Assembly: GCA_029267335.1 (NCBI GenBank)
Contig: JAJUJC010000004.1
Coordinates: 124,001-188,000 of the forward strand
DNA from: Intestinibacillus massiliensis
Lineage (GTDB): Bacteria > Bacillota > Clostridia > Oscillospirales > Butyricicoccaceae
Length of the DNA stretch: 64,000 bases
Reading direction: 5' to 3'
Shown: positions 1-64,000 of the stretch, piece by piece
How the letters are laid out: each line of letters opens with the position of its first letter
Position numbering within the stretch: position 1 is the first letter of the stretch
The notes under the pieces: generated by a model
Databases searched by the model: none
What the model was told of the DNA's origin: nothing
What the model saw: only the letters and a program-made list of their open reading frames with translations
Position numbers and translations under genes: made by a program

Positions 1-1810
1 CGGGATCGGCGGTCGCCTTCTTTTTGAGCGCATCCAGTTCCCCGAACACGGTCTCCGCCGTCATGCGCGCGTCCTTGAGGATGGCGTCCGCCTGATCGCG
101 TGCACGCTGCAAGAGCTGATCGGCCTTGTCCTCGGTCTGATCCTTGAGCGACAGCGCCTTGTCCTTTTCGCTCTGTGCGGCGCGGCGCAGACGCTCGGTC
201 TCCGCCTTGTACTGCTCCATCTGGCGGCGTTCCTTTTCAAGCTGGGCCAAAACGTCCTCAAAGCGTGTCGTTTCGGACGAAAGCTGATCCTTTGCGCGCT
301 CGATAATGGTCGGCTGAAGCCCCAGTCGCGCCGCGATGGCAAAGGCGTTCGACTTGCCTGGAATACCGGTCAGCAGGCGGTAGGTCGGCTGCAGCGAGCG
401 CACATCGAACTCACACGATGCATTTTCCACACCGTCGGTCGTCAGCGCGAACGTTTTCAGCTCGGAATAGTGCGTCGTTGCGGCGACACACGCGCCCATC
501 TGACGCGCATAACCGATGATCGCGACCGCGAGCGCCGCGCCCTCGACCGGGTCGGTGCCCGCGCCCAGTTCGTCAAACAGCACGAGATCGCCCGCGCCCG
601 CGCACTCTGCGATGGACACGATGGTTTTCATGTGCGACGAAAAGGTCGACAGGCTCTGCTCAATGGACTGCTCATCACCGATGTCCGCGTAAATATTTTC
701 AAAGAGTGACACCTCGGACAGCTCGCTTGCGGGCAAATGCAGACCGGAGGCCGCCATCAGACTGAGCAGTCCGAGTGTTTTGAGAGACACGGTCTTGCCA
801 CCCGTATTCGGGCCGGTGATGACGAGCGTGTCATACGTCCCACCGAGCGCGATGTCAATCGGCACCGCCTTTTTCTGGTCGAGCAGCGGATGACGCGCGC
901 GCACAAGCTTGACCCCGCCCGCTTCGCAGAAAATCGGTGCACTTGCGTTCAGCTTGTAAGACAGCTTTGCGCGGGCGAAGATAAAGTCGAGCGTAGTCAG
1001 CATGTCATAATCCTGCCGGAGGACACCGCCGATCGCTGCGACCTTGGAGGACAGATCGTACAAAATGCGCTCGATCTCCTGCTCCTCGCGCCCTTCGAGC
1101 ACCTTTAACTGGTTGTTGATCTCGACAACCTGCGCAGGCTCGACGAACAGCGTCGCGCCGGTCGACGAGGTATCGTGCACGAGACCGGGCACGTCGCCGC
1201 GGTGCTCGGATTTGACAGGCACGACGTAGCGGCCGCCGCGCTGCGTGACGATCGACTCCTGTAAGTATTTTGCGCGCTCTCCCGAGATCATGCGGCTGAG
1301 CACCTCGCGCACCTTGCTCGATACGCGGCGCATCTCCCGCCGGATGGACAGCAGCTCGGGCGATGCGCCGTCTGCGATTTCCTCTTCGCTGACGATGCAG
1401 TTTGTGATCTCCTCCTCGAGCGCGCGGTTGCCGGTTAGCAGCGTAAACAGGGGCGACAGCGAGGTCTTGCCCTCCTGCTCCGCGACATAGCCCTGCGCCT
1501 GCCGCGACGCGCGCAGCAAGCCCGCCACGCCGAGCAGCTCGCGCGGGTTGAGCACGCCGCTGATCTCCGCGCGCGCGACCGAGCCAAGTACGTTCTTGAC
1601 CCCCGAAAACGACGGCGAGCCGTGCACCTGCATCATATTTTTCGCGTCGGTCGTCTGCTGCATCCACAGCGCAGCTTCCTCGCGGTCGGTGATCGGGCGC
1701 AGGGCAAGGCACAGTTCTTTCCCACGCTCGGATACCGCTTCGCTTGCGAGCAGGTCGAGCACGGTGAAGTATTCCAGTGTCTTGAGGGATTTTTCTCCTA
1801 ATTTATTCAT
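1..1810 (-). CDS. mutS2: Endonuclease MutS2, partial (C-terminus outside window)
   Basis: The N-terminal 603 codons of a MutS2 protein (family length about 780-800) are present. MutS2 is a MutS-like ATPase acting on branched DNA and, in Firmicutes, on collided ribosomes. The start ATG at 1808-1810 opens with MNKLGEKSLKTLEYF, a typical MutS2 N-terminus. Walker A GPNTGGKT falls at residues 333-340 and Walker B DELGAGTDP begins near residue 413. After the ATPase the sequence becomes Glu/Lys/Gln-rich coiled coil (near position 60-300). The Smr nuclease domain expected at the C-terminus would lie beyond the left edge. It follows recO on the same strand with a 37-bp gap. The family call is secure; whether the Smr domain is present cannot be seen. 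Confidence 0.96.
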   Translation of the reverse strand, partial: MNKLGEKSLKTLEYFTVLDLLASEAVSERGKELCLALRPITDREEAALWMQQTTDAKNMMQVHGSPSFSGVKNVLGSVARAEISGVLNPRELLGVAGLLRASRQAQGYVAEQEGKTSLSPLFTLLTGNRALEEEITNCIVSEEEIADGASPELLSIRREMRRVSSKVREVLSRMISGERAKYLQESIVTQRGGRYVVPVKSEHRGDVPGLVHDTSSTGATLFVEPAQVVEINNQLKVLEGREEQEIERILYDLSSKVAAIGGVLRQDYDMLTTLDFIFARAKLSYKLNASAPIFCEAGGVKLVRARHPLLDQKKAVPIDIALGGTYDTLVITGPNTGGKTVSLKTLGLLSLMAASGLHLPASELSEVSLFENIYADIGDEQSIEQSLSTFSSHMKTIVSIAECAGAGDLVLFDELGAGTDPVEGAALAVAIIGYARQMGACVAATTHYSELKTFALTTDGVENASCEFDVRSLQPTYRLLTGIPGKSNAFAIAARLGLQPTIIERAKDQLSSETTRFEDVLAQLEKERRQMEQYKAETERLRRAAQSEKDKALSLKDQTEDKADQLLQRARDQADAILKDARMTAETVFGELDALKKKATADP

Positions 1811-1847
1811 GGTTTCTTTCTCCTGTGGTTGCGATGATCGCGTGTGT

Positions 1848-2615
1848 TCAGCGTCCCGGGGCGGGCGCGAGCAGCGAATGATAGAACGTCAGGCTGTCAA
1901 AGCCGCGATCCGCATTCAGCAGTGCGTAGCGTTCACAGATTTCCCCAAGCTGCACGAGCGACTGTGCCCCCAGTGTAAACGAGAACACGCGTTTTAGCTC
2001 ACATGCTACAATATGCCGCATGGCGGCAAGCGTTCCCGGTGCGAGTGTGATCCAGCCGCCGCCGAGCCGGCGCGCGCAGTCCGGACAGACCGCCACGCCC
2101 TCGCGTACGGAAAACAGCGCGCCCTCGTCGAGCACGCTGCCGCACGCGCCGCACGCATCGAGCCGCGGGGCAAAGCCCGCATCCGCAAAAACGCGCAGCT
2201 CAAACGCCGCCTTGATAAGCGGGAACGGACGTTTTCCGCCCGTCAGCGCATGCAGCGCATAGAGCACGAGCCGCGTGAGTGCGGGATTCGGCTCGTCGCT
2301 CTCCGCGACGAGCGCGGCAAGCTCGGCAAAATAGCATGCGAGCGCATACCCCTCGATGTCCTGCGTCACGCCCCAAAAGCTTGTGTGCAGTGCCGCATCG
2401 TTGAGCGTGAAGCGCCCGCGGCTTTCGTACAGCGTCAGTTCGCTGTAGCAGAACAGGCGCACCGCGCCGCCCAGACGGCTGCCGCGCCGCCGGATACCGC
2501 GGCACAGCACCTCGATCTTCGCGCCCGCGTCGGTGAGCACGGTTATGTAACGATCGGCATCGCCAAAATCGGTCTCGCGGATCACGAGACCGCGGACGGT
2601 GGTGTGCTGCTGCAT
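1848..2615 (-). CDS. recO: DNA repair protein RecO
   Basis: A 255-residue RecO, the RecFOR mediator that loads RecA on SSB-coated single-stranded DNA. It starts MQQHTTVRGLVIRETDFGD, the usual OB-fold beginning. A zinc-binding set, CGACGS then CPDCARR, lies in the second half as in Firmicute RecO. The ATG at 2613-2615 is chosen over upstream in-frame starts because AGGAAG precedes it at good spacing and the family begins here. It overlaps the 3' end of yqzL by 34 bp and sits between yqzL/era and mutS2, a standard Firmicute order. Confidence 0.96.
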   Translation of the reverse strand: MQQHTTVRGLVIRETDFGDADRYITVLTDAGAKIEVLCRGIRRRGSRLGGAVRLFCYSELTLYESRGRFTLNDAALHTSFWGVTQDIEGYALACYFAELAALVAESDEPNPALTRLVLYALHALTGGKRPFPLIKAAFELRVFADAGFAPRLDACGACGSVLDEGALFSVREGVAVCPDCARRLGGGWITLAPGTLAAMRHIVACELKRVFSFTLGAQSLVQLGEICERYALLNADRGFDSLTFYHSLLAPAPGR

Positions 2616-2722
2616 GCCTCTTCCTTCCTGCTGCTTTGCTCGGCTGCGCCGCGATAGAGCACATAAGCGATCGGGTCGCCCGTCTGTGCAAAAAGCTGCC
2701 AAAATTCCCGTTCATCCAGCAT
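2582..2722 (-). CDS. yqzL: YqzL family small protein
   Basis: A 46-residue ORF starting MLDEREFWQLFAQTGD, preceded by a strong GGAGG at 7-8 nt. The pattern of a short acidic N-terminus, Trp, then F-x-QTG followed by a hydrophobic YVLY segment, together with the position between era and recO, matches the small YqzL proteins of Bacillus and Clostridia, whose function is not established. Its 3' end overlaps recO by 34 bp, so the two genes are probably translationally coupled. The C-terminal tail (SSRKEEACSS) looks unconserved and is likely constrained by the recO reading frame. Confidence 0.75.
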   Translation of the reverse strand: MLDEREFWQLFAQTGDPIAYVLYRGAAEQSSRKEEACSSTPPSAVS

Positions 2723-2792
2723 ATTCCCGCCTCCTTCGCACGAATAGTGTGCGCGGTATGGCGGCAAAACATAAGTGGGAATGATTTGCTGC

Positions 2793-3689
2793 TTATTGAT
2801 CCTCGTAGCCGAAGTTTCTCATTTGATACTGATTGTTGCGCCAGTCCTCCTTGACCTTGACCCAAAGGTCGAGGAACACCTTGGTGCCGAGCTGACGCTC
2901 GATGTCCTGCCGCGCCTGTTCGCCCGCTTTTTTGAGCACCGCACCGTTTTTGCCGATGATGATGCCCTTATGGCTGTTTTTTTCGCAGTAGATCGTCGCG
3001 TGGATGGACACCAAGCCATCCTTGCGCGTTTCCATCTTCTCAATGCCGACCGCGACGCCGTGCGGCACCTCGCGATCGAGCAGATAGAGCAGTTTTTCGC
3101 GGATGATCTCCGCGATGAGCTGGCGCTCGGGCTGATCGGATACCATGTCATCCGGGAAAAGCTGCGGGCCGTCGAGTGCAAATTTTTCAAATTCGTCGAG
3201 CAGCTCGTCAAGTCCCTCGCCCTTGCGCGCGGAGACCGGTATGATTGCGTCGAACTCATGCAGTGCGCTGTATGCCGCAATGACCGCGAGCAGCTCCTCT
3301 TTGGGCACGGTGTCGATCTTATTGATGACGAGCACCGACGGGATGCCGCTTTCCTTGATCTTTGCGATCAGGCTTTCCTCGGCGGGGCCGACCTTGGTGG
3401 TCGGCTCGATGAGCAGCGCGGCAACGTCGACATCGGACACTGTGTCCGTGACGACCTTGACCATAAAGTCGCCCAGACGCGAACGCGGCTTGTGCAGACC
3501 CGGCGTGTCCAGAAACACGAACTGGCAGGTGTCCCTGTTGAGGATGCCCGTGATACGGGTGCGGGTCGTCTGCGGCTTATTGGATACAATGGCGACCTTG
3601 CGGCCGACCAGGCGGTTTGTCAGCGTCGACTTGCCGACATTGGGGCGGCCGACGATGGAAATGACCGCACTTTTCAGGATTTCACTCAT
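2793..3689 (-). CDS. era: GTPase Era
   Basis: 298 residues, the full length of Era, the essential GTPase that binds 16S rRNA and helps 30S subunit maturation. G1 GRPNVGKS is at residues 14-21, G3 DTPG at 61-64 and G4 NKID at 123-126. The C-terminal KH domain carries the GIIIGKNGAVLKKAG motif and ends with a typical LWVKVKEDWR segment. The start ATG overlaps the stop of dgkA by 4 bp (ATGA), so era is translationally coupled to it. It forms part of the ribosome/cell-wall block with ybeY and dgkA. Confidence 0.98.
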   Translation of the reverse strand: MSEILKSAVISIVGRPNVGKSTLTNRLVGRKVAIVSNKPQTTRTRITGILNRDTCQFVFLDTPGLHKPRSRLGDFMVKVVTDTVSDVDVAALLIEPTTKVGPAEESLIAKIKESGIPSVLVINKIDTVPKEELLAVIAAYSALHEFDAIIPVSARKGEGLDELLDEFEKFALDGPQLFPDDMVSDQPERQLIAEIIREKLLYLLDREVPHGVAVGIEKMETRKDGLVSIHATIYCEKNSHKGIIIGKNGAVLKKAGEQARQDIERQLGTKVFLDLWVKVKEDWRNNQYQMRNFGYEDQ

Positions 3690-4153
3690 AGTTTCCCTCT
3701 CAAATCAAAAATAAACGCGACAGAAACCGGAATGCTCAGCGCAAGCACGCCCGCGATCCAGACTCTGTCCCTCAAAAATAGATAAATGTGATGCAGTGTG
3801 CGCGGCTCCAAAAAGAACAGCGCGCCGACGAGCGCGCACGCGAGTGCGCACACGAACACCGCGCCCGCGGCGATATCCTTCGCGTCGCGCACCGCGCCGT
3901 CATAGCCGCGCGCGTCGCGGTCGCACAGCCGCTCGATGGCGGTGTTCATCAGCTCTGCGCCGAGCATCAGCCCAAAGCACACGCACAGCACCGCGCATTT
4001 CGTGCCGTCGAGCCGCCCCATCAGTGCGAGCAGCGTGACATACACCGCCGCGCACAGATGGATGCGAAAATTGCGCTCGGTGTGCACACATTGCCGGATG
4101 CCGCGCGCCGCGTATTTGAAGCTCTGCGAGAGCTTGCGGATCTGTTTGTTCAT
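3686..4153 (-). CDS. dgkA: Undecaprenol/diacylglycerol kinase family membrane protein
   Basis: 155 residues of the DgkA family. In Gram-positives these enzymes phosphorylate undecaprenol to replenish the lipid carrier for cell-wall synthesis. Family signatures are present: ERNFRIHL near residue 26, GAELMNTAIE in the catalytic helix, and D-x-KDIAAGAV. Three to four hydrophobic helices follow the amphipathic N-terminus, and the protein is slightly longer than the usual 120-130 residues because of an extra C-terminal helix. It lies between ybeY and era, where Firmicutes usually carry it. Substrate preference (undecaprenol rather than diacylglycerol) is inferred from lineage. Confidence 0.93.
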   Translation of the reverse strand: MNKQIRKLSQSFKYAARGIRQCVHTERNFRIHLCAAVYVTLLALMGRLDGTKCAVLCVCFGLMLGAELMNTAIERLCDRDARGYDGAVRDAKDIAAGAVFVCALACALVGALFFLEPRTLHHIYLFLRDRVWIAGVLALSIPVSVAFIFDLRGKL

Positions 4154-4174
4154 AGCTTCCCCCGAATGGTACCT

Positions 4175-4675
4175 TTATGCGCGGGTCAGTCCGAGCGCGC
4201 CCAAAATCGCTTCCTCGCGCGCACGCATGATGCGCTGCTCTTCCTCGCCGCGCTCATGGTCGTACCCGAGCAGATGCAGGCAGGAGTGCACGGTCAGAAA
4301 GCCGCACTCGCGCGCGGGGCTGTGCCCGTATTCCTGCGCCTGCTCACAGGCACGCTTGTAGTTTAAGATCATATCCCCGAGCAGGATGCGCCCGGTCTCG
4401 GGATCTTCCTCACCATCCAGTTCCTCGCGTGCTTCGCCGTTATAGAACTCATACAGCGGGAAGGACAGCACATCGGTCACAGTGTCCTTTTCGCGGTACT
4501 GCGCGTTGAGTGCGCGGATGTCCTCGTCCCCAACGACGGTCACGTCGATCTGCGCGGGAAAATCCACGCCCTCGGCGGTGAGTGCGGCGCGTGCGCAGCG
4601 TGTGACCAGCGCGCGCAATTCGTCCTCGCCCTCTACCGCGGTCTCAAATCCAATGTTAATTTCCGCTTCTGTCAT
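4175..4675 (-). CDS. ybeY: Endoribonuclease YbeY (rRNA maturation factor)
   Basis: 166 residues of the UPF0054/YbeY family, a metal-dependent factor for 16S rRNA 3'-end processing and ribosome quality control. The zinc triad is visible as HSCLHLLGYDHE near the C-terminus. The start MTEAEINIGF at 4675 is favoured over a longer in-frame start because GGAGG stands 8 nt upstream; the alternative would add 25 unrelated residues. The first 20 bp overlap the end of phoH, the gene it normally accompanies. Confidence 0.95.
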   Translation of the reverse strand: MTEAEINIGFETAVEGEDELRALVTRCARAALTAEGVDFPAQIDVTVVGDEDIRALNAQYREKDTVTDVLSFPLYEFYNGEAREELDGEEDPETGRILLGDMILNYKRACEQAQEYGHSPARECGFLTVHSCLHLLGYDHERGEEEQRIMRAREEAILGALGLTRA

Positions 4676-5690
4676 TGCGTTTGACCTCCATCCGGCGATA
4701 GGCACGGCGCGGCTTGGGTTGCTGCGCGCGGCTGTGCTTCTTTTCTTCATAGGCGGCGTAGGCGCGCACGATGCGCTGCACGAGTTCGTGCCGCACGACG
4801 TCCTTGTCAGTCAGATAGCACTGCGCAATACCCTCAACGTCCTCGAGCACACGGCACGCTTCCTTGAGCCCGCTCAGCTTGCCGTCGGGAAGGTCGATCT
4901 GGGTGACATCCCCCGTGACGACCGCCTTGGAGCCGAAGCCGATGCGCGTGAGGAACATTTTCATCTGCTCGGGCGTGGTGTTCTGCGCCTCGTCGAGGAT
5001 GATGAAGCTGTCATCGAGTGTGCGCCCGCGCATATATGCGAGCGGTGCGACCTCGATCGCGCCGCGCTCCAGATATTTCTGATAGTTCTCCGCCCCGAGC
5101 ATGTCAAAAAGACCGTCGTAAAGCGGTCTTAAATAGGGGTCGACCTTGCTTTGCAGATCGCCCGGCAGGAAGCCGAGCTTTTCGCCCGCTTCGACCGCGG
5201 GGCGTGTCAGGATGATGCGCGAGACCTGCTTGTCCCGAAACGCGGCGACCGCGGCGGCGACCGCGAGATAGGTTTTGCCCGTACCCGCGGGTCCCACGCC
5301 GATGGTCACGGTGTGCTTGCGGATGGCTTCGAGGTATTTTTTCTGCCCGACGGTCTTTGCCTTGATGGGCTTGCCCTTTGCTGTAATGCAAATGACGTCG
5401 CGCCCCATGGTCTGCGCCTCGTCCTCGCGCCCCTCGCGCACCAAACCGAGGACATACTGCACAGTCTGCGTGCCGATCGCCTCGCCGCGCCGCGCCATCG
5501 CGAGCAGTGTGTCGATCGTGCGCACCGCGAGGGCGACGGTCTCGGGCGCACCCGAGACCTTGAGCTCGGTGTCTCGGCTGACGACGGACACGCCGAGCTC
5601 CTTTTCGATGATCTTGATGTTTTCGTCGAACGCGCCGAACAGGCTGATGACCAGATCAATGCGCTCGATTTGCAGGGTTTGTTCGGTCAT
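4656..5690 (-). CDS. phoH: PhoH family ATPase
   Basis: A 344-residue PhoH/YbeZ protein, a RecA-like ATPase that pairs with YbeY in RNA metabolism. An N-terminal KH-like region is followed by Walker A GPAGTGKT and the DEAQN Walker B-like motif. The start is set at ATG 5688-5690 (MTEQTLQIERIDL). A longer frame upstream is out-of-family sequence shadowing yqfD. The start overlaps the yqfD stop by 4 bp and the end overlaps ybeY by 20 bp, giving a continuous yqfC-yqfD-phoH-ybeY series as in Bacillus. Confidence 0.96.
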   Translation of the reverse strand: MTEQTLQIERIDLVISLFGAFDENIKIIEKELGVSVVSRDTELKVSGAPETVALAVRTIDTLLAMARRGEAIGTQTVQYVLGLVREGREDEAQTMGRDVICITAKGKPIKAKTVGQKKYLEAIRKHTVTIGVGPAGTGKTYLAVAAAVAAFRDKQVSRIILTRPAVEAGEKLGFLPGDLQSKVDPYLRPLYDGLFDMLGAENYQKYLERGAIEVAPLAYMRGRTLDDSFIILDEAQNTTPEQMKMFLTRIGFGSKAVVTGDVTQIDLPDGKLSGLKEACRVLEDVEGIAQCYLTDKDVVRHELVQRIVRAYAAYEEKKHSRAQQPKPRRAYRRMEVKRNDRSGN

Positions 5691-6916
5691 TTTTTTGGTT
5701 CTCCTTCCGCCGCCGCAGGCGGTGGCAACTGCTGTGTTGTGACGGTCTCTCGACCGATTTGTTCCAAACATTCCGCGTACAGGGTCAGCTCCGCGCCGCC
5801 CTCGAGCGGTCGCAGCACGCCGGTAGAGATCGTGATCTCCCCGTCGATCGACGCGCGCAGCCGCTGCCGTGCGATGTTGGTCAGCGTGTCGCGCAGCGCC
5901 TGGGCGTTCTCCGTGACCTCGTGCGCCGTGTAGAACCTGCGCGTTTCGCACACGAGCCGCACGGGAAGCTCCAGACTGTCCGCGATCACGATTTTCCGTT
6001 CCGTTATTATTTTATCACAACTGCCCTGCGAAATACTACTACCAAAATACAAATTGACCCGTTTTTTCCCGAACACAAGCGCGTAATGCGTGGTTTCACG
6101 TCCGGTATAGGTTTTGTACGCGGTCACGGTCGCACGTCGCGCGGTGCACTCGTACCAGGTGCGTGCCCACACCTCTCCCCAGGCGTGTGTCAGCCGCGGC
6201 TTTCCCCGGTCGGTCGTCGCGTCGACCAGCGAGGAAATGACGATGTCGCCCGTTTCAACGGTCTGCCCCGCTTTGAGCCGCACCTGTCCGTCCCGCGCGT
6301 CGATGCGCGACAGCACGCCCGGTTTGGTCGCGCGCACATCGGTATTGATCTCGCGATCAAGCATTTCGGGCTTGGGCACGCGCGCGTGCAGCTCAATGTC
6401 GATGCGGTTGCCGTGGCGGTTGAGCGCGATAAATGCCAGCTCGGGCATGCGCGTGAGCATCGCCTGCTGCACGCCTTTTGCATTGAGTGCGGACACCGGC
6501 ATGCCCGGGTGCACACCGAGCTGCTCAAGGTTGCGCTCGATCTCGCGCACGGGCAGGCCGTCCGCCGCGGGCATATGGATGACCCAGATAAAGCTTGTCA
6601 GCACCCACGCAAGCGCGCCAAGCGCAAGCAGCCCGCCGAACAGCGCATACCGCTTGCGAAAGCGGTGCGCGACAAAGGGCGCGCCCCCGCGCCGCAGCAG
6701 ATGCACGCGGCAGCCCGTACGTCCCATCAGCCCGCGCAGCCGCTTGAAATCCGCAAGCGTCATGGTCGCGTCGAACGCGCCGAGATCGCGGCGGCAGATG
6801 TCATACAGCGTGATGTCATGCCGCGAGCACAGGTTAAGAAAGCGCTCGATCGACGCGCCGGTCACGCGCACCCGCACGGTGCCCTGCATGCACAGCAAAA
6901 AATTTTTCAGTACCAT
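5687..6916 (-). CDS. yqfD: Sporulation protein YqfD
   Basis: A 409-residue YqfD-family protein. In Bacillus the gene is in the sigma-E regulon and is needed for efficient sporulation; its biochemical role is unknown. The N-terminal region (about 1-75) is soluble, one transmembrane helix (FGGLLALGALAWVLTSFIW) follows near residue 85-105, and the large C-terminal part is predicted to face outward. The start MVLKNFLLCMQG is preceded by GAGGG. A longer frame would add 12 residues without a better RBS. It directly follows yqfC with an 11-bp gap and overlaps phoH by 4 bp. Confidence 0.93.
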   Translation of the reverse strand: MVLKNFLLCMQGTVRVRVTGASIERFLNLCSRHDITLYDICRRDLGAFDATMTLADFKRLRGLMGRTGCRVHLLRRGGAPFVAHRFRKRYALFGGLLALGALAWVLTSFIWVIHMPAADGLPVREIERNLEQLGVHPGMPVSALNAKGVQQAMLTRMPELAFIALNRHGNRIDIELHARVPKPEMLDREINTDVRATKPGVLSRIDARDGQVRLKAGQTVETGDIVISSLVDATTDRGKPRLTHAWGEVWARTWYECTARRATVTAYKTYTGRETTHYALVFGKKRVNLYFGSSISQGSCDKIITERKIVIADSLELPVRLVCETRRFYTAHEVTENAQALRDTLTNIARQRLRASIDGEITISTGVLRPLEGGAELTLYAECLEQIGRETVTTQQLPPPAAAEGEPKK

Positions 6917-6927
6917 CGCGCCGCCCT

Positions 6928-7197
6928 CTATTCGTCGTAGCCCAGCTGACAAATCCTACCCGTGACCGCAAGCTCGGTCAGCGACAGCGAGCGCAGCTCC
7001 AGCTCCGCACCGACAATGCGCAGCACGCTCGTGCCGCAGTTTATGCGCATGAGCGTGTCGCTGTATTCCAAGATACCTTTATGATTCTCGACCAGTACTC
7101 TGCGATCCCCGAGCAGCTCGATGCGCGGCGCGCCGGGTGCGAGGTCGTCCGCGAGCGCGCTTTCCCGTCCCAGATGTGCGCCCAGCCATTCCTTCAT
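6928..7197 (-). CDS. yqfC: Sporulation protein YqfC (YabP/YqfC family)
   Basis: 89 residues beginning MKEWLGAHLG after an AGGAGG site. Mid-sequence motifs (RRVLVENHKGILEYSD, then a LRIVGAELELRSLS-like block) match the YabP/YqfC family of small sporulation proteins. It heads the minus-strand series with yqfD immediately downstream, the same pair as in Bacillus subtilis, where they are mother-cell genes. Its biochemical role is unknown. Confidence 0.92.
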   Translation of the reverse strand: MKEWLGAHLGRESALADDLAPGAPRIELLGDRRVLVENHKGILEYSDTLMRINCGTSVLRIVGAELELRSLSLTELAVTGRICQLGYDE

Positions 7198-7221
7198 CTC
7201 ACCAGCCTCCTGTCCTTCCCT

Positions 7222-7251
7222 ATTCCTATGCGCGGCAGTCATGAAACTTGC
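7222..7251 (-). promoter_or_regulatory. Candidate sigma-E promoter for yqfC
   Basis: Reading the minus strand, GCAAGTT is followed after 14 nt by CATAGGAAT, compared with the Bacillus sigma-E consensus KMATATT-13/15-CATACAMT. The -10 keeps CATA-n-nAAT; the -35 has two mismatches in its ATATT core. It ends 25 bp upstream of the yqfC start. Known sigma-E control of yqfC in Bacillus supports it, but the match is imperfect. Confidence 0.35.
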
Positions 7252-7298
7252 GCCGCGGCAATAGATTGAACTGACATTTGCAAGGAGGGGGTCTGTTC

Positions 7299-8420
7299 AT
7301 GAAAAAGGTGCGCGCCTTGGGTTTTCCCGCGGCGGCGCTCGCGCTCTTTGCCGCGCTCACGCTGTGGGCGGGCGATGCCGCGCAGGCGGCGCGCGAGGGG
7401 CTGACACTGTCGCTGCGCACGGCTGTGCCCGCGTTGTTCCCGTTTTTTGTGGCGGGTGCGCTGCTGACGCACAGCGGACTTGCTGCGCTCCTCGGGCGTG
7501 CGCTCGCCCGTCCGGTCTGGATGCTGTATGGGCTAAACGGCAACTGCGCCGCCGCGCTCGTGCTCGGGCTTGCGGGCGGCTATCCGGTCGGCGCGCAGGC
7601 GGCTTGCGAACTGTATCGCGCCGAGCTGATTTCCAAGCGCGATGCGGAGCTGCTGCTCGGCTTTTGTAACAATTCCGGTCCTGCTTTCATCCTCGGCGTG
7701 GCGGGGGTCGCGGTGTGCGGTTCCGCGCGCACAGGCGCGGCGCTCTATGTTATTCACGCGCTCGCGGCGCTGCTCACTGGTTTGGTGGTCACGCCGCCCC
7801 CCAAGGGTGTGCGCGCGCCCGCGCCGCGTCCCGCTGCCCGCGGCACGGTCTCGCCTGCCGCCGCGCTCGTGTCCGCCGTGCGGGACGGCTTCGGCATCGC
7901 CATCAACGTGACCGCCTTCGTCACCTTTTTCTCGGTCGCGCTCGCCATGCTGCGCCGCGCGGGCGTACTGCGCGTGTTCGCACACACATTATCGCCTGTG
8001 CTCACGCTGCTCGGCGCGCCCGTCGGCACGGCGGACGCGCTCGCGGCGGGTGCAGTCGAGCTGACGAACGGACTTGCCGCGCTGCCCGCGCTCCGGCTGT
8101 CGCCGCATGTGCTGCTGCCGCTCGTATCGTTCCTGCTTGGCTTCGGCGGACTGTCGGTGCACTGTCAAACGCTCAGTCTGCTGCAAAGCTGCGGTCTCAG
8201 CGCGCGGCGGCACACCCTCGGCAAGGCGCTGCACGGCGTGATCGCCGCCGCCCTCGCAGTCATCTGGTGCCGCGCCGCGCCGTCGAGTCTGCCCGTGTTC
8301 GCACCCGCCGCACCGCCGTCCGCGACCGCCGCACTTGTGCCCGGTCTGGTCGTGCTCAGCGTGATTGTTATTAGATTGTTAAGAAAAGGCTCTGGTAAAG
8401 CGCGTTCAAATCCGCTATAA
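7299..8420 (+). CDS. ylbJ: Sporulation integral membrane protein YlbJ
   Basis: 373 residues, almost wholly hydrophobic, with about eight membrane segments. YlbJ-family signatures are visible: LFPFFVAGALL near the N-terminus, LVLGLAGGYPVGA with its conserved Gly/Pro run, and LLGFCNNSGPAFILG. In Bacillus YlbJ is a sigma-E dependent inner-membrane protein required for heat-resistant spores. The ATG at 7299 is chosen because AAGGAGGGGG lies 8-9 nt upstream; an in-frame TTG at 7278 lies before that RBS. The gene is divergent from yqfC with about 100 bp between the two starts. Confidence 0.92.
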   Translation: MKKVRALGFPAAALALFAALTLWAGDAAQAAREGLTLSLRTAVPALFPFFVAGALLTHSGLAALLGRALARPVWMLYGLNGNCAAALVLGLAGGYPVGAQAACELYRAELISKRDAELLLGFCNNSGPAFILGVAGVAVCGSARTGAALYVIHALAALLTGLVVTPPPKGVRAPAPRPAARGTVSPAAALVSAVRDGFGIAINVTAFVTFFSVALAMLRRAGVLRVFAHTLSPVLTLLGAPVGTADALAAGAVELTNGLAALPALRLSPHVLLPLVSFLLGFGGLSVHCQTLSLLQSCGLSARRHTLGKALHGVIAAALAVIWCRAAPSSLPVFAPAAPPSATAALVPGLVVLSVIVIRLLRKGSGKARSNPL

Positions 8421-8421
8421 T
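8416..8421 (+). promoter_or_regulatory. -10 box upstream of the Cys protein/dac pair
   Basis: A perfect TATAAT overlaps the ylbJ stop codon. The -35 candidate (TGGTAA, 17 bp upstream) is poor. It lies 36 bp before the start at 8458 and would allow the downstream pair to be expressed independently of sporulation-specific ylbJ transcription. Confidence 0.45.
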
Positions 8422-8457
8422 GATAGGTATGTAACATTTGAAAGGATTTGACCTTGT

Positions 8458-8697
8458 ATGGCACGCTATACCCTGTTTCGCCGGAACATCGAGCCGCGCT
8501 GCGCCTATTGCGCGCGTTCCAATCCGCTCGATGACATGAGCGCCACCTGTAAAAAGCGCGGCATCGTCTCGCTCAGCGATCACTGCCGTTCCTTTAAATA
8601 TGATGCGCTGCGCCGCATTCCGCCCAAGCCCGCGGTGCTGCGCGGCACGTTCACCGACGACGATTTCAAGTTGTGGGGAGGTGACGACGAGGCATGA
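8458..8697 (+). CDS. Small conserved-looking cysteine-containing protein
   Basis: 79 residues, not assigned to a named family. It opens MARYTLFRRNIEPRCAYCAR and has four Cys (CAYC, then a Cys near 30 and one near 42 followed by RSFKYDALRR), a pattern suggesting a small metal site. A basic patch follows and the C-terminus is acidic. The ATG has AAAGGAT upstream. The stop overlaps the start of the DD-carboxypeptidase by 4 bp, so the two are translationally coupled. Coupling hints at a cell-envelope or sporulation context, but no function can be assigned. Confidence 0.8.
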   Translation: MARYTLFRRNIEPRCAYCARSNPLDDMSATCKKRGIVSLSDHCRSFKYDALRRIPPKPAVLRGTFTDDDFKLWGGDDEA

Positions 8698-10046
8698 CCA
8701 GACCCCTTCCCCGCGTATTGTCCGTGTTTGTGCTGCTTGCAATGCTGCTGACCGCGTTCCCCTCGCGCGCCGCCGCGCTCACCGAACCCACCTTGCAGGC
8801 GACTGCCGCTTATCTGCTCGACCCCGCGACCGGCATGGTGCTCTACCAGAAGAATGCGGATGAAAAACGCTATCCCGCATCCACGACCAAGGTCATGACC
8901 GCGCTCGTCACGCTCGACAAGATCAAAAACCTCGACGAAAAGGTCACGGTCACGCAGGAGGACTTTACAGGCGTGCAGGCGGACTCCTCCAAGGCGGGCT
9001 TCGTCGTCGGAGAAGAAGTGCCGATCATTGACCTGCTGTACGGTTTACTGCTGCCCTCGGGCAATGAGGCGGCGAACACGCTCGCGCGTCATGTCGGCGG
9101 CTCGATCGAGGGCTTCGTCAAGCTGATGAACGAGCGCGCGCAGCAGCTTGGCTGCACGAATACGCACTTTGCCAACCCGAACGGTCTGCACAACGCCGAC
9201 CATTACACCACCGCGCACGATCTCGCCCTCATCGCGTCCGAAGCGATGAAAAACGAGACCTTTGCCCTCATCGCGGACACCGCGCAAAAAACGCTCAGCC
9301 CGACGAACAAGCTCGCCGAGCACGGCGGCAAGCCGCTCAAGGTGTTCACGACCAATATGCTCATTTTCAGCCGCAACGACCCCAACTACTACAGCTACGC
9401 CAAGGGCATCAAGACCGGTCACACCTCGGAGGCGGGCTACTGCCTGGTTTCGACCGCCGAGCGACGCGGCTCGAGCCTGATCGCGGTCGTGCTGGGAACG
9501 CCAAAACCCGCAGGCGCAAGTCAGCCGCTGTCCTTTGCGGAATCCAAAACGCTGTACGAATGGGGTTTCTCCAACTTTGACACGCGCACGCTGATCGAAA
9601 AAGGCACGACGACCGAAGAGATCCCCATCCGGTTGTCGACCGACGCCGACCATATCGTGCCGCAGGTCGGGCAGACCTTGCAGGCGATCGTCCCCAAGGA
9701 CATCGACCTTGACAAGCTTGTCATGACCAAGCATCTGCCCGAGGATCTGTGCGCGCCCGTCAAGGCGGGTCAGGTCATCGGCACGATGGATGTGAGCTAC
9801 AACGGCGTCAAATACGGCACGGTCGATCTGGTCGCGATGCAGAATGTGTCACTATCCAAGGTGCTTTATTATGCGGACAAGCTCAACAACTTTTTCCGCA
9901 GCACGCTCTTTAAGCTGATCGTTGTGGTGCTTGCGCTCCTGCTCATCGTATACATCCTGTACATCGTCCTGCTCGGTCGCCGCCGCCGTAAGCGCCGCGA
10001 CCGCATGATGCGCTCCAAGCAAACGCGCTATCGCCGCTACAAATGA
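8694..10046 (+). CDS. D-alanyl-D-alanine carboxypeptidase (S11 family)
   Basis: 450 residues, a low-molecular-weight penicillin-binding protein that trims the terminal D-Ala from peptidoglycan stem peptides outside the membrane. An N-terminal signal peptide (hydrophobic residues 8-22) precedes the catalytic domain. The three active-site motifs are STTK at 63-66, SGN at 122-124 and KTG at 240-242. A C-terminal beta-rich domain is followed by a transmembrane helix (about 405-425) and a very basic tail (RRRRKRRDR), giving membrane anchoring. DacF or DacB orthology cannot be decided. It ends just before a strong terminator. Confidence 0.95.
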   Translation: MTRPLPRVLSVFVLLAMLLTAFPSRAAALTEPTLQATAAYLLDPATGMVLYQKNADEKRYPASTTKVMTALVTLDKIKNLDEKVTVTQEDFTGVQADSSKAGFVVGEEVPIIDLLYGLLLPSGNEAANTLARHVGGSIEGFVKLMNERAQQLGCTNTHFANPNGLHNADHYTTAHDLALIASEAMKNETFALIADTAQKTLSPTNKLAEHGGKPLKVFTTNMLIFSRNDPNYYSYAKGIKTGHTSEAGYCLVSTAERRGSSLIAVVLGTPKPAGASQPLSFAESKTLYEWGFSNFDTRTLIEKGTTTEEIPIRLSTDADHIVPQVGQTLQAIVPKDIDLDKLVMTKHLPEDLCAPVKAGQVIGTMDVSYNGVKYGTVDLVAMQNVSLSKVLYYADKLNNFFRSTLFKLIVVVLALLLIVYILYIVLLGRRRRKRRDRMMRSKQTRYRRYK

Positions 10047-10051
10047 TACCG

Positions 10052-10084
10052 AAATCCCGCTGCACGCATGCGGCGGGATTTTTT
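10052..10084 (+). terminator. Rho-independent terminator after the DD-carboxypeptidase
   Basis: Inverted arms AAATCCCGC and GCGGGATTT flank a short GC-rich loop and lead into a T run at 10079-10084, immediately after the stop codon at 10046. Confidence 0.85.
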
Positions 10085-10100
10085 AACCCTCTGCGCAGGC

Positions 10101-10155
10101 AAAAAAAGAAAGCCCGCGGCAGCTCTCTTCACCAGGAAAAGAGCCGCTGCGGGCT
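10101..10155 (-). terminator. Rho-independent terminator after sepF
   Basis: On the minus strand a GC-rich hairpin (arms around 10111-10125 and 10141-10155, AGCCCGC/GCGGGCT outer stem) is followed by a U-rich run corresponding to the A run at 10101-10110. It lies just beyond the sepF stop at 10178. Confidence 0.75.
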
Positions 10156-10177
10156 TGTGCTTCCATTTGCGGGAGCG

Positions 10178-10552
10178 TTACGGATTGTAGATTTCCATAT
10201 CCGCCGGCGCCGCCAAAAAGGTATCGGTCGCGATGCGCTCGATCTGCGCATCTTTCGCATACAGTGCGCCGCCGACAAAATCGACCAGTCGGCGCGCAAG
10301 CGCACGCGGTGTCGCCGCAATGGAAAAAATCACTGTTTTGCCCTCAACGATCAGATCCGCGATCTGGCGCGCATCCTGTGCGCTGCACAGGGCCATTAGG
10401 GTCACCGAAGCATTTACAATGGGTGCGGTAGCGATGGCAGAATGCTGCCGATGTGCCTCATGGGCGGACCGTGCGGGCATAGCATAGGTCTGCTCGTCCT
10501 CATACTCGTCATAGCCCTCGATCCAATCGAGCAGTCTAGCTGTCAGTCCCAT
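10178..10552 (-). CDS. sepF: Cell division protein SepF
   Basis: 124 residues of the SepF family, the membrane-binding partner that links FtsZ to the membrane in Gram-positives. The N-terminus MGLTARLLDWIEGYDEYED is the amphipathic membrane helix plus an acidic linker. The C-terminal domain shows the expected ALARRLVDFVGGALYA and IERIATDTFLAAPADMEI patterns. The protein is compact, with a shorter linker than Bacillus SepF (about 150 residues). It stands alone between a promoter at 10610-10637 and its own terminator. Confidence 0.9.
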   Translation of the reverse strand: MGLTARLLDWIEGYDEYEDEQTYAMPARSAHEAHRQHSAIATAPIVNASVTLMALCSAQDARQIADLIVEGKTVIFSIAATPRALARRLVDFVGGALYAKDAQIERIATDTFLAAPADMEIYNP

Positions 10553-10609
10553 GTTGTTTCGCCTCGCTTTCCCCCGCTATCGTTTTGTCCACGGGCTTCT
10601 TCTTTTCTA

Positions 10610-10637
10610 TTATACTTCATTTTCCGAATTTTTCAAG
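10610..10637 (-). promoter_or_regulatory. Sigma-A promoter for sepF
   Basis: On the minus strand TTGAAA (10632-10637) is separated by 16 nt from TATAAT (10610-10615), ending 57 bp upstream of the sepF start. Confidence 0.7.
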
Positions 10638-10695
10638 TCTTTTATACAACACGGCAGCCTCATGCCGCGCATAGGATGGGTCGGAGGTGATTCAT

Positions 10696-11268
10696 TTGGC
10701 GATCCGAATTTTTATCGATCAGGGACATAATCCGTCCGGACCAAACACCGGCGCGCAGGGCAACGGGCTGCTCGAGCAGGATGTGAACTTTCTTGTCGGC
10801 TCTTATCTTGCCGATCTGCTCGCGCAGGACCCACGCTTCGATGTGCGGGTATCGCGCGGCACACCCGAGACCATCCTCGGCACATCCAACGCGACCAGCC
10901 TTGCCGAGCGTGTCAATCTGGCGAACAGTTGGCCCGCGGATTATTTTTTAAGTATCCACTGCAACGCGAACACAAATCCTGCCATTAATGGCACAGAAGT
11001 CTATGTTTACGCGCAATATACGCAGTCCTACTGGCTTGCTGAGCATATTCTCAAGGCGATCGTGGCGCAGGTCGGCACGCGCGACAACGGCGTGCGGCTC
11101 AATCCCGCGCTTTATGTGCTGCGCCGCACGGATATGCCCGCCGCGCTCATCGAGCTTGCTTATCTGACAAACGCGGGGGACGCGGAAAAGCTGCGCGACG
11201 ATCCCTACGGGTTTGCGCAGGGTATCTACAACGGACTGCTCAGCTATTTCGGTTTTGCACCGCTGTAA
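10696..11268 (+). CDS. N-acetylmuramoyl-L-alanine amidase (Amidase_3)
   Basis: 190 residues with no signal peptide, almost entirely the zinc-dependent Amidase_3 catalytic domain that cuts the bond between N-acetylmuramic acid and L-Ala in peptidoglycan. The H-E-H-E zinc/catalytic pattern is visible as DQGHNPSG (His 11), LEQDVN, FLSIHCNA and ALIELAYLTN. TTG at 10696 is chosen because GGAGG at 10683-10687 is 8 nt upstream; the in-frame GTG at 10687 overlaps that RBS. Similar stand-alone domains include CwlD-type spore cortex amidases, but the lack of an export signal leaves the site of action open. Confidence 0.92.
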   Translation: MAIRIFIDQGHNPSGPNTGAQGNGLLEQDVNFLVGSYLADLLAQDPRFDVRVSRGTPETILGTSNATSLAERVNLANSWPADYFLSIHCNANTNPAINGTEVYVYAQYTQSYWLAEHILKAIVAQVGTRDNGVRLNPALYVLRRTDMPAALIELAYLTNAGDAEKLRDDPYGFAQGIYNGLLSYFGFAPL

Positions 11269-11333
11269 GCTCCAATGTTCAAAAACTGTTCATGTTCTGT
11301 CCATGTTTCGACGCTTTTTTCCCACCGCCTTTC

Positions 11334-11342
11334 TGGTATAAT
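11334..11342 (+). promoter_or_regulatory. Extended -10 promoter of a 45-codon unit
   Basis: TGGTATAAT (TATAAT at 11337-11342 with the TGn extension). There is no convincing -35, as is usual for extended -10 promoters. It lies 26 bp upstream of the small ORF start. Confidence 0.6.
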
Positions 11343-11368
11343 CATTTCAGAAAGGATGGTACACCACC

Positions 11369-11506
11369 ATGAACTCGATATTTTACCGTTTGGGCGCACT
11401 CGCCGCCGCACATGGCGTGTTTGATCGTTTCAACGCGCTGCTCGGCAGACTGACCGGTCTGCGGCTACAGCCTGTACGCGCCGACTATTCTCATAAATGC
11501 CGTTAA
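11369..11506 (+). CDS. Small 45-residue protein of unknown function
   Basis: An ATG with AAAGGATGG upstream opens a 45-codon frame beginning MNSIFYRLGALAAAHGVFD and ending SHKCR. The central part (FDRFNALLGRLTGLRL) could form an amphipathic basic helix. The unit is self-contained: an extended -10 promoter at 11334-11342, an RBS, the ORF and a strong terminator at 11541-11573, so the locus is almost certainly transcribed. No homolog is recognised. It might instead be a small RNA gene in which the ORF is incidental, although the RBS argues for translation. Confidence 0.6.
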   Translation: MNSIFYRLGALAAAHGVFDRFNALLGRLTGLRLQPVRADYSHKCR

Positions 11507-11540
11507 TCTCATTTTTTATTTCTTCCCCCTCCCTTTTCAG

Positions 11541-11573
11541 CCCGTCCGCACCCCCGCGGACGGGTGCTTTTTT
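11541..11573 (+). terminator. Terminator of the 45-codon unit
   Basis: Nine-base arms CCCGTCCGC and GCGGACGGG (11541-11549 and 11556-11564) are followed by TGC and a T run at 11568-11573. Confidence 0.85.
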
Positions 11574-11593
11574 GTCTTTTTTGCGTGCACGCA

Positions 11594-11633
11594 CACAAAA
11601 GCCGCCCGAAGCGCATTTCAGGCGGCTTTTGTG
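11594..11633 (-). terminator. Terminator after the CcdA-TlpA fusion
   Basis: Arms CACAAAAGCCGCC and GGCGGCTTTTGTG (11594-11606 and 11621-11633) form a hairpin with A/T-rich outer ends immediately past the stop codon at 11637. The U-rich side on the minus strand is supplied by the stem itself. Confidence 0.65.
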
Positions 11634-11636
11634 CGG

Positions 11637-12983
11637 TTAATGGGTTCTTTTTCCGGTCATCGTCTGTTGTACGACACTCTCCATCATGTCAGGGGTCAGC
11701 GCGCTCGTCACATAGCCGAACACGTTGCCGTCCTTGTCGATCATGAAGGTCGTCGGCAGCGCGGTGATGCCGTAGGTAGCGGAGATCTCGCCGGTGACGT
11801 CCATGACGACCGGAAAGGTATAGCCGCTGTCGCTCAGAAACTTCTCCACGCCCGCCTGATCGGTCTCGCGGGTGTTGACGTTCTGCTCGGTACGCGGGCT
11901 TGCCACGCCGAGCACAATGAGATCGCCCTCGTTCTTGCCGTACTTCTCGTACATCGCCTGAATGTCGGGCATTTCGCCGCGGCACGGCGGGCACCACGTC
12001 GCCCAGAAGTTGAGAAACACGGTCTTGCCCCGATAATCGGATAGTTTGTGGGGGTTGCCGTTCTGATCGGTCAGGGTGAAGTCGGGCGCAGGGATGACGT
12101 CGGTATCCGGGGGCGCGTCCTCTGTCTCAGGCCGGGCCGCAGCGGCATCGTTTGCCGCTGGTGTTTCATCGGGTGTCTGTGGTTCGCTCTCGGGCGAGGA
12201 TTCCACGCGGGAGGCGGTGCTGTCAGTCTGTGCAGGCGCAGCCGTGGTACCAGTCGCGGAGGACAAATAACCTGTCAGGCTGTTCATAAAGCCGGTCAGC
12301 GTCATCACGCCCATCAGGATGAGCAGCGCTGCGCCCGCCTTGACGGTATAGCGCACGACGTTGCGGTGCTTCTTGAAGAACTCAAGCACCGTGCCCGTGA
12401 ACATGCCGACCGCGAGGAACGGCAGGATGAAGCCCAGCGTATACACGCCGATGAGCAGCAGACCTGCATTCATCGTCGAGGTCGAGGACGCCATGAGCAG
12501 CACGCTGCCGAGGGTCGGACCGACGCAGGGCGTCCACGCAAAGCTAAAGGTAAAGCCGAGCACGAACGCGACGAGCGGATTCATCGCCCAACGGTCGAGC
12601 CGGAAGGACAGACGGTGCTCATGTTCGATAGCGTCGCTGCGTCCGAGCGCGCCGAACTGATACAATCCGAACACGACCATGATGATGCCGCTCATGCGTG
12701 CGAGCCAGACGCGGTTACTGTTAAAGAACTGTCCGAGCACGGTAAAGCCGAAGCCAAGCAGTACGAATGTAAAGCTGATACCCAGTACAAAGAACAGGGT
12801 GTTCAGCATGACCTTGCCGCACGGATAATGCACCACGCCGTTTTCGTCGGTCTTGCGCGCGCCGCCCGCCAGATAACTGACGTAAAGCGGCACGAGCGGC
12901 AGGACGCAGGGTGAGAAAAAGCTCAGCAATCCCTGTAAAAATACCGTCAGCGCGGGAACGCTGGTTGCCAGGGAAAATCCCAT
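11637..12983 (-). CDS. CcdA-type thiol transporter fused to a TlpA-like thioredoxin
   Basis: 448 residues combining two redox modules. Residues 1-230 form a six-helix CcdA/DsbD-beta membrane domain with the paired cysteines in SPCVLPL (Cys26) and TPCVGP (Cys153), which pass electrons from cytoplasmic thioredoxin across the membrane. A Pro/Glu/Asp-rich linker (about 240-300) joins an extracytoplasmic TlpA/ResA-like domain with ATWCPPC (Cys331, Cys334) and the cis-Pro region ALPTTFMID. ATG 12983 is preferred to ATG 12989 because AAGGAG directly abuts the latter. Being in an operon with trxA and trxB, it likely exports reducing power to envelope thiols. Confidence 0.93.
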   Translation of the reverse strand: MGFSLATSVPALTVFLQGLLSFFSPCVLPLVPLYVSYLAGGARKTDENGVVHYPCGKVMLNTLFFVLGISFTFVLLGFGFTVLGQFFNSNRVWLARMSGIIMVVFGLYQFGALGRSDAIEHEHRLSFRLDRWAMNPLVAFVLGFTFSFAWTPCVGPTLGSVLLMASSTSTMNAGLLLIGVYTLGFILPFLAVGMFTGTVLEFFKKHRNVVRYTVKAGAALLILMGVMTLTGFMNSLTGYLSSATGTTAAPAQTDSTASRVESSPESEPQTPDETPAANDAAAARPETEDAPPDTDVIPAPDFTLTDQNGNPHKLSDYRGKTVFLNFWATWCPPCRGEMPDIQAMYEKYGKNEGDLIVLGVASPRTEQNVNTRETDQAGVEKFLSDSGYTFPVVMDVTGEISATYGITALPTTFMIDKDGNVFGYVTSALTPDMMESVVQQTMTGKRTH

Positions 12984-13008
12984 AAACATCTCCTTTTCAG
13001 GTCAGGTG

Positions 13009-13465
13009 TCAGATGGTTGCGAATAAATCGTTGAGCGCCTTGCTCATGGTCGGGTGGGTATAGATCACGTCGCGCAGTGTCGTATAAGGCAGACCTGCGT
13101 CCATTGCGGACTTGATGCGGTTGATCATGTCCTGCGACTCCACGCAGAAGAAGTGTGCGCCGAGGATGCGGTCCGTGTCCGCATCGACGACCGTCTTGAG
13201 CACGTCGACCGGACGACGCAGGACGTGCGCCTTGGGAACGGCACCCATCGCCCAGATGTGCGACACCGAGGTCTTGAAATGCTCGTCGACCTTGACCGGG
13301 CCGCGTACCATAACTCCGACGCCTGCGCGGACCGCCTTATCGTAGTTCTTCCCGCGCAGCATGCCGGTCAGCGCGCGCTTTTCCTCAATCGCCTTGCGAT
13401 AGCGCGTCGGCAAGGGTCTTGCCGCCCTTGGCAAAAGCCACGATGATATGGTCAAACTGTTTCAT
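13009..13465 (-). pseudogene. Decayed FAD-dependent pyridine nucleotide-disulfide oxidoreductase
   Basis: Remains of a RclA/mercuric-reductase-like flavoprotein that would normally be about 450 residues. From ATG 13465 the N-terminus MKQFDHIIVAFAKGGKTLA reads well but hits a TGA after 26 codons. A second frame then continues as an out-of-order mosaic: a helix YRKAIEEKRALTGMLRGKN from near residue 80-100, a piece reading GPVKVDEHFKTSVSHIWAMG (NAD/FAD end), then the dimerisation domain from VPKAHVLRRP to HPTMSKALNDLFA. At least three internal segments are missing. It overlaps the rrf2 stop by 3-4 bp, so it was once the next operon gene. Confidence 0.85.
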
Positions 13466-13896
13466 GCGTGTCGACGCTCCTTCTGTTTGTCAAAGATTTT
13501 TTGATCCAGATCTGCAATACTGATCTGTCGCAGGCGATCTCGACAGCGATTGTCGAGATCGTCTAAAATGTCGTCCATCAGACCGGACATGCCGGACGAG
13601 ATGAGACATTCCATATCACTGTCGCCGCTGTGCCAGTTCGCTTCCACAAAGCGGATGCCGAGCGCCTGTGCAACGCGGTCGAGCGTCAGTGCATCGGCGG
13701 CACTGCTGAAACGGTAGCCGCCGACATGACCTTCCTTGGTTTCGATCAGACCCGCCTTTTTGAGGCTCGCCATGATCTTGCGCACACGCGCCGGATTGGT
13801 ACAGATATTGTGTGCCAGTTCGTCGCTGGACAGCATTTCATCCCTGTGGTTGAGGTAAACCAACGCATGCACCGCGACACAAAATGCGCTGTTCAT
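13462..13896 (-). CDS. Rrf2 family transcriptional regulator
   Basis: 144 residues with the Rrf2 winged helix: MNSAFCVAVHALVYLNHR, then the recognition region NPARVRKIMASLKKAGLI and the wing EGHVGGYRFS. The C-terminal effector region has one Cys (MECLISS) plus another near residue 117, not the CX5CX5C cluster of IscR/NsrR. This is therefore closer to YwnA/CymR-type members and is unlikely to hold a classic Fe-S cluster. It lies inside the redox operon (1-bp overlap with trxB, 4-bp with the pseudogene) and probably binds the inverted repeat at 15743-15761 as an autoregulator. Confidence 0.92.
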   Translation of the reverse strand: MNSAFCVAVHALVYLNHRDEMLSSDELAHNICTNPARVRKIMASLKKAGLIETKEGHVGGYRFSSAADALTLDRVAQALGIRFVEANWHSGDSDMECLISSGMSGLMDDILDDLDNRCRDRLRQISIADLDQKIFDKQKERRHA

Positions 13897-14843
13897 CAGC
13901 GGTGCGCCTCCTTTGCCTTGGCGGAACGCTCGAGCAGATACTCCTCGACATAATGCGCCGCCACTGCGCCGTCCGCCGCAGCGGTCACGATCTGACGCAC
14001 TTCCTTGGTGCGTGCATCACCGACCGCGAATACACCCGGCACATTGGTGCGCGTGGTTTCGTCCGCAATCAGGTAACCCGCATCGTCGGTGCGCACCTGA
14101 CCCGCAAATACCTTGGTATCCGGCACGCGGCCAACCGCAACGAATACGCCGTCGACCGCAATGTCACGCATTTCGCCGGTCTGGATGTTTTCGATGCGTA
14201 CACCCGTCAGACGCTTATCATACCGGAACTCTGCAATGCGGCTGTTCCAAACGAGTTCGACGTTGTTTTCCCGCAGCGCGTTCATGTAGATGGGCGTTGC
14301 ACGCAGGCTGTCGCGACGGTGCACAAGATAGACCTTCTTGCAAATCTTTGCCAGATAAAGCGCGTCACCGACCGCGGTATTGCCGCCGCCGACCACAATG
14401 ACCGTCTTGTCGCGGTACATCATGCCGTCACAGGTCGCGCAGTACGCAACGCCGCGACCACGCAGATTGCGCTCATCCTTGATGCCCAGCTCACGCGGGG
14501 ATGCACCGGTCGCAAGCACGACCGTGCGTGCTTCGATGACGCCCTCGCTGCTCTCGATGCGCTTGGTGCTACCCGAGAAGTCCACGCCGGTCACCTCTGC
14601 ATACAGGGTCTCGACGCCAAAGCGCTCCGCACCCTTTTGCATCTTTTCGCCCAGTTCAAACCCGTCTACGCCGTCCTCAAAGCCGGGATAATTGTCGATC
14701 TGTTCGCTCGTCGCCATCTGACCGCCTGCGGACAGACGCTCGAGCACGACCACGGAAAATCCGCTTCTCGCGCAGTACAGCGCCGCGGTATAACCGCCCG
14801 GTCCGCCGCCGATCACGGCGACGTCGTATCTTTTTTCGCTCAT
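13896..14843 (-). CDS. trxB: Thioredoxin reductase
   Basis: 315 residues, standard for NADPH-dependent thioredoxin reductase, which reduces thioredoxin through FAD and a CxxC pair. The FAD motif IGGGPGG is at residues 11-17, the redox pair CATC at 135-138 and the NAD(P) motif VVGGGN follows. The C-terminal FAD segment reads FAVGDAR. ATG 14843 has GGAGGG upstream; an in-frame start further up would add 15 unrelated residues. It follows trxA by 22 bp. Confidence 0.97.
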   Translation of the reverse strand: MSEKRYDVAVIGGGPGGYTAALYCARSGFSVVVLERLSAGGQMATSEQIDNYPGFEDGVDGFELGEKMQKGAERFGVETLYAEVTGVDFSGSTKRIESSEGVIEARTVVLATGASPRELGIKDERNLRGRGVAYCATCDGMMYRDKTVIVVGGGNTAVGDALYLAKICKKVYLVHRRDSLRATPIYMNALRENNVELVWNSRIAEFRYDKRLTGVRIENIQTGEMRDIAVDGVFVAVGRVPDTKVFAGQVRTDDAGYLIADETTRTNVPGVFAVGDARTKEVRQIVTAAADGAVAAHYVEEYLLERSAKAKEAHR

Positions 14844-14865
14844 GCAGGAACCCTCCCCGTATTTC

Positions 14866-15183
14866 TTAGTGCTCTGCCACCCACTCAAGGATGCGCGCCT
14901 TGGATTCGGGCGCGATCAGCGGCTCGCTCTCCTTTCCGCCCTTGAACAGCAGCAGGGTCGGAATGGTCTCTACCTGAAAACGCTGCGCCAGCTCGGGCTG
15001 CTCGTCAACGTTGATCTTGCCGGTGACGAACTGGTCTGCATTCTGCTCCGCAAGCTGATCGACCGCGGGGGAGATACGGCGGCAATAGCCGCACCACGGT
15101 GCCCAGAAGTCCACCAGAACGGGCTGCACATTATTCAGTACGAGTTCCTCAAAGTTTTCCTTGGTGATTTCGATCGGTTTCAT
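14866..15183 (-). CDS. trxA: Thioredoxin with a CGYC active site
   Basis: 105 residues, a full-length thioredoxin. The active site is WCGYC (Cys31, Cys34) instead of the common WCGPC, and the cis-Pro loop TIPTLLLFKGG is intact. Substituting the Pro between the cysteines changes redox potential in characterised thioredoxins, so this may be a specialised rather than the housekeeping protein. It sits 37 bp downstream of the lipoprotein rhodanese and 22 bp upstream of trxB. Confidence 0.96.
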   Translation of the reverse strand: MKPIEITKENFEELVLNNVQPVLVDFWAPWCGYCRRISPAVDQLAEQNADQFVTGKINVDEQPELAQRFQVETIPTLLLFKGGKESEPLIAPESKARILEWVAEH

Positions 15184-15220
15184 AATAAAAATTCTCCTTT
15201 GAAATAAAATAATTCGTGTG

Positions 15221-15700
15221 TTACTTTTCGGTGACGGTATCGTAGGGCCAATCCTTGATTCCACCAAAATCATAGACCTTTTCATAGCCCATTGCAACGA
15301 GTTTATCCGCTGCTTCCTTGCTGCGCCGTCCACTGCGGCAATAGAGCAGCACAGTCGCACTCTTATCCGGCAGTTCTTCGGACGGCTCGGTCGTAATTGT
15401 CTCGTTCGGAATCAGAAGCGCATTTTCGATATGCTTTTCTTTATATTCTGCTTCCGTACGCACGTCTACAAGGGTAACACCGCCCTCGTCGAGCATCTTT
15501 TTCGCTTCCTCGGCAGTGATCTTATGGTATGCGTCGGATGCGGCAGCGTCTGTGTTCTTCGTCTCGGTCATTCCGTCTGTCTGCTTTGCCGCGGATTTTG
15601 TGCCGTCCACCGGCTGAGACGCGTCGGTCTTTCCCGCACCGCACGCAGTGAGCAGCACGAGACTGCTCGCAATTAGGATGCCTCGCAGCGTTCGTTTCAT
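15221..15700 (-). CDS. Rhodanese-like lipoprotein
   Basis: 159 residues. The N-terminus is a lipoprotein signal with lipobox LLTAC (Cys20), so the protein is anchored on the outer face of the membrane. After a Thr/Ala/Asp-rich linker comes one rhodanese domain with TLVDVRTEAEY and the active-site loop YCRSGRRS (Cys121). It is the first gene of the redox operon, directly behind the promoter/operator at 15743-15775. It may carry sulfane sulfur or take part in envelope thiol chemistry with the TlpA domain encoded downstream; this role is inferred from context. Confidence 0.93.
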   Translation of the reverse strand: MKRTLRGILIASSLVLLTACGAGKTDASQPVDGTKSAAKQTDGMTETKNTDAAASDAYHKITAEEAKKMLDEGGVTLVDVRTEAEYKEKHIENALLIPNETITTEPSEELPDKSATVLLYCRSGRRSKEAADKLVAMGYEKVYDFGGIKDWPYDTVTEK

Positions 15701-15736
15701 AACCGTCCTCCGTTCTGTATTTTCTTCTGTTTCAGC

Positions 15737-15970
15737 TTATACTGTAATCATATCAATTACATTTGAAAATGTCAAGCATTTGTTGTTGCATATTTTGTGA
15801 ACGACGCATATCCATAGCGCCGGCGCCGACTGCGCAATTCGTACTTCTTCTGCATAATCGGAGAAAATGCTGCGCACCGCGCTGTCCATCAGGGGTACAT
15901 TGTGCCCGGTCAACTTCATCTGCCAACTAATATTTGCCATATGCTGTTCACGCGTAATGACCTCTTGCAT
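15737..15970 (-). CDS. Doubtful 77-residue ORF upstream of the redox operon
   Basis: An ATG at 15970 with AGGGG 8 nt upstream opens MQEVITREQHMANISWQMK and runs 77 codons. No family is recognised. The composition is plausible for protein and the base use is AT-richer than its neighbours. However, its last dozen codons overlap the redox-operon promoter and operator, which suggests either a remnant of a longer gene or chance. Listed because it is the only frame of note in a 430-bp gap. Confidence 0.3.
   Translation of the reverse strand: MQEVITREQHMANISWQMKLTGHNVPLMDSAVRSIFSDYAEEVRIAQSAPALWICVVHKICNNKCLTFSNVIDMITV
15743..15775 (-). promoter_or_regulatory. Promoter of the redox operon with an Rrf2-like operator
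   Basis: On the minus strand TTGACA (15770-15775) and TATGAT (15747-15752) are separated by 17 bp. An inverted repeat TGTAAT-n7-ATTACA (15743-15761) covers the -10 box. AT-rich dyads of this kind are typical Rrf2-family sites, and the operon encodes an Rrf2 regulator, so repression by occlusion is inferred. Confidence 0.75.
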
Positions 15971-16081
15971 CTCATGTGCCCCTATATCTAAAAACGATTG
16001 ACACTTGGATGACAATTAAAATTGGTTTTGCGTGCAACATAGACTCCAGATCCCTGCGGCGGATATAGCGTTGGGTAAGTG

Positions 16082-16109
16082 ACCAGCGGCGTTGTAGCCT
16101 CATAGTATG
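16082..16109 (+). promoter_or_regulatory. Sigma-K-like promoter upstream of the 16132 ORF
   Basis: ACC at 16082-16084, a 16-bp spacer, then CATAGTATG. This resembles the Bacillus sigma-K pattern (mACm, about 16-17 bp, CATAnnnTA) with one mismatch at the end. The same ACC-16-CATAGYATG layout occurs upstream of dpaA at 61846-61873, a gene that is sigma-K dependent in Bacillus. Confidence 0.4.
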
Positions 16110-16131
16110 CTATGAATGGTAGGTGTTTTTA

Positions 16132-16548
16132 ATGGATTCCAATATTAATCGCAGCGTTTTACCGAATACCCCACGTAGCACCCAAAATCAACTTGGGACA
16201 GACAATTCGAGGCTTCAAGAGCTATTCCCTGACCTGTATCCGCAAATTAAACCGCATATTGATGAAATTGTAAAGATTCTGCAAAACCAGGAGTTAAACG
16301 ACAGCCTGATCGATGCCATCGTGGACGATATTATAAACAGAATGGGCGAGTATGGAGATCTTCTGCCGGAACACATGGACGAGGCAGTGCCAACACAAGC
16401 TTGGGATAATTATTATAGAGGCGATATGAATAACTTTTGGCGATATCGCCGTACAAATCCCTATTATCGCCGCAGGAGATATCCCATGTATTACGGCGAT
16501 TTATCAATGCGTGATTTAATTCGTCTGCTGCTGAGTCAGTTGGGCTGA
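16132..16548 (+). CDS. Unknown 138-residue protein, Arg/Tyr-rich tail, possible spore protein
   Basis: It starts at ATG 16132 (MDSNINRSVLPNTPRST); an in-frame GTG 9 bp upstream is less well placed. The first third is polar and Asn/Gln-rich, the middle (LYPQIKPHIDEIVKILQNQ) is helical, and the C-terminal part carries WRYRRTNPYYRRRRYPMYY followed by a short amphipathic helix. Tyr/Arg-rich stretches of this type are common in spore coat proteins, but no family is recognised. Its codon use is clearly AT-richer than its neighbours, hinting at transfer or a weakly expressed late gene. It has its own terminator and a sigma-K-like promoter. Confidence 0.75.
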   Translation: MDSNINRSVLPNTPRSTQNQLGTDNSRLQELFPDLYPQIKPHIDEIVKILQNQELNDSLIDAIVDDIINRMGEYGDLLPEHMDEAVPTQAWDNYYRGDMNNFWRYRRTNPYYRRRRYPMYYGDLSMRDLIRLLLSQLG

Positions 16549-16578
16549 TACCGTCTATACTGACCGTCACTTTGCGAT

Positions 16579-16619
16579 AGATGTACCCTTTCATCGTTTG
16601 ATCGGGTGCATCTTTTTTT
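16579..16619 (+). terminator. Terminator after the 16132 ORF
   Basis: Arms AGATGTACCC and GGGTGCATCT (one G-U pair) at 16579-16588 and 16604-16613, followed by seven Ts. Confidence 0.8.
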
Positions 16620-16716
16620 CGCCCTGCGCTGTCTCGGTGGCAATCCCGCTATTTCTCAGGACTTTTGACATTTTCAAAATATCTTTTATCGAAACTAAAA
16701 CCACGCTTTAAGACGC

Positions 16717-16750
16717 AAAAAAGCTCAGAAACCGAAGTTTCTGAGCTTTT
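16717..16750 (-). terminator. Terminator after the two tRNA-Ser genes
   Basis: A 14-bp stem (AAAAGCTCAGAAAC / GTTTCTGAGCTTTT) with a short CGAA-type loop lies directly 3' of tRNA-Ser(GCT). The A run at 16717-16722 supplies the U tract on the minus strand. Confidence 0.85.
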
Positions 16751-16751
16751 A

Positions 16752-16842
16752 TGGCGGAGACGAAGAGATTTGAACTCTTGCGCCGATTTCTCGACCTACT
16801 CCCTTAGCAGGGGAGCCCCTTCACCAGCTTGGGTACGTCTCC
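16752..16842 (-). tRNA. tRNA-Ser (anticodon GCT)
   Basis: A 91-nt class II tRNA. The acceptor arm GGAGACG pairs with CGTCTCC, followed by discriminator G and an encoded CCA. The anticodon loop reads CTGCTAA within a CTCCC/GGGAG stem, giving GCT (serine AGC/AGU codons). A long variable arm and the GTTCAAATC T-loop are present. Confidence 0.97.
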
Positions 16843-16880
16843 ATGTCAAGTGTGTGAGTTGTTGCTCCGCCGGACAGCGT

Positions 16881-16970
16881 TTGGCGGAGAGGGTGGGATT
16901 CGAACCCACGCGCCCTTTCGGACAAACGGTTTTCAAGACCGCCTCGTTATGACCACTTCGATACCTCTCC
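16881..16970 (-). tRNA. tRNA-Ser (anticodon TGA)
   Basis: A 90-nt class II tRNA. The acceptor GGAGAGG pairs with CCTCTCC, then discriminator G and an encoded CCA. The anticodon loop CTTGAAA sits on a CGGT/ACCG stem, giving TGA (serine UCA and other UCN). A long variable arm and the GTTCGAATC T-loop are visible. It lies 38 bp upstream of tRNA-Ser(GCT) and is probably co-transcribed. Confidence 0.97.
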
Positions 16971-17106
16971 GTATCACTAGCCCGATAAGCATTTACTATT
17001 TTATCATAGCGCTTTCGCTCTGTCAACACCTTTTGTGTATTTTTGCAGTAGAACTTTATCATAAAATGTGATAGACTACAAGACAATGCAAAGGAGTGTT
17101 GTTTTC

Positions 17107-18573
17107 TTGTTTGATCTGGCAAAAATCACGGATAAAACCTTACTTGAGGGCATTTTATCGGTGTTCTATTCTTTTTGTGGGATCCCCCACGCTTCCGGCG
17201 CGGAGAAGCCGCTTTCGGATCAGCTTTTGAAACGTTTTCAGTCCGCCGGGCTGATTGCCTCACAAGACGTGCACGGCAATCTCACCGTGGACTTTCCCGC
17301 AACGGCAGGCCACGAGCATGCGCCGCTCACCGCCGTTCAGGGACATCTCGATATGGTCTGTGCGGCGCGTGCGGGCAGCGGTTGGGATGGCCGTACCGAT
17401 CCGGTGCGCACCCAAATCATCGACGGCTGGTTGTGCTCGGACGGTGCATCCTCTCTCGGTGCGGACTGCGGCATCGGCAATGCGGCGGCGATCTGGCTGC
17501 TGACCGATGCAGCGATCGCGCACGGTCCGGTACGGCTGCTGCTCACAGTCGACGAAGAAACCGGTCTGCGCGGCGCGCAGGCGATGGATGCATCCTGTGT
17601 ACGCGACGTACGTTACTTCATCAATCTGGATGGTTTCAGTGCCCATCAAGCGGTGATTTCTTCGGCAAGCGGTCTGCGCGAGACCTTCCGCCGTTCGCTC
17701 AAAACCTGCCCCACGCAGGGACAAACTGCGGTACGCCTCGCGCTCACCGGTTTACGCGGGGGGCACTCAGGCTATGACATCGGCAAGAACCGTGCCAATG
17801 CGGTGCGCGAACTTTGTACCTATCTGCGCGCGCTGCCTGTATCCTACGAACTTACCGACCTCCATGGCGGCACGGCAAGCAATGCCATTCCTTTCTCCTG
17901 CGAGGTGACACTTGTGATTGCGGAGGAGGACATCAGCCGTCTGCGCGCGAGCGCGCGCCGTTTTCAAACCGCACTGCTCAAGCGCTTCGGTACACAGGAA
18001 CCCGACATTGCGGTCACGCTTACGCGCGTGGATCGACCCGCTGCTGTGTGGATACCGGAGTGCACCCGTGCCGTGATCGATCTGTGCACCTCGCTGCGCG
18101 ATGGCGTGTATGCGATGCGCAGCGATATACGCGATTGCGTGCGCGCGTCCTCCAACCTTGGTACGATCGTTACCACCGGCGATGCGATTGAAGTGCATAC
18201 GATGGTGCGCTGCGCAGACCCGCGTGAGGAACGCGTGCTCACGGCACTGCACGAGGTCACCGCGGAAGGCACGGGCTTTACGCGCCATGCCGACGGGTAT
18301 CCTGCGTGGCCGGGCTCGACTGCTTCCCCGCTTGCGCGCCGCATGGACAGACTGCGCCGCCGACTTGTCGGTGCGCCGCTCGAACTGGTCGCGACCCACG
18401 TCGGACTGGAACCGTCCGTCTTTTACGCAAAAAATCCGCAAATGGAGCTTGTGAGCATCGGTGCGACCATTTTACATCCACATTCTCCCGATGAGCGCGT
18501 GGAATTATCATCGATCGTGTCGCTCACGCGGCTGCTCGGCGCGACGCTGACCGATATTGCGGCGGCACCCTAA
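17107..18573 (+). CDS. pepD: Aminoacyl-histidine dipeptidase (PepD, M20C)
   Basis: 488 residues, the usual PepD length. It is a cytosolic dizinc dipeptidase that cleaves Xaa-His and many other dipeptides. Metal-site motifs are in order: GHLDMV, GADCGIGNA, the catalytic/ligand DEETGLRG, a NLDG Asp and a late HPHSPDE His. The lid-domain GGHSGYDIG is also present. TTG 17107 is chosen because AAGGAG lies about 10 nt upstream; the in-frame ATG 17086 and GTG 17068 precede that site. The stop overlaps the convergent HD gene's stop by 3-4 bp. Confidence 0.95.
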   Translation: MFDLAKITDKTLLEGILSVFYSFCGIPHASGAEKPLSDQLLKRFQSAGLIASQDVHGNLTVDFPATAGHEHAPLTAVQGHLDMVCAARAGSGWDGRTDPVRTQIIDGWLCSDGASSLGADCGIGNAAAIWLLTDAAIAHGPVRLLLTVDEETGLRGAQAMDASCVRDVRYFINLDGFSAHQAVISSASGLRETFRRSLKTCPTQGQTAVRLALTGLRGGHSGYDIGKNRANAVRELCTYLRALPVSYELTDLHGGTASNAIPFSCEVTLVIAEEDISRLRASARRFQTALLKRFGTQEPDIAVTLTRVDRPAAVWIPECTRAVIDLCTSLRDGVYAMRSDIRDCVRASSNLGTIVTTGDAIEVHTMVRCADPREERVLTALHEVTAEGTGFTRHADGYPAWPGSTASPLARRMDRLRRRLVGAPLELVATHVGLEPSVFYAKNPQMELVSIGATILHPHSPDERVELSSIVSLTRLLGATLTDIAAAP

Positions 18574-19073
18574 GCTTGCCACGGCGGCGCGAGGAAAAGC
18601 TGTTCGAGATAATGCTTGCCTGTCTGCGTGCGGAAAATACGGTCTCGCGCCGCTTCGCACGCCTCACGCGGCAGCGCATCCTCATAGGCGTTGACCAGAA
18701 AATCCGCCTCGAGCAAAATGCGAAACGGCAGTTCCTCGGACGCCTGATAGCTGTGATGATGTGCGATCAGCCAGCAAATACGCTCGATCTCATCCTCCGT
18801 GCACCCCAGCGCGCACAGCAGTGCATGCGCGACTGGTGGCCCCTCCATCTCCTGCCAGTTGCCCGCGGACGAGCCGTGAGCATGCTCAGCATTGTGGATG
18901 CCGATGTCGTGCAAAATGGCGGCGGCATCGAGCAGTTCCTGTTCGTGTGCGGACAAGCGCTCTGCTATCCCGATTGCGTGACAGAAGGCGTGTACCTTCA
19001 TAAAGTGCTGCACACGGCGCGGGTCTCCCGCGTCGTATTCGATCGCCTTTGTCGTGAGCATGCTCAGATCCAT
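18570..19073 (-). CDS. HD domain protein (putative phosphohydrolase)
   Basis: 167 residues with an HD-superfamily metal site: His in MKVHAFCHAIG, the HD pair in ILHDIGIHNAEHAHG and later His/Asp in LIAHHHSYQ and LLEADFLVNA. Such proteins are often nucleotide or phosphate-ester hydrolases; the substrate here is unknown. The ATG at 19073 follows a GGGGGAG site. It is convergent with pepD, with overlapping stop codons and no terminator between them. It is divergent from the MATE gene, with about 90 bp between the starts. Confidence 0.9.
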   Translation of the reverse strand: MDLSMLTTKAIEYDAGDPRRVQHFMKVHAFCHAIGIAERLSAHEQELLDAAAILHDIGIHNAEHAHGSSAGNWQEMEGPPVAHALLCALGCTEDEIERICWLIAHHHSYQASEELPFRILLEADFLVNAYEDALPREACEAARDRIFRTQTGKHYLEQLFLAPPWQA

Positions 19074-19166
19074 GGCGGCTCTCCCCCTGCTTTCTGTTGA
19101 GATTCTTTGATTTTGATTGTAAAACACCGCCCCGCGCCTGTCAAGCGCGTTGTGAAAGGAGCGCTT

Positions 19167-20492
19167 ATGCCTGGGAAGGCTTTCGATTTATTGCAGGACG
19201 ACCCCAAAAAGCTGTTCGGACGGTATCTTCTGCCCTCGATCAGTGCAACCTTTGTCACTTCTATCTATATCATCGTCGACACGATTATGATCGGGCGCGG
19301 CGTAGGCAGCGACGCACTCGTCGCACTCAATCTGGTGCTGCCGGTGTTTTCTGCGCTGTTTGCGTTCGGCATGCTGTTCGGCGTAGGCGGCGGCGTACTG
19401 CTGTCCGTCGCGCACGGCGCAGGCGATGAGCAGCGCGCGACCGAGGCGTTTTCGACTGCGACCGCCGCTGTCAGCCTGTGCGCCATCCTGGCGACCGTGT
19501 TCGGTTGCATCTTTCTCACGCCGCTGTGCCGTGTACTCGGCGCAGATGACGGCAATCTATCCATGGTGCGTGATTATGCACAGTTCATCGTATATTTTGC
19601 GCCATTTTTCATGTTTTCCTCGTTTTTACAGGCGATCGTGCGCAATGATCGCGACCCGCGCCGTGCGATGGCGGCGGTGCTTGCGGGTGCGGTGACCAAT
19701 ATTGTTTTTGACTATATTTTCATTTTCCCGCTTGGGATGGGGCTCGCGGGCGGTGCCGCCGCGACCGTAATGGGCAACGGTCTGACCGTGTTCTTGTTGC
19801 TCACCCACTTTTTCTCGCCTGTGAACTCACTGCACTTTTCGCGCCGCGCGGTTTCGGGCAACATGCTGCGGCAAATCATCCCGAGCGGCGCGCCGAGCTT
19901 TCTCATTGAGAGCGCACAGGGCATCGTAACCTTTTCGTTCAACCGCCAACTGCTGCGTTTTCTGGGGCAGACCGCGGTCGCCATCTACAGCATCATCGCC
20001 AACTGCGCCATCGTGTGCATGTCGCTCTTCAATGGGGTGTCGCAGGCGGCGCAGCCCGTGATCGCGGCAAATCACGGTGCAAACCTGCCGCAGCGCGTCC
20101 GGGCGGTGCGCCGTTTGGGACTGATCGTCGCATTTTGTATCGGCGGCGTGCTCACCTCGACCGCCTATTGGATGCCGCACACGCTCATTTCTCTGTTCGT
20201 CCATCCGACTGCCGCGCTGCTGACCGAGGGCACGCCCATTTTGCGGCTGTACTTTGTTGCGTTCATCCCGATGGGACTCAATTTGTTCCTATCGACCTAT
20301 TTCCAATCGCGCGTGCACGCGGCGCAGTCGCTCTTCCTCACGCTGCTGCGCGGCATCGCGCTGCCGCTCCTGCTCGTGCTCGCGCTGCCGGTGTGCTTCG
20401 GTGCGCACACCATCTGGCTGACCGTACCGATCACGGAAACGCTCACCCTGCTGTGCGCCCTTGCGCTGCTCCGCCGCGAGCGCACAAACTGA
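19167..20492 (+). CDS. MATE family multidrug/metabolite exporter
   Basis: 441 residues with about twelve membrane helices in two homologous halves, the MATE topology of a cation-coupled antiporter. N-terminal LFGRYLLPSISATFVTSIY and VDTIMIGRGVG-type motifs and the central GAVTNIVFDYIFIFPLGMGLAGGA loop are characteristic. The start MPGKAFDLL is preceded by AAAGGAG; an in-frame ATG further up would add 20 non-family residues. Substrate unknown. A strong terminator follows at 20519. Confidence 0.94.
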   Translation: MPGKAFDLLQDDPKKLFGRYLLPSISATFVTSIYIIVDTIMIGRGVGSDALVALNLVLPVFSALFAFGMLFGVGGGVLLSVAHGAGDEQRATEAFSTATAAVSLCAILATVFGCIFLTPLCRVLGADDGNLSMVRDYAQFIVYFAPFFMFSSFLQAIVRNDRDPRRAMAAVLAGAVTNIVFDYIFIFPLGMGLAGGAAATVMGNGLTVFLLLTHFFSPVNSLHFSRRAVSGNMLRQIIPSGAPSFLIESAQGIVTFSFNRQLLRFLGQTAVAIYSIIANCAIVCMSLFNGVSQAAQPVIAANHGANLPQRVRAVRRLGLIVAFCIGGVLTSTAYWMPHTLISLFVHPTAALLTEGTPILRLYFVAFIPMGLNLFLSTYFQSRVHAAQSLFLTLLRGIALPLLLVLALPVCFGAHTIWLTVPITETLTLLCALALLRRERTN

Positions 20493-20518
20493 GCATGCTC
20501 AGGATTTTCCGCACACAC

Positions 20519-20552
20519 AAAAAGGCGACAGCTTACGCTATCGCCTTTTTTT
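20519..20552 (+). terminator. Terminator after the MATE gene
   Basis: AAAAAGGCGA and TCGCCTTTTTTT arms with a 12-nt loop. It works toward the right and, because of the A run, probably also for the minus-strand gene ending at 20560. Confidence 0.85.
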
Positions 20553-20559
20553 ATGGCGC

Positions 20560-20916
20560 TCAGCGGCAGTTTTTGCGCATGGACAGGATCATCTGATTGC
20601 CTTCCATGCGTGCGTCCGCCTCGTCGAGCATCTGCCCGACAAGCTGTAGCTCCGAATTGTTTCCGCCCTCGTCGTCCCCTGCCAGCTCCCAGAAATAATT
20701 TTCGACTGCTTCATTGCGCTCGACCTTGAGGAAGCGGTTGAGCGTATCGACCGCATGCTGTCCCGCCACAGGATCGGGACAGTCCCCCGTGAACACGATA
20801 TGAAACCCCTCGTCGTCCTTGCGCAGATCCATATGCGTATCCGTGATGCCCGCATGGAACTGAAACCGCAAAATCTCGTCGATGATGCGAATCACTTTTT
20901 TTCTTGCCTGCTTCAT
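20560..20916 (-). CDS. Unknown 118-residue protein coupled to a DUF1576 membrane protein
   Basis: A soluble protein opening MKQARKKVIRIIDEILRFQ, with an acidic beta-like middle (DLRKDDEGFHIVFTGDCPD) and a helical C-terminal half ending MRKNCR. No family is recognised. It starts inside the last codons of the DUF1576 gene (4-bp ATGA overlap), so the two are co-translated and probably function together. The ATG is read with the GGGGGAAA-type stretch upstream. Confidence 0.8.
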   Translation of the reverse strand: MKQARKKVIRIIDEILRFQFHAGITDTHMDLRKDDEGFHIVFTGDCPDPVAGQHAVDTLNRFLKVERNEAVENYFWELAGDDEGGNNSELQLVGQMLDEADARMEGNQMILSMRKNCR

Positions 20917-22184
20917 TTTTCCCCCTCTTTCCGCAGCGCCTGCATGAGCGGCAGCAGCACGATACACACGAGCCCCGCCGAAAAACCGTTATTGTACAAA
21001 TTCAGCCCCTCATAGACCACCCCAACATTGAGCACCACCCAAGTGTGCAGCATACCCGCTGTGATGCCCCAAAACGGTCCGAATTGACCCGCGATCGGTG
21101 CAAGTCCGGTCGAAAACAGCACCGCAAGCAGGACCGATGGGTCATTCACCCGATGGATGGACAGCTCCGCCGCGATCACCACGCCGAGCATGACCCAGAT
21201 CATATTGCGCAGATGCTTGCCAAACGCGCCGAACCCGGCGATCGTGAAAATGCCGCCGATTGTCGGACCGTTGAGCGCACCACCGACCGCGACCACGAAT
21301 CCCGTCGCGAACAATCCGACGACAGACATGTTCATGAGCGTGACCGGATAGCCGTCGAGCACGATAAAGTCCGCGATCGCGCGACCGGAATGGCACGTCA
21401 AATGCCACAGTCCGCGCACACTCCTGCCACCCAGATACCATCCCATCGCAAAAAGCGCTCCGAACAGCACAGCAAGCAGTCCGCCGAGCAATGCATTGTT
21501 GCCGCTGCTCCAGATCAGGCGCGACTCATAGCTGTTCCCGAAGGATTTGAGTATGGACACGAGCACCATGCCGATCAGTCCCGCGGCAAAGCCGACATTA
21601 TACAGATTATACCCCTGATGCACGCGCAGCGTATAAGCGGAGATCGAGGGTAGAATAAAGCCGATCAGCAGCCCGATCCCGAGCGGGAACAGGTGCGGCA
21701 GCATTCCCCGCCAACCCGCGGACAGCAGCGACATTTCCGTGACGATGGGGGACAGCGTCGTGCCGAACAGCGCGACATAGATATATTTGCTGACTTTTTC
21801 CTTTTGATATGCAGCGTATAGCGCCGTGCCGCCCAAAATTGGCAGGATATTAAGCGGGTTCTTGCCGAACAGCGCAAATCCGCCCATCAGAAAGCAACAC
21901 GCAACGCTCATGCCGGTAAACGGCAGACGCAACGCGCGCAGCAGAAGCACCGATGCGAGCATGAGCATGCCGCTGTTAAAAAACGCCGCACCCAGTCCGG
22001 CAAGCTCGATATAATCTGTGACAAGACGCGCAGGCTCAGTGCAAATGCGCACCATGCCCTGTGCGATCTCGCGCGGAGACTGCACGCAAAACGCGAACAG
22101 CAGCAGCGCCGCGGCAAACAGCAGCAACGTCGTATATACAAAATCGCTTTCCCTGTTCTTGTCATAGTGCACCGTCAAGCGCAT
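20913..22184 (-). CDS. DUF1576-type integral membrane protein
   Basis: 423 residues, strongly hydrophobic, with about ten to eleven membrane segments. An internal duplication is visible: GYNLYNVGFAAGLIG near the middle and GLNLYNNGFSAGLVC near the C-terminus. This fits the DUF1576 family, membrane proteins of unknown function whose domain occurs in duplicate. The start MRLTVHYDKNRESDFVY follows AGGAGG. It lies 47 bp downstream of a yitT-type gene on the same strand. Transport of a small solute is a guess from topology only. Confidence 0.8.
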   Translation of the reverse strand: MRLTVHYDKNRESDFVYTTLLLFAAALLLFAFCVQSPREIAQGMVRICTEPARLVTDYIELAGLGAAFFNSGMLMLASVLLLRALRLPFTGMSVACCFLMGGFALFGKNPLNILPILGGTALYAAYQKEKVSKYIYVALFGTTLSPIVTEMSLLSAGWRGMLPHLFPLGIGLLIGFILPSISAYTLRVHQGYNLYNVGFAAGLIGMVLVSILKSFGNSYESRLIWSSGNNALLGGLLAVLFGALFAMGWYLGGRSVRGLWHLTCHSGRAIADFIVLDGYPVTLMNMSVVGLFATGFVVAVGGALNGPTIGGIFTIAGFGAFGKHLRNMIWVMLGVVIAAELSIHRVNDPSVLLAVLFSTGLAPIAGQFGPFWGITAGMLHTWVVLNVGVVYEGLNLYNNGFSAGLVCIVLLPLMQALRKEGEK

Positions 22185-22231
22185 ATGTTTCCTCCTGTCG
22201 ATACGGTGTAGCACGGATGTCGTTTGATGCG

Positions 22232-23134
22232 TCAATCGTGGGGCTGCTGATAGAAGTTGCCCGCGACCTGATCGGTCTTTAAGATGTTGATAAACGCGTT
22301 GGGGTCGATTGCGCGCACCTGCCGGATGACCTGTTTGACCTGATCGCCCGCGATGACCGAATAGATCATCTCGCGCGGCGTGCCGTTATACAGTCCGGTG
22401 CCCTGAAACAAGGTCGCGCCGTGATGCGTCGAGCAACCGATCTTGTCGTACACCTCGCGTGCGCGGTCGGTGATGATGAACAGCGTTGTGCGCTTGAAAC
22501 GCGGGTTGAGCCGATGCACGATCTGGGTCGAGGTGAACTGGAAAATGATCGAATAGAGCGCTTTATCCCATCCAAACAGCACACCCGCCACGCCTAGCAT
22601 GACCGCATTGCCGAGCAGAATATAGTTCCAGGCGTCCACGCCCTTTTGCTCGGATAGCGCGACCGCGATGAAGTCCGTGCCGCCGCTCGTTGCGCCGCCG
22701 AGCAGACACAGGCTAATGGCAACGCCGTTGATGAGACCGCCGAAAATGCACACGAGCAGCACGTCGCTCGTCAGCGGCACGGCAGGGATGAGATCGGTCA
22801 GTACGCTCGTGAGCACGATCATTGCGCAGGAATAGAGCGTGAACCGCTTGCCGATCAGCTTAAAGCTGATGGCGGCGGGTACGGCATTGAGCACAAAGTT
22901 GATTACGGAAAACGGGAGCGCGACGCCCGCAAAACGCTGCGCGCTGCGCTGAATGAGCAGCGACAGCCCGGTAAAGCCGCCCGGAAACAGCCCGCCTGCA
23001 TCCACAAAGCTCTTGATATTGCACGCCATGAGCACCGAGGCGAGCACGATGAGCGCCAATCGTCTGAGCCGCTCGCGCAGAGGCAGCGGCACATTCGCGC
23101 CGAACGGCACGCAGCGCGCCTTAAGTTCTTTCAT
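22232..23134 (-). CDS. YitT family membrane protein (DUF2179 C-terminus)
   Basis: 300 residues: about six membrane helices (residues 22-190) with the family motif GGLFPGGFTGLSLLIQR and the GGATSGGTDFIA loop. A soluble DUF2179 domain follows, with a LFIITDRAREV start and a HHGATLFQGTGLYNG block. These proteins are abundant in Firmicutes and their function is unsettled. ATG 23134 has AAAGGAG upstream. Confidence 0.92.
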   Translation of the reverse strand: MKELKARCVPFGANVPLPLRERLRRLALIVLASVLMACNIKSFVDAGGLFPGGFTGLSLLIQRSAQRFAGVALPFSVINFVLNAVPAAISFKLIGKRFTLYSCAMIVLTSVLTDLIPAVPLTSDVLLVCIFGGLINGVAISLCLLGGATSGGTDFIAVALSEQKGVDAWNYILLGNAVMLGVAGVLFGWDKALYSIIFQFTSTQIVHRLNPRFKRTTLFIITDRAREVYDKIGCSTHHGATLFQGTGLYNGTPREMIYSVIAGDQVKQVIRQVRAIDPNAFINILKTDQVAGNFYQQPHD

Positions 23135-23220
23135 CGGGTGTTCTCCTTTCGGTGAATGGCATGATCGTGTTTATTGTACCACGGCTGCGCACAAAAATCC
23201 ACATTCCACGGTGCTTTGCG

Positions 23221-23346
23221 TCAATCGTTGCGCTTGCGCACCGCAAACGCGACATTTTGCCCAAACCGGCACACGGTGTCCATGCCCTGCTCGTCCTGCA
23301 AAGCCTGTCCCGCCCACTGACCGGATACGATGCTCCAAATCGTAAA
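23221..23346 (-). pseudogene. C-terminal remnant of a flavodoxin-family NAD(P)H oxidoreductase
   Basis: In the 231-bp gap between yitT and the glycosidase gene, one minus-strand frame reads WSIVSGQWAGQALQDEQGMD then VCRFGQNVAFAVRKRND and stops. The ...QDEQGMxTxxxxGxNxA... ending resembles the C-terminus of multimeric flavodoxin/WrbA-like reductases. Only about 40 residues survive, with no start codon and an upstream stop, so it is a relic. The identification rests on a short motif. Confidence 0.4.
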
Positions 23347-23365
23347 ACGACTCTTTTATCGGTTG

Positions 23366-25069
23366 TTACTTGATTTTGTCATAGGCGTTGACCATCGTGA
23401 TATACGCCTGCTCCCGCGTGAAGGTCTGCGCAGGTTGGAACGCCGCGCCATCGCCGTTCATGATGCCGACCGCCGTGACATAGTCGACCGCACCCTTCGC
23501 CCAGTCGCTGATGCTTGCAGCATCGGTAAAGGTCTTGCCCGCGCCGTTTGCCGACGCGCCGAGTGCGACCGCCGTGCGCTGCAAAATCGTCGCCGCCTGC
23601 TCGCGCGTGAGCACCGCACGCGGCTCAAAGCGTCCGTCGCCGCCGCCCGTCACGATGCCGAGGGACGCGCATTCGCGCACATACCAGTCCGCGCTGTCCG
23701 TGAACGCACCCGCATATGCCTTGCCCTTGGCATTCCGGAACGCGTCGATCGACTGTCCGGTCTTTTTCTCGATAAGCGTGACGATGAGCACGCAGAACTC
23801 CTGCCGCGTCAGATTGCTTTGGTATTGGTATTGCAGCCAGTCGGGGATGAGCCCGAGCGTTTTGCCGCGTGCCACCGTACCGACCGCCCAGTCGGACGGT
23901 TCGTTCGCGTCGGCGAGCGGTCCGGTGCCGCCGCTCCACGCGGGATTCAGCCCTGCGGGTTTCACATCCGCCGTGCCCTGATCGACGAGTACGATCGCGC
24001 ACGAGATCTGCCGCCCGGGTGACACGAGGTAGCCTGTCTGTGGGGTATACAGCGCGGTGGATGCGCCGCCGTCGAGTCCCATCGCGTTGACCGCACCCGC
24101 GCCGCGCAGGTATTCCGCAATCTGATACATAGACGCGGTCGCGGTGCCGAGCACCAGTCTGCCATCCTTCATTGTTGCCACAAAGGCGCGCGAGGACACA
24201 TAGTCCGGCGTCTGCTTTGCCTCGGTGATCGTGCTGTTATAGCTTGCGTCCCGCGCGACGTTATAGCCGTTTTGTAGCAGCATACGGCCGCCGCTCATCA
24301 CGTTCTTCATATTGTTCCATGCGGCGAGATCTGCGCTGCGCTTGCATGCAGTTGCGTGCGTGGACACGACCGCGCTCGTGCCGACCGCCGGATAGCTGCT
24401 ATACTTCTTCGCCTCAGCGACTGCGCCTGCGTTATAGACGAGCAGATTGGCGCCCACAGGCACGTTATAGCTGCCCGCACCCGATACCGCCGCGATCGCG
24501 CCGTTTTTGAGCGTGAACACACTGCCGCCTGCGGGCACGGTGACCGCCTTCGTATACTGCGGTGTAAGCAGTACGATGGACTTCGCATCATTATAATAAG
24601 CGTTCACGCCCCACAGACCAAGCTCGTATTCGCCGTTCAGAATAACCTTTGTGCCGTATGTCACGCGGTCGATATAGGGTTTGCCGTCCCATGTCACGCC
24701 GAGCATATTGCCTTCTCCGATGCCGTTTTGCAGCACGCCGTCGTGCAGGATCGTCGCATACAGGCGCGCGTTCCCGTTGCCGTATTCCGTAAAATAAGTA
24801 CCGTTGAGCGCAGCAAGCACCGTGCCCTGCGTTTTCGCGCGCGCCATCAGTGCATCCACCCCTGCGGCACGGAACACGCTGCCCTCCGCGAGCGGGATCT
24901 CCACCGAGCGGCTGCCGCCCATCTGCGCGTAGACCAGATGCGCGCGATTGCCGCCGATCGACGGGCTGTCCGTAATAACGCCGCTTGCAGCCCAAGCACT
25001 CGTCATGAGCGCAGCGCACAAGGCCCCCGCCGCCACCGCGCATCTGACCCAGAGTCTCTTTTGTTTCAT
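23366..25069 (-). CDS. Secreted phosphodiester glycosidase with SLH repeats
   Basis: 567 residues. A signal peptide (hydrophobic 10-27, cut near AWA) is followed by a phosphodiester glycosidase (NAGPA/DUF2233) domain to about residue 365, with ALNGTYF, SGGRMLLQNG and the MGLDGGASTALY active-site motif. The C-terminal 190 residues hold SLH-type repeats (FTDSADWYVRECASLGIVTGGGDGRF; FTDAASISDWAKGAVDY; INMGDG-like), which hold proteins to the cell wall. It likely removes sugar phosphodiesters, for instance from wall polymers or host glycans; the substrate is unknown. Confidence 0.9.
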   Translation of the reverse strand: MKQKRLWVRCAVAAGALCAALMTSAWAASGVITDSPSIGGNRAHLVYAQMGGSRSVEIPLAEGSVFRAAGVDALMARAKTQGTVLAALNGTYFTEYGNGNARLYATILHDGVLQNGIGEGNMLGVTWDGKPYIDRVTYGTKVILNGEYELGLWGVNAYYNDAKSIVLLTPQYTKAVTVPAGGSVFTLKNGAIAAVSGAGSYNVPVGANLLVYNAGAVAEAKKYSSYPAVGTSAVVSTHATACKRSADLAAWNNMKNVMSGGRMLLQNGYNVARDASYNSTITEAKQTPDYVSSRAFVATMKDGRLVLGTATASMYQIAEYLRGAGAVNAMGLDGGASTALYTPQTGYLVSPGRQISCAIVLVDQGTADVKPAGLNPAWSGGTGPLADANEPSDWAVGTVARGKTLGLIPDWLQYQYQSNLTRQEFCVLIVTLIEKKTGQSIDAFRNAKGKAYAGAFTDSADWYVRECASLGIVTGGGDGRFEPRAVLTREQAATILQRTAVALGASANGAGKTFTDAASISDWAKGAVDYVTAVGIMNGDGAAFQPAQTFTREQAYITMVNAYDKIK

Positions 25070-25104
25070 TCTGTTTTCCCCCGTTCTGTCATAGGTCCTC
25101 TTTG

Positions 25105-25133
25105 ATTATAGCGGATTTTACCGCGATATGCCA
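25105..25133 (-). promoter_or_regulatory. Promoter of the phosphodiester glycosidase gene
   Basis: On the minus strand TATAAT (25105-25110) is preceded by a 17-bp spacer and a weak -35 (TGGCAT, 25128-25133), 36 bp ahead of the start codon. Confidence 0.5.
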
Positions 25134-25278
25134 CGCCGCGCCGCCGCTTGCCTGACGGAAACTGTACACCGTTTCTGTGCATTTTAACAAAACGCTCTAG
25201 AATGCCCAGCATTTTACACAAAAGCAAAACGCCGCTTTTTTTCATTTCTCCAAACTTCAAAAAACTCTTGTGTTTTGC

Positions 25279-25307
25279 TTGCTTCTTCCCTGAAAAAGGA
25301 TTATGAT
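25279..25307 (+). promoter_or_regulatory. Sigma-A promoter of the oligosaccharide ABC operon
   Basis: TTGCTT (25279-25284), a 17-bp spacer and TATGAT (25302-25307), placed 83 bp before the binding-protein start and just ahead of a LacI-type operator. Confidence 0.6.
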
Positions 25308-25323
25308 GAATGCACAGAAGAGT

Positions 25324-25349
25324 TGGAAACGTTCCCAGTAACGTTTCCA
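25324..25349 (+). promoter_or_regulatory. LacI-type operator of the oligosaccharide operon
   Basis: Outer arms TGGAAAC (25324-25330) and GTTTCCA (25343-25349) form an inverted repeat. Internally TGGAAACGTTCCCA is itself a near-palindrome centred on CG, the hallmark of LacI-family sites. It lies about +10 to +36 of the predicted transcript, fitting repression by the LacI protein encoded at 28563-29591. Confidence 0.7.
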
Positions 25350-25389
25350 GACGGGGAAGCTTTTTTTAGCAACTGTAGGAGGAATTGAA

Positions 25390-26739
25390 ATGAAGAAACA
25401 GCTTTTGGCACTCACGCTGACAGGCGCACTCTCTCTTTCCATGCTCGCAGGCTGCGGCGGCGCGGACGCGACCAAGCCCGCTGCGGACGGCGGCGACAAG
25501 ACCGCGGCGGCTTCCGGCGGTTCGGTCTACTATCTGAACTTTAAGCCCGAGCAGGATGCACAGTGGAAGGAACTTGCAGAGCTTTACACCAAGGAGACCG
25601 GCGTACCGGTCACGATCCTCACCGCAGCTTCCGGTCAGTATGAGACCACGCTCAAATCCGAAATGGCAAAGACCAAGGCGCCGACCCTGTTTCAGGTCAA
25701 CGGTCCGGTCGGTCTGTCCGCGTGGAAGGATTACTGCTACGATCTGTCCAAAACCCCGATCGCAAGCGAACTGACCTCCAAGGATTTCGCACTGATGGAC
25801 GGCGATAAGATGGCGGGCATCGGCTACGTCATCGAGACCTACGGCCTCATCTACAACAAGGGTCTGCTCGAGAAGGCAGGCTACAAGCAGGAGGATATCA
25901 AGGGCTTCGACGATCTGAAGAAGGTCGCGGAGGACATCACCAAGCGCAAGAGCGAACTCGGTTTCTCCGCATTCACCTCGGCGGGCATGGACGGCTCCTC
26001 TGACTGGCGCTTCAAGACCCACCTTGCAAACCTGCCCATCTACTATGAATACAAGAAGGACGGCATCGACAACACCGACGCCATCAAGGGCACTTACCTC
26101 GACAACTACCGCAAGATCTGGGATCTGTACATCAACAACTCCACGACCGAGCCTTCCCTTCTGTCCACCAAGACCGGTGACGACGCGGTTGCAGAGTTCG
26201 TAACCGAGCAGGCGGTCTTCTATCAGAACGGCACTTGGGCGTACAACGACATCGCGGAGCTGGGCAACGACAACCTCGGCATGCTGCCGATCTACATCGG
26301 TGCAGAGGGCGAAGATCAGCAGGGTCTGTGCACCGGCACCGAGAACTACTGGTGCGTCAACAGCAAGGCTTCCGAAGCAGACATTCAGGCAACCCTCGAC
26401 TTTATGAACTGGTGCGTCACTTCCGAAACCGGCACCAAGGCGATGTGCGGCGGCGAGGGCGCAATGCCTTCCGGTCAGGCGGGCATGGGCTTCGTCATCC
26501 CGTTCAAAGGCAACCTCGAGTCCGAGAATCCGCTCGTCAACATTGCAAACCAGTATGTGAAGGACGGCTATCAGCCGGTCGCGTGGAACTTCTCCACAAT
26601 GCCCTCTGAGGAGTGGAAGAATGGCGTAGGCTCTGCCCTGACCACATATGCCGCAAACCAGTCCGACGACACCTGGAAGGGCGTTGTCACCGCATTCGTC
26701 GACGGTTGGAAGACCGAAGCGGCGGCTGCAAAGGCATAA
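25390..26739 (+). CDS. ABC sugar-binding lipoprotein (CUT1 type)
   Basis: 449 residues. The lipoprotein signal ends at LSMLAGC (Cys22). A Gly/Asp-rich linker leads to a family 1 solute-binding fold with YYLNFKPEQDAQWKELAE, GLIYNKGLLEKAGY and the GEGAMPSG region typical of oligosaccharide-binding proteins. It captures a sugar outside the membrane for the two permeases encoded downstream. No ATPase is encoded in this operon, so a shared MsmK/MalK-type ATPase elsewhere is expected. Neighbouring malQ and glgP point to a maltodextrin or alpha-glucoside ligand. Confidence 0.95.
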   Translation: MKKQLLALTLTGALSLSMLAGCGGADATKPAADGGDKTAAASGGSVYYLNFKPEQDAQWKELAELYTKETGVPVTILTAASGQYETTLKSEMAKTKAPTLFQVNGPVGLSAWKDYCYDLSKTPIASELTSKDFALMDGDKMAGIGYVIETYGLIYNKGLLEKAGYKQEDIKGFDDLKKVAEDITKRKSELGFSAFTSAGMDGSSDWRFKTHLANLPIYYEYKKDGIDNTDAIKGTYLDNYRKIWDLYINNSTTEPSLLSTKTGDDAVAEFVTEQAVFYQNGTWAYNDIAELGNDNLGMLPIYIGAEGEDQQGLCTGTENYWCVNSKASEADIQATLDFMNWCVTSETGTKAMCGGEGAMPSGQAGMGFVIPFKGNLESENPLVNIANQYVKDGYQPVAWNFSTMPSEEWKNGVGSALTTYAANQSDDTWKGVVTAFVDGWKTEAAAAKA

Positions 26740-26761
26740 CCCCCAAATCTTGCTCCTGCCG

Positions 26762-26799
26762 GAAACGGCGGACGGCTCTGTCCGCCCGCCGTTTCTTTT
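26762..26799 (+). terminator. Intercistronic hairpin between binding protein and permease genes
   Basis: Arms GAAACGGCGG and CCGCCGTTTC (26762-26771, 26786-26795) with a further GAC/GTC pairing inside, followed by only a short TTTT. It probably stabilises the binding-protein mRNA or partly terminates, giving more binding protein than permease, as in many ABC operons. Confidence 0.65.
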
Positions 26800-26849
26800 C
26801 CCCGCAAATTATTTTTTATGAAAAAAGAGAGAGAAGGAGGCTGGTTCTT

Positions 26850-27692
26850 GTGGAGAAAGCGATCAAACGATATTTCCCTATTTTCGTTCTGCCGACACTC
26901 GCGGCGTTCACCATCGGCTTTATCGTCCCCTTTATCATGGGATTGTGGCTGTCTTTTTGTAAATTTACCACGGTTTCCGATGCGCGGTTCATTGGCTTCG
27001 GCAACTATGTCAAAGCGTTTCAGGACACGATTTTTTTGCATTCCTTTTGGTATACTGCGCTGTTTGCTGTGATCTCACTCGTCGTGATCAACGGCGTCGC
27101 TTTCGCCATCGCGCTCGCGCTGACGCAGAAGCTGCGCGGCACCAATATCTTCCGCACCGTATTCTTCATGCCGAACCTCATCGGCGGCATCGTTCTGGGC
27201 TACATCTGGCAGCTCATCTTTAACGGCATTCTCGCAAAATACGGCACCGCGCTCGCACTCAACGAGTGGTGGGGCTTCGCGGGTCTGGTCATTCTGGTCA
27301 GCTGGCAGCAGATCGGCTACATGATGATCATTTACATCGCAGGCTTGCAGTCCATCCCGGGCGACGTGATGGAGGCTGCGGCGATCGACGGCGCGACCAG
27401 TTGGCAGCGTCTGTGGAAGGTCACGATCCCGATGATGATGCCGTCCATCACGATCTGCTCGTTCCTTTCGATCACAAACGGTTTCAAGCTGTTCGATCAG
27501 AACCTGTCCCTGACCGCCGGCGAACCGTCTAAGCTGTCTGAAATGATGGCGCTCAATATCTTCAACACCTTCTACGGCCGCACCGGTTGGGAAGGCGTCG
27601 GCCAGGCAAAGGCCGTCATCTTCTTCCTCATCGTCGTCGGTATCGGCTTTATCCAGCTTCGCATCACACGCTCGAAGGAGGTTCAGCAGTAA
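26850..27692 (+). CDS. ABC sugar permease 1 (MsmF/MalF type)
   Basis: 280 residues with six membrane segments. The EAA loop is EAAAIDGATSWQRLWKVTIP, the contact for the ATPase. The start GTG 26850 is chosen because AAGGAGG lies 9 nt upstream; the open frame extends 79 codons further back through the intercistronic hairpin and the end of the previous gene, which is not credible. The stop and the next start share TAATG. Confidence 0.93.
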   Translation: MEKAIKRYFPIFVLPTLAAFTIGFIVPFIMGLWLSFCKFTTVSDARFIGFGNYVKAFQDTIFLHSFWYTALFAVISLVVINGVAFAIALALTQKLRGTNIFRTVFFMPNLIGGIVLGYIWQLIFNGILAKYGTALALNEWWGFAGLVILVSWQQIGYMMIIYIAGLQSIPGDVMEAAAIDGATSWQRLWKVTIPMMMPSITICSFLSITNGFKLFDQNLSLTAGEPSKLSEMMALNIFNTFYGRTGWEGVGQAKAVIFFLIVVGIGFIQLRITRSKEVQQ

Positions 27693-28528
27693 TGAAAGAA
27701 AACAAGAAGCTAGACCGTTTCGGCACGCTGTTCTTCTCCATCGTCAGCTTATTTTATATCGCACCGATCATCGTCGTGCTCTTCAACTCCTTTAAAAAGA
27801 AGTCTTACATCAACCTCAAGCCTTTCGAACTGCCCGCGGGCAAGACCTTTGCGGGTCTGAAGAACTACTCCGCCGCGATCGACCAGTACGGTTTCCTCAA
27901 GGCAGTCGGCTGGACGGTGCTCATCACGATTGGCTCGGTCGCCGTCATCCTCGTGTGCACCTCGATGTGCGCATGGTTCATCACCCGCGTCAAGACCCGC
28001 GTGACGCAGGGCATCTACATGCTGTGCGTGTTCTCGATGGTCGTGCCGTTCCAGATGGTCATGTTCACCCTCGCGCTCATCTCCGACCGCATGCACCTCA
28101 ACACCCCGTGGGGCATCATCATCATCTATCTGGGCTTCGGCGCAGGTCTGGCGGTGTTTATGTTCTGCGGCTTCGTCAAGGCGATCCCGGTCGAGATCGA
28201 AGAAGCGGCGCTGATCGACGGCTGCGGCCCGCTGCGCACCTTCTTCTCCGTCGTACTGCCGATCATGAAGCCGACCTACATCTCGGTCGGCATCCTCGAG
28301 ACCATGTGGATCTGGAACGACTTCCTGCTCCCCTATCTTGTGCTCGATCTCAACAAGTATAAGACGATCTCCATCGTCATCCAGTACATGAAGGGCAGCT
28401 ACGGCCGCGTCGATATGGGCGCGATCATGGCGGCGCTCATCATGGCGATCATCCCGATCATCATTTTCTACCTGTCCTGCCAGAAGCATATCATCAAGGG
28501 CGTTGCAGCGGGCGCGGTCAAGGGCTGA
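27692..28528 (+). CDS. ABC sugar permease 2 (MsmG/MalG type)
   Basis: 278 residues, six membrane helices, with the EAA loop EIEEAALIDGCGPLRTFFSV. Partner of permease 1, forming the membrane channel of a CUT1 importer. Its ATG overlaps the preceding stop (TAATG), indicating translational coupling and equal production of the two subunits. Confidence 0.94.
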   Translation: MKENKKLDRFGTLFFSIVSLFYIAPIIVVLFNSFKKKSYINLKPFELPAGKTFAGLKNYSAAIDQYGFLKAVGWTVLITIGSVAVILVCTSMCAWFITRVKTRVTQGIYMLCVFSMVVPFQMVMFTLALISDRMHLNTPWGIIIIYLGFGAGLAVFMFCGFVKAIPVEIEEAALIDGCGPLRTFFSVVLPIMKPTYISVGILETMWIWNDFLLPYLVLDLNKYKTISIVIQYMKGSYGRVDMGAIMAALIMAIIPIIIFYLSCQKHIIKGVAAGAVKG

Positions 28529-28562
28529 CCACACACATAAACACAGAGGAGGCGGAAATCCT

Positions 28563-29591
28563 ATGACCATCAAGGACATTGCAAGGGAATCCGGCTATGC
28601 GGTCGGCACCGTTTCCCGTGTACTCAATCATCATCCCGATGTTTCCGACGCGGCGCGCGCCAAGATCATGGCGGTCGTCAAGAAGCATCACTTCACACTC
28701 AACAACAACGCCAAGCACCTCAAGCAGCAGGCGAACACCGGCATCGCAGTCATCGTCAAGGGCACGAAAAACATGCTCTTCGGCACGATTCTGGAAAATT
28801 TGCAGGGACTCATCAAGCGCAAGGGCTACGCCTGCCTCATCTACTACATCGACGAGGACGACAACGAGGTCGAGCAGGCGCTGCAGGTATCCCGCGAGCG
28901 GCGGCCGATGGGCATTTTGTTCCTCGGCAGCAGCCTGCGCTACTTCCGCGAACGCTTTGACGAGCTTGGCGTGCCCTGCGTACTTGTGACGAACTCCGCC
29001 GCCCCCCTCGGCTTCGACAATCTGTCGAGTGTGAGCACGGACGACGAAGCCGCGGCACAGGCGGCAGTCGAGCACCTGCTCTCCCTGGGGCATCGCCGCA
29101 TCGGCGTGCTCGGCGGCAAGACCGAGCTGTCCCATGCCGCAGCCGCGCGTTTCGTCGGCTGTCAGCGCGCCTTTGCATCGCACGGACTGCCGTTCGATGC
29201 GGAGACCCAGTACCAAGCGGCGCGTTTCGCCATGCCGAGCGGCTACACCGCGATGGAGCGGCTGCTCGACCGCATGCCCGACCTGACCGCCGTCTTTGCG
29301 ATGTCGGACGTCATGGCGGTCGGCGCGATCCGTGCGCTGCACGACCGTGGTCTGCGCGTACCCGAGGATGTTTCGGTCATGGGCTTCGACGGCATCGAGC
29401 TGGGCCGCTATCTCACGCCGCAGCTCGCCACCGTGCGGCAGGACGGCGACACGCTCGCGCGCCGCTCGATGGAGCTGCTGCTGCGCTCGATCGGCGGCGA
29501 ACCCGCCGTGCATGAGCAGACCCCCTTCCTGCTCATTCCGGGCGAAAGCGTGCGCGCGCTGCCTGCAAACCACCCACAGAACAACGAATAA
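28563..29591 (+). CDS. LacI family regulator of the oligosaccharide operon
   Basis: 342 residues. The N-terminal helix-turn-helix reads MTIKDIARESGYAVGTVSRV, with the LacI hinge helix AKHLKQQANTGI. The periplasmic-binding-protein-like effector domain includes GHRRIGVLGG and PEDVSVMGFDGIELG. It starts at ATG 28563 behind GAGGAGG. Position inside the ABC/malQ/glgP operon and the operator at 25324-25349 suggest an autoregulated sugar-responsive repressor; the inducer is probably an alpha-glucoside. Confidence 0.94.
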   Translation: MTIKDIARESGYAVGTVSRVLNHHPDVSDAARAKIMAVVKKHHFTLNNNAKHLKQQANTGIAVIVKGTKNMLFGTILENLQGLIKRKGYACLIYYIDEDDNEVEQALQVSRERRPMGILFLGSSLRYFRERFDELGVPCVLVTNSAAPLGFDNLSSVSTDDEAAAQAAVEHLLSLGHRRIGVLGGKTELSHAAAARFVGCQRAFASHGLPFDAETQYQAARFAMPSGYTAMERLLDRMPDLTAVFAMSDVMAVGAIRALHDRGLRVPEDVSVMGFDGIELGRYLTPQLATVRQDGDTLARRSMELLLRSIGGEPAVHEQTPFLLIPGESVRALPANHPQNNE

Positions 29592-29605
29592 AGGTGTGAC
29601 ACACT

Positions 29606-31099
29606 TTGAGAAAAAGCGGTATCCTGATGCACCTGTCCTCCCTGCCCTCTCCCTACGGGATCGGGACAATGGGACAGTCTGCCCGTGATTTTATTGATTT
29701 CCTGCGCGAAGCCGGCCAGTCCTACTGGCAGCTTCTGCCCATCTGCCCGACAAGCTACGGCGACTCCCCCTATCAGTCGTTTTCCACCTTTGCGGGCAAC
29801 CCGTACTTTATTGATTTGGACGCGCTCGCGGCGGACGGTCTGCTGACCCGCGACGAGTTCTGCTCCATCGACTGGGAGAGCGCGCCCGACGACATCAATT
29901 TCGGTGCGCTCTACGAAAAACGCTACCCCGTGCTGCGACGTGCCGCGTCGCGGTTTTTACAGCAGCCGCGTGCGGATTTTGACGAGTTTCGCCGTAAAAA
30001 CGCGGCGTGGCTGCCCGATTATGCGCTGTTTATGGCGCTCAAGGACGCCCACGGCGGCGCACCGTGGTGGGAGTGGGACGAGCCGCTGCGTGTGTGCGAC
30101 CCCGATGCCATCGCGCACGCACGCACGCGCTATGCCGATGAGCTTGCATTCTGGGAGGCGGTACAGTATCTGTTCTTCGCCCAGTGGGATGCGCTCAAGA
30201 CCTATGCCCACGACAACGACATTTCCATCATCGGCGATCTGCCCATCTACGTTTCACTCGACAGCGTGGATGTGTGGGCGCAGCCCGCGCTCTTCCAGCT
30301 CGACGAAAACAAGCGGCCGCGTGAGGTCGCGGGCTGCCCGCCGGACGGTTTCTCCGCCGACGGTCAGCTCTGGGGCAACCCGCTGTTCGACTGGGATTCC
30401 ATGGCGCACGACGGCTACGCGTGGTGGGTCGACCGCATCGGTCACCTATGCGCGATCTATGACATTCTGCGCATCGACCACTTCCGCGGGTTTGATTCCT
30501 ACTACGCCATCCCCTACGGCGCAATGACCGCCAAGGTCGGTCATTGGTGCAAGGGGCCGGGCATGGAGCTGTTCCGCGCGGTTGAACGCGCCATCGGCAA
30601 GCAGCCCATCATCGCGGAGGATCTCGGTTTCCTGACCGATTCCGTGCGCGAGCTGCTGCACGAGAGCGGCTTCCCCGGCATGCGCGTGCTCGAATTTGCC
30701 TTCGACAGCCGCGACTCCGCAGGCAGCGAATACCTGCCGCACAACTATGTGCCTCACTGTGTCGCCTATACCGGCACGCATGATAACGATACCATCCTCG
30801 GCTGGTTCGACTCCGCCGATCCCGTAGACGCCGCATACGCGGTCGAGTATTTGCGGCTGACCGAGCAGGAGGGCTACCACTGGGGCATGATGCGCGCGCT
30901 GTGGGGCAGCGTCGCGTCCCTCACCGTCGCGCAGGCACAGGATGTGCTAGGACTCGGGGGCGAAGCGCGCATGAACACACCGTCCACCGTCGGCGCCAAC
31001 TGGCGTTGGCGGGCGCTCCCGGGCTGCTTCACCCCGGCTCTGGCGCGCAAACTCAGGCATATGACGAGACTGTACGGTCGTCTCGCCCAGAAAGGATGA
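29606..31099 (+). CDS. malQ: 4-alpha-glucanotransferase (amylomaltase, GH77)
   Basis: 497 residues. It disproportionates maltodextrins, moving alpha-1,4-glucan segments and releasing glucose. GH77 motifs are present: LLPICPTSYGDSPYQSFS for substrate binding, the nucleophile in ILRIDHFRGF, the acid/base region IIAEDLGFLT and the late GTHDNDTILGW. TTG 29606 is taken as the start with AAAGG upstream. It is followed by glgP with 9 bp between them, together forming the cytosolic maltodextrin pathway. Confidence 0.96.
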   Translation: MRKSGILMHLSSLPSPYGIGTMGQSARDFIDFLREAGQSYWQLLPICPTSYGDSPYQSFSTFAGNPYFIDLDALAADGLLTRDEFCSIDWESAPDDINFGALYEKRYPVLRRAASRFLQQPRADFDEFRRKNAAWLPDYALFMALKDAHGGAPWWEWDEPLRVCDPDAIAHARTRYADELAFWEAVQYLFFAQWDALKTYAHDNDISIIGDLPIYVSLDSVDVWAQPALFQLDENKRPREVAGCPPDGFSADGQLWGNPLFDWDSMAHDGYAWWVDRIGHLCAIYDILRIDHFRGFDSYYAIPYGAMTAKVGHWCKGPGMELFRAVERAIGKQPIIAEDLGFLTDSVRELLHESGFPGMRVLEFAFDSRDSAGSEYLPHNYVPHCVAYTGTHDNDTILGWFDSADPVDAAYAVEYLRLTEQEGYHWGMMRALWGSVASLTVAQAQDVLGLGGEARMNTPSTVGANWRWRALPGCFTPALARKLRHMTRLYGRLAQKG

Positions 31100-31108
31100 C
31101 ACACTTTG

Positions 31109-33523
31109 ATGACGCAAACCGCAACGAAAGTATTCTCCGACTTCAAGGTCTTTCTCAAGACCCAATACCACAAAACGCCCGCTGAGGCATCGCCGGTCGA
31201 GCTGCATGCCGCACTGTCGCAGGCGCTCATGTCCCGCATCGCGGATGATTGGGACGTCAGTCAGCGCCGCCATGCGTCGCAGCGCCGCGCGCTGTATTTT
31301 TCCGCAGAATTTCTCGTCGGACGCGCAATCTATAACAACCTGCTCTGCCTCGGTCTGACCGAGGAGATCGGTCATCTGCTCGAGGCACAGGGCGCATCGC
31401 TCGAAGCGCTCGAGGAGATCGAGGACGCTGCGCTCGGCAACGGCGGTCTGGGCCGTCTTGCCGCGTGCTACCTCGATTCCGGCGCGACGCTCAACCTGCC
31501 GCTTGACGGCTATGGCATCCGCTACCGCTACGGCCTGTTCAAGCAGACCATCGAAAACGGCTTCCAGAAGGAGCAGGCGGACGACTGGACCGCGCACGGC
31601 GACCCGTGGTCGCTGCGCCGCGACGATCTTGCGGTCGAGGTCGCGTTCGGTGACCAGACCGTGCGTGCCGTACCCTACGACATGCCCATCCTCGGCTACG
31701 GCACGACCCACGTTTCCACCCTGCGCCTGTGGCAGTCCGAGTCGCTCGTCCCGTTCGATTTCGTACGCTTCAACGATCAGGAATATGACGCATCGGTCGC
31801 GGAAAAGAACCGTGCCGAGGACATCTCGCGCGTGCTCTACCCGAACGACTCGACGGACGAGGGCAAGGTGCTGCGCCTGAAGCAGGAATATTTCTTCTCC
31901 TCCGCGTCGCTGCAAGACATGCTGCGCGCCTATGAGTCGGTCCACGGCACGGACTATTCGTCCTTCGCCGCGCTGCATACCATTCAGCTCAACGACACGC
32001 ACCCAGTGCTCGCCATCCCCGAGCTCATCCGCCTGCTCATGGCACGCGGGCTGACCTTTGACGCAGCGTTCGGCATCGCGCGTGAGGTATTCTGCTACAC
32101 GAACCACACGATCATGGCGGAAGCGCTCGAAACCTGGGATCGCGCGCTGCTTGACCGCGCGCTGCCGGGCATGTTCGAGATCATCGAGCGCATCGACGCA
32201 GTACTCGCGCACGAACTGACCGCGAAGAAGGTCGACGCGGCGCAGATGGCGCGCATGTCGATCGTACACCATTGGGAAGAGCAGACCGACGACGAGGACA
32301 CGCCGGTTTGCGAGCGCGCGGTCGCGCGCATGGCGTTCCTCGCGTGCTTTGCGGGACGCTATGTCAACGGCGTAGCACAGCTCCACACCGAGATCCTTAA
32401 AAATGATGTGCTGCATGACTGGTACACGGTCTGGCCCGAGCGTTTCCAGAACAAGACCAACGGCATCACGCAGCGCCGTTGGCTCGCGCTGTGCAACCCC
32501 AAGCTTGCCGCGCTGCTCACCCGTCTGCTCGGGGACGACAGCTGGCTGACCGATCTGTCCCGTCTGGAAACCCTCGATCACTACGCCGAGGACGAGACCA
32601 TCCGAAAGGAATTTGTCGCGCTCAAGGGCGACTGTCGTCATGCGCTTGCCGATTATGTGGAAAAGCTGCACGGCATCGCGCTCGACCCGAACACCCTGCT
32701 CGATGTACAGATCAAGCGTCTGCACGAGTACAAGCGCCAGTTCCTGAACATTCTCGCGATCTTGGAGCTGTATTTTGAGATCAAGGAGGGCACGCTGCGC
32801 GACTTTACGCCCACGACCTTCCTGTTCGCGGCAAAGTCCGCACCGGGCTATGCGCGCGCAAAGGGCATCATCAAGCTCATCGGCGCGGTCTCCGATCTCA
32901 TCGCGGCAGACCCGGTCGTCAGCCGTGTGCTCAAGGTGCAGTTCGTGCCAAACTACAACGTTTCGCTTGCCGAGCACATCATCGCGGCGGCGGACGTTTC
33001 CGAGCAGATCTCGACCGCGGGCACCGAGGCGAGCGGCACCGGCAACATGAAACTCATGGCAAACGGCGCGGTCACGCTCGGTACACTCGACGGCGCGAAC
33101 GTCGAAATTCTCGCGGAGGCGGGTGCGGCGAACGAATACATCTTCGGCGCACACGTCGAGGAGATCCGCGACCGCGCAGCGCAGTACGATCCGAACGCAC
33201 TCTATGCATCCGACGCGCGTATCCGCCGCGTACTCGATGCGCTCATCGACGGCACGCTCGACGACGGGGACACCGGCATGTTCCGTGAGCTGTACGACAG
33301 CATCCTCAAGGGCGCTTCGTGGCACAAGCCCGACCAGTATTACCTGCTGCTCGACTTCGGTCGCTTCCTCGACGCGAAAATCCAGATCAACCGTGACGCC
33401 GCAGACCGCCTGACCTTCGCTAAGAAGGCATGGCACAATATCTGCCACTGCGGTAAGTTCTCGTCCGACCGCGCGATCCGCGAATACGCAAGCGACATCT
33501 GGGAAATCACACCCGTACAATAA
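31109..33523 (+). CDS. glgP: Glycogen/maltodextrin phosphorylase (GT35)
   Basis: 804 residues. It releases glucose 1-phosphate from alpha-glucan chain ends using pyridoxal phosphate. The PLP-binding segment TEASGTGNMKLMANGAVTLG near residue 645 is intact, as are EDAALGNGGLGRLAACYLDS, VPYDMPILGYG and the NGITQRRWL block. ATG 31109 is used; a TTG directly before it (31106) occupies the same place in a repeated initiation sequence as the malQ TTG, so the true start could be one codon earlier. It supplies G1P from oligosaccharides imported by the ABC system. Confidence 0.96.
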   Translation: MTQTATKVFSDFKVFLKTQYHKTPAEASPVELHAALSQALMSRIADDWDVSQRRHASQRRALYFSAEFLVGRAIYNNLLCLGLTEEIGHLLEAQGASLEALEEIEDAALGNGGLGRLAACYLDSGATLNLPLDGYGIRYRYGLFKQTIENGFQKEQADDWTAHGDPWSLRRDDLAVEVAFGDQTVRAVPYDMPILGYGTTHVSTLRLWQSESLVPFDFVRFNDQEYDASVAEKNRAEDISRVLYPNDSTDEGKVLRLKQEYFFSSASLQDMLRAYESVHGTDYSSFAALHTIQLNDTHPVLAIPELIRLLMARGLTFDAAFGIAREVFCYTNHTIMAEALETWDRALLDRALPGMFEIIERIDAVLAHELTAKKVDAAQMARMSIVHHWEEQTDDEDTPVCERAVARMAFLACFAGRYVNGVAQLHTEILKNDVLHDWYTVWPERFQNKTNGITQRRWLALCNPKLAALLTRLLGDDSWLTDLSRLETLDHYAEDETIRKEFVALKGDCRHALADYVEKLHGIALDPNTLLDVQIKRLHEYKRQFLNILAILELYFEIKEGTLRDFTPTTFLFAAKSAPGYARAKGIIKLIGAVSDLIAADPVVSRVLKVQFVPNYNVSLAEHIIAAADVSEQISTAGTEASGTGNMKLMANGAVTLGTLDGANVEILAEAGAANEYIFGAHVEEIRDRAAQYDPNALYASDARIRRVLDALIDGTLDDGDTGMFRELYDSILKGASWHKPDQYYLLLDFGRFLDAKIQINRDAADRLTFAKKAWHNICHCGKFSSDRAIREYASDIWEITPVQ

Positions 33524-33554
33524 TACCGATTTTCCACTCATTTTTCAGCGGCAC

Positions 33555-33665
33555 ACCGTTCGAGTATGGCCTGACGATGCACAGGGTGCAAGCGGCATCA
33601 CGATGCGCGGCATTCCCCCCGGCGAGTACAGCATAAAGGAGACCACCGCACCCGATAATTACAAC
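33555..33665 (+). pseudogene. Fragment of a SpaA/prealbumin-like fold surface protein
   Basis: Between glgP and the porB terminator one plus-strand frame reads TVRVWPDDAQGASGITMRG and then IPPGEYSIKETTAPDNY. The latter is the signature end of Cna-B/SpaA-like repeats in Gram-positive pilins and adhesins. No start codon, signal or sortase motif is associated and the frame runs straight into a terminator hairpin. It is a relic of one repeat, perhaps from a lost or rearranged adhesin gene. Confidence 0.5.
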
Positions 33666-33668
33666 AGC

Positions 33669-33698
33669 AAAAAAGAGCCGATCGAATCGGCTCTTTTT
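33669..33698. terminator. Bidirectional terminator between glgP and porB
   Basis: AAAAAAGAGCCGAT and ATCGGCTCTTTTT arms with a TCGA-type loop. A and T runs flank both sides, so it can serve glgP (plus) and porB (minus). An almost identical hairpin occurs at 45188-45223. Confidence 0.85.
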
Positions 33699-33705
33699 GC
33701 GTATT

Positions 33706-34635
33706 TCAGCGGCATTTTGCGAGAAGCTCGCGCCATTTGCGGTCGACATCCTTTTGTGCGACCTCGAGCATCCACTCGTTGCCCTTGGCGAACATGTGCT
33801 TGAAGCGCCCCTGCTTGCGCAGGAAATCCGCAACAGGAAGCTTGTTTTGCGGCGCATAGGACAGGTGATATACGCCGTCTACGACCTCGTACAGCGGCCA
33901 GACGCAGGTCTCGACCGCGAGGCGGCAGATTTCCGCCATTTCGTCCGCGGGATAGCGCCAACCGCGCGGGCACGGGCTCATCACGTTGAGAAATGCCGGA
34001 CCGGGGGTGTAGATCGCGCGGTGCGCCTTTTCGTGCAGATCGCGGAAGTTGCCAAGAAAGGTCGTCTGTGCGACATAGGGGATGCCGTGCGCGACCATAA
34101 TGGAGGTCAAATCCTTTTTGTTCTGACGCTTGCCGTCGGATACCTTGCCGGTCGGGGAAGTCGTTGCATCGGCAAAACGCGGGGTCGAGCTGGAGCGCTG
34201 AATACCGGTGTTCATGTACGCTTCGTTGTCATAGCACACATAGACCATGTCGTGTCCGCGCTCCATCGCGCCCGACAGCGACTGGAAACCGATGTCATAT
34301 GTGCCGCCGTCGCCGCCAAAGGTGATGAACTTGAACGTATCGTCGATCTTGCCCTTCTTTTTAAGCACGTTGTACGCCGCTTCCACGCCGCCGCAGGTAG
34401 CTGCCGCGTTTTCGAACGCGCTGTGGATGTAGCTGTCCTCCCACGCGGTATAGGGATAGAGGAACGACGACACCTCCAGACAGCCCGTCGCATTCGTCAC
34501 GACCGCGCGATCGTCCTCGTTCAGCGCACGCAGCACTGCACGCACCGTGATGCCCGCGCCGCATCCCGCGCACAGGCGATGACCGGGCGCAAAGCGTTCC
34601 TTTTTCTGCACTTCGGTTTTCAGACTGTATCCCAT
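33706..34635 (-). CDS. porB: 2-oxoacid:ferredoxin oxidoreductase, beta subunit
   Basis: 309 residues of the PorB/VorB family, which binds thiamine pyrophosphate. The N-terminal CAGCGAGI and the central FGGDGGTYDIG (TPP/Mg site) are present, with further Cys in TNATGCLEV and SPCPRGWRYP for the 4Fe-4S cluster. ATG 34635 has AAAGGAG upstream. It is the last gene of the gamma-delta-alpha-beta operon, 1 bp after porA. With the other subunits it interconverts 2-oxoacids and acyl-CoA using ferredoxin. Pyruvate or branched-chain specificity cannot be read directly. Confidence 0.94.
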   Translation of the reverse strand: MGYSLKTEVQKKERFAPGHRLCAGCGAGITVRAVLRALNEDDRAVVTNATGCLEVSSFLYPYTAWEDSYIHSAFENAAATCGGVEAAYNVLKKKGKIDDTFKFITFGGDGGTYDIGFQSLSGAMERGHDMVYVCYDNEAYMNTGIQRSSSTPRFADATTSPTGKVSDGKRQNKKDLTSIMVAHGIPYVAQTTFLGNFRDLHEKAHRAIYTPGPAFLNVMSPCPRGWRYPADEMAEICRLAVETCVWPLYEVVDGVYHLSYAPQNKLPVADFLRKQGRFKHMFAKGNEWMLEVAQKDVDRKWRELLAKCR

Positions 34636-34636
34636 G

Positions 34637-35821
34637 TCATTCGCTCCTTTGTCCGATGTGGCGATAGGTTTCGCCGGTTTTTCCGGTGCGCGCGATGTCC
34701 GCAAGCGCATCGAACACGGTGCACGCGGTGTCGACCGTGAAGTCGCGGCCGCCCAGACCGTAGACGTAGTTCACGCAAAGCGGGCGCTGCGGCAGATCGT
34801 AGAGCGCGCTGCGCGTTTCCGCAAAGAGCGGGCCGCCCGCAGCGGAAAAGCTCTCTGCCTTGTCCATGACCGCGACCGCCTTGCAGCCCGCGAGCGCGGC
34901 CGCAAGCTCTTCCATCGGGAAAGGGCGGAACACGCGCAGCTTGACCATGCCGACGCGGCGCCCCTGTGCGCGCAGCTGATCGACCGCCGCGCGCGCCGTG
35001 CCCGCGGACGAGCCGATGAGCACAAGGGCAAGCTCCGCGTCCTCCATGTGGTAGCTCTCAAACAGACCGTATTTGCGGCCGGAAACGCGTTCAAATGCCT
35101 CCGCGACCTGCAAGATGACCGGCTTCGCCGCTTTCATCGCCTCCGCCTGCTGGATTTTATGCTCCATATAGTAGTGCGTCACGTCGTAGGGGCCGACCGC
35201 GAGCGGATTTTCGTGCTTGAGCAGATAGTGCTCGGGCTGATACTCCCCGACGAAGCCCTTGACGACGTCGTCCTCGAGCAGCTCGATATTTTCCACACCG
35301 TGCGAGGTGATGAAGCCGTCCTGACAGATCATGACCGGCAGACGCACGGCGGAATGTTCCCCGATGGGCATGGCTTGCAGGAAGTTGTCATATGCCTCCT
35401 GATTGGTTTCGGAATAGATCTGGATCCAACCTGCGTCGCGGCAGCCCATGGAATCGGAATGGTCGTTATTGATATTGATCGGGCCGGTGAGTGCGCGGTT
35501 GACGCACGCGAGCGTGATGGGCAGACGGCTCGACGACGCGACATAGAGCAGCTCGAACATAAGCGCAAGACCGCACGACGAGGTTGCCGTGACCGCGCGC
35601 CCGCCCGCCGCCTGCGCACCGATGCAGGTCGAGATTGAGGAGTGCTCGGACTCGACCGTGACAAATTCGGTATCGACCAGTCCGTCCGCGACATACTGCG
35701 CGAAGTACTGGGGAATTTCGGTCGAAGGGGTGATGGGGAATGCACCCATTACGTCAGGGTTGATCTGGCGCATCGCATAAGCGACCGCTTCGTTGCCTGA
35801 AAGGCGTTCTCTGATCGACAT
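34637..35821 (-). CDS. porA: 2-oxoacid:ferredoxin oxidoreductase, alpha subunit
   Basis: 394 residues, the PorA/VorA subunit carrying the pyrimidine-binding part of the TPP site. Landmarks are FPITPSTEIPQYFAQYV, TVESEHSSISTCIGAQAAGG, GPININNDHSDSMGCRD and a C-terminal GMVKLRVFRPFPMEEL (transketolase C-like domain). The start MSIRERLSGNEAVAYAM follows a GGAGG site. It lies directly between porD and porB with 1-bp gaps. Confidence 0.95.
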   Translation of the reverse strand: MSIRERLSGNEAVAYAMRQINPDVMGAFPITPSTEIPQYFAQYVADGLVDTEFVTVESEHSSISTCIGAQAAGGRAVTATSSCGLALMFELLYVASSSRLPITLACVNRALTGPININNDHSDSMGCRDAGWIQIYSETNQEAYDNFLQAMPIGEHSAVRLPVMICQDGFITSHGVENIELLEDDVVKGFVGEYQPEHYLLKHENPLAVGPYDVTHYYMEHKIQQAEAMKAAKPVILQVAEAFERVSGRKYGLFESYHMEDAELALVLIGSSAGTARAAVDQLRAQGRRVGMVKLRVFRPFPMEELAAALAGCKAVAVMDKAESFSAAGGPLFAETRSALYDLPQRPLCVNYVYGLGGRDFTVDTACTVFDALADIARTGKTGETYRHIGQRSE

Positions 35822-35822
35822 G

Positions 35823-36128
35823 TTATGCCTCCTCCTTTGCAAATGAGATCGCCCCGAACGGGCAGACCTTGACGCAGATGCCGCAGCCCTTGCAATGATC
35901 GAGGTCGAAGTCGAGCCGCTGTCCGTTCACGACCGGGATCGAGCTGTCCGGACAGAACGGCACGCACAGCATGCAGTGCTTACACTTCTCGGCATCGAGT
36001 ACAGGAGTGCGCGTGCGCCATTCGCCCGTATGGGTCAGGCGCGAGGTGCCGCCCTCGTAGATCTCGCCGCCGACCGTCATGCGCTGCCACGGCGTATTTT
36101 CGTGGATTTCCGCTGCTTTGAAGCTCAT
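35823..36128 (-). CDS. porD: 2-oxoacid:ferredoxin oxidoreductase, delta (ferredoxin) subunit
   Basis: 101 residues with two 4Fe-4S sites: CKHCMLCVPFCP and CKGCGICVKVCP. This subunit passes electrons from the catalytic alpha/beta core to free ferredoxin. The start ATG at 36128 overlaps the end of the gamma gene by 4 bp. An ORF frame extends upstream but only this part is family-like. Confidence 0.95.
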   Translation of the reverse strand: MSFKAAEIHENTPWQRMTVGGEIYEGGTSRLTHTGEWRTRTPVLDAEKCKHCMLCVPFCPDSSIPVVNGQRLDFDLDHCKGCGICVKVCPFGAISFAKEEA

Positions 36129-36712
36129 CCTACCTGCACCTCCTGCATCGACTGGGTCAGCGCCGCCATGTTGCCCGTAATGACCTGCGGCTTGTGCGAG
36201 AATTTGTGACGGAAAGAGGCTTCCATGTCCGCAACGAACTTGTGCGGCTCGACCACGCCCGAGACCTTGACCGCCGCCGCGAGCATGGGCGTGTTCGGGA
36301 AGTTCTTGCCGAGCGTTTTTTCCGAGATGGCGCGCGCGTCGATCGTGCACACCTTGCCGGAAAAGCCGCCGAGCAACGGACGCACCTCGTCGGGCGACTT
36401 TGCGGTGTTGACGATGATCGCGCCGTCTGCGCGCAGTCCGCGCGTCACATCGACCGCGTCGAGCAGCGTTTCATCGACGACAACGACGTAATCCGGCTCG
36501 TAAATGTTGGAGTGCACCGTGCAGCGCTCGTCGGAAATGCGGTTGTACGCGGTGATCGGCGCGCCCATGCGCTCCGGACCGTACTCCGGAAAACCCTGCA
36601 CATACTTGCCCGAGGAAAACGCCGCGTCCGCAAGCAGCAGGCATGCGGTCTTTGCGCCCTGACCGCCGCGCCCGTGCCAGCGGATCTCGACCGGTTTGTT
36701 CGTCTTTTTCAT
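36125..36712 (-). CDS. porG: 2-oxoacid:ferredoxin oxidoreductase, gamma subunit
   Basis: 195 residues of the PorG/VorG family (also called PorC). It opens MKKTNKPVEIRWHGRGGQG, the CoA-binding Gly-rich signature. It is the first gene of the four-gene operon, immediately downstream of the T-box terminator, with GGAGGGG 8 nt before the ATG. The separate gamma subunit and four-subunit order match archaeal-type POR/VOR enzymes, not the large single-chain clostridial PFOR. Confidence 0.94.
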   Translation of the reverse strand: MKKTNKPVEIRWHGRGGQGAKTACLLLADAAFSSGKYVQGFPEYGPERMGAPITAYNRISDERCTVHSNIYEPDYVVVVDETLLDAVDVTRGLRADGAIIVNTAKSPDEVRPLLGGFSGKVCTIDARAISEKTLGKNFPNTPMLAAAVKVSGVVEPHKFVADMEASFRHKFSHKPQVITGNMAALTQSMQEVQVG

Positions 36713-36740
36713 GACTTGACCCCTCCATTTATCGTTTCAG

Positions 36741-37024
36741 TTCTTTTTTGGCAATAAAAAAACGACCGCCCTGTAAAAGGACGATCGTTAAAAGCTGTTT
36801 TAACGCCGCTGTACCACCTGTTACCGTACCATCATACGTCTCCCGATAACGGCGGGACGCCGTCACGATCTCCCCTGCAAAGCGCAGGTTTGGCGTGCAA
36901 CTCAGGAGTGATATTCGGCTGCCTGCTACTGGTACCGGGCTTGCACTGTCCCCGGCTCGCTGCGACGTTCGCGTGCGGCGGCTTACTGTCTCCGTCTTGG
37001 TCTTTGCGTTCTTTTGTGCTAACG
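36741..37024 (-). promoter_or_regulatory. T-box riboswitch leader, predicted tRNA-Ile (ATC specifier)
   Basis: Read on the minus strand. Stem I has the AGTA S-turn (GACAGTAAGC), the AG-bulge/loop region (GTGCAAGCCC) and the specifier loop GAAT-ATC-ACTCC-TGAG. Aligning GAA-n-NNN-A with the Geobacillus glyQS T-box (GAAA-GGC-AUUC-UUGAG) puts the codon at 36910-36912 as ATC, isoleucine. The T-box sequence AGGTGGTACAGCGG lies near 36809-36823; its TGGT can pair with an ACCA tRNA end. A terminator AACGATCGTCC / GGGCGGTCGTT plus seven Us ends just before porG. Uncharged tRNA-Ile would thus switch on porGDAB. Confidence 0.9.
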
Positions 37025-37030
37025 AGGTAA

Positions 37031-37059
37031 AGTATACGCTGAAATTCCGCGGTGTGCAA
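37031..37059 (-). promoter_or_regulatory. Sigma-A promoter of the T-box/por operon
   Basis: On the minus strand TTGCAC (37054-37059), 17-bp spacer, TATACT (37031-37036). Transcription would start near 37024, giving a leader of about 310 nt before porG. Confidence 0.8.
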
Positions 37060-37109
37060 TGGCGATTTTTCACAAAATACGTCGGAATCGTCCTTGTATT
37101 ATGCACAAA

Positions 37110-37146
37110 TGTCCTCACAAAGAGGACAAAGCGCGTGTTTGTCCTC
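37110..37146. repeat. GTCCTC repeat cluster between divergent promoters
   Basis: TGTCCTC-acaaa-GAGGACA (37110-37128) is an inverted repeat with a 5-bp spacer. A third copy, TTGTCCTC, lies at 37139-37146. The cluster is between the por promoter and the extended -10 at 37191 and could be an operator for either. Confidence 0.45.
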
Positions 37147-37190
37147 GAAACGACCGCTGGAAAAGAGGGGTCGCGTGAAAGACACCTGTG

Positions 37191-37199
37191 TGTTATAAT
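37191..37199 (+). promoter_or_regulatory. Extended -10 promoter for the kinase-like/zinc-ribbon pair
   Basis: TGTTATAAT, with TATAAT at 37194-37199 and a TGn extension. The -35 region is poor. It lies 37 bp before the TTG start at 37237. Confidence 0.6.
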
Positions 37200-37236
37200 G
37201 AAATAACTACTATGAAAAACGTAGGAGGAATGGGTT

Positions 37237-37776
37237 TTGGACAAACAGGTGATCGTCGTCAACGGACGCGGCGGGGTCGGAAAGGACACGCTTTGCAGGC
37301 TTGCAGCGCGGTTTTATCGCGTGCGCAACATTTCCTCTATCACGCCGATCGTGGAGATCGCGCGCTATGCGGGCTGGGACGGCGTGAAAACACCCGCGTC
37401 GCGCCGCTTGCTTTCGCAGCTCAAGCAGGCGTTTACCGAGTGGGGCGATCTGTCGCAGCGCTACTGTCTGGCGCAGTATCAGGAATTTCTCGCGGGGGAC
37501 GAGGACATCCTGTTTGTGCACATCCGCGAGCCGGAGGAGATCGAGCGCTTCCGCCGCGCGATCGGCACGCCGTGTCATACGCTGCTCGTGCGGCGCGGCA
37601 GCCGCGAAGCGCCGCTCGGCAACCGCTCAGATGACAACGTCGCGGAATATGCTTACGACTACTATTTTTACAACGACGGGCCTCTCGCGCGCATGGCGGA
37701 CAGTGTACGCGCCTTTTTCGCGCACATTTTGTCAGATACGCCGCCGCAAACGCCCTATCGTTGGCATTTTGACTGA
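37237..37776 (+). CDS. P-loop kinase-like protein of unknown substrate
   Basis: 179 residues opening MDKQVIVVNGRGGVGKDTL, a Walker A (GRGGVGKDT) with the lysine-aspartate arrangement of nucleotide/nucleoside monophosphate kinases. DEDILFVHIREPEEIERF resembles the strand and LID-proximal region of such kinases, and LLVRRGSREAPLGNRSDD follows. No specific family is certain. TTG 37237 is chosen with AGGAGG 8 nt upstream. It is 17 bp ahead of the zinc-ribbon gene. Confidence 0.8.
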   Translation: MDKQVIVVNGRGGVGKDTLCRLAARFYRVRNISSITPIVEIARYAGWDGVKTPASRRLLSQLKQAFTEWGDLSQRYCLAQYQEFLAGDEDILFVHIREPEEIERFRRAIGTPCHTLLVRRGSREAPLGNRSDDNVAEYAYDYYFYNDGPLARMADSVRAFFAHILSDTPPQTPYRWHFD

Positions 37777-37793
37777 GAAGCGGGAGGAACGGC

Positions 37794-38156
37794 ATGTTTT
37801 TTATCTGCGGGATCGACACGCGCGACAAAGCCCTCGGCTATGCGCGGCAGCTTGTCTGCCCGTGCTGCGGGCGGCTCGGACGGTTCGAGGTGTACGTCAT
37901 GTACACCTGCCTGAGCCTGTTTTTCGTGCCGCTTTTCAAGTGGGGCAGGCGGTATTATGCGCGCGCGTCGTGCTGTGGTGCGGTGTGCGAGATCGACAGT
38001 GCGCTCGGTCGGCGCATCGAGCGCGGCGAGCCAGTCGAACTGACTGCCGCCGATCTGCGCCCGACCGGTGCGCACACGCCGCGGCGCTGTCCGTCCTGCG
38101 GCGCACAGGTTGACGAGGGTTTTCGCTTCTGTCCGCACTGCGGCAAGCCCATCTGA
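37794..38156 (+). CDS. Zinc-ribbon protein
   Basis: 120 residues. An N-terminal CPCCG pair and a later CC couple flank a hydrophobic FEVYVMYTCLSLFFVPLF segment. The C-terminus is a classical zinc ribbon, CPSCGAQVDEGFRFCPHCG. Proteins of this layout (ribbon, buried hydrophobic stretch, ribbon) are common in Clostridia and uncharacterised. The ATG follows GGGAGG. The gene ends before a terminator at 38169. Confidence 0.85.
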   Translation: MFFICGIDTRDKALGYARQLVCPCCGRLGRFEVYVMYTCLSLFFVPLFKWGRRYYARASCCGAVCEIDSALGRRIERGEPVELTAADLRPTGAHTPRRCPSCGAQVDEGFRFCPHCGKPI

Positions 38157-38168
38157 ACAAAACGCCGG

Positions 38169-38197
38169 AAAACGCGCGCGAAAGCACGCGTTTTTTT
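38169..38197 (+). terminator. Terminator after the zinc-ribbon gene
   Basis: AAAACGCG and CGCGTTTT arms (38169-38176, 38187-38194) with a 10-nt loop, followed by Ts to 38197. Confidence 0.75.
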
Positions 38198-38241
38198 GCG
38201 CGAAAAAGGGCATATTTTTTGTTTTCACGCGGTATTTCCTG

Positions 38242-38250
38242 TGGTATAAT
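38242..38250 (+). promoter_or_regulatory. Extended -10 promoter of uraA
   Basis: TGGTATAAT with TATAAT at 38245-38250; a weak -35 TTTTCA lies 17 bp upstream. The predicted leader to TTG 38285 is short and shows no PyrR-type attenuator. Confidence 0.55.
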
Positions 38251-38284
38251 GGAAAAGATAAAACATATTGGGGGGGTAAAACCA

Positions 38285-39574
38285 TTGGACAATCGGAAGA
38301 TCATCCAGGTAGAGGACAAGGTACCCGCGAAGCTGCTTGTGCCGCTGTCTATCCAGCACATGTTCGCCATGTTTGGCGCGTCGGTGCTTGTGCCGTTCAT
38401 TTTCGGCATCAATCCCGCGATTGTGCTGTTCATGAACGGTATCGGCACGCTGCTCTTCATCCTCATCACGAAGGGTAAGGCACCGGCATACCTCGGCTCA
38501 TCGTTCGCGTTTCTCGCGCCCGCGGGTGTCGTCATCTCGCAGTGGGGATATCAATACGCACAGGGCGGCTTTGTCGCGGTCGGCGCGATCGGCTGCATCC
38601 TCGCGCTCATTATTTACAAATTCGGAACCGACTGGATCAACGTTGTGCTTCCGCCTGCCGCAATGGGTCCGGTGGTCGCGCTCATCGGTCTGGAGCTTGC
38701 GGCAACCGCGGCGCAGACCGGACTCATCGTGCCGACCGATGCCGTGCCGCAGGTGCAGACCGGGAATGTTATCGTGTTCTGTGTGACGCTGGGTGTGGCG
38801 GTGTTCGGCAACGTGCTGTTTCGCGGCTTTCTGTCGGTCATCCCGATCCTGATTGCCATCATTTCCGGCTATGTTGCGGCGCTTGCCACGGGTGTCATCA
38901 CCTCTGCGAACATCATGGAAGCGCTCGCACAGCCGATTTTCCAGCTTCCGCACTTTCAGCTCCCCGTGTTTAAGCCCGAAGCGATTGCAATTATCATGCC
39001 GGTCATTTTGGTCATTGCGTCGGAGCATATCGGTCATCAGATCGTTACAAGCAAGATCATCGGCCGCGATCTGCTCAAGGACCCCGGCCTGCATCGCTCG
39101 CTGTTTGCAGATAATTTCTCGACGATGCTGTCGGGCTTTATCGGCTCGGTCCCGACCACGACTTACGGCGAAAACATCGGTGTCATGGCGATGACCAAAG
39201 TCTATTCTGTGCGCGTCATCGGCGGCGCGGCGGTGCTGTCCATCATCTGCTCTTTCATCGGACCGCTTGCGGCGCTCATCCAGACCATCCCCGGTCCGGT
39301 CATCGGCGGTATCTCGTTCCTGCTATATGGTATGATCGGTACGTCCGGCATTCGTATTCTGGTCGATCACGGCGTTGACTACAGCAAGAACCGCAACCTG
39401 ACACTGACCTCGGTCATTTTTGTTGTCGGTCTGTCGGGCGTGTCACTGTCGATCGGTGATGTGCAGTTCAAGGGCATGGTGTTGTCCGCGCTCGTGGGCA
39501 TGGCACTCAGCCTGATCTTCTATATCTTTGACAGGCTCAAGCTGTCGAACGATTTGCCGCACGACAAAGGCTAA
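38285..39574 (+). CDS. uraA: Uracil permease (NCS2 family)
   Basis: 429 residues with about fourteen membrane spans. Family markers are PLSIQHMFAMFGASVLVPFIFG near the N-terminus, the substrate-binding glutamate in VIASEHIGHQIVTSK and the GSVPTTTYGENIGVMAMTKVYS region; this pattern separates uracil from xanthine carriers. TTG 38285 is taken as the start, with a GGGGGGG stretch 8-9 nt upstream. It imports uracil by proton symport. It stands alone between its promoter and a strong terminator. Confidence 0.94.
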   Translation: MDNRKIIQVEDKVPAKLLVPLSIQHMFAMFGASVLVPFIFGINPAIVLFMNGIGTLLFILITKGKAPAYLGSSFAFLAPAGVVISQWGYQYAQGGFVAVGAIGCILALIIYKFGTDWINVVLPPAAMGPVVALIGLELAATAAQTGLIVPTDAVPQVQTGNVIVFCVTLGVAVFGNVLFRGFLSVIPILIAIISGYVAALATGVITSANIMEALAQPIFQLPHFQLPVFKPEAIAIIMPVILVIASEHIGHQIVTSKIIGRDLLKDPGLHRSLFADNFSTMLSGFIGSVPTTTYGENIGVMAMTKVYSVRVIGGAAVLSIICSFIGPLAALIQTIPGPVIGGISFLLYGMIGTSGIRILVDHGVDYSKNRNLTLTSVIFVVGLSGVSLSIGDVQFKGMVLSALVGMALSLIFYIFDRLKLSNDLPHDKG

Positions 39575-39579
39575 TGCAT

Positions 39580-39609
39580 AAAAAAGTCTCCCGTACGGGA
39601 GACTTTTTC
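39580..39609 (+). terminator. Terminator after uraA
   Basis: AAAAAAGTCTCCCG and CGGGAGACTTTTT arms with almost no loop beyond TA, next to the stop codon. Confidence 0.9.
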
Positions 39610-39633
39610 ATATCCGCCGATTGTGTAAATGCA

Positions 39634-39662
39634 AGAGAGCCGCCCAAGTAGGGCGGCTCTCT
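39634..39662 (-). terminator. Hairpin downstream of the cytidylate kinase-like gene
   Basis: Twelve-base arms AGAGAGCCGCCC and GGGCGGCTCTCT with a 5-nt loop. The U tract on the minus strand is weak, so it may be an mRNA-stabilising hairpin or a poor terminator. Confidence 0.55.
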
Positions 39663-39702
39663 CACTCTCAATTCTCTCTTCTCCCCCAAAAATGGGCAGC
39701 GA

Positions 39703-40314
39703 TTATGCTTGTGCGGCGCTAATATAGTGGCGAATGACATCGACCGAAGCGTCGACACCGATGCGGCCCGCATTGACACACAGGTCATAGTGGTCGCATT
39801 TGCCCCATACCTTGCCCGTGTAGTAGTTGTAGTAAGTAGCGCGCTGCTTATCCATTTTTTCGAGCGCGGCTTCGGGCGTTTTACCGGTCAGTTCGTAGTC
39901 GCCGCAGGTGCGGACACGCTGCAAACGATCCTCCAAGCTGCCGTGGATGAAGAAATCATAGCGGTTTTTGTACTCGCGCAGGACATGATCCGCGCACCGC
40001 CCGACGATGACGCACGAGCCTGCGTCCGCGACCTCGCGGATGACTTTGCACTGGGCGAGGAACAACTGGTCGGTCAGCGTCATGCCGTTTGTGCCGGTCG
40101 AGCCAAACATTGTCAGCGAATACAGAAAGCTGTTCGTGGCGCGCTTATCGAGCTGGTCAAAAAGTTCCTCGGAAAAGCCGCTCTTTTTTGCGGCGCGGGA
40201 AATGAGTTCGCGGTCATAATACGGGATGCCGAGTTGCTCTGCCAGTTTTTGACCAATTTCCCGTCCGCCGGTACCGTACTGTCTGCTGATCGTGATGATA
40301 ACCTGATCTTTCAT
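39703..40314 (-). CDS. Cytidylate kinase-like family protein
   Basis: 203 residues of the cytidylate kinase-like (AAA_26) group. The P-loop is unusual, ITISRQYGTGGREIG, followed by LGIPYYDRELI and CVIVGRCADHVL; the C-terminal part has YYTGKVWGKCDHYDLCVNAG. Members of this family are widespread in Clostridia and their substrate is not established. It is preceded by a consensus promoter and is monocistronic. Confidence 0.88.
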   Translation of the reverse strand: MKDQVIITISRQYGTGGREIGQKLAEQLGIPYYDRELISRAAKKSGFSEELFDQLDKRATNSFLYSLTMFGSTGTNGMTLTDQLFLAQCKVIREVADAGSCVIVGRCADHVLREYKNRYDFFIHGSLEDRLQRVRTCGDYELTGKTPEAALEKMDKQRATYYNYYTGKVWGKCDHYDLCVNAGRIGVDASVDVIRHYISAAQA

Positions 40315-40372
40315 ATTCGCTCAACTCCAATCCAGACGAGTTTCATGCAAAGTGCATAATCTCTGTAGCAAC

Positions 40373-40401
40373 ATGATACTTCTTATTGGTCGAAATGTCA
40401 A
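40373..40401 (-). promoter_or_regulatory. Promoter of the cytidylate kinase-like gene
   Basis: On the minus strand TTGACA (40396-40401), 17-bp spacer, TATCAT (40373-40378), about 60 bp before the start. Confidence 0.8.
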
Positions 40402-40419
40402 GTGTTTTTGTGGATTTTC

Positions 40420-41802
40420 TCAGCCGGCATCCCGGTCGAGCAGCATACGACCGACCGCGTCGATATTGCCCGCCCCCATCGTCAGAATGAGATCGCCCTG
40501 CCGCGCTTCTGCGGCGAGGTAGTCCGCGATCTCGGAGAAGGACTCAAAGCTGCGCGCGCCCTCGATACGCGCGGCAAGATCGGCGGCGGAAATGCCGATG
40601 GTGTTCTGCTCCCGTGCGGCGTAGATTGGCGCGAGCACCGCATGGTCGCACAGGCGCAGCGCCTCAACGAACTCGTCAAAGAGCGCCTTGGTGCGCGTGT
40701 AGGTGTGGGGCTGGAACGCGCAGATGATGCGTTTGAAATCCATCTGGCGGGCAGCGGACAGCGTGGCGCGCATTTCGCTCGGATGGTGCGCGTAATCGTC
40801 GACGACGGTCGCGCCGCACGACAGATGACCGGTGAGCTGGAAGCGGCGCGACGAGCCGGTGAACAGTCCGAGGCCGGTCGTGACCTGCTCGCCCGGCAGC
40901 CCGAGGAAAGCGGATACTGCGCATACCGCGAGTGCGTTCATCATATTGTGGCGACCGGGCACGGAAAGCTCGACCTGCGCATAGCGTTTGCCGCCGACCA
41001 TCGCGTCAAAGCAGTAATAGCCGTGACGGGAAACGATATTCGTGGGATACACGTCGGCGTGCGCGTCGCTGCCGAAGGTGATGATGCGGCGGTCGACACC
41101 GCGCACGGCCTGCATGGCGTGCGGATCATCCGCATTGACGACGACCGCGCCGGTCTCCGGCGTAAGCAGGCAGAACCGGTGGAAGGAATGGACGATGTCG
41201 TCGATGTCCTTGAAGAAATCGAGGTGGTCGGCTTCTACGTTGAGGATGACCGCGACGCTCGGATGAAAGCTCAGGAACGAGTTGCAGTATTCACACGATT
41301 CCGCGATAAAGCAGTCCTTTGCGCCAATACGCAGCGTGCCGCCGATCGCAGGCAGCTGGCTGCCCACCATGACAGTCGGGTCGAGTGCCGCCTGGATCGC
41401 GACCATGGTCATCATGGATGTGGTCGTGGTCTTGCCGTGCGTGCCCGCAAGGCAGATCGCGTTTTGGTAGTCGAGCATAATGCAGCCCCACGCCTCCGCG
41501 CGCTCCATGACCGGAATGCCTAGCTCACGCGCGCGCACGATCTCGGGGTTGTCGTCATGTACCGCGGCGGTGCGCACGATGAGGTCCGCGCCTTCGACGT
41601 TTTCGGGCAGGTGCGCGTAGGTGATGCGTGCGCCCAGTTCTTCGAGTCGCTCGCTGACCTCGGTCTCGCTGCGGTCGGAGCCCGTCACGCATGCACCGAG
41701 CGAGAGCAGCAGCTCGGCGAGCGAGTTCATCGAAACGCCGCCGATGCCGATAAGGTGGATGGTACCGTGTTGTTCTATATAAGGTTTAATGGATACGTTC
41801 AT
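40420..41802 (-). CDS. murC: UDP-N-acetylmuramate--L-alanine ligase
   Basis: 460 residues. It adds the first amino acid, L-Ala, to UDP-MurNAc in peptidoglycan synthesis. The N-terminal UDP-binding motif is HLIGIGGVSMNSLAEL, the ATP P-loop AGTHGKTTTTSMM, the substrate-binding EADHLDFF block is intact, and VVDDYAHHPSEM is the Mur ligase C-domain signature. The start ATG has GGGGGTC upstream. It is divergent from spoVG and is not followed by other mur genes here. Confidence 0.97.
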   Translation of the reverse strand: MNVSIKPYIEQHGTIHLIGIGGVSMNSLAELLLSLGACVTGSDRSETEVSERLEELGARITYAHLPENVEGADLIVRTAAVHDDNPEIVRARELGIPVMERAEAWGCIMLDYQNAICLAGTHGKTTTTSMMTMVAIQAALDPTVMVGSQLPAIGGTLRIGAKDCFIAESCEYCNSFLSFHPSVAVILNVEADHLDFFKDIDDIVHSFHRFCLLTPETGAVVVNADDPHAMQAVRGVDRRIITFGSDAHADVYPTNIVSRHGYYCFDAMVGGKRYAQVELSVPGRHNMMNALAVCAVSAFLGLPGEQVTTGLGLFTGSSRRFQLTGHLSCGATVVDDYAHHPSEMRATLSAARQMDFKRIICAFQPHTYTRTKALFDEFVEALRLCDHAVLAPIYAAREQNTIGISAADLAARIEGARSFESFSEIADYLAAEARQGDLILTMGAGNIDAVGRMLLDRDAG

Positions 41803-41914
41803 TTCAAGACCCCCGAAAAATTTTCAATCACTGAGTATTATTATATGACATTTCGTCCAGAATATAAATACCCTTTCTCACAATTTTGACAGTTTAAAAA
41901 GGAGTTCGGTACAA

Positions 41915-42178
41915 ATGCGTATTACAGATGTGAAGTTTCGCCACCTACAGGACGACAGCAAGCTCAAGGCACTGGTTTCGGTCACGTTTGACGATGTGTT
42001 CGCCGTGCATGATATCAAGGTCATTGAGGGGCACGACCGACTGTTTCTCGCGATGCCCTCGCGGCGCATGCCCGACGGCAAGTATCGCGACATCGTACAC
42101 CCCATCGGCAGCGAGCTGCGCGACGCACTCGAGACCCGCGTCATTACCGAATACCTGAACGCAACCACACCGCAGTAA
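41915..42178 (+). CDS. spoVG: Septation/sporulation regulator SpoVG
   Basis: 87 residues. SpoVG is a small nucleic-acid-binding regulator of sporulation septation and other processes. It opens MRITDVKFRHLQDDSKLKA and keeps the family core ALVSVTFDDVFAVHDIKVIE and MPSRRMPDGKYRDIVHPI. An AAGGAG site lies upstream of the ATG. It lies between murC (divergent) and a glycosyltransferase gene with its own promoter. Confidence 0.96.
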   Translation: MRITDVKFRHLQDDSKLKALVSVTFDDVFAVHDIKVIEGHDRLFLAMPSRRMPDGKYRDIVHPIGSELRDALETRVITEYLNATTPQ

Positions 42179-42190
42179 TTATGAATGTTC

Positions 42191-42219
42191 TTGCATTTTT
42201 TGCCCTCGTAATGTAGAAT
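42191..42219 (+). promoter_or_regulatory. Promoter of the GT28 glycosyltransferase gene
   Basis: TTGCAT (42191-42196), 17-bp spacer, TAGAAT (42214-42219); 31 bp before the start codon. Confidence 0.75.
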
Positions 42220-42250
42220 AATCCATGGAAACAGAGGGGAGAAATACAAG

Positions 42251-43387
42251 ATGAAAGTTCTGATTCTATCAGTGACTGCCGGTTACGGCCATCACGCGAC
42301 CGCGAAAGCGGTCAGCGATATGCTGGCGCAAAAGGGCGCCGAGGTCGAAACTGTCGATATTTACAAGTATATCAACCGCGTCGTGCAGCAGACGATCGAC
42401 AAGGGCTATCTGCTGACGAGCAAGCGCACGCCCGAGCTTTACCGCGTATGCTATGGACTGGCGGAAAATCACGGGCAGGGCTATTTCAATACGCCCAAGC
42501 TCAATATCATCAATATCGTCAACGCGCTCGGTTCGACCAAGTTTGCGCATGTCGTCAACGATTTTGCGCCAGACGCGATCGTATGCACCCATGTGTTCGC
42601 CGCGCAGCTCATGAATGAGATGAAAAAGCGCGGCAAGGTGACCGCGCCCGTCGTCGGTATCGTGACCGACTATACGATCCATCCGTTCTGGGAGGATGTG
42701 CCGTTTGTCGAGCATATCGTGACCGCGAGCGACCTGCTCACCCATCTCGCGGTCAAGCGCGGCATTTCGCGCGATCGCATCCTGCCCATCGGCATCCCGA
42801 TCCATCCCAAGTTCAATCAACCGATCACGCGTGCGGACGCCGCCGCTCTGCTCGGCATTGATCCCACACGCCCGACCATCCTGATGATGGGCGGCAGCAT
42901 GGGCTACTCAAACAGCAAAAAACTCATCGCGCAGCTCAGTTCGGTCGATCTGCCGTTCCAGCTGCTCGCAGTGTGCGGCAACAACCAGAAACAGTACAAG
43001 CAGCTGCTCAGTCTCAAGCCCAAAATGCCCGCGAACTGCGAGCTGCATCCCTACGGCTTCGTCGACAATGTCGAGGTCATGATGAGCGCGGCAGACTGCA
43101 TCGTCACCAAGCCCGGCGGGCTGACCGTATCCGAGGCGCTCGCGAAGAATCTGCCCATGATTTTGGTCGACCCTATCCCGGGACATGAGGAGCGCAACGT
43201 CGAATTTTTGACAAATAACGGCATTTCCTCGCTCGTCACCAAGACCTTTCCGATCGACGAGGCGATCTATCAGCTTTTCCAAAATCCGGTGCGGCTTGAT
43301 ACCGTGCGCGAAACGATGCGCGCCATCAGCCATCCCAACGCGACCGAGGTGCTTGCAGATTTTGTCTTGCAACTGCATCGCGACTAA
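42251..43387 (+). CDS. Diacylglycerol glycosyltransferase family protein (MGDG synthase/UgtP type)
   Basis: 378 residues, GT28-type two-domain fold. The N-terminus has LSVTAGYGHHATAKAVSDML, typical of MGDG synthase/UgtP enzymes. The C-terminal donor site shows LMMGGSMGY, MSAADCIVTKPGGLTVSEAL and the DPIPGHEERN motif. It likely transfers a sugar from a UDP-sugar to diacylglycerol, making membrane glycolipids or a lipoteichoic-acid anchor. MurG is related, but the length and the MGDG-specific N-terminal motif favour UgtP. RBS GAGGGGAG. Confidence 0.9.
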   Translation: MKVLILSVTAGYGHHATAKAVSDMLAQKGAEVETVDIYKYINRVVQQTIDKGYLLTSKRTPELYRVCYGLAENHGQGYFNTPKLNIINIVNALGSTKFAHVVNDFAPDAIVCTHVFAAQLMNEMKKRGKVTAPVVGIVTDYTIHPFWEDVPFVEHIVTASDLLTHLAVKRGISRDRILPIGIPIHPKFNQPITRADAAALLGIDPTRPTILMMGGSMGYSNSKKLIAQLSSVDLPFQLLAVCGNNQKQYKQLLSLKPKMPANCELHPYGFVDNVEVMMSAADCIVTKPGGLTVSEALAKNLPMILVDPIPGHEERNVEFLTNNGISSLVTKTFPIDEAIYQLFQNPVRLDTVRETMRAISHPNATEVLADFVLQLHRD

Positions 43388-43389
43388 AA

Positions 43390-43427
43390 CAATACCCCGC
43401 AGCCGAAAAACAGGCTGCGGGGTATTG
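43390..43427. terminator. Bidirectional terminator between convergent genes
   Basis: A 15-bp stem CAATACCCCGCAGCC / GGCTGCGGGGTATTG lies exactly between the glycosyltransferase stop and the CPBP protease stop, shared by both. Confidence 0.8.
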
Positions 43428-44369
43428 TTATGCCATCAGATTAAGATAAAACAGACCGATGATCGCGAGAAAATACGCAATCATGCCGCCGTTGGTGCAC
43501 ACGGTGAACAGGCGTGTCCCGCGCGGCAGCGGACACGCGCCGGGGGCAAGGTACAGGCTGCGGCGGGAGTTCAGCAGCAGCGCCGCGCCCGCCAATGTGC
43601 ACAGCAACAGCACGCCGACATAGGCGACGGACAATGCCATGCGCACCGGATCGTCCGGTCCGCTGAACACATGGTCAAAGATATAGGGCGCGGCGATCGA
43701 GCCCATGAAATTGATGAACATATGGATCGCAATGGAGTAACGCAGCCGTCCAGTGCGGCAATAGAGGTAGGCGAGCACCGTGCCCACACCCGTTGCATAG
43801 AAAAACTGATAAAAATTGCCATGATACAGCCCGAATACGATCGCAGACAGCACGATCGCGACCACATCACCGAATTGCTTCGTGCGGTCGATGAGCAGCT
43901 TGCGGAAAAGCACCTCCTCGATGACCGGTGCGAGCAACACGACCGCGATCAGATTGCTCAGCGGAGAGGAAGAGGTGATGGTGTCGCTGACCGAGTCCAT
44001 AGGCACCTCACCGAACCACTGTGCAACGCTCATCAGCCCGTTGCCGAGCAGACTGCCCGCATACATTACACAGATCGCAATGAGCAGCCATTTGAAAAAA
44101 GCACGCACACCCAGGCGCTGTCCCTCGGGCTGTGCGGCGGGAACACGGCGCAGCAGCACGGCGCACACGGGCACGCCGACGCAGTACATCGGGGCGAGCG
44201 ACGCGATCCATAAATATGCGTTTTCCTCCATGAGTGCGGGCGCGACCGTGGCGACAACGTACGATATGACAAGCTGCAGCGCGACCGTGACCAGCACGAG
44301 CGTGCAGAACGCCCCGCCGATGCGTGAAAAGCACTGATGGATAGAGATGATTTCCTGTTCTTCCTGCAT
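43428..44369 (-). CDS. CPBP family intramembrane glutamic endopeptidase
   Basis: 313 residues with about eight membrane segments. The three CPBP catalytic motifs are present in order: APVIEEVLFRKLL, FGLYHGNFYQF and AIHMFINFMG. These membrane proteases (Rce1/CAAX-like) process or protect against peptides in bacteria; the substrate is unknown. ATG 44369 follows AGGAGG, and a promoter lies at 44409-44436. Confidence 0.93.
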   Translation of the reverse strand: MQEEQEIISIHQCFSRIGGAFCTLVLVTVALQLVISYVVATVAPALMEENAYLWIASLAPMYCVGVPVCAVLLRRVPAAQPEGQRLGVRAFFKWLLIAICVMYAGSLLGNGLMSVAQWFGEVPMDSVSDTITSSSPLSNLIAVVLLAPVIEEVLFRKLLIDRTKQFGDVVAIVLSAIVFGLYHGNFYQFFYATGVGTVLAYLYCRTGRLRYSIAIHMFINFMGSIAAPYIFDHVFSGPDDPVRMALSVAYVGVLLLCTLAGAALLLNSRRSLYLAPGACPLPRGTRLFTVCTNGGMIAYFLAIIGLFYLNLMA

Positions 44370-44408
44370 AGAGTCCTCCTGCGCTGGGTCGATGTTTGTA
44401 ACAAAGAC

Positions 44409-44436
44409 ATTGTATCACATTACACGGCAAAAACAA
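44409..44436 (-). promoter_or_regulatory. Promoter of the CPBP protease gene
   Basis: On the minus strand TTGTTT (44431-44436), 16-bp spacer, TACAAT (44409-44414). Confidence 0.6.
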
Positions 44437-44532
44437 AGTCAAAGTGCGCGCTTTTCCGGGCATCGGCTTTGCAATCAGCACAAAGCTGTTCGCGTCAATC
44501 ATTGCGAAATTGTTAATTCTGCGCGCCGCCCC

Positions 44533-44560
44533 TTGTAACCCTGCGGGGGTATGGTATACT
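44533..44560 (+). promoter_or_regulatory. Promoter of the nucleotidyltransferase-fold gene
   Basis: TTGTAA (44533-44538), 16-bp spacer and TATACT (44555-44560) with a TGG extension; 32 bp before the start codon. Confidence 0.65.
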
Positions 44561-44592
44561 GAAGGATAGAAAACAACCGGAGGTGTGCAAGT

Positions 44593-45186
44593 ATGATGCA
44601 GGCTCAGCAAATCACGGTTCTTTGCAGGGTGGCGGAGGAACTGAGCGCGGCGAACATCCTATGGGCGCTCGGCGGCTCGATGCTGCTTTGTAAAAACGGT
44701 ATTGTGGACCATTCCGACGACATTGATCTCATTCTCGCACCTGAAGACGCGCCGCAAGCCGACGCGATCTTGTCCTCCCTCGGCAAAAAATATCCCCGCG
44801 TACCCACTCCATCTTACGCGACCCAGTTTTTTCACCGCTATGACGTCGATGGGGTACACCTGACGATCATCAGCGGGCTGACGCTCCACTACAAGGGTTT
44901 TCTCTACCGTTATCCGTTCGATCGCGACGCGATCGTGTCCATGCAGCCGGTGGGACATGTGTATGTGCCGTGCACCGCGCTCGAGGACTGGTGGGTGCTG
45001 TATCAAATGATGCCCGACCGCGAAGAGCGGTTTCTGGCGCTTGATAAGTATCTGTCGTCCCACGGCGTGCGCTATCCCGAGCGCTTCGGCAAGCTGCGGC
45101 GGCAGCCGCTTCCCCCCGCGGTGCTCGCGGGCATCCGGCGGCTGGGCAGCCTCGCCCCGCGTCAGACCTACGCCGCTACCTGTTAA
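44593..45186 (+). CDS. Nucleotidyltransferase-fold protein of unknown function
   Basis: 197 residues. LWALGGSMLLCKNGIVD followed by HSDDIDLILAPEDAPQAD is the GGS...DxD pattern of the DNA polymerase beta nucleotidyltransferase superfamily, as seen in AbiEii/MNT-type and aminoglycoside-transferase-like proteins. The remainder (TIISGLTLHYKGFLYRYPFD, ALEDWWVLYQMMPDREER) resembles family members that adenylylate unknown targets. It stands alone between promoter and terminator with no antitoxin partner beside it, so a toxin-antitoxin role is not supported. Two ATGs are adjacent; the first is used. Confidence 0.8.
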   Translation: MMQAQQITVLCRVAEELSAANILWALGGSMLLCKNGIVDHSDDIDLILAPEDAPQADAILSSLGKKYPRVPTPSYATQFFHRYDVDGVHLTIISGLTLHYKGFLYRYPFDRDAIVSMQPVGHVYVPCTALEDWWVLYQMMPDREERFLALDKYLSSHGVRYPERFGKLRRQPLPPAVLAGIRRLGSLAPRQTYAATC

Positions 45187-45187
45187 A

Positions 45188-45223
45188 CCAAAAAAGAGCC
45201 GATTTGATCGGCTCTTTTTTTGG
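45188..45223 (+). terminator. Terminator after the nucleotidyltransferase-fold gene
   Basis: CCAAAAAAGAGCCGAT and ATCGGCTCTTTTTTTGG arms with a 3-nt loop. Nearly the same sequence as the terminator at 33669-33698. Confidence 0.9.
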
Positions 45224-45304
45224 TTGTCGACAAAATGGGCAACCGTTCAGGGTGGCTATGTGTCTTTTCGGGACGCATAGCCCGCAAAAGACGGAATTAC
45301 ATGA

Positions 45305-47752
45305 TTAAATGAACAGGTTGACATTGGATTCCTCCGCGTCGCCGAGATATGCGCCGACACCGCCCAGTTCCACGCCGTCGATCAGCTCCTCGCGCTTGAT
45401 GCCCATGACGTCCATGCTCATCGTGCACGCGACCAGTTTGATGCCCTGCTTCATCGCCTTTTGCATGAGGGTTTCGAGCGAATCGACATTCTTGTCGTTC
45501 ATAATCTTCTTCATCATTGCCGTGCCCATGCCGCCCATGTTCATCTTGGACAGACGCAGCTTGCGCGTGCCGCGCGGCAGCATCTTGCCGAACATCGACT
45601 CGACGAGTGTTTTATGCACCGGTTGCTTTTCCGGCTTGCGCAGCGCGTTCAGCCCCCAGAAGGTGAAGAACATTGTCACGGGGCGACCCATTGCCGCCGC
45701 GCCGTTTGCAATGATGAAGCTTGCGAGCACCTTATCGAGATCGCCGGAGAACACGATGATGGTCTTGCCCTCGGGCGCAGCCTGTACCGCGGTCGAGGTC
45801 GATGCGGCAGCCGCGCCGCCTTTGCGCACGGTCGCCACGAACGCACCGTCGCGCTCGCCGGTCGATACCAGTGTATTGCCCGTGCGGCGGCACCATGCGC
45901 GCACATCATGCACGAAGCCCGGATCGGATGCGACGACCTCGAGCGACTCGTTTTCGCCAAGCTGCTTCATGGTCTCATACACCTGCATGATCGGACCGGG
46001 GCACTGCATGCCACAGCAGTCGAGCTTGACCGACAGGGTCGGGATGGTCTCGACGACAGGGGTCTGGATCGTTTCCGGCATAGTTTCTTCCTCCTTTTCG
46101 GGGTGGATGGACTGATAAAAGCGCGTGCCGCCCGGATACAGCAGCACATCGGTGAAACCGTTCTGCATCAGGATGCGCGCGGCATTATAGGAGCGCACGC
46201 CGATCGCACAGAACGTAACGATGCGCTTGGTGGGATCCAGTTCCCTCAGCCGGTCGCGCAGACGACCAAGCGGGATGTGTTTTGCGCCCGGCAGCGTGAA
46301 TGCCATCAGCTCGGCTTCCTCGCGCACATCGAGCAGGACGGTATCCGGCTCGCGCTCGACGATGTCCCAATCCGCAAAGCGTACCAGACCGCCGAGCACG
46401 TTGCCTGCGACAAAGCCTGCCATATTGACCGGATCCTTTGCCGAAGAATACGGCGGCGCATACGCCAGCTCGAGCTGCGCGAGATCCTCTACGCCGCCGC
46501 CCAGACGCAGCGTGGTCGCGATCGTATCGATGCGCTTATCCACGCCGTCTCGCCCGACGATCTGCGCGCCGAACAGCTTCTTCCCATCCATCGAGAACAG
46601 CAGCTTGAGGTTCATGGGCAGCGCACCCGGATAGTAGCCCGCGTGCGAATTTTGCGTGATGATGACGGTTTCGTAGTCCTTGCCGCGCACCAGACCGCGC
46701 TTTTGGAGAGTCTTTTCGTTCGCACCGGTCGTCGCCGCGGTCAGGTCGAACACCTTTGCGACCGAGGTGCCCTGCGTGCCGCGATAGCGCTCGCTGCCGC
46801 CCGCGATGTTGTCCGCCGCGATGCGTCCCTGCTTGTTTGCCGGGCCTGCGAGCGGTATCATCGTGCGGTCACCAAACACCAGATCCTCGACCTCGATGAC
46901 GTCACCGACCGCATAGATCGCAGGGTCTGCGGTGCGCAGATATTCGTCGACGATGATGCCGCCGCGCGCGTTCAGCGGCAGACCCGCATCCTTCGCGAGC
47001 GCGCTGTTCGGGCGCACGCCGATGGACAGGATGACGAGATCAGCGGAAACCGTGCTGCCGCTCGTCAGCGCGATGTCGACCGTATCGCCGCGGTCGGCAA
47101 ACGACTTGACGCCGTCGCCCAGATGCAGCTCCACCCCGTTTTGCGCGATGTTTTCGTGCAGCAGCAGCGCCATTTCATAATCGAGGGGCGCCATGACCTG
47201 ATCGAGCATTTCGATGAGTGATACCTGCAAGCCTGCGTGACGCAGGTTTTCCGCCATCTCCAGACCGATGAAGCCGCCGCCGATGACTGCCGCGCTGCGG
47301 ATGCCCTGCTCGCGCACCATCGCGCGGATACGGTCGGTATCCGGCACGGTCCACAGCGTTTGGATGCGCGGGGAGTCAATGCCCTCGATCGGCGGACGCA
47401 GCGGCGACGAGCCGGTCGAAAGGACGAGCACGTCATACGGCTCCCTGTATATCTCACCGCTGTCGATCCTCTTGACCGTGACAAACTTGTGCTCGCGGTC
47501 GATCGACATGACCTCGTTCTTCACGCGAACGTCCACGCCGAAGCGCGCGCGCATGACCTCGGGCTTTTGCAGCAACAGCGCGTCGCGCGATTTGATGACA
47601 TCCCCGATGTGGTACGGCAGACCGCAGTTTGCATAAGAGATATGCTCGCCCCGCTCGAGCAGTACGATCTCCGCCTCCGCGTCGACCCGGCGCAGACGCG
47701 CCGCGCAGCTTGCGCCGCCCGCGACGCCGCCAATAATGACAACCTTGCGCAT
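45305..47752 (-). CDS. CoA-disulfide reductase-like flavoprotein fused to rhodanese, TusA and DsrE-like domains
   Basis: 815 residues, four modules. Residues 1-450 are a CoA-disulfide reductase/NADH oxidase-type flavoprotein: VVIIGGVAGGASCAAR for FAD, the active cysteine in YANCGLPY (Cys43) and VIGGGFIGLEMAENL for NAD(P)H. Next comes a rhodanese domain with VTFCAIGVRSYNAA, then a TusA-like domain (DCCGMQCPGPIMQVYE) and a C-terminal DsrE/DsrF-like part (IIVFSGDLDKVLASFIIAN to the end). The architecture points to persulfide or sulfane-sulfur reduction and relay. It starts at 47752 with GGAGG upstream and appears monocistronic. Confidence 0.93.
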   Translation of the reverse strand: MRKVVIIGGVAGGASCAARLRRVDAEAEIVLLERGEHISYANCGLPYHIGDVIKSRDALLLQKPEVMRARFGVDVRVKNEVMSIDREHKFVTVKRIDSGEIYREPYDVLVLSTGSSPLRPPIEGIDSPRIQTLWTVPDTDRIRAMVREQGIRSAAVIGGGFIGLEMAENLRHAGLQVSLIEMLDQVMAPLDYEMALLLHENIAQNGVELHLGDGVKSFADRGDTVDIALTSGSTVSADLVILSIGVRPNSALAKDAGLPLNARGGIIVDEYLRTADPAIYAVGDVIEVEDLVFGDRTMIPLAGPANKQGRIAADNIAGGSERYRGTQGTSVAKVFDLTAATTGANEKTLQKRGLVRGKDYETVIITQNSHAGYYPGALPMNLKLLFSMDGKKLFGAQIVGRDGVDKRIDTIATTLRLGGGVEDLAQLELAYAPPYSSAKDPVNMAGFVAGNVLGGLVRFADWDIVEREPDTVLLDVREEAELMAFTLPGAKHIPLGRLRDRLRELDPTKRIVTFCAIGVRSYNAARILMQNGFTDVLLYPGGTRFYQSIHPEKEEETMPETIQTPVVETIPTLSVKLDCCGMQCPGPIMQVYETMKQLGENESLEVVASDPGFVHDVRAWCRRTGNTLVSTGERDGAFVATVRKGGAAAASTSTAVQAAPEGKTIIVFSGDLDKVLASFIIANGAAAMGRPVTMFFTFWGLNALRKPEKQPVHKTLVESMFGKMLPRGTRKLRLSKMNMGGMGTAMMKKIMNDKNVDSLETLMQKAMKQGIKLVACTMSMDVMGIKREELIDGVELGGVGAYLGDAEESNVNLFI

Positions 47753-47807
47753 AATGTATCCTCCTCTATTCAAATGAACCAGTCATAAACATTGTCTTGT
47801 TTTTAAC

Positions 47808-47849
47808 AGTATACCCCATAGCGGTATCTTCCTTCCGTGACAATGTCAC
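47808..47849 (-). promoter_or_regulatory. Activator-type promoter with Crp/Fnr-like site for the CoADR fusion gene
   Basis: On the minus strand TATACT (47808-47813) has no recognisable -35. A perfect palindrome GTGACA-T-TGTCAC (47837-47849) is centred 30 bp from the -10, at about -42, the class II activator position. GTGA...TCAC half-sites resemble Crp/Fnr-family operators. Confidence 0.6.
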
Positions 47850-47877
47850 AACGCATCTTCGCTTTCTTTCGCGTGCA

Positions 47878-47886
47878 TGCTATAAT
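47878..47886 (+). promoter_or_regulatory. Extended -10 promoter of scrR
   Basis: TGCTATAAT with TATAAT at 47881-47886; the -35 candidate (TTCGCT, 17 bp upstream) is weak. 35 bp before the scrR start. Confidence 0.55.
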
Positions 47887-47921
47887 AATAAGGATACAAC
47901 GACGCCGGAGGTGCATCGCAC

Positions 47922-48914
47922 ATGAACATTACCGAATTTGCCCGCATCGCGGGTGTGTCCAAGGCGGCGGTCAGCCGCTTCTTTAATGACGGCTACCTGA
48001 GCGACGAAAAATATGCGCGCATCGCGCGCGCGGTCGAGGAGACCGGCTATGCACCGAGCGCGCAGGCGCAGACGCTGCGCACGCGCCGCACCCGGCAGGT
48101 CGGCGTCATTTTGCCCAAGCTGTCGGGCGAGAGCACCGCGCGTGTCGTCGAGGGCATCAGCCGCGTGCTCGACGCGCAGGGCTATCTGCTGCTGCTCGCA
48201 AACACCTATAACGACCCGCAGCGCGAGGTGCGCTATCTCGAACTGTTCCGCGAAAACCATGTGGACGGCATCATATTCCTTGCAAGTATTTTCACGCCCG
48301 CGCACGAGGAGGTGCTGCAAAATATCCGCATCCCGCTCGTCATCGTCGGGCAGGAGTACCCCGGGGCGCACTGTGTCTATCACGACGACTACGGCGCGGC
48401 GTACGCGCTGACCGAGCTGCTGCTTGCGCGCGGCTGCCGCCGTCCGGCGTACATCGGCGTGACCATCGAGGACCGCGCGGCGGGACAGGCACGGCGCGAG
48501 GGCTTTGTGCGTGCCCTCGCGGCGCACGATCTCAGCCCGAACCCCAACCTGATGCGCGTGTCCAAGTTCCGCATGGACGCAGGCTATGCCCAGATGCAGC
48601 TCCTGCTCGAAAAGGGGCTGCGTCCGGACGGGCTGCTGTGTGCAACCGACAACATCGCCATCGGCGCGATGCAGTGCTGCCGCGAGCACGGCGTGCGCAT
48701 CCCCGAGGATCTGCTGCTCGCCGCAATCGGCGACAACGATCTCGGCCGCGTATGCGCCACCCCGCTGACGAGTGCGCACCTGCACTACCACACGAGCGGC
48801 GAGCAGGCGGCGAGCACCCTGCTGCATCTGCTGCACAAGGACAAGGGCGCGACCGGCTCGACCGAGTTGCCCTTCGAGATCATAGAGCGCACCTCCACCG
48901 CCCCTAAAAACTGA
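47922..48914 (+). CDS. scrR: LacI family sucrose operon repressor
   Basis: 330 residues. The helix-turn-helix reads MNITEFARIAGVSKAAVSRF with FNDGYLSDEKYARI following, close to ScrR/SacR-type repressors that begin without the usual Lys-Asp-Val start. The effector domain contains RTRQVGVILPKLSGES and LLLAAIGDNDLGR. It is immediately upstream of scrA-scrB-scrK, and the palindrome at 49005-49022 is its likely target. The inducer in the family is fructose or sucrose-derived. Confidence 0.92.
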   Translation: MNITEFARIAGVSKAAVSRFFNDGYLSDEKYARIARAVEETGYAPSAQAQTLRTRRTRQVGVILPKLSGESTARVVEGISRVLDAQGYLLLLANTYNDPQREVRYLELFRENHVDGIIFLASIFTPAHEEVLQNIRIPLVIVGQEYPGAHCVYHDDYGAAYALTELLLARGCRRPAYIGVTIEDRAAGQARREGFVRALAAHDLSPNPNLMRVSKFRMDAGYAQMQLLLEKGLRPDGLLCATDNIAIGAMQCCREHGVRIPEDLLLAAIGDNDLGRVCATPLTSAHLHYHTSGEQAASTLLHLLHKDKGATGSTELPFEIIERTSTAPKN

Positions 48915-48988
48915 AACCATATGAAATCTATATATGACTTCTCTTACTTTGATTGCCTTTGCCAATGGACTTTGCGGCAAATCATTAC

Positions 48989-49022
48989 TATAATAAAACC
49001 ATGATATGAAACTGATTTCATA
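48989..49022 (+). promoter_or_regulatory. scrABK promoter -10 and ScrR-type operator
   Basis: TATAAT at 48989-48994 (the -35 is poor) is followed by the palindrome TATGAAA-CTGA-TTTCATA at 49005-49022, about +5 to +22. A lone half-site TATGAAA also occurs at 48920-48926, 85 bp upstream, which could allow looping. Confidence 0.65.
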
Positions 49023-49060
49023 AAAGGCGTAAAAGAGACAACGACTAAAGGAGAAGCATT

Positions 49061-50950
49061 ATGGACTACAAAGCGACTGCAAAAGGCGTCCTGACCGCGA
49101 TCGGCGGCAAGGACAATCTGGTCAGCGCCGCGCACTGTGCCACGCGGCTGCGGCTCGTCATCTCGGACAACGGCAAGGTGCACAAGACCGACCTTGAGAA
49201 CGTCGACGGCGTCAAGGGCGTGTTCGAGGCATCGGGACAGCTCCAGATCATCATCGGCACGGGCGCCGTCAACAAGGTCTATGACGAATTCATCGCACTG
49301 GCGGGCGTGAGCGCCGCAAGCAAGGATGACGTCAAGCAGGCGGCAGCTGCCAAGCAGCCCATCGCCAAGCGCGCTATCAAGACACTAGGCGATATTTTCG
49401 TTCCCATCATCCCCGCGATCGTTGCAAGCGGTCTGCTCATGGGTCTGATGGAAGGCTTCACCAAGATTTCCCCCGCCCTTGCAGAGAGCGGTACCTATAC
49501 CGTATTCCACCTGTTCAGCAATGCGGCGTTCGTGTTCCTGCCCATCCTGATCGCGTTCAGCGCAGCGCGCGCCTTCGGCGGCAACCCATTCCTCGGCGCG
49601 GTCATCGGTATGATTATGATTCACCCCGACCTGCTCAACGCATGGGCGGTCGCGGGCGCGGACAAGATCCCGTCCGTCGGGGTCTGGTTCAACCTCTACG
49701 ATATTAACCTCGTCGGCTATCAAGGACACGTCATACCGGTCGTCATCGCGGTCTGGTTTATGAGCACGCTCGAAAAAAAGCTGCACAAGATCGTCCCCGA
49801 AATGATCGACCTGTTCGTCACGCCGCTCGTCACCGTACTCGTCACGGGCTATCTGACCCTGACGGTCTTTGGCCCGATCTTCAGCTGGCTGGAAAGCGGC
49901 GTGCTGATTGGCATGCAGACCCTCATCGCGATTCCGTTCGGCATTGGCGCGGCGCTGTGCGGCGCGGTCTATGCACCGACAGTCGTCGCAGGCATCCATC
50001 ACATGTATAACGCACTCGAAGCCGGCATGCTCAGCTCGACCGGTGTCAACACCTGGATGCCGATCGCGACCGCAGCAAACGTCGCACAGGGCGCGGCGGC
50101 GCTCGCATTCGGGCTCAAGACCCGCAACCGCAAGAGCAAGGCAGTTGCGCTGCCCGCTTCCCTTTCCGCCTTCCTCGGCATCACGGAACCCGCGATCTTC
50201 GGCGTCAACCTGCGTTACGTCCGTCCCTTCTTCGCAGGCTGCGCAGGCGGCGCGGCGGGTGCACTCGTTGCAGGATGGCTGCACGTCGGCGCGACCGCTT
50301 ACGGCATCACCGGTCTGTTCGGCATCCTCATCACCACACAGAACCTCATGCAGTATCTGCTCGTCATGCTGGTTGCATTCGGGGTGGCATTCACGCTAAC
50401 CTTTGTCCTCTATCGTGACGAAGAGACGTCCTCCCAGCCCGCACTTGACATCAACGCGACGCCGGTCGTGACTGGTATCGCAAGCCCGCTCTCCGGCGAG
50501 GTTATCCCGATGAGCGAAGTGCCCGACGATACCTTTGCAAGCGGCGTACTCGGCGGCGGTGTCGCCATCCTGCCCTCCGAGGGCAAGATCGTCGCTCCGG
50601 CGAACGCGACCGTATCCATGCTGCCGGCATCGCGCCACGCGGTCGGTCTGACGCTGGACGACGGCACCGAGCTGCTCATCCACATCGGTATCAATACCGT
50701 CGAGCTGAAAGGCGAAGGCTTCACCGCGCTCGTCCGCGAGGGCGACAAGGTCAACAAGGGACAAACGATCCTGACCTTCGACCCCGCGTATCTGACCGCG
50801 CAGGGCTACTCCATCATCACCCCCGTGATCGTGACGGACGGCGCAGACAATCTCGTCCCCGCACCGCAGGCACACACCATGATTTCCGCACTCGCACCGC
50901 TGCTCACGCAGCAGGCAAACACTGTAAAGGAGCCTGTTTATGCAGGATAA
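49061..50950 (+). CDS. scrA: PTS sucrose-specific EIIBCA
   Basis: 629 residues with all three PTS domains. IIB is at 1-90 with phospho-Cys26 in SAAHCATRLRL. IIC covers about 105-455, with KTLGDIFVPIIPAIVASGLLMG and the GITEPAIFGVNLRYVRPF loop typical of the sucrose/beta-glucoside class. A C-terminal IIA(Glc)-like domain has the phospho-His in LLIHIGINTVELKG (His541) and its partner His in SRHAVGL. It imports sucrose as sucrose 6-phosphate. The last 11 bp overlap scrB. Confidence 0.95.
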   Translation: MDYKATAKGVLTAIGGKDNLVSAAHCATRLRLVISDNGKVHKTDLENVDGVKGVFEASGQLQIIIGTGAVNKVYDEFIALAGVSAASKDDVKQAAAAKQPIAKRAIKTLGDIFVPIIPAIVASGLLMGLMEGFTKISPALAESGTYTVFHLFSNAAFVFLPILIAFSAARAFGGNPFLGAVIGMIMIHPDLLNAWAVAGADKIPSVGVWFNLYDINLVGYQGHVIPVVIAVWFMSTLEKKLHKIVPEMIDLFVTPLVTVLVTGYLTLTVFGPIFSWLESGVLIGMQTLIAIPFGIGAALCGAVYAPTVVAGIHHMYNALEAGMLSSTGVNTWMPIATAANVAQGAAALAFGLKTRNRKSKAVALPASLSAFLGITEPAIFGVNLRYVRPFFAGCAGGAAGALVAGWLHVGATAYGITGLFGILITTQNLMQYLLVMLVAFGVAFTLTFVLYRDEETSSQPALDINATPVVTGIASPLSGEVIPMSEVPDDTFASGVLGGGVAILPSEGKIVAPANATVSMLPASRHAVGLTLDDGTELLIHIGINTVELKGEGFTALVREGDKVNKGQTILTFDPAYLTAQGYSIITPVIVTDGADNLVPAPQAHTMISALAPLLTQQANTVKEPVYAG

Positions 50951-52277
50951 CTGGCGGCAGGCGCTGCATCTGGAGCCACCGCAAGGCTGGCTCAACGACC
51001 CCAACGGACTGTGTTGGTTTCATGGCTTCTACCATGTCTACTTCCAATACTGCCCGACGAGCGCCGAGGGAAACGGCGACAAGCTATGGGGGCATTATCG
51101 CAGCGCCGATCTGCTGCACTGGCAATTTCGCGGCGTCGTGCTTCATCCGGATACGCCGGATGATCGCGACGGCGTGTATTCGGGCAGCGCCCTTGTTCAA
51201 GAGGATACGCTGCACCTGTTCTATACCGGCAACGTCAAGGAGCCGGGCGACCACGACTATATCACGAGCGGCCGCGGCGCGAACGTCATCCATGTGACGA
51301 CGCACGACGGCGACACGATGAGCGCTAAGAGCGTGCTGCTGCGCAACAAAGATTACCCCGCGGACTGCACGCAGCATGTGCGCGACCCCAAGGTCTGGCG
51401 CGAAAACGGCGCGTTCCGCATGGTGCTCGGCGCGCGGCGGCGCGACGACACGGGCGCGGTGCTGCTCTACCGTTCGGATGATCTCACCCACTGGACGCTC
51501 GACCGCGTGCTCACGAGCGACGCGCCGTTCGGCTACATGTGGGAGTGCCCCGACCTGTATGCGGTCAACGGAGTGCGCGTGCTCAGCATTTCCCCGCAGG
51601 GATTGCCGCACGAGAAAACCCGCTTCCAAAACGTCTATCAGTCGGGCTATTTCGTGCTCGACGGCGACCGTCCCACAACCTTCACCGAGTGGGACATGGG
51701 CTTTGACTTCTATGCGCCGCAGAGTTTCGTCACGCCGGACGGACGGCGCGTCATGTTCGGTTGGATGGGACTGCCCGACATCGACTACACAAACCCCACC
51801 GTCGCACGCGGTTGGCAGCATTGCCTGACGCTGCCGCGCGAGGTGTTCCGCGACGCAGCGGGACACCTCCGGCAGCGCCCGGTACGCGAACTCGACGCAC
51901 TGCGCGCCGGGGCACGCCCGCTGACCGATACCACGCTCTCGCTGCCCTTCGACCTTGAAGCACAGGCGCAGGGAGACTTCACCCTCACGCTCGCGCACGG
52001 TCTTAGCCTTACCTGCACGGGTGAGACCGTCACGCTGACCTTTACCGACGCATCGCTCGGCGGCGGACGCACGACACGCACCGCGCTCGTGCCTGATTGC
52101 CGCACCGTGCGTGCAATCGTTGATCGCTCGAGCGTAGAAATTTATCTGAATGCCGGCGCGTGCGTCTTTACGACGCGCTTTTATCCCGCAAGCGATTTGA
52201 TTTCTCTGCAATCCACCGGCTTGACCGGTACCATCTGGCGTATGAACGGACTGGAGGTAACACACAATGTCCCGTGA
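50940..52277 (+). CDS. scrB: Sucrose-6-phosphate hydrolase (GH32)
   Basis: 445 residues. It hydrolyses sucrose 6-phosphate to glucose 6-phosphate and fructose in the cytoplasm. GH32 motifs are the nucleophile in GWLNDPNG (Asp20), HVRDPKVW and the acid/base WECPDL. The C-terminal beta-sandwich ends with RAIVDRSSVEIYLN. There is no signal peptide, as expected for a PTS-linked enzyme. It overlaps scrA by 11 bp and scrK by 11 bp. Confidence 0.95.
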   Translation: MQDNWRQALHLEPPQGWLNDPNGLCWFHGFYHVYFQYCPTSAEGNGDKLWGHYRSADLLHWQFRGVVLHPDTPDDRDGVYSGSALVQEDTLHLFYTGNVKEPGDHDYITSGRGANVIHVTTHDGDTMSAKSVLLRNKDYPADCTQHVRDPKVWRENGAFRMVLGARRRDDTGAVLLYRSDDLTHWTLDRVLTSDAPFGYMWECPDLYAVNGVRVLSISPQGLPHEKTRFQNVYQSGYFVLDGDRPTTFTEWDMGFDFYAPQSFVTPDGRRVMFGWMGLPDIDYTNPTVARGWQHCLTLPREVFRDAAGHLRQRPVRELDALRAGARPLTDTTLSLPFDLEAQAQGDFTLTLAHGLSLTCTGETVTLTFTDASLGGGRTTRTALVPDCRTVRAIVDRSSVEIYLNAGACVFTTRFYPASDLISLQSTGLTGTIWRMNGLEVTHNVP

Positions 52278-53229
52278 CACCCTGCTCTCGATCGGTGAAG
52301 CGCTGATCGACTTTATCCCCGAACAGGTAGGCTGCCACTTCTCCGAGGTACAGGGTTTTCACCCGGCGGTGGGCGGTGCGCCCGCCAACGTGTGCGGTGC
52401 ATTTGTGCGGCTCGGCGGCAAGGCGCGCCTGCTGACACAGCTCGGCGCGGATCCGTTCGGCGCGAAGATCGCCGGCGAGCTTGCAGGCTTCGGCATCGAC
52501 ACCTCCGCCATCCGCTACACGACGGACGCGAACACCAGTCTGGCATTCGTCAGCCTCGCGGCGGACGGCAACCGCACCTTTTCGTTCTATCGCAATCCCG
52601 CGGCGGATATGCTGTACGCACCCGAGCAGGTCGACCCCGCGTGCTTCACGGACGGCTATGCGCTGCATTTTTGCAGTGTATCCCTCGGGGAATTCCCAAT
52701 GTGCGACGCGCACCGGACCGCGATCGGCTATGCGCGTGAGAGCGATATGCTCATCAGCTTCGATCCGAATCTGCGCTTTCCACTCTGGCCCGACCGCGAC
52801 GCGCTCCACCGCGCGGTGTGGGAGTTCCTGCCGCAGGCGCACATTTTAAAGATTTCCGATGAGGAGCTCCCATTCCTGACCGGAGAGACCGACATTCACG
52901 CGGCGCTGCCCAAGCTGTTCACCGGCAGCGTGCAGATCGTCATCTATACCTGCGGCGGCGGGGGCGCGTATGCGTTCACCCGCACCGCGCAGGCGTTCGC
53001 GGCGGCGCAGAGCATCGCCGCGACCGACACCACCGGCGCAGGCGACGGCTTTATAGGCTCGCTGCTCTATCAGCTCCACCGCGACGGTGTGACCCTCCAT
53101 ACGATCGGTTCGCTGGACGCACAGGCTTTGGAAGCATACCTAACCTTCTCACACCGCTTCTGTGGCATTAGCGTCCGGCGTTCCGGTGCGATCGCTTCTT
53201 ATCCCACCCTGCGAGAAATGCAGGACTAG
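52267..53229 (+). CDS. scrK: Fructokinase (PfkB family)
   Basis: 320 residues of the PfkB/ribokinase fold. It phosphorylates the fructose released by ScrB to fructose 6-phosphate. Motifs are SIGEALIDFIPE at the N-terminus, FHPAVGGAPANVCGAFVRLG for sugar binding, SFDPNLRFPLW and the catalytic DTTGAGDGFIGSLL. It is the last gene of the scr operon, ending just ahead of a strong terminator. Confidence 0.95.
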   Translation: MSRDTLLSIGEALIDFIPEQVGCHFSEVQGFHPAVGGAPANVCGAFVRLGGKARLLTQLGADPFGAKIAGELAGFGIDTSAIRYTTDANTSLAFVSLAADGNRTFSFYRNPAADMLYAPEQVDPACFTDGYALHFCSVSLGEFPMCDAHRTAIGYARESDMLISFDPNLRFPLWPDRDALHRAVWEFLPQAHILKISDEELPFLTGETDIHAALPKLFTGSVQIVIYTCGGGGAYAFTRTAQAFAAAQSIAATDTTGAGDGFIGSLLYQLHRDGVTLHTIGSLDAQALEAYLTFSHRFCGISVRRSGAIASYPTLREMQD

Positions 53230-53241
53230 CGTTCGCCCGTT

Positions 53242-53278
53242 CCCCTTGAAAGCACTCGCTTTCAGGGGGATTTTTTTT
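53242..53278 (+). terminator. Terminator of the scr operon
   Basis: CCCCTTGAAAGC / GCTTTCAGGGGG stem with an ACTC loop, followed by eight Ts (53271-53278). Confidence 0.92.
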
Positions 53279-53327
53279 ATGTCCGCGGCATGCATGGAAA
53301 GATTTTATACAATTTGGCGGCGCGCAG

Positions 53328-53356
53328 TTGACACGGTGGCGCGCGCGCCGTATAAT
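53328..53356 (+). promoter_or_regulatory. Consensus sigma-A promoter of the RND efflux operon
   Basis: TTGACA (53328-53333), 17-bp spacer, TATAAT (53351-53356): both boxes are perfect, so the operon should be strong when derepressed. Confidence 0.9.
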
Positions 53357-53365
53357 AACAACGCG

Positions 53366-53391
53366 CCCGACCGACCGGACGGTCGGTCGGG
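53366..53391 (+). promoter_or_regulatory. TetR-type operator of the RND efflux operon
   Basis: A perfect 26-bp palindrome: arms CCCGACCGACCG and CGGTCGGTCGGG separated by GA. It covers roughly +3 to +28 of the transcript. The last gene of the operon encodes a TetR repressor, the natural ligand for this site. Confidence 0.8.
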
Positions 53392-53462
53392 ATTCGGAAC
53401 CGCTTTGCGGGACGGTGTGCAGCGTCTGCACAGACAGGCGCATCGGGATTAGGAGGAATTGC

Positions 53463-54698
53463 ATGAAACAACTTTTCCGACGCGGGGCACTTGCCCTTGT
53501 CCTCGTGCTCGGGCTGTGTACGCAGGGCTTCGCCGAGGACGGTACGCTTGCCGCGCCGCCCGCGCGACGCGTGCAGGAGCTTAGCCTGACTGGTGTGGAA
53601 CGCAGCGTGCGCGACAGCAACCCGACCGTGCGCTCGCTGCAAGCGACCGTCGCGTCGATCGGCTCGTCCTCGCTCGGTGCGGGCTTTGCGGCGCAGTCGG
53701 CGCAGCTTACCGCACAGATCGACAGCTATCAAAAACTCATCGACAGCATGCAGAGCGCGGCAGGCAGCACCTCGGATACCGCGCTTCAGCAAACCTATGC
53801 GAGCCATATCGCGGTCATGCAGGGCAATGTCGCGAGTTTACAGGGCACGCTTGCGAGTCTGCCCACGAGGCAGATGATGACGCAGACCCAGATCGACGAC
53901 GCGCGCGCGACCTTGCAGCGTCAGACGGACAACGTGGCAAATCAGCTTGCGATGGGCGCGCAGAGCGCACTCATCACGATGCAGTCGCTCAAATATTCCG
54001 CCGCCGGACTGACGCGCACGATCGCCGCGCTCGACCGTCAGCTTGGTGTGCTCGACACACAGCTTGCGCGCGGCATGGTCAGCCGTTTGCAGGTCGACAC
54101 GCTGCGGCGTCAACGTGAATCGCTTGCGACCACACTGTCCTCGCTGCAAAACCAGCAGGAAAATCTGGGCGGACAGCTCGCGCTGCTGTGCGGCTACGGT
54201 GCGGAAACGCTCGTGCGCCCGTCCGCGCTGCCGCTCGTGACCGACAAGCAGATCCGCGCGATGCGCTACGACAGCGACGCCGCGCTTGCGCTGCAAAACA
54301 GCTTCACCGTGTGGACGAAGCAGGTCGATGTGTGGAACACGTCCAACAAAAAGGACGACAGCATCCGCAGCTCGGTCGATGCGCTCGAGAGCGCACAGAC
54401 CGCGCTCGCCGCGGAGCGCGAATCGGTCGGCGTGCGCTTCCGCGCGGCATATGACGCGGTCGCGGTCAAGCAGACCGCCATCAGCGCACAGCAGGCGGCA
54501 GCGGACAAAGCGGCGCGCGATCTGATGGTGGCGCGTGTGCAGTACGCACGCGGCGCGCTGCCGCAGCTTGCGTACTTACAGGTCAAGGATACGGCGGACA
54601 GCGCTGCGGACGCAGTCGAGACCGCAAAGATCGACCTCATTTCCGCATATAACCGCTACGAATGGGCCAAACGCGGTCTGCTGACCGCAAACGCATGA
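53463..54698 (+). CDS. TolC-like exported coiled-coil protein 1
   Basis: 411 residues. A signal peptide (hydrophobic about 9-22, cut near GFA) is followed by long Ala/Gln/Leu-rich helices in two halves. The C-terminal half ends LPQLAYLQVKDTADSAAD then KIDLISAYNRYEWAKRG, the pattern of TolC/OEP-family proteins (paired helical hairpins ending in a Tyr-Trp motif). In Gram-negatives TolC is the outer-membrane exit duct; here it would be exported or wall-associated. It is the first of two adjacent paralogues. ATG 53463 has AGGAGG upstream. Confidence 0.82.
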   Translation: MKQLFRRGALALVLVLGLCTQGFAEDGTLAAPPARRVQELSLTGVERSVRDSNPTVRSLQATVASIGSSSLGAGFAAQSAQLTAQIDSYQKLIDSMQSAAGSTSDTALQQTYASHIAVMQGNVASLQGTLASLPTRQMMTQTQIDDARATLQRQTDNVANQLAMGAQSALITMQSLKYSAAGLTRTIAALDRQLGVLDTQLARGMVSRLQVDTLRRQRESLATTLSSLQNQQENLGGQLALLCGYGAETLVRPSALPLVTDKQIRAMRYDSDAALALQNSFTVWTKQVDVWNTSNKKDDSIRSSVDALESAQTALAAERESVGVRFRAAYDAVAVKQTAISAQQAAADKAARDLMVARVQYARGALPQLAYLQVKDTADSAADAVETAKIDLISAYNRYEWAKRGLLTANA

Positions 54699-54712
54699 CG
54701 GAGGGAAACACC

Positions 54713-55957
54713 ATGAAACAACCGATCGCGCTCGCACTGACCGCCGTGCTCGCGGCAGGGCTGTGCGCGCCCGCTTCCGCGGCGAACACGACCGCCGCAC
54801 AGACGACCACACCCGCAGTCAAGACCTTGCGCTTTGATGAGCTTGAGCGCACCGTGCGCGAAAACAACCTGTCGGTCAAGGCGCTGACACAGCAGCTCAA
54901 GAGCGTGGAGGAGACCAAGGTCAGCACAAGCTATGACAACCAGTATTTCACGCTCGAGCAGCAGATGAGCCAGTATCAGGCGCAGATCAACGAACTGGAT
55001 GCCGCCATTTCCGCGCTCGGCACGGATGCGGCAAATGACGCGCTGTGCAAGACGCTCATCGCACAGCGCAGTGCGCTGCAAGGCAGTCTGCGCGCGCTTC
55101 AGGTCTCCTACGGCGACCTGAAGGACAGCGAGGACAACGCAGCCGATAAGCATAAGGACACCGTGACCGCAACGCAGCGGCAGGTCGCCAATGCCGCTGA
55201 CCTGCTGTGTTTCGGTGCACAGAACACCTTTGTGTCGCTGCACACGCTTGCGGTGTCGCAGAGCGAAATGACCTGTTCTCTCGCCGAGCTTGACCGCAGC
55301 ATCGCCATCCTGCGTGCACAGGTGCGCCGCGGCATGGCGGGCGCGCTCGACCTGCTCGCGCTGCAAAGCCAACGTGAAACGCTGCTTGCCAATCAGAAAA
55401 CACTTGAAGTACAGCGTGCAAACCTGCAAAACAGTCTCGCCGTGCAGTGCGGACTGGGCGCGGATACCAAGCTTGAACTCACCGCGCTGCCCGAGGTCAC
55501 CGCCGAGCAGCTTGCCGCGATGAACTACGATCAAGACCTCGCCGAGGCGCTCAAAAACAGTTACTCCATCTGGGCGAAGCAGGACGCGGCGCAGCAGGCG
55601 TCTGACGACTACGAAAACGACGTGACCGACAACATTTACGCGTACGAAGCTGCAAAAATCACCGCGCAAGCCGAACCGGACAATGTCAAGACCGCGTTCC
55701 GTCAGCTTTACAATGCCGTGCGCGACAAGAAGAGTGCACTCGACGCGGCAAACGCGGATGCCGCGCAGGGCAGCAAGACCTTTGCATCCAAGCAGGTGCA
55801 GTACACGCGCGGCGCGCTCTCCAAAAACGACTATTTGCAGGCGCAGGACACCTTTGCCGCGCTTGAGCGCGCGCAGACCAATGCTAAAATCAATCTTCTG
55901 ACCGCGTACAACCAGTATAACTGGGCAAAACGCGGCGTGATGAACACCAACGCATGA
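54713..55957 (+). CDS. TolC-like exported coiled-coil protein 2
   Basis: 414 residues, a paralogue of the preceding gene. A signal peptide (cut near ASA) is followed by LRFDELERTVRENNLSVKAL, matching the usual OEP N-terminal helix, then long helical hairpins. It ends KINLLTAYNQYNWAKRGVMN, very close to the end of protein 1. The pair aligns over its length by eye but has diverged, so it is an old duplication. The ATG follows GGAGGG. It is 14 bp after protein 1 and 17 bp before the adaptor gene. Confidence 0.82.
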   Translation: MKQPIALALTAVLAAGLCAPASAANTTAAQTTTPAVKTLRFDELERTVRENNLSVKALTQQLKSVEETKVSTSYDNQYFTLEQQMSQYQAQINELDAAISALGTDAANDALCKTLIAQRSALQGSLRALQVSYGDLKDSEDNAADKHKDTVTATQRQVANAADLLCFGAQNTFVSLHTLAVSQSEMTCSLAELDRSIAILRAQVRRGMAGALDLLALQSQRETLLANQKTLEVQRANLQNSLAVQCGLGADTKLELTALPEVTAEQLAAMNYDQDLAEALKNSYSIWAKQDAAQQASDDYENDVTDNIYAYEAAKITAQAEPDNVKTAFRQLYNAVRDKKSALDAANADAAQGSKTFASKQVQYTRGALSKNDYLQAQDTFAALERAQTNAKINLLTAYNQYNWAKRGVMNTNA

Positions 55958-55974
55958 GTTTGGGAGGAATGACA

Positions 55975-57285
55975 ATGAAGCATACACGTTTGCCGGCGCT
56001 CGCGCTGGCGGGTCTGCTGCTGCTCGGCGCGGCGGGCTGCGGCAAGACGGAATCCACACAGACCGCCGCCCCCAAGGGCACGCCGGTCGAGGTGCAGCCG
56101 GTCGCATCGGGCGATATGTCCGCGCAAAACGCGCTCGCCGGCACGGTCACCGCCGTCAAGGAAGTGCAGGTGTTCCCGATGCTCGCGGGACGGGTCACAA
56201 CGCTGAACGTCGCGGAGGGCGACACTGTGCAGGCAGGCCAACTGCTCTTTGAGGTCGACACCTCGACCGTGACGAGCACCTACGCCTCGCTGCAACAAAG
56301 CTACAACGCGACCAAGCAGGCCACCGACCAGTCGATCGCGAACGCGCAGCTCGGTGTGCAGCGCGCGCAGATTGCACTCGATCAGGCGCAGACCGCACTC
56401 GACAACACCAAAGCGATGCTTGAAGTCGGCGCCGCGAGCGAGCAGCAGCTCACCACCGCACAGCAGGCGGTCACAAACGCGCAGGTCGGCGTGCAGCAGG
56501 CACAGGCGGGCGTGCAGCAGGCGCAGGCGCAGCAGCAGGCGTCGCTTGCGCAGGTCTCCGCAAGCATGGCGCAGATCCAGGCACAAGCAAAGCTCGGCAC
56601 GGTCACCGCGCCGGTCTCCGGACTGGTCACGACAGTCAATTTGCAGCGCGGCGGCATGGCGGCACAGTCCGCGCCCGCGGTCATCATTGCGGAGGGCGGC
56701 AACGTCCAACTTACGGTCGCGGTCAGCGAGACCGTGCTTGCGGGCTTAAAAATCGGGGACAGCGCGTCGTGCACGCTCGAGTCGGTCTCCAAGGAGCCGA
56801 TGAACGCGACCATCACGACGATCGCAAACGCGTCCAACCCGCAAACCAAGCTGTATGACGTGACGCTCTCCCTGCCGAGCGGGGTAAAGCCGCCCATCGG
56901 TGCATTCGCGAACGTCACGCTCTACACCGATAAGCGCGACAACGCCATTCGCATCCCGACCGAAGCCATCCTGACCGACGGCGAAACACAGTATGTCTTT
57001 GTCGTGACCGATCAGCAGCCTGCGCAGACGGCGGACGCGGCACAGACCGAGACCGACGACAGCAAGGCGAAGGACGACAAAACAGCGAACAAGGATGCCG
57101 CGGACACGCAGGAGCAGCCCATCACCCACTGGGCGAAGAAGGTCACGGTCACGACCGGACTGGTCGGTGACGGCGTGACCGAGATCACGAGCGGGCTGAC
57201 GCGCGGACAGCGTCTGGTCGTCAAGGGACAGAGCTATCTGTCCGACGGTGCAGGCGTCCGCATCGTGACCGGAAAGGATGCATAA
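55975..57285 (+). CDS. RND efflux periplasmic-adaptor-type lipoprotein (HlyD/AcrA family)
   Basis: 436 residues. Lipobox LLGAAGC (Cys22) anchors it outside the membrane. A biotinyl-lipoyl half (GRVTTLNVAEGDTVQAGQ) leads into a very Gln/Ala-rich helical hairpin (about 100-200), back to the lipoyl half (LGTVTAPVSGLVTTVNLQRG), then beta-barrel and membrane-proximal domains. An Asp/Lys-rich insert (about 345-375) interrupts the last domain. ATG 55975 is chosen with GGGAGG upstream. It bridges the RND pump to the TolC-like partner. Confidence 0.93.
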   Translation: MKHTRLPALALAGLLLLGAAGCGKTESTQTAAPKGTPVEVQPVASGDMSAQNALAGTVTAVKEVQVFPMLAGRVTTLNVAEGDTVQAGQLLFEVDTSTVTSTYASLQQSYNATKQATDQSIANAQLGVQRAQIALDQAQTALDNTKAMLEVGAASEQQLTTAQQAVTNAQVGVQQAQAGVQQAQAQQQASLAQVSASMAQIQAQAKLGTVTAPVSGLVTTVNLQRGGMAAQSAPAVIIAEGGNVQLTVAVSETVLAGLKIGDSASCTLESVSKEPMNATITTIANASNPQTKLYDVTLSLPSGVKPPIGAFANVTLYTDKRDNAIRIPTEAILTDGETQYVFVVTDQQPAQTADAAQTETDDSKAKDDKTANKDAADTQEQPITHWAKKVTVTTGLVGDGVTEITSGLTRGQRLVVKGQSYLSDGAGVRIVTGKDA

Positions 57286-57288
57286 GGC

Positions 57289-60200
57289 ATGAAAATTGCG
57301 GAATTTTGCATCAAGCACAAGGTCACGACCATTCTTTCCTTCATTATGGTGGTCATTTTCGGTCTGATGACGTTCGGCTCGCTGCCGCTCGCGCTCATGC
57401 CGTCCATCGACCTGCCCATGGCGATCGTCACGACGACCTATGTGGGCGCAGGTCCGGAGGAAATCGAAAATCTGGTCACGAAGCCCCTTGAAGAAGCATG
57501 CGCGCGCGTTGCGGGCATGGATACGCTGCAATCGCGCTCGCAGGAAAACGCGAGCCTTGTCATGGTCACCTTTGCCGACGGCACGGATATGGATCAGGCG
57601 CTCGTCGACCTGCGCGAAAAGGTCGACCTTGCGAAATCCGTCCTGCCGGACGACGCATCCGCACCGACCGTTATGAAGATGGACGTCGACGCGATGCCGG
57701 TCGTCGTCATCGGTCTCAAGGGCGCGGATCTCGCGCAGCTTCAGTCCATCGCACAGGACGATGTGTCCCCCGTGCTCGAACGCATCGACGGCGTTGCGTC
57801 GGTCAGTATCACAGGCGGCTATGAAAACGAGATCTCGGTCGACACCTACGCCGGCCGCATGCACGGCTACGGTCTGTCGGTCGCGTATCTCGCGCAGATG
57901 CTCGGCGCGGATAACGTCGCGATGCCCGCGGGCGAGGTGGACAACGGCAGCCACACGCTGTCCGTGCGCACCGACGGCGAGTACAAGTCGGTCGACGATG
58001 TCGCAAACACCCTCATCCCGCTGCCCAAGGGTGGCACGGTGCGTCTGGGCGAGGTCGCCAAGGTGTCGATGCAGCCGAAAAAGCAGACCGCGATCGCCAA
58101 GGTCGACGGTGCGCCGTGTGTCATGCTGTCGGTCAGCAAGCAGTCCGGCGTGAACACCGTACAGGTGGCAAACCGCGTCAAGGACGCCATGGCGGGACTG
58201 ACAAAGGACAATCCGACCCTGAGCTGGAATTTGGTGCTCGACCAGTCGGAGTACATCAACCAGACCGTGGAATCGGTCATCCAGAATATCGTGCTCGGCG
58301 TTGTACTTGCTGCACTCGTGCTGCTCGTGTTCCTGCGCGATTTCGGCGCGACCGCGGTCATTTCGGTGTCCATGCCGGTGTGTATCATCTCGGTGTTCCT
58401 CATCATGCGCGCGCTCAATATCACGATGAACATGATGTCGCTCGGTGGCATGGCGATGGGCGTGGGCATGATCGTCGATAACTCGATCGTCGTGCTCGAA
58501 AATATCTTCCGCTTCCGCTCGGACGGCTACAGCCGCTGGGACGCGTGCACCAAGGGCGCGGCGGAGGTCTCGCTGGCAATCAGCGCCTCCACGCTCACGA
58601 CCGTTGCGGTCTTTCTGCCCATCGGTCTGTCGGGCGGTATGGCGGGCATGATGTTTAAGGAGTTCTGCATCACGATCGTCGCGCTGCTCATGGCGTCGCT
58701 CGTCATCGCGCTCACGCTTGTGCCGCTGCTGTGCTATATCACAATGGATCGCGGACGCCGTCGTTTGCGCGTACCCAACACAACGGGCGATCTGGTCGAC
58801 CGTCCGCTCATGCGCCGCTATAAAAGCGTGCTGCGTTTCCTCCTGACCCGACGCTCGGTCGCGGTCATCGTGTCGTTCGCCATGATCGCGGTGTTCATCG
58901 TGTCCATCTTCGCGGCGGGCGTTGAGCTCATTCCGGAGACCGACCAGGGCGAGATCTCCATCTCGGTCAGCATGCCGGTCGGCGCGGAAATGGAAGAGAC
59001 CGCGCGCATCGAGGACCGCATCACGGGTATCATCCAGAAAACCGTGCCCGAGCTTGACAGCCTGTACTACTCGACGAGCAGCATGTCCCCGTTCGGCGGG
59101 AGCGGCGCGAGCGTCACGGTGCAGCTCGTCGATCTTGCAAAGCGCGAACGCTCCGCGATGCAGGTGGCAGACAGTCTGCGCCGTGACCTTGCGGACATCG
59201 CGGGCTGCGAGCTGTCGGTTTCGACCGCGTCGACCATGTCGATGTCGTCGACCGGCTCCCCCATCGACATTGAACTGTCGGGCGATGATTACACCGCGCT
59301 GACGCGTGCGGGCGACGATCTCGTCGAGCGCATCTCCGCGCTGCCCGACGCGGTCGAGGTCAAAAGTTCGGCGGCGGACGAAGTGCCGCGTGTCAAGGTT
59401 TCCATCAACCGTGCCAACGCCACGCGCTTTGGTCTGACCGCGGCGACGATCGGTGCAGCGGTGCGCGGCTCGCTCAACGGCTCGACCGCGACCACGCTCA
59501 AGATCGCCGGCGACGAATATGACATCACCGTGCGCGGCGACGAGACCTCCAAGGCAAGTCTGGACGCGCTCAAGGCGGTCGCCATCCCGACACAGACCGG
59601 CGGCACCGTGCCGCTTTCCCTCGTCGCGGATGTCAAGACCGAGCTTGCCCCCCAGATGATCACGCGCATGAACCAGAGCCGCACCATCACGGTCACGGGC
59701 GACAGCCTGTCCGGCAATACGGTCGAGTTGAACAAGGCAGTCAGCCAGATCATGAGCGAGTATCAGCTTCCCGAGGGCGTGCGCTCGGAGACCGGCGGCG
59801 AAATGAAGGACATGGCGGAATCGTTCACGACGCTCGGCATGGCGCTCATCGTCGCACTCGGTCTGGTCTATTTCGTGCTCGCAAGCCAGTTTGAATCCTT
59901 TGTGCTGCCGGTCATCATCATGATGATCCTGCCCATCGGTCTGCTCGGCGCGATGTTCGGGCTGCCCATCACGGGCAATAAAATTTCCATGGTGTCGCTG
60001 CTCGGCGTCATCATTCTTGCGGGCACGGTCGTCAACTCGTCCATCGTGCTCATCGACTACATCCAGACCCGCCGCGGGCGCGGCGAGGACAAGGACACCG
60101 CGATCCTGAACGCGTGCCCACGCCGCGTGCGTCCGGTGCTCATGACCACGCTCACGACCATCCTCGGTCTCGTGCCGATGGCGCTGTCCCACGGCGAGGG

Positions 60201-60402
60201 TGCGGAGCTCATGCGCCCGATGGCAGTCGTCATGATCGCGGGCATGGTCATCTCGACCGTAGTCACACTGGTGTTCACACCGGTGTACTATTCGCTGGTC
60301 GACAGCCTGACCTCGCGTTTTCGTAAAAAGCACCTGCCGCAGGACCCCAGGCAGGATATTCCGGGCTATCTGCCCGAAAAGGGAGAGGAAAGCCTTGTCT
60401 GA
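57289..60402 (+). CDS. RND family efflux transporter permease
   Basis: 1037 residues, the full AcrB/MMPL-unlike HAE-type length with twelve membrane helices and two large external loops. N-terminal IVTTTYVGAGPEEIENLVTKP and AGMDTLQSRSQENASLV, the central TM4 block GMAMGVGMIVDNSIVVLENI and the C-terminal half repeat (ILAGTVVNSSIVLIDYIQ) are hallmark features. It is a proton-driven exporter of drugs or lipophilic compounds. It is 3 bp after the adaptor gene and overlaps the TetR gene by 8 bp. Confidence 0.95.
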   Translation: MKIAEFCIKHKVTTILSFIMVVIFGLMTFGSLPLALMPSIDLPMAIVTTTYVGAGPEEIENLVTKPLEEACARVAGMDTLQSRSQENASLVMVTFADGTDMDQALVDLREKVDLAKSVLPDDASAPTVMKMDVDAMPVVVIGLKGADLAQLQSIAQDDVSPVLERIDGVASVSITGGYENEISVDTYAGRMHGYGLSVAYLAQMLGADNVAMPAGEVDNGSHTLSVRTDGEYKSVDDVANTLIPLPKGGTVRLGEVAKVSMQPKKQTAIAKVDGAPCVMLSVSKQSGVNTVQVANRVKDAMAGLTKDNPTLSWNLVLDQSEYINQTVESVIQNIVLGVVLAALVLLVFLRDFGATAVISVSMPVCIISVFLIMRALNITMNMMSLGGMAMGVGMIVDNSIVVLENIFRFRSDGYSRWDACTKGAAEVSLAISASTLTTVAVFLPIGLSGGMAGMMFKEFCITIVALLMASLVIALTLVPLLCYITMDRGRRRLRVPNTTGDLVDRPLMRRYKSVLRFLLTRRSVAVIVSFAMIAVFIVSIFAAGVELIPETDQGEISISVSMPVGAEMEETARIEDRITGIIQKTVPELDSLYYSTSSMSPFGGSGASVTVQLVDLAKRERSAMQVADSLRRDLADIAGCELSVSTASTMSMSSTGSPIDIELSGDDYTALTRAGDDLVERISALPDAVEVKSSAADEVPRVKVSINRANATRFGLTAATIGAAVRGSLNGSTATTLKIAGDEYDITVRGDETSKASLDALKAVAIPTQTGGTVPLSLVADVKTELAPQMITRMNQSRTITVTGDSLSGNTVELNKAVSQIMSEYQLPEGVRSETGGEMKDMAESFTTLGMALIVALGLVYFVLASQFESFVLPVIIMMILPIGLLGAMFGLPITGNKISMVSLLGVIILAGTVVNSSIVLIDYIQTRRGRGEDKDTAILNACPRRVRPVLMTTLTTILGLVPMALSHGEGAELMRPMAVVMIAGMVISTVVTLVFTPVYYSLVDSLTSRFRKKHLPQDPRQDIPGYLPEKGEESLV

Positions 60403-60967
60403 CATCAGAGACAGCCGCCGCGCCGCGATCGCGCACGCGGCGTGCATGGAATTTGGTACGCACGGCTATGAACGCGCAAACATCGCCGCCATCGCCAAGC
60501 GCGCTGGGATCGGAAAATCGACGATCTACGAATACTATCCCTCCAAGGAAGCGCTACTCGGTGCGGTAGGAGAATGGGCGTTTGAAACCGCGGCAGAACG
60601 CATCCACAAGGTGCTCGCACCCGATGTGGACTTTCGCAGCATGGCACACCAGTATATCGAGGTCATGCGCGACATCATCCGCCACACCGGTGCGGGTATG
60701 GTCATGCTGCACAGCGATGGTCGCGCGTTCGCAATCATACGCGCGTATGCAAACCGCTTCCGGGACTTTATCGTCAGCAACCTCGAAAGCGCGGTTGTTC
60801 GCGCACAGCAGCGCGGCGAGATTGCGCGCGATATTGACGCCCACGCCGCGGCTTCGCTGGTAGCAGTGCTGTCCGGTCCCATTTTGTCGGTCGACGACGC
60901 GGACTGGGAGCGCAATATCGCACTCATGGAGGATGTGCTGTTCCGCGGACTCGATCCGCGCACATAA
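60395..60967 (+). CDS. TetR family regulator of the RND operon
   Basis: 190 residues. The helix-turn-helix reads FGTHGYERANIAAIAKRAGI then GKSTIYEYYPSKEALL; the C-terminal ligand domain is unremarkable. TTG 60395 with GAGAGGAAA upstream is the start, 8 bp inside the pump gene. Being the last gene of the operon and given the 26-bp palindrome at its promoter, it is inferred to be a self-limiting repressor relieved by a pump substrate. Confidence 0.93.
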   Translation: MSDIRDSRRAAIAHAACMEFGTHGYERANIAAIAKRAGIGKSTIYEYYPSKEALLGAVGEWAFETAAERIHKVLAPDVDFRSMAHQYIEVMRDIIRHTGAGMVMLHSDGRAFAIIRAYANRFRDFIVSNLESAVVRAQQRGEIARDIDAHAAASLVAVLSGPILSVDDADWERNIALMEDVLFRGLDPRT

Positions 60968-60971
60968 TCTC

Positions 60972-61012
60972 AAAAAGGCAGGCGACCCATAAGGATCGCC
61001 TGCCTTTTTTCC
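60972..61012 (+). terminator. Terminator of the RND operon
   Basis: AAAAAGGCAGGCGA / TCGCCTGCCTTTTTT stem with an 11-nt loop, right after the TetR stop codon. Confidence 0.9.
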
Positions 61013-61049
61013 ATCCGTGCGGTGAAAGACATGCTCCGCACCATTTTAC

Positions 61050-61102
61050 AAAAAAGCACAAGACCACACAGTACTCAGCCTGTGCGGTCTTGTGCTTTTT
61101 TT
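61050..61102 (-). terminator. Terminator after the second TetR gene
   Basis: Long arms AAAAAAGCACAAGACC..CACAG and CTGTG..GGTCTTGTGCTTTTTT; on the minus strand the A run gives the U tract, 7 bp past the stop at 61109. Confidence 0.9.
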
Positions 61103-61108
61103 ACTGCA

Positions 61109-61672
61109 TTACAGTTCCATCCGTTCGACGGTCTTACCAAGCAGCTCGTCCATCATATCGACGAGCACGGCCTTCGGCGGCGGATTGGGGTCGGCAAGCC
61201 ATTTCTCGATCATACATACTGCGCCGCCCGCGATGAATCGCGCGACATAACGGTCGTACTGCTTTGCCTTGCTCTGCAAAATCATCATGCGGCTCTCTTC
61301 TACGATCACCATCATCTTTGCCTCAAAGCTGACCGCACCGGATGCGCGCAGCAGTGAACGCACGAGCGTGCTGTTTTCATCGACAAAATCGACCGCGCGC
61401 TTGAGCATCGGACGCAACGCGGGGCGGTCAAAGCTCGGCAGACTGTCCTCGACCATCGCACGGAAATCCTCGATCATCTCGTTTTCGATCTTTTCGCGCA
61501 GGTCATACACGTCGCGATAATGGACATAGAACGTACCGCGGTTGATGTCCGCGCGCTCCACCAGATCGGTCACGGTGATGTCCTTGAATTCCTTCTCCTG
61601 CATCAGTTCCGCGAGCGCCTGCCGCAGCAGCCGCTTGGTGCGCCGGATGCGTTTATCTTCCACTTCCGCCAT
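61109..61672 (-). CDS. TetR/AcrR family regulator
   Basis: 187 residues. The N-terminal RIRRTKRLLRQALAELMQEK and helix-turn-helix DITVTDLVERADINRGTFYV then HYRDVYDLRE are typical of the DhaS/FatR-like TetR subgroup with a TetR_C_33-type C-terminus (FIAGGAVCMIEKWLADP). It is convergent with the RND operon, so it might act on that operon, but a local dyad at 61761-61775 suggests it controls itself. Target and ligand unknown. Confidence 0.92.
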   Translation of the reverse strand: MAEVEDKRIRRTKRLLRQALAELMQEKEFKDITVTDLVERADINRGTFYVHYRDVYDLREKIENEMIEDFRAMVEDSLPSFDRPALRPMLKRAVDFVDENSTLVRSLLRASGAVSFEAKMMVIVEESRMMILQSKAKQYDRYVARFIAGGAVCMIEKWLADPNPPPKAVLVDMMDELLGKTVERMEL

Positions 61673-61751
61673 CTATCTTCCCTCCGTTCGCAGGTGTGTG
61701 CTTCACGGACACAAGGGGCATTTTGTCCGTCTGCCGCATTCTGTGTTCTTA

Positions 61752-61779
61752 TTTATAGAGTATCACGCATTGATAACAA
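61752..61779 (-). promoter_or_regulatory. Promoter and dyad of the second TetR gene
   Basis: On the minus strand TTGTTA (61774-61779), 16-bp spacer, TATAAA (61752-61757). TATCA-cgcat-TGATA (61761-61775) lies within the spacer, a likely autoregulatory operator. Confidence 0.55.
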
Positions 61780-61845
61780 ACGCAATATCTGTTTTCCCAA
61801 TCATTGGTGTTTTTTCTGCGTTGGTCGTGTGCGTCTCTGCGCGCA

Positions 61846-61873
61846 CCCCGCTCGCGTGCGGCGCATAGCATGA
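61846..61873 (+). promoter_or_regulatory. Sigma-K-like promoter of dpaAB
   Basis: ACC (61846-61848), 16-bp spacer, CATAGCATG (from 61865), 27 bp before the dpaA start. It fits the Bacillus sigma-K pattern except at the last -10 positions. Dipicolinate synthase genes are sigma-K controlled in Bacillus. Confidence 0.45.
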
Positions 61874-61894
61874 TGTAAGAGGGGAGGAATTTTT

Positions 61895-62776
61895 ATGAAA
61901 AAAGCGGTGGCGCTCGCGGTCGCCGGCGGTGATGAACGTCAGGTCTTTCTGGCGCGGCTGCTGCATGCGGACGGTCACGAGGTCTCCACCTACGCGCTCG
62001 AACGGCAGACCCTCGGCGAGCCTGCGCTGCGCGTCATTCATGAACCCGTGCGCGAGCTACATACCATGCGCGCGATCATACTGCCCGTGCCTGTGGTACA
62101 GGGCGAACATCATCTCAACGCGCCGCTGTCCAATGCGCCGCACCGCATCGACGAACTGCTCGACGCGCTGCCCTCGGGCATGTTGGTGCTCGGCGGCGCG
62201 ATCAGTCCCGCAGTGCGCACCCGCGCGGAAACCAACGGTCTGCATATGATCGATTATCTTGCGCGGGACGAACTCGCCATTCGCAACGCGGTGCCGACCG
62301 CGGAGGGCGCGATCCAGATCGCGATGGAAGAACTGCCGATCACGCTGCACGGCGCGCGTGTGCTCGTCGTGGGCAACGGCCGCATCGGGCGTGCACTGTC
62401 GCGGCGACTGGCATGCCTGGGCGCGCTCGTCAGTGTGTCTGCACGCTCAAACGCGGACTTTGCGCGCATTGAATCAAACGGTCTGACCGCGCTCGACACC
62501 CGCGCGCTCGCGGGGCATCTGGCAGACTTCGACGCAATATTTAACACCGTTCCGGTACGCGTGATCGGTTTGGCGGAACTGAGCGAGCTGCGCGCGGACT
62601 GTCTCATCGTCGATCTGGCATCCAAGCCGGGCGGCGTTGATCTGACGAGCGCGGGCAAACTGGGGCGCAAGGCGATCTGGGCGCTGTCCCTGCCCGGCAA
62701 GGTCGCGCCGCTCAGCGCCGCAAAGGCGATCCGCGACACCGTATACAACATCCTGCGTGAGGAGGGAATCCTGTGA
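61895..62776 (+). CDS. dpaA: Dipicolinate synthase subunit A
   Basis: 293 residues. DpaA (SpoVFA) is the NAD(P)-binding subunit that helps make dipicolinic acid from dihydrodipicolinate in the mother cell for the spore core. The N-terminus AVALAVAGGDERQVFLARLL carries the GGDxRQ family motif, and the Rossmann site is VLVVGNGRIGRALSRRL. The C-terminal ALSLPGKVAPLSAAKAI is also characteristic. GGGGAGG lies upstream of the ATG. It overlaps dpaB by 4 bp. It shows the organism makes DPA-containing spores. Confidence 0.96.
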   Translation: MKKAVALAVAGGDERQVFLARLLHADGHEVSTYALERQTLGEPALRVIHEPVRELHTMRAIILPVPVVQGEHHLNAPLSNAPHRIDELLDALPSGMLVLGGAISPAVRTRAETNGLHMIDYLARDELAIRNAVPTAEGAIQIAMEELPITLHGARVLVVGNGRIGRALSRRLACLGALVSVSARSNADFARIESNGLTALDTRALAGHLADFDAIFNTVPVRVIGLAELSELRADCLIVDLASKPGGVDLTSAGKLGRKAIWALSLPGKVAPLSAAKAIRDTVYNILREEGIL

Positions 62777-63366
62777 ATCAACCTATCCGTGTCGGCTTCG
62801 CGCTGACCGGCTCTTTCTGCACCTTTTCCCGCGTGCTGCCCATCATTGAGGGACTTGTCGCGCGCGGATGGGCGGTCACGCCCATCCTGTCGGAGAATGC
62901 AGGCTCGACCGACACCCGCTTCGGAACTGCCGCCGACTGGCGCACGCGGCTGACCGCGGCATGCGGCGTGCCCATTCTCGACACGATTCCCGCGTGCGAG
63001 CCGATCGGCCCCAAGGCGCTCTTCGACATTCTGGTCGTCGCACCCTGCACGGGCAATACGCTCGCCAAGCTCTCCCACGGCGTGACCGATACCTCGGTGA
63101 CCATGGCGGTCAAAAGCCATCTGCGCGGGGCAAAGCCCGTGCTGCTCGCCGTATCGACAAACGACGCGCTTTCGGGCAGCGCCGCAAATATCGGCACGCT
63201 GCTCAACCGCAAGCACTATTATTTTGTCCCGATGGGGCAGGATAATCCGACCGCGAAGCCCTGTTCGGTCGTCGCGCACATGGAGATCATCCCCGACGCG
63301 ATCGAATCCGCGCTCGCGGGCAGGCAAATGCAGCCGCTGCTGCTCGCTCCCGCCGCAAAAACGTAA
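62773..63366 (+). CDS. dpaB: Dipicolinate synthase subunit B (flavoprotein)
   Basis: 197 residues. DpaB (SpoVFB) is the flavodoxin/phosphopantothenoylcysteine-decarboxylase-like partner of DpaA. IRVGFALTGSFCTFSRVLP opens the protein; ILVVAPCTGNTLAKLSHGVTD is the flavoprotein signature, and the NRKHYYFVPMGQDNP block is family-specific. GTG 62773 with GAGGAGG upstream; it overlaps dpaA by 4 bp, so the two subunits are coupled. Confidence 0.96.
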   Translation: MNQPIRVGFALTGSFCTFSRVLPIIEGLVARGWAVTPILSENAGSTDTRFGTAADWRTRLTAACGVPILDTIPACEPIGPKALFDILVVAPCTGNTLAKLSHGVTDTSVTMAVKSHLRGAKPVLLAVSTNDALSGSAANIGTLLNRKHYYFVPMGQDNPTAKPCSVVAHMEIIPDAIESALAGRQMQPLLLAPAAKT

Positions 63367-63370
63367 AAAT

Positions 63371-63422
63371 CCCCGTCTCCTGCGCCGGAAACACCGGTTT
63401 TCTGCGGGAGACGGGGTTTTTT
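63371..63422 (+). terminator. Terminator after dpaB
   Basis: CCCCGTCTCCTGC and GCGGGAGACGGGG arms (one G-U pair) with an internal GCCGG/CCGGT hairpin, then six Ts. It slightly overlaps the stop codon of the convergent glycosylase gene. Confidence 0.85.
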
Positions 63423-63924
63423 ATGCCTGAAGATAGGGTGCGAGCGCGGCTCGGTATGCCTCGATCAGCCGCTCGACCGACCATGCTGCGTTCGCGGGAC
63501 TGGTCGAGGGCAGCTTGCCTGCCGGCATGCCGGTCACCGGCTCGATGAGCTGATGATAAAACTTCCATGCCGTGCCGCCGGTCGTGAATACCGCACGCAC
63601 CGGCGTACTGCGCAGGATCGGGCGCAGATCGTTCGCGACCGGATTGCGGATCGCCGCATCCGACGCGCCGACGATGTCGCACGACGCGAGCACATCCCAC
63701 AGCGCAACGCCGTGCCGCAGGCAGAGCGCGCGCTTGTCCGCAAGGGTCTGCGGTACAGCTTCGCCGAGCACCGCCGCCATCACGCGCCAGAACCGGTTCT
63801 GCGGATGCCCGTAAAAGAAACCCTGCTCACGCGATTTGGGACTGGGCATCGAGCCGAGCAGCAATACACGCGAATCCGGTCCATACAGCGGCTCAAAATT
63901 ATGATAAACAGTTTGATACTCCAT
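63421..63924 (-). CDS. DNA-deoxyinosine glycosylase (uracil-DNA glycosylase fold)
   Basis: 167 residues. LLLGSMPSPKSREQGFFYGH then PQNRFWRVMAAVLGE is the conserved start of the family that removes hypoxanthine (and in some cases uracil) from DNA; VALWDVLASCDIVGASD and the late LPSTSPANAAWS supply the rest of the base-recognition pocket. ATG 63924 is preferred with GGAG 8 nt upstream; GTG 63933 lies inside that site. The start is 5 bp after the stop of an upstream gene. Confidence 0.9.
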   Translation of the reverse strand: MEYQTVYHNFEPLYGPDSRVLLLGSMPSPKSREQGFFYGHPQNRFWRVMAAVLGEAVPQTLADKRALCLRHGVALWDVLASCDIVGASDAAIRNPVANDLRPILRSTPVRAVFTTGGTAWKFYHQLIEPVTGMPAGKLPSTSPANAAWSVERLIEAYRAALAPYLQA

Positions 63925-63929
63925 GAACC

Positions 63930-64000
63930 TCACTCCAATACCTGCAAAAATGCGCGAAACGCACTCGGGAGCGCATAGTCCGCCCGCAGCGCGTCCGGTG
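63930..64000 (-). CDS. C-terminal end of an upstream gene (partial)
   Basis: The frame PDALRADYALPSAFRAFLQV then LE ends in TGA at 63930-63932, 5 bp before the glycosylase start codon. It has the composition of real coding sequence and the tight spacing of an operon. Too short to identify. Confidence 0.5.
   Translation of the reverse strand, partial: PDALRADYALPSAFRAFLQVLE

Follow-up and report, generated by a model that had tools for sequence, protein, structure and literature searches.

Why would an operon for a ferredoxin-dependent 2-oxoacid enzyme stand behind an amino acid-responsive leader RNA, and which amino acid would that leader report? A T-box lets its operon be expressed when the tRNA that it recognizes carries no amino acid. 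The locus considered here lies on the minus strand of the window, a 64,000-nucleotide stretch of the 2.2 Mb genome of Intestinibacillus massiliensis (Butyricicoccus group). Among named relatives, the closest one found is Butyricicoccus sp. Marseille-Q5471, whose PorA is 91% identical. The first-pass annotation placed a complete T-box leader directly before a por operon, and every element that it named is indeed found in its place on that strand.

The full leader (37059-36756) begins with a sigma-70-type promoter (37031-37059), in which TTGCAC (37059-37054) and TATACT (37036-37031) are separated by 17 nucleotides. The helix below the specifier loop pairs GGAG (36990-36993) with CUCC (36908-36905). 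The loop itself carries the AGUA S-turn (36984-36987) on its 5' side, invariant in 43 aligned leaders, and the codon AUC (36910-36912) on its 3' side, which reads GAA-U-AUC-A-CUCC-UGAG. Beyond the stem I distal hairpin (helix 5; 36934-36956) comes the T-box sequence AGGUGGUAC (36811-36819), whose GGUGGU is present in 88/88 homologues; a tRNA with an ACCA end would pair with its UGGU bulge (36816-36813). The intrinsic terminator (36756-36789) is formed by AACGAUCGUCC and GGGCGGUCGUU, followed by seven U residues. The CGUCC on its 5' side could pair instead with the side strand of the T-box, to which it is complementary, as an antiterminator. Terminator and antiterminator would thus exclude one another by pairing, and a switch between them is predicted. 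A ribosome-binding site, GGAGGGG (36720-36726), and the genes porC, porD, porA, and porB follow. (On the other strand, a divergent open reading frame at 37237-37776 begins with the P-loop sequence VNGRGGVGKDT; it resembles a nucleotide kinase and has no Pfam or NCBIfam match.)

Is the leader a genuine T-box? A search with covariance model RF00230, proposed as a check in the first-pass annotation, aligned the leader from end to end (37007-36774), scoring 43.8 bits with E = 2.1e-8 over 601 bases, and a genome-wide search recovered it as well (E = 1.8e-8). This score falls under the curated gathering score of 93, and a default Rfam scan of the window therefore misses the leader. However, the undoubted T-boxes before trpE, trpB, alaS, and thrS of the same genome score 91, 71, 63, and 46 bits, all below 93, so that the gathering cut-off is no fair judge here. 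The fold of the single sequence has no unusual stability (z = -0.03), and proof of the structure consequently rests on comparison of homologues.

That comparison supplies it. Of 108 related loci, 88 have the T-box and specifier in the right order, and in 87 of them the leader also has a promoter-like TTGNNN-N16-18-TANNNT sequence. In an alignment of 43 non-redundant leaders, the consensus comprises 45 pairs, 29 of them with changes on both sides, a number reached by none of 500 shuffles. Paired cells amount to 93.3%, against 82.2% in shuffled and 41-47% in slid alignments; no shuffle equals the observed values. The GGAG/CUCC helix (helix 1) is paired in 100% of cells; the distal hairpin is 96% paired, with compensatory changes at all five of its pairs; and 8 of the 12 pairs of the terminator helix (helix 9) have changed on both sides. 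The leader upstream of porCDAB is confirmed as a T-box. It is probably of class I, terminating transcription and responding to tRNA, a judgement made jointly with the overall explanation developed below.

Which tRNA would it bind? The codon assigned by the first-pass annotation was ATC, and whether homologous operons keep it was left as a question. They do: AUC stands in 88/88 homologues, retrieved by a search pattern that also admitted ATT and ATA. The flanking bases vary, with A 50, T 26, G 8, and C 4 on the 5' side, and A 81 and C 7 on the 3' side. The register was calibrated by eye on about 33 T-boxes with targets that identify the amino acid (valS, leuA, ilvB, pheS, aroF, trpE, trpB, trpX, alaS, and thrS), taken from this genome and three relatives. 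The codon lies 5 nucleotides before NGAG in about 26 of the 33; 6 nucleotides before it in six (three thrS, two ilvB, and one pheS); and 4 nucleotides before it in one (leuA, locus L159). For the por leader, the 5-nucleotide frame gives AUC; the 6-nucleotide frame would begin at the variable base; and the 4-nucleotide frame gives the serine codons UCA or UCC. The T-box database TBDB (PMC7778990) describes the preferred frame as codon, one nucleotide, and helix, and has AUC in 99% of isoleucine T-boxes and UCA in 6% of serine T-boxes.

A specifier shifted by one base, so that the T-box senses tRNA-Ser instead of tRNA-Ile, must nonetheless be weighed. The UCA/UCC triplet is likewise kept in all homologues, and the leuA leader offers the one calibration precedent for the shorter spacing. 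Yet the spacing of most calibrated T-boxes gives AUC, and in TBDB UCA is scarce among serine T-boxes, AUC near-universal among those for isoleucine. Moreover, the bulge is UGGU in 88/88 homologues, whereas the two tRNA-Ser genes of the window both terminate in G73, which would favor UGGC. The serine reading is thus very improbable. The discriminator of tRNA-Ile is generally A73; a pattern search of this genome did not locate the tRNA-Ile gene itself. Together, the calibrated spacing, the variable base before AUC, the TBDB frame, and the UGGU bulge identify the por specifier as an isoleucine codon. The genome has eleven T-boxes, and that of por is the only one for isoleucine.

The genes under this leader are all on the minus strand. 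They comprise porC (36125-36712), for a gamma subunit of 195 residues (Pfam POR PF01558, E = 9.6e-40; TIGR02175 PorC_KorC, above cut-off); porD (35823-36128, with its ATG at 36128), for a delta subunit with two 4Fe-4S motifs (TIGR02179 PorD_KorD, above cut-off); porA (34637-35821), for the alpha subunit (Pfam POR_N, E = 5e-71, with PFOR_II); and porB (33706-34635), for the TPP-binding beta subunit (Pfam TPP_enzyme_C, E = 6.9e-19). With all four subunits and their TPP and Fe-S domains recognized by Pfam and NCBIfam, the operon is, by its domain content, that of a four-subunit 2-oxoacid:ferredoxin oxidoreductase.

Its place within the superfamily is less sharply drawn. The best NCBIfam model for PorA, PorA_Arch, gives 472.6 bits, below the equivalog cut-off of 550, and that for PorB, pyruvate synthase PorB (PRK11865), gives 362.9 bits, below 405. 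The 2-oxoisovalerate (VOR) models also stay below their cut-offs: 328.7 against 646 for alpha (PRK08366); 119.4 against 399 for VorB (PRK07119); and 296.4 against 405 for beta (PRK11864). Pyruvate-type scores thus exceed 2-oxoisovalerate-type scores for both the alpha subunit (472.6, 439.4, and 386.8 versus 328.7) and the beta subunit (362.9 versus 296.4). PorCDAB shares with the pyruvate synthases and pyruvate:ferredoxin oxidoreductases (PorA_Arch, PRK11865, and PDB 9bt4, its nearest solved relative) the gamma-delta-alpha-beta composition, the TPP domain, and the two 4Fe-4S motifs. In the alignment, the substrate Arg and Asn also have conserved counterparts.

In contrast to the PorA_Arch and PRK11865 enzymes, PorCDAB falls below the equivalog cut-offs, is predicted to be controlled by tRNA-Ile, and carries N and S at the flank of the pocket. 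These residues, N121 of PorA and S57 of PorB, are nearly invariant across the subfamily and flank the substrate pocket by alignment; pyruvate enzymes carry W/F and M/W in their places. This makes a role with pyruvate only doubtful, and these two positions leave room for a substrate that is neither pyruvate nor 2-oxobutyrate. No residue at the pocket was found to distinguish enzymes with a T-box from those without one. Changes of the N121/S57 type are common to both groups, and are therefore uninformative on direction or substrate.

Could this simply be one more pyruvate synthase, or a PFOR paralogue, that merely passed under an isoleucine T-box and has no special role in isoleucine supply? The best NCBIfam matches are pyruvate synthase models, and 9bt4 is a pyruvate:ferredoxin oxidoreductase. 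However, the genome already encodes a separate, single-chain, full-length PFOR of 1192 residues (a motif search found no T-box upstream of it in this genome). A sugar fermenter has pyruvate in plenty, which leaves control of its synthesis by tRNA-Ile without clear use. The T-box, moreover, has been retained in many families, and its codon does not vary. An ordinary paralogue of this kind accordingly seems quite improbable. The por enzyme is instead likely, as one element of our overall explanation, to be a dedicated second 2-oxoacid:ferredoxin oxidoreductase, apart from the fermentative PFOR.

How widely is the pairing kept? Within the family, 87 genomes were compared, and 34 of them have a porC orthologue. 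The leader was found at all 30 upstream regions of this family set first examined, and is present in 32 of the 34 por carriers; the two without it belong to another genus. A set drawn from GTDB, which overlaps the family set in species, contains 80 loci, 78 of them readable, and the leader stands at 59 of the 78 (one locus, L058, meets a contig end before the specifier). Carriers include Syntrophomonas, Desulfoscipio, Formimonas, Clostridium aminobutyricum, Papillibacter, Emergencia, and Hornefia. Agathobaculum desmolans, Butyricicoccus, and Syntrophomonas are carriers available in culture. The pairing of T-box and por is thus conserved across many families of Clostridia, and the proposal of a 2-oxoacid:ferredoxin oxidoreductase operon under an isoleucine T-box is borne out by this conservation and by the four subunits identified. 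Mapped on the PorA tree, the T-box label requires 4 changes, compared with 17 when shuffled; this fits an association of long standing with a few losses.

Loci without the leader have features of their own. The metagenome-assembled genome L082 has lost the T-box upstream of porC and keeps a terminator-like remnant, GCGAAGG...CGTCCC. At L067, L084, L088, and L118, also without a T-box, a divergent gene for a PAS/AAA+ activator of the sigma-54 type lies upstream of porC. In non-T-box relatives with the same pocket residues, genes for a CoA-transferase-like protein and for a sigma-54 type activator lie adjacent, which points to a different control of the same enzyme subfamily, one that is probably catabolic. 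Because these relatives look catabolic by their neighbors, direction is unreadable from the protein. At L094 and L105, the first 5 kb hold a second por paralogue with a CoA-transferase-like gene, placed immediately before the T-box por operon; catabolic and anabolic copies may stand here side by side.

The leader is more telling, since induction by uncharged tRNA-Ile leads one to expect an anabolic enzyme, one that makes isoleucine precursors and does not burn them. This suggests a model. When isoleucine is short, uncharged tRNA-Ile(GAU) would base-pair at two sites, the AUC specifier and, by the ACCA end, the UGGU bulge, stabilizing the antiterminator so that porCDAB is transcribed. With charged tRNA-Ile, the terminator (36789-36756) would form and the operon would be off. 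The enzyme would most likely run in the carboxylating direction, converting acyl-CoA, CO2, and reduced ferredoxin to a 2-oxoacid and CoA, and its product would feed the supply of isoleucine precursors. With propionyl-CoA, the leading candidate, the product would be 2-oxobutyrate, to be carried by IlvBN, IlvC, IlvD, and a transaminase to isoleucine. We infer the tRNA response, the direction, and the link to isoleucine, and hold it likely that por encodes a carboxylating, isoleucine-directed enzyme under an isoleucine T-box. In the first-pass annotation this reductive reading came with a branched 2-oxoacid as product. The reductive, isoleucine-directed part stands as the best inference; the branched product fares less well, with subunits that score as pyruvate-like and with IlvC and IlvD co-occurring.

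The substrate is the least certain part of the model. Among the family genomes, IlvC or IlvD is found in 33 of 34 por carriers, and por in only 1 of the 24 genomes that lack both, counts whose significance is overstated by the relatedness of the genomes. This co-occurrence agrees with 2-oxobutyrate made from propionyl-CoA no less well than with a branched product. Taken with the pyruvate-like scores and the strict isoleucine codon, which suits an intermediate of isoleucine only, it gives a moderate lean to 2-oxobutyrate, and propionyl-CoA is tentatively favored over 2-methylbutyryl-CoA. (IlvC and IlvD also serve valine and leucine, so that their association with por may only mark prototrophy.) Biochemical work on anaerobes, reviewed in PMC7476758, has documented that propionyl-CoA is carboxylated with ferredoxin to 2-oxobutyrate on the way to isoleucine.

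In its simplest form, the 2-oxobutyrate hypothesis would have por replace a missing source of this acid. That version was rejected. This genome encodes threonine ammonia-lyase (ilvA). Nearly all T-box-por genomes tested have either ilvA, in gut lineages, or cimA, in those of Syntrophomonas and the sulfate reducers. The only ones seen with neither lie outside the family: the L076 genome and Hornefia, where H. butyriciproducens has no ilvA, and no cimA above cut-off. There is also no mutual exclusion, por and ilvA being unrelated within ilvC+ilvD+ genomes (p = 0.67). The por route to 2-oxobutyrate is thus not needed to fill a gap. With the usual sources mostly present, it looks like an added route for starvation, not the sole one.

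The same observation can be turned toward 2-methylbutyryl-CoA, which would be carboxylated to 3-methyl-2-oxopentanoate, one transamination from isoleucine, allowing salvage of exogenous branched acids that bypasses IlvBCD. Where ilvA or cimA is usually present, a bypass of a later step would be more sensible than a second source of 2-oxobutyrate. The strict isoleucine codon and the pocket-flanking residues unlike those of pyruvate enzymes also agree with this route, and PorA of Clostridium sporogenes, of the same superfamily, makes 2-methylbutyrate from isoleucine (PMC11271093). Yet one-step salvage would be most useful in genomes without IlvC and IlvD, exactly where por is almost absent; the NCBIfam scores favor pyruvate-type over 2-oxoisovalerate-type subunits; and a branched-chain enzyme should serve valine and leucine too, whose specifiers were not seen. 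Salvage of 2-methylbutyryl-CoA is therefore possible, though on balance unlikely, and a substrate different from both acyl-CoAs is doubtful. Propionyl-CoA keeps the tentative preference.

One further gene travels with por. A CbiT-like gene of about 305 codons lies closely 3' of porB or just upstream of the leader in many loci (L099, 7160-8098; L085, 2818-3717; and about 27 others). The C-terminal half of its product is CbiT-like by profile (E about 1e-11), and its predicted fold best matches 3e05 (TMt 0.82), but SAM motif I is degenerate (SGESIAVEAA), and no Pfam family scores above cut-off. Among 25 strong carriers of the gene in the family, 24 have por (Fisher p = 1.6e-12, from related genomes), and the co-occurrence holds also where the genes are unlinked; a motif search found no separate T-box on unlinked copies. 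An extended scheme can be drawn in which porCDAB and the CbiT-like gene form a reductive-carboxylation pathway induced by isoleucine starvation, with the CbiT-like protein a new component: an enzyme, a maturation factor, or a regulatory factor. As an enzyme it might possibly be a 2-oxoacid methyltransferase, letting butyryl-CoA serve as precursor. The degenerate motif and the absence of the gene from this genome and window speak against an enzyme, and the latter makes the gene an accessory part. The extended scheme is improbable.

The RNA itself is an ordinary T-box. It shares with the isoleucine T-boxes before ileS, ilv operons, and isoleucine transporters the stem I, AGUA S-turn, specifier loop, and AUC codon; the GGUGGU T-box; the choice between terminator and antiterminator; and the position before an operon. 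It differs in its target, a ferredoxin-dependent 2-oxoacid oxidoreductase in place of a synthetase, a transporter, or an operon known for biosynthesis. Neither PMC2494555 nor PMC3766115 has a ferredoxin oxidoreductase target in its main text, and this target class appears new to the literature searched. Other T-box surveys may mention one, and such loci may be among the automatic entries of TBDB.

Anaerobes are also reported to make isoleucine from 2-methylbutyrate. Early work cited in PMC7476758 reported that they make it from propionate with ferredoxin, and the 2-oxobutyrate synthase activity described there is the same reaction as that proposed here for the por enzyme, feeding isoleucine. 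No gene assigned to this step was found in the literature searched, clostridia included. The PorA enzymes of Clostridium sporogenes and Parabacteroides merdae (PMC11271093) are likewise 2-oxoacid:ferredoxin oxidoreductases, taking branched-chain 2-oxoacids, but by description they are catabolic and close to 2-oxoisovalerate enzymes.

Since a T-box names its amino acid, the por leader points to a candidate gene set for the isoleucine step, and brings the question within direct reach of experiment in gut and syntrophic bacteria that are in culture. It would set an anabolic ferredoxin oxidoreductase apart from the many that are annotated merely as pyruvate synthase. If the model is true, short-chain acids of the gut would feed amino acid synthesis under starvation control.
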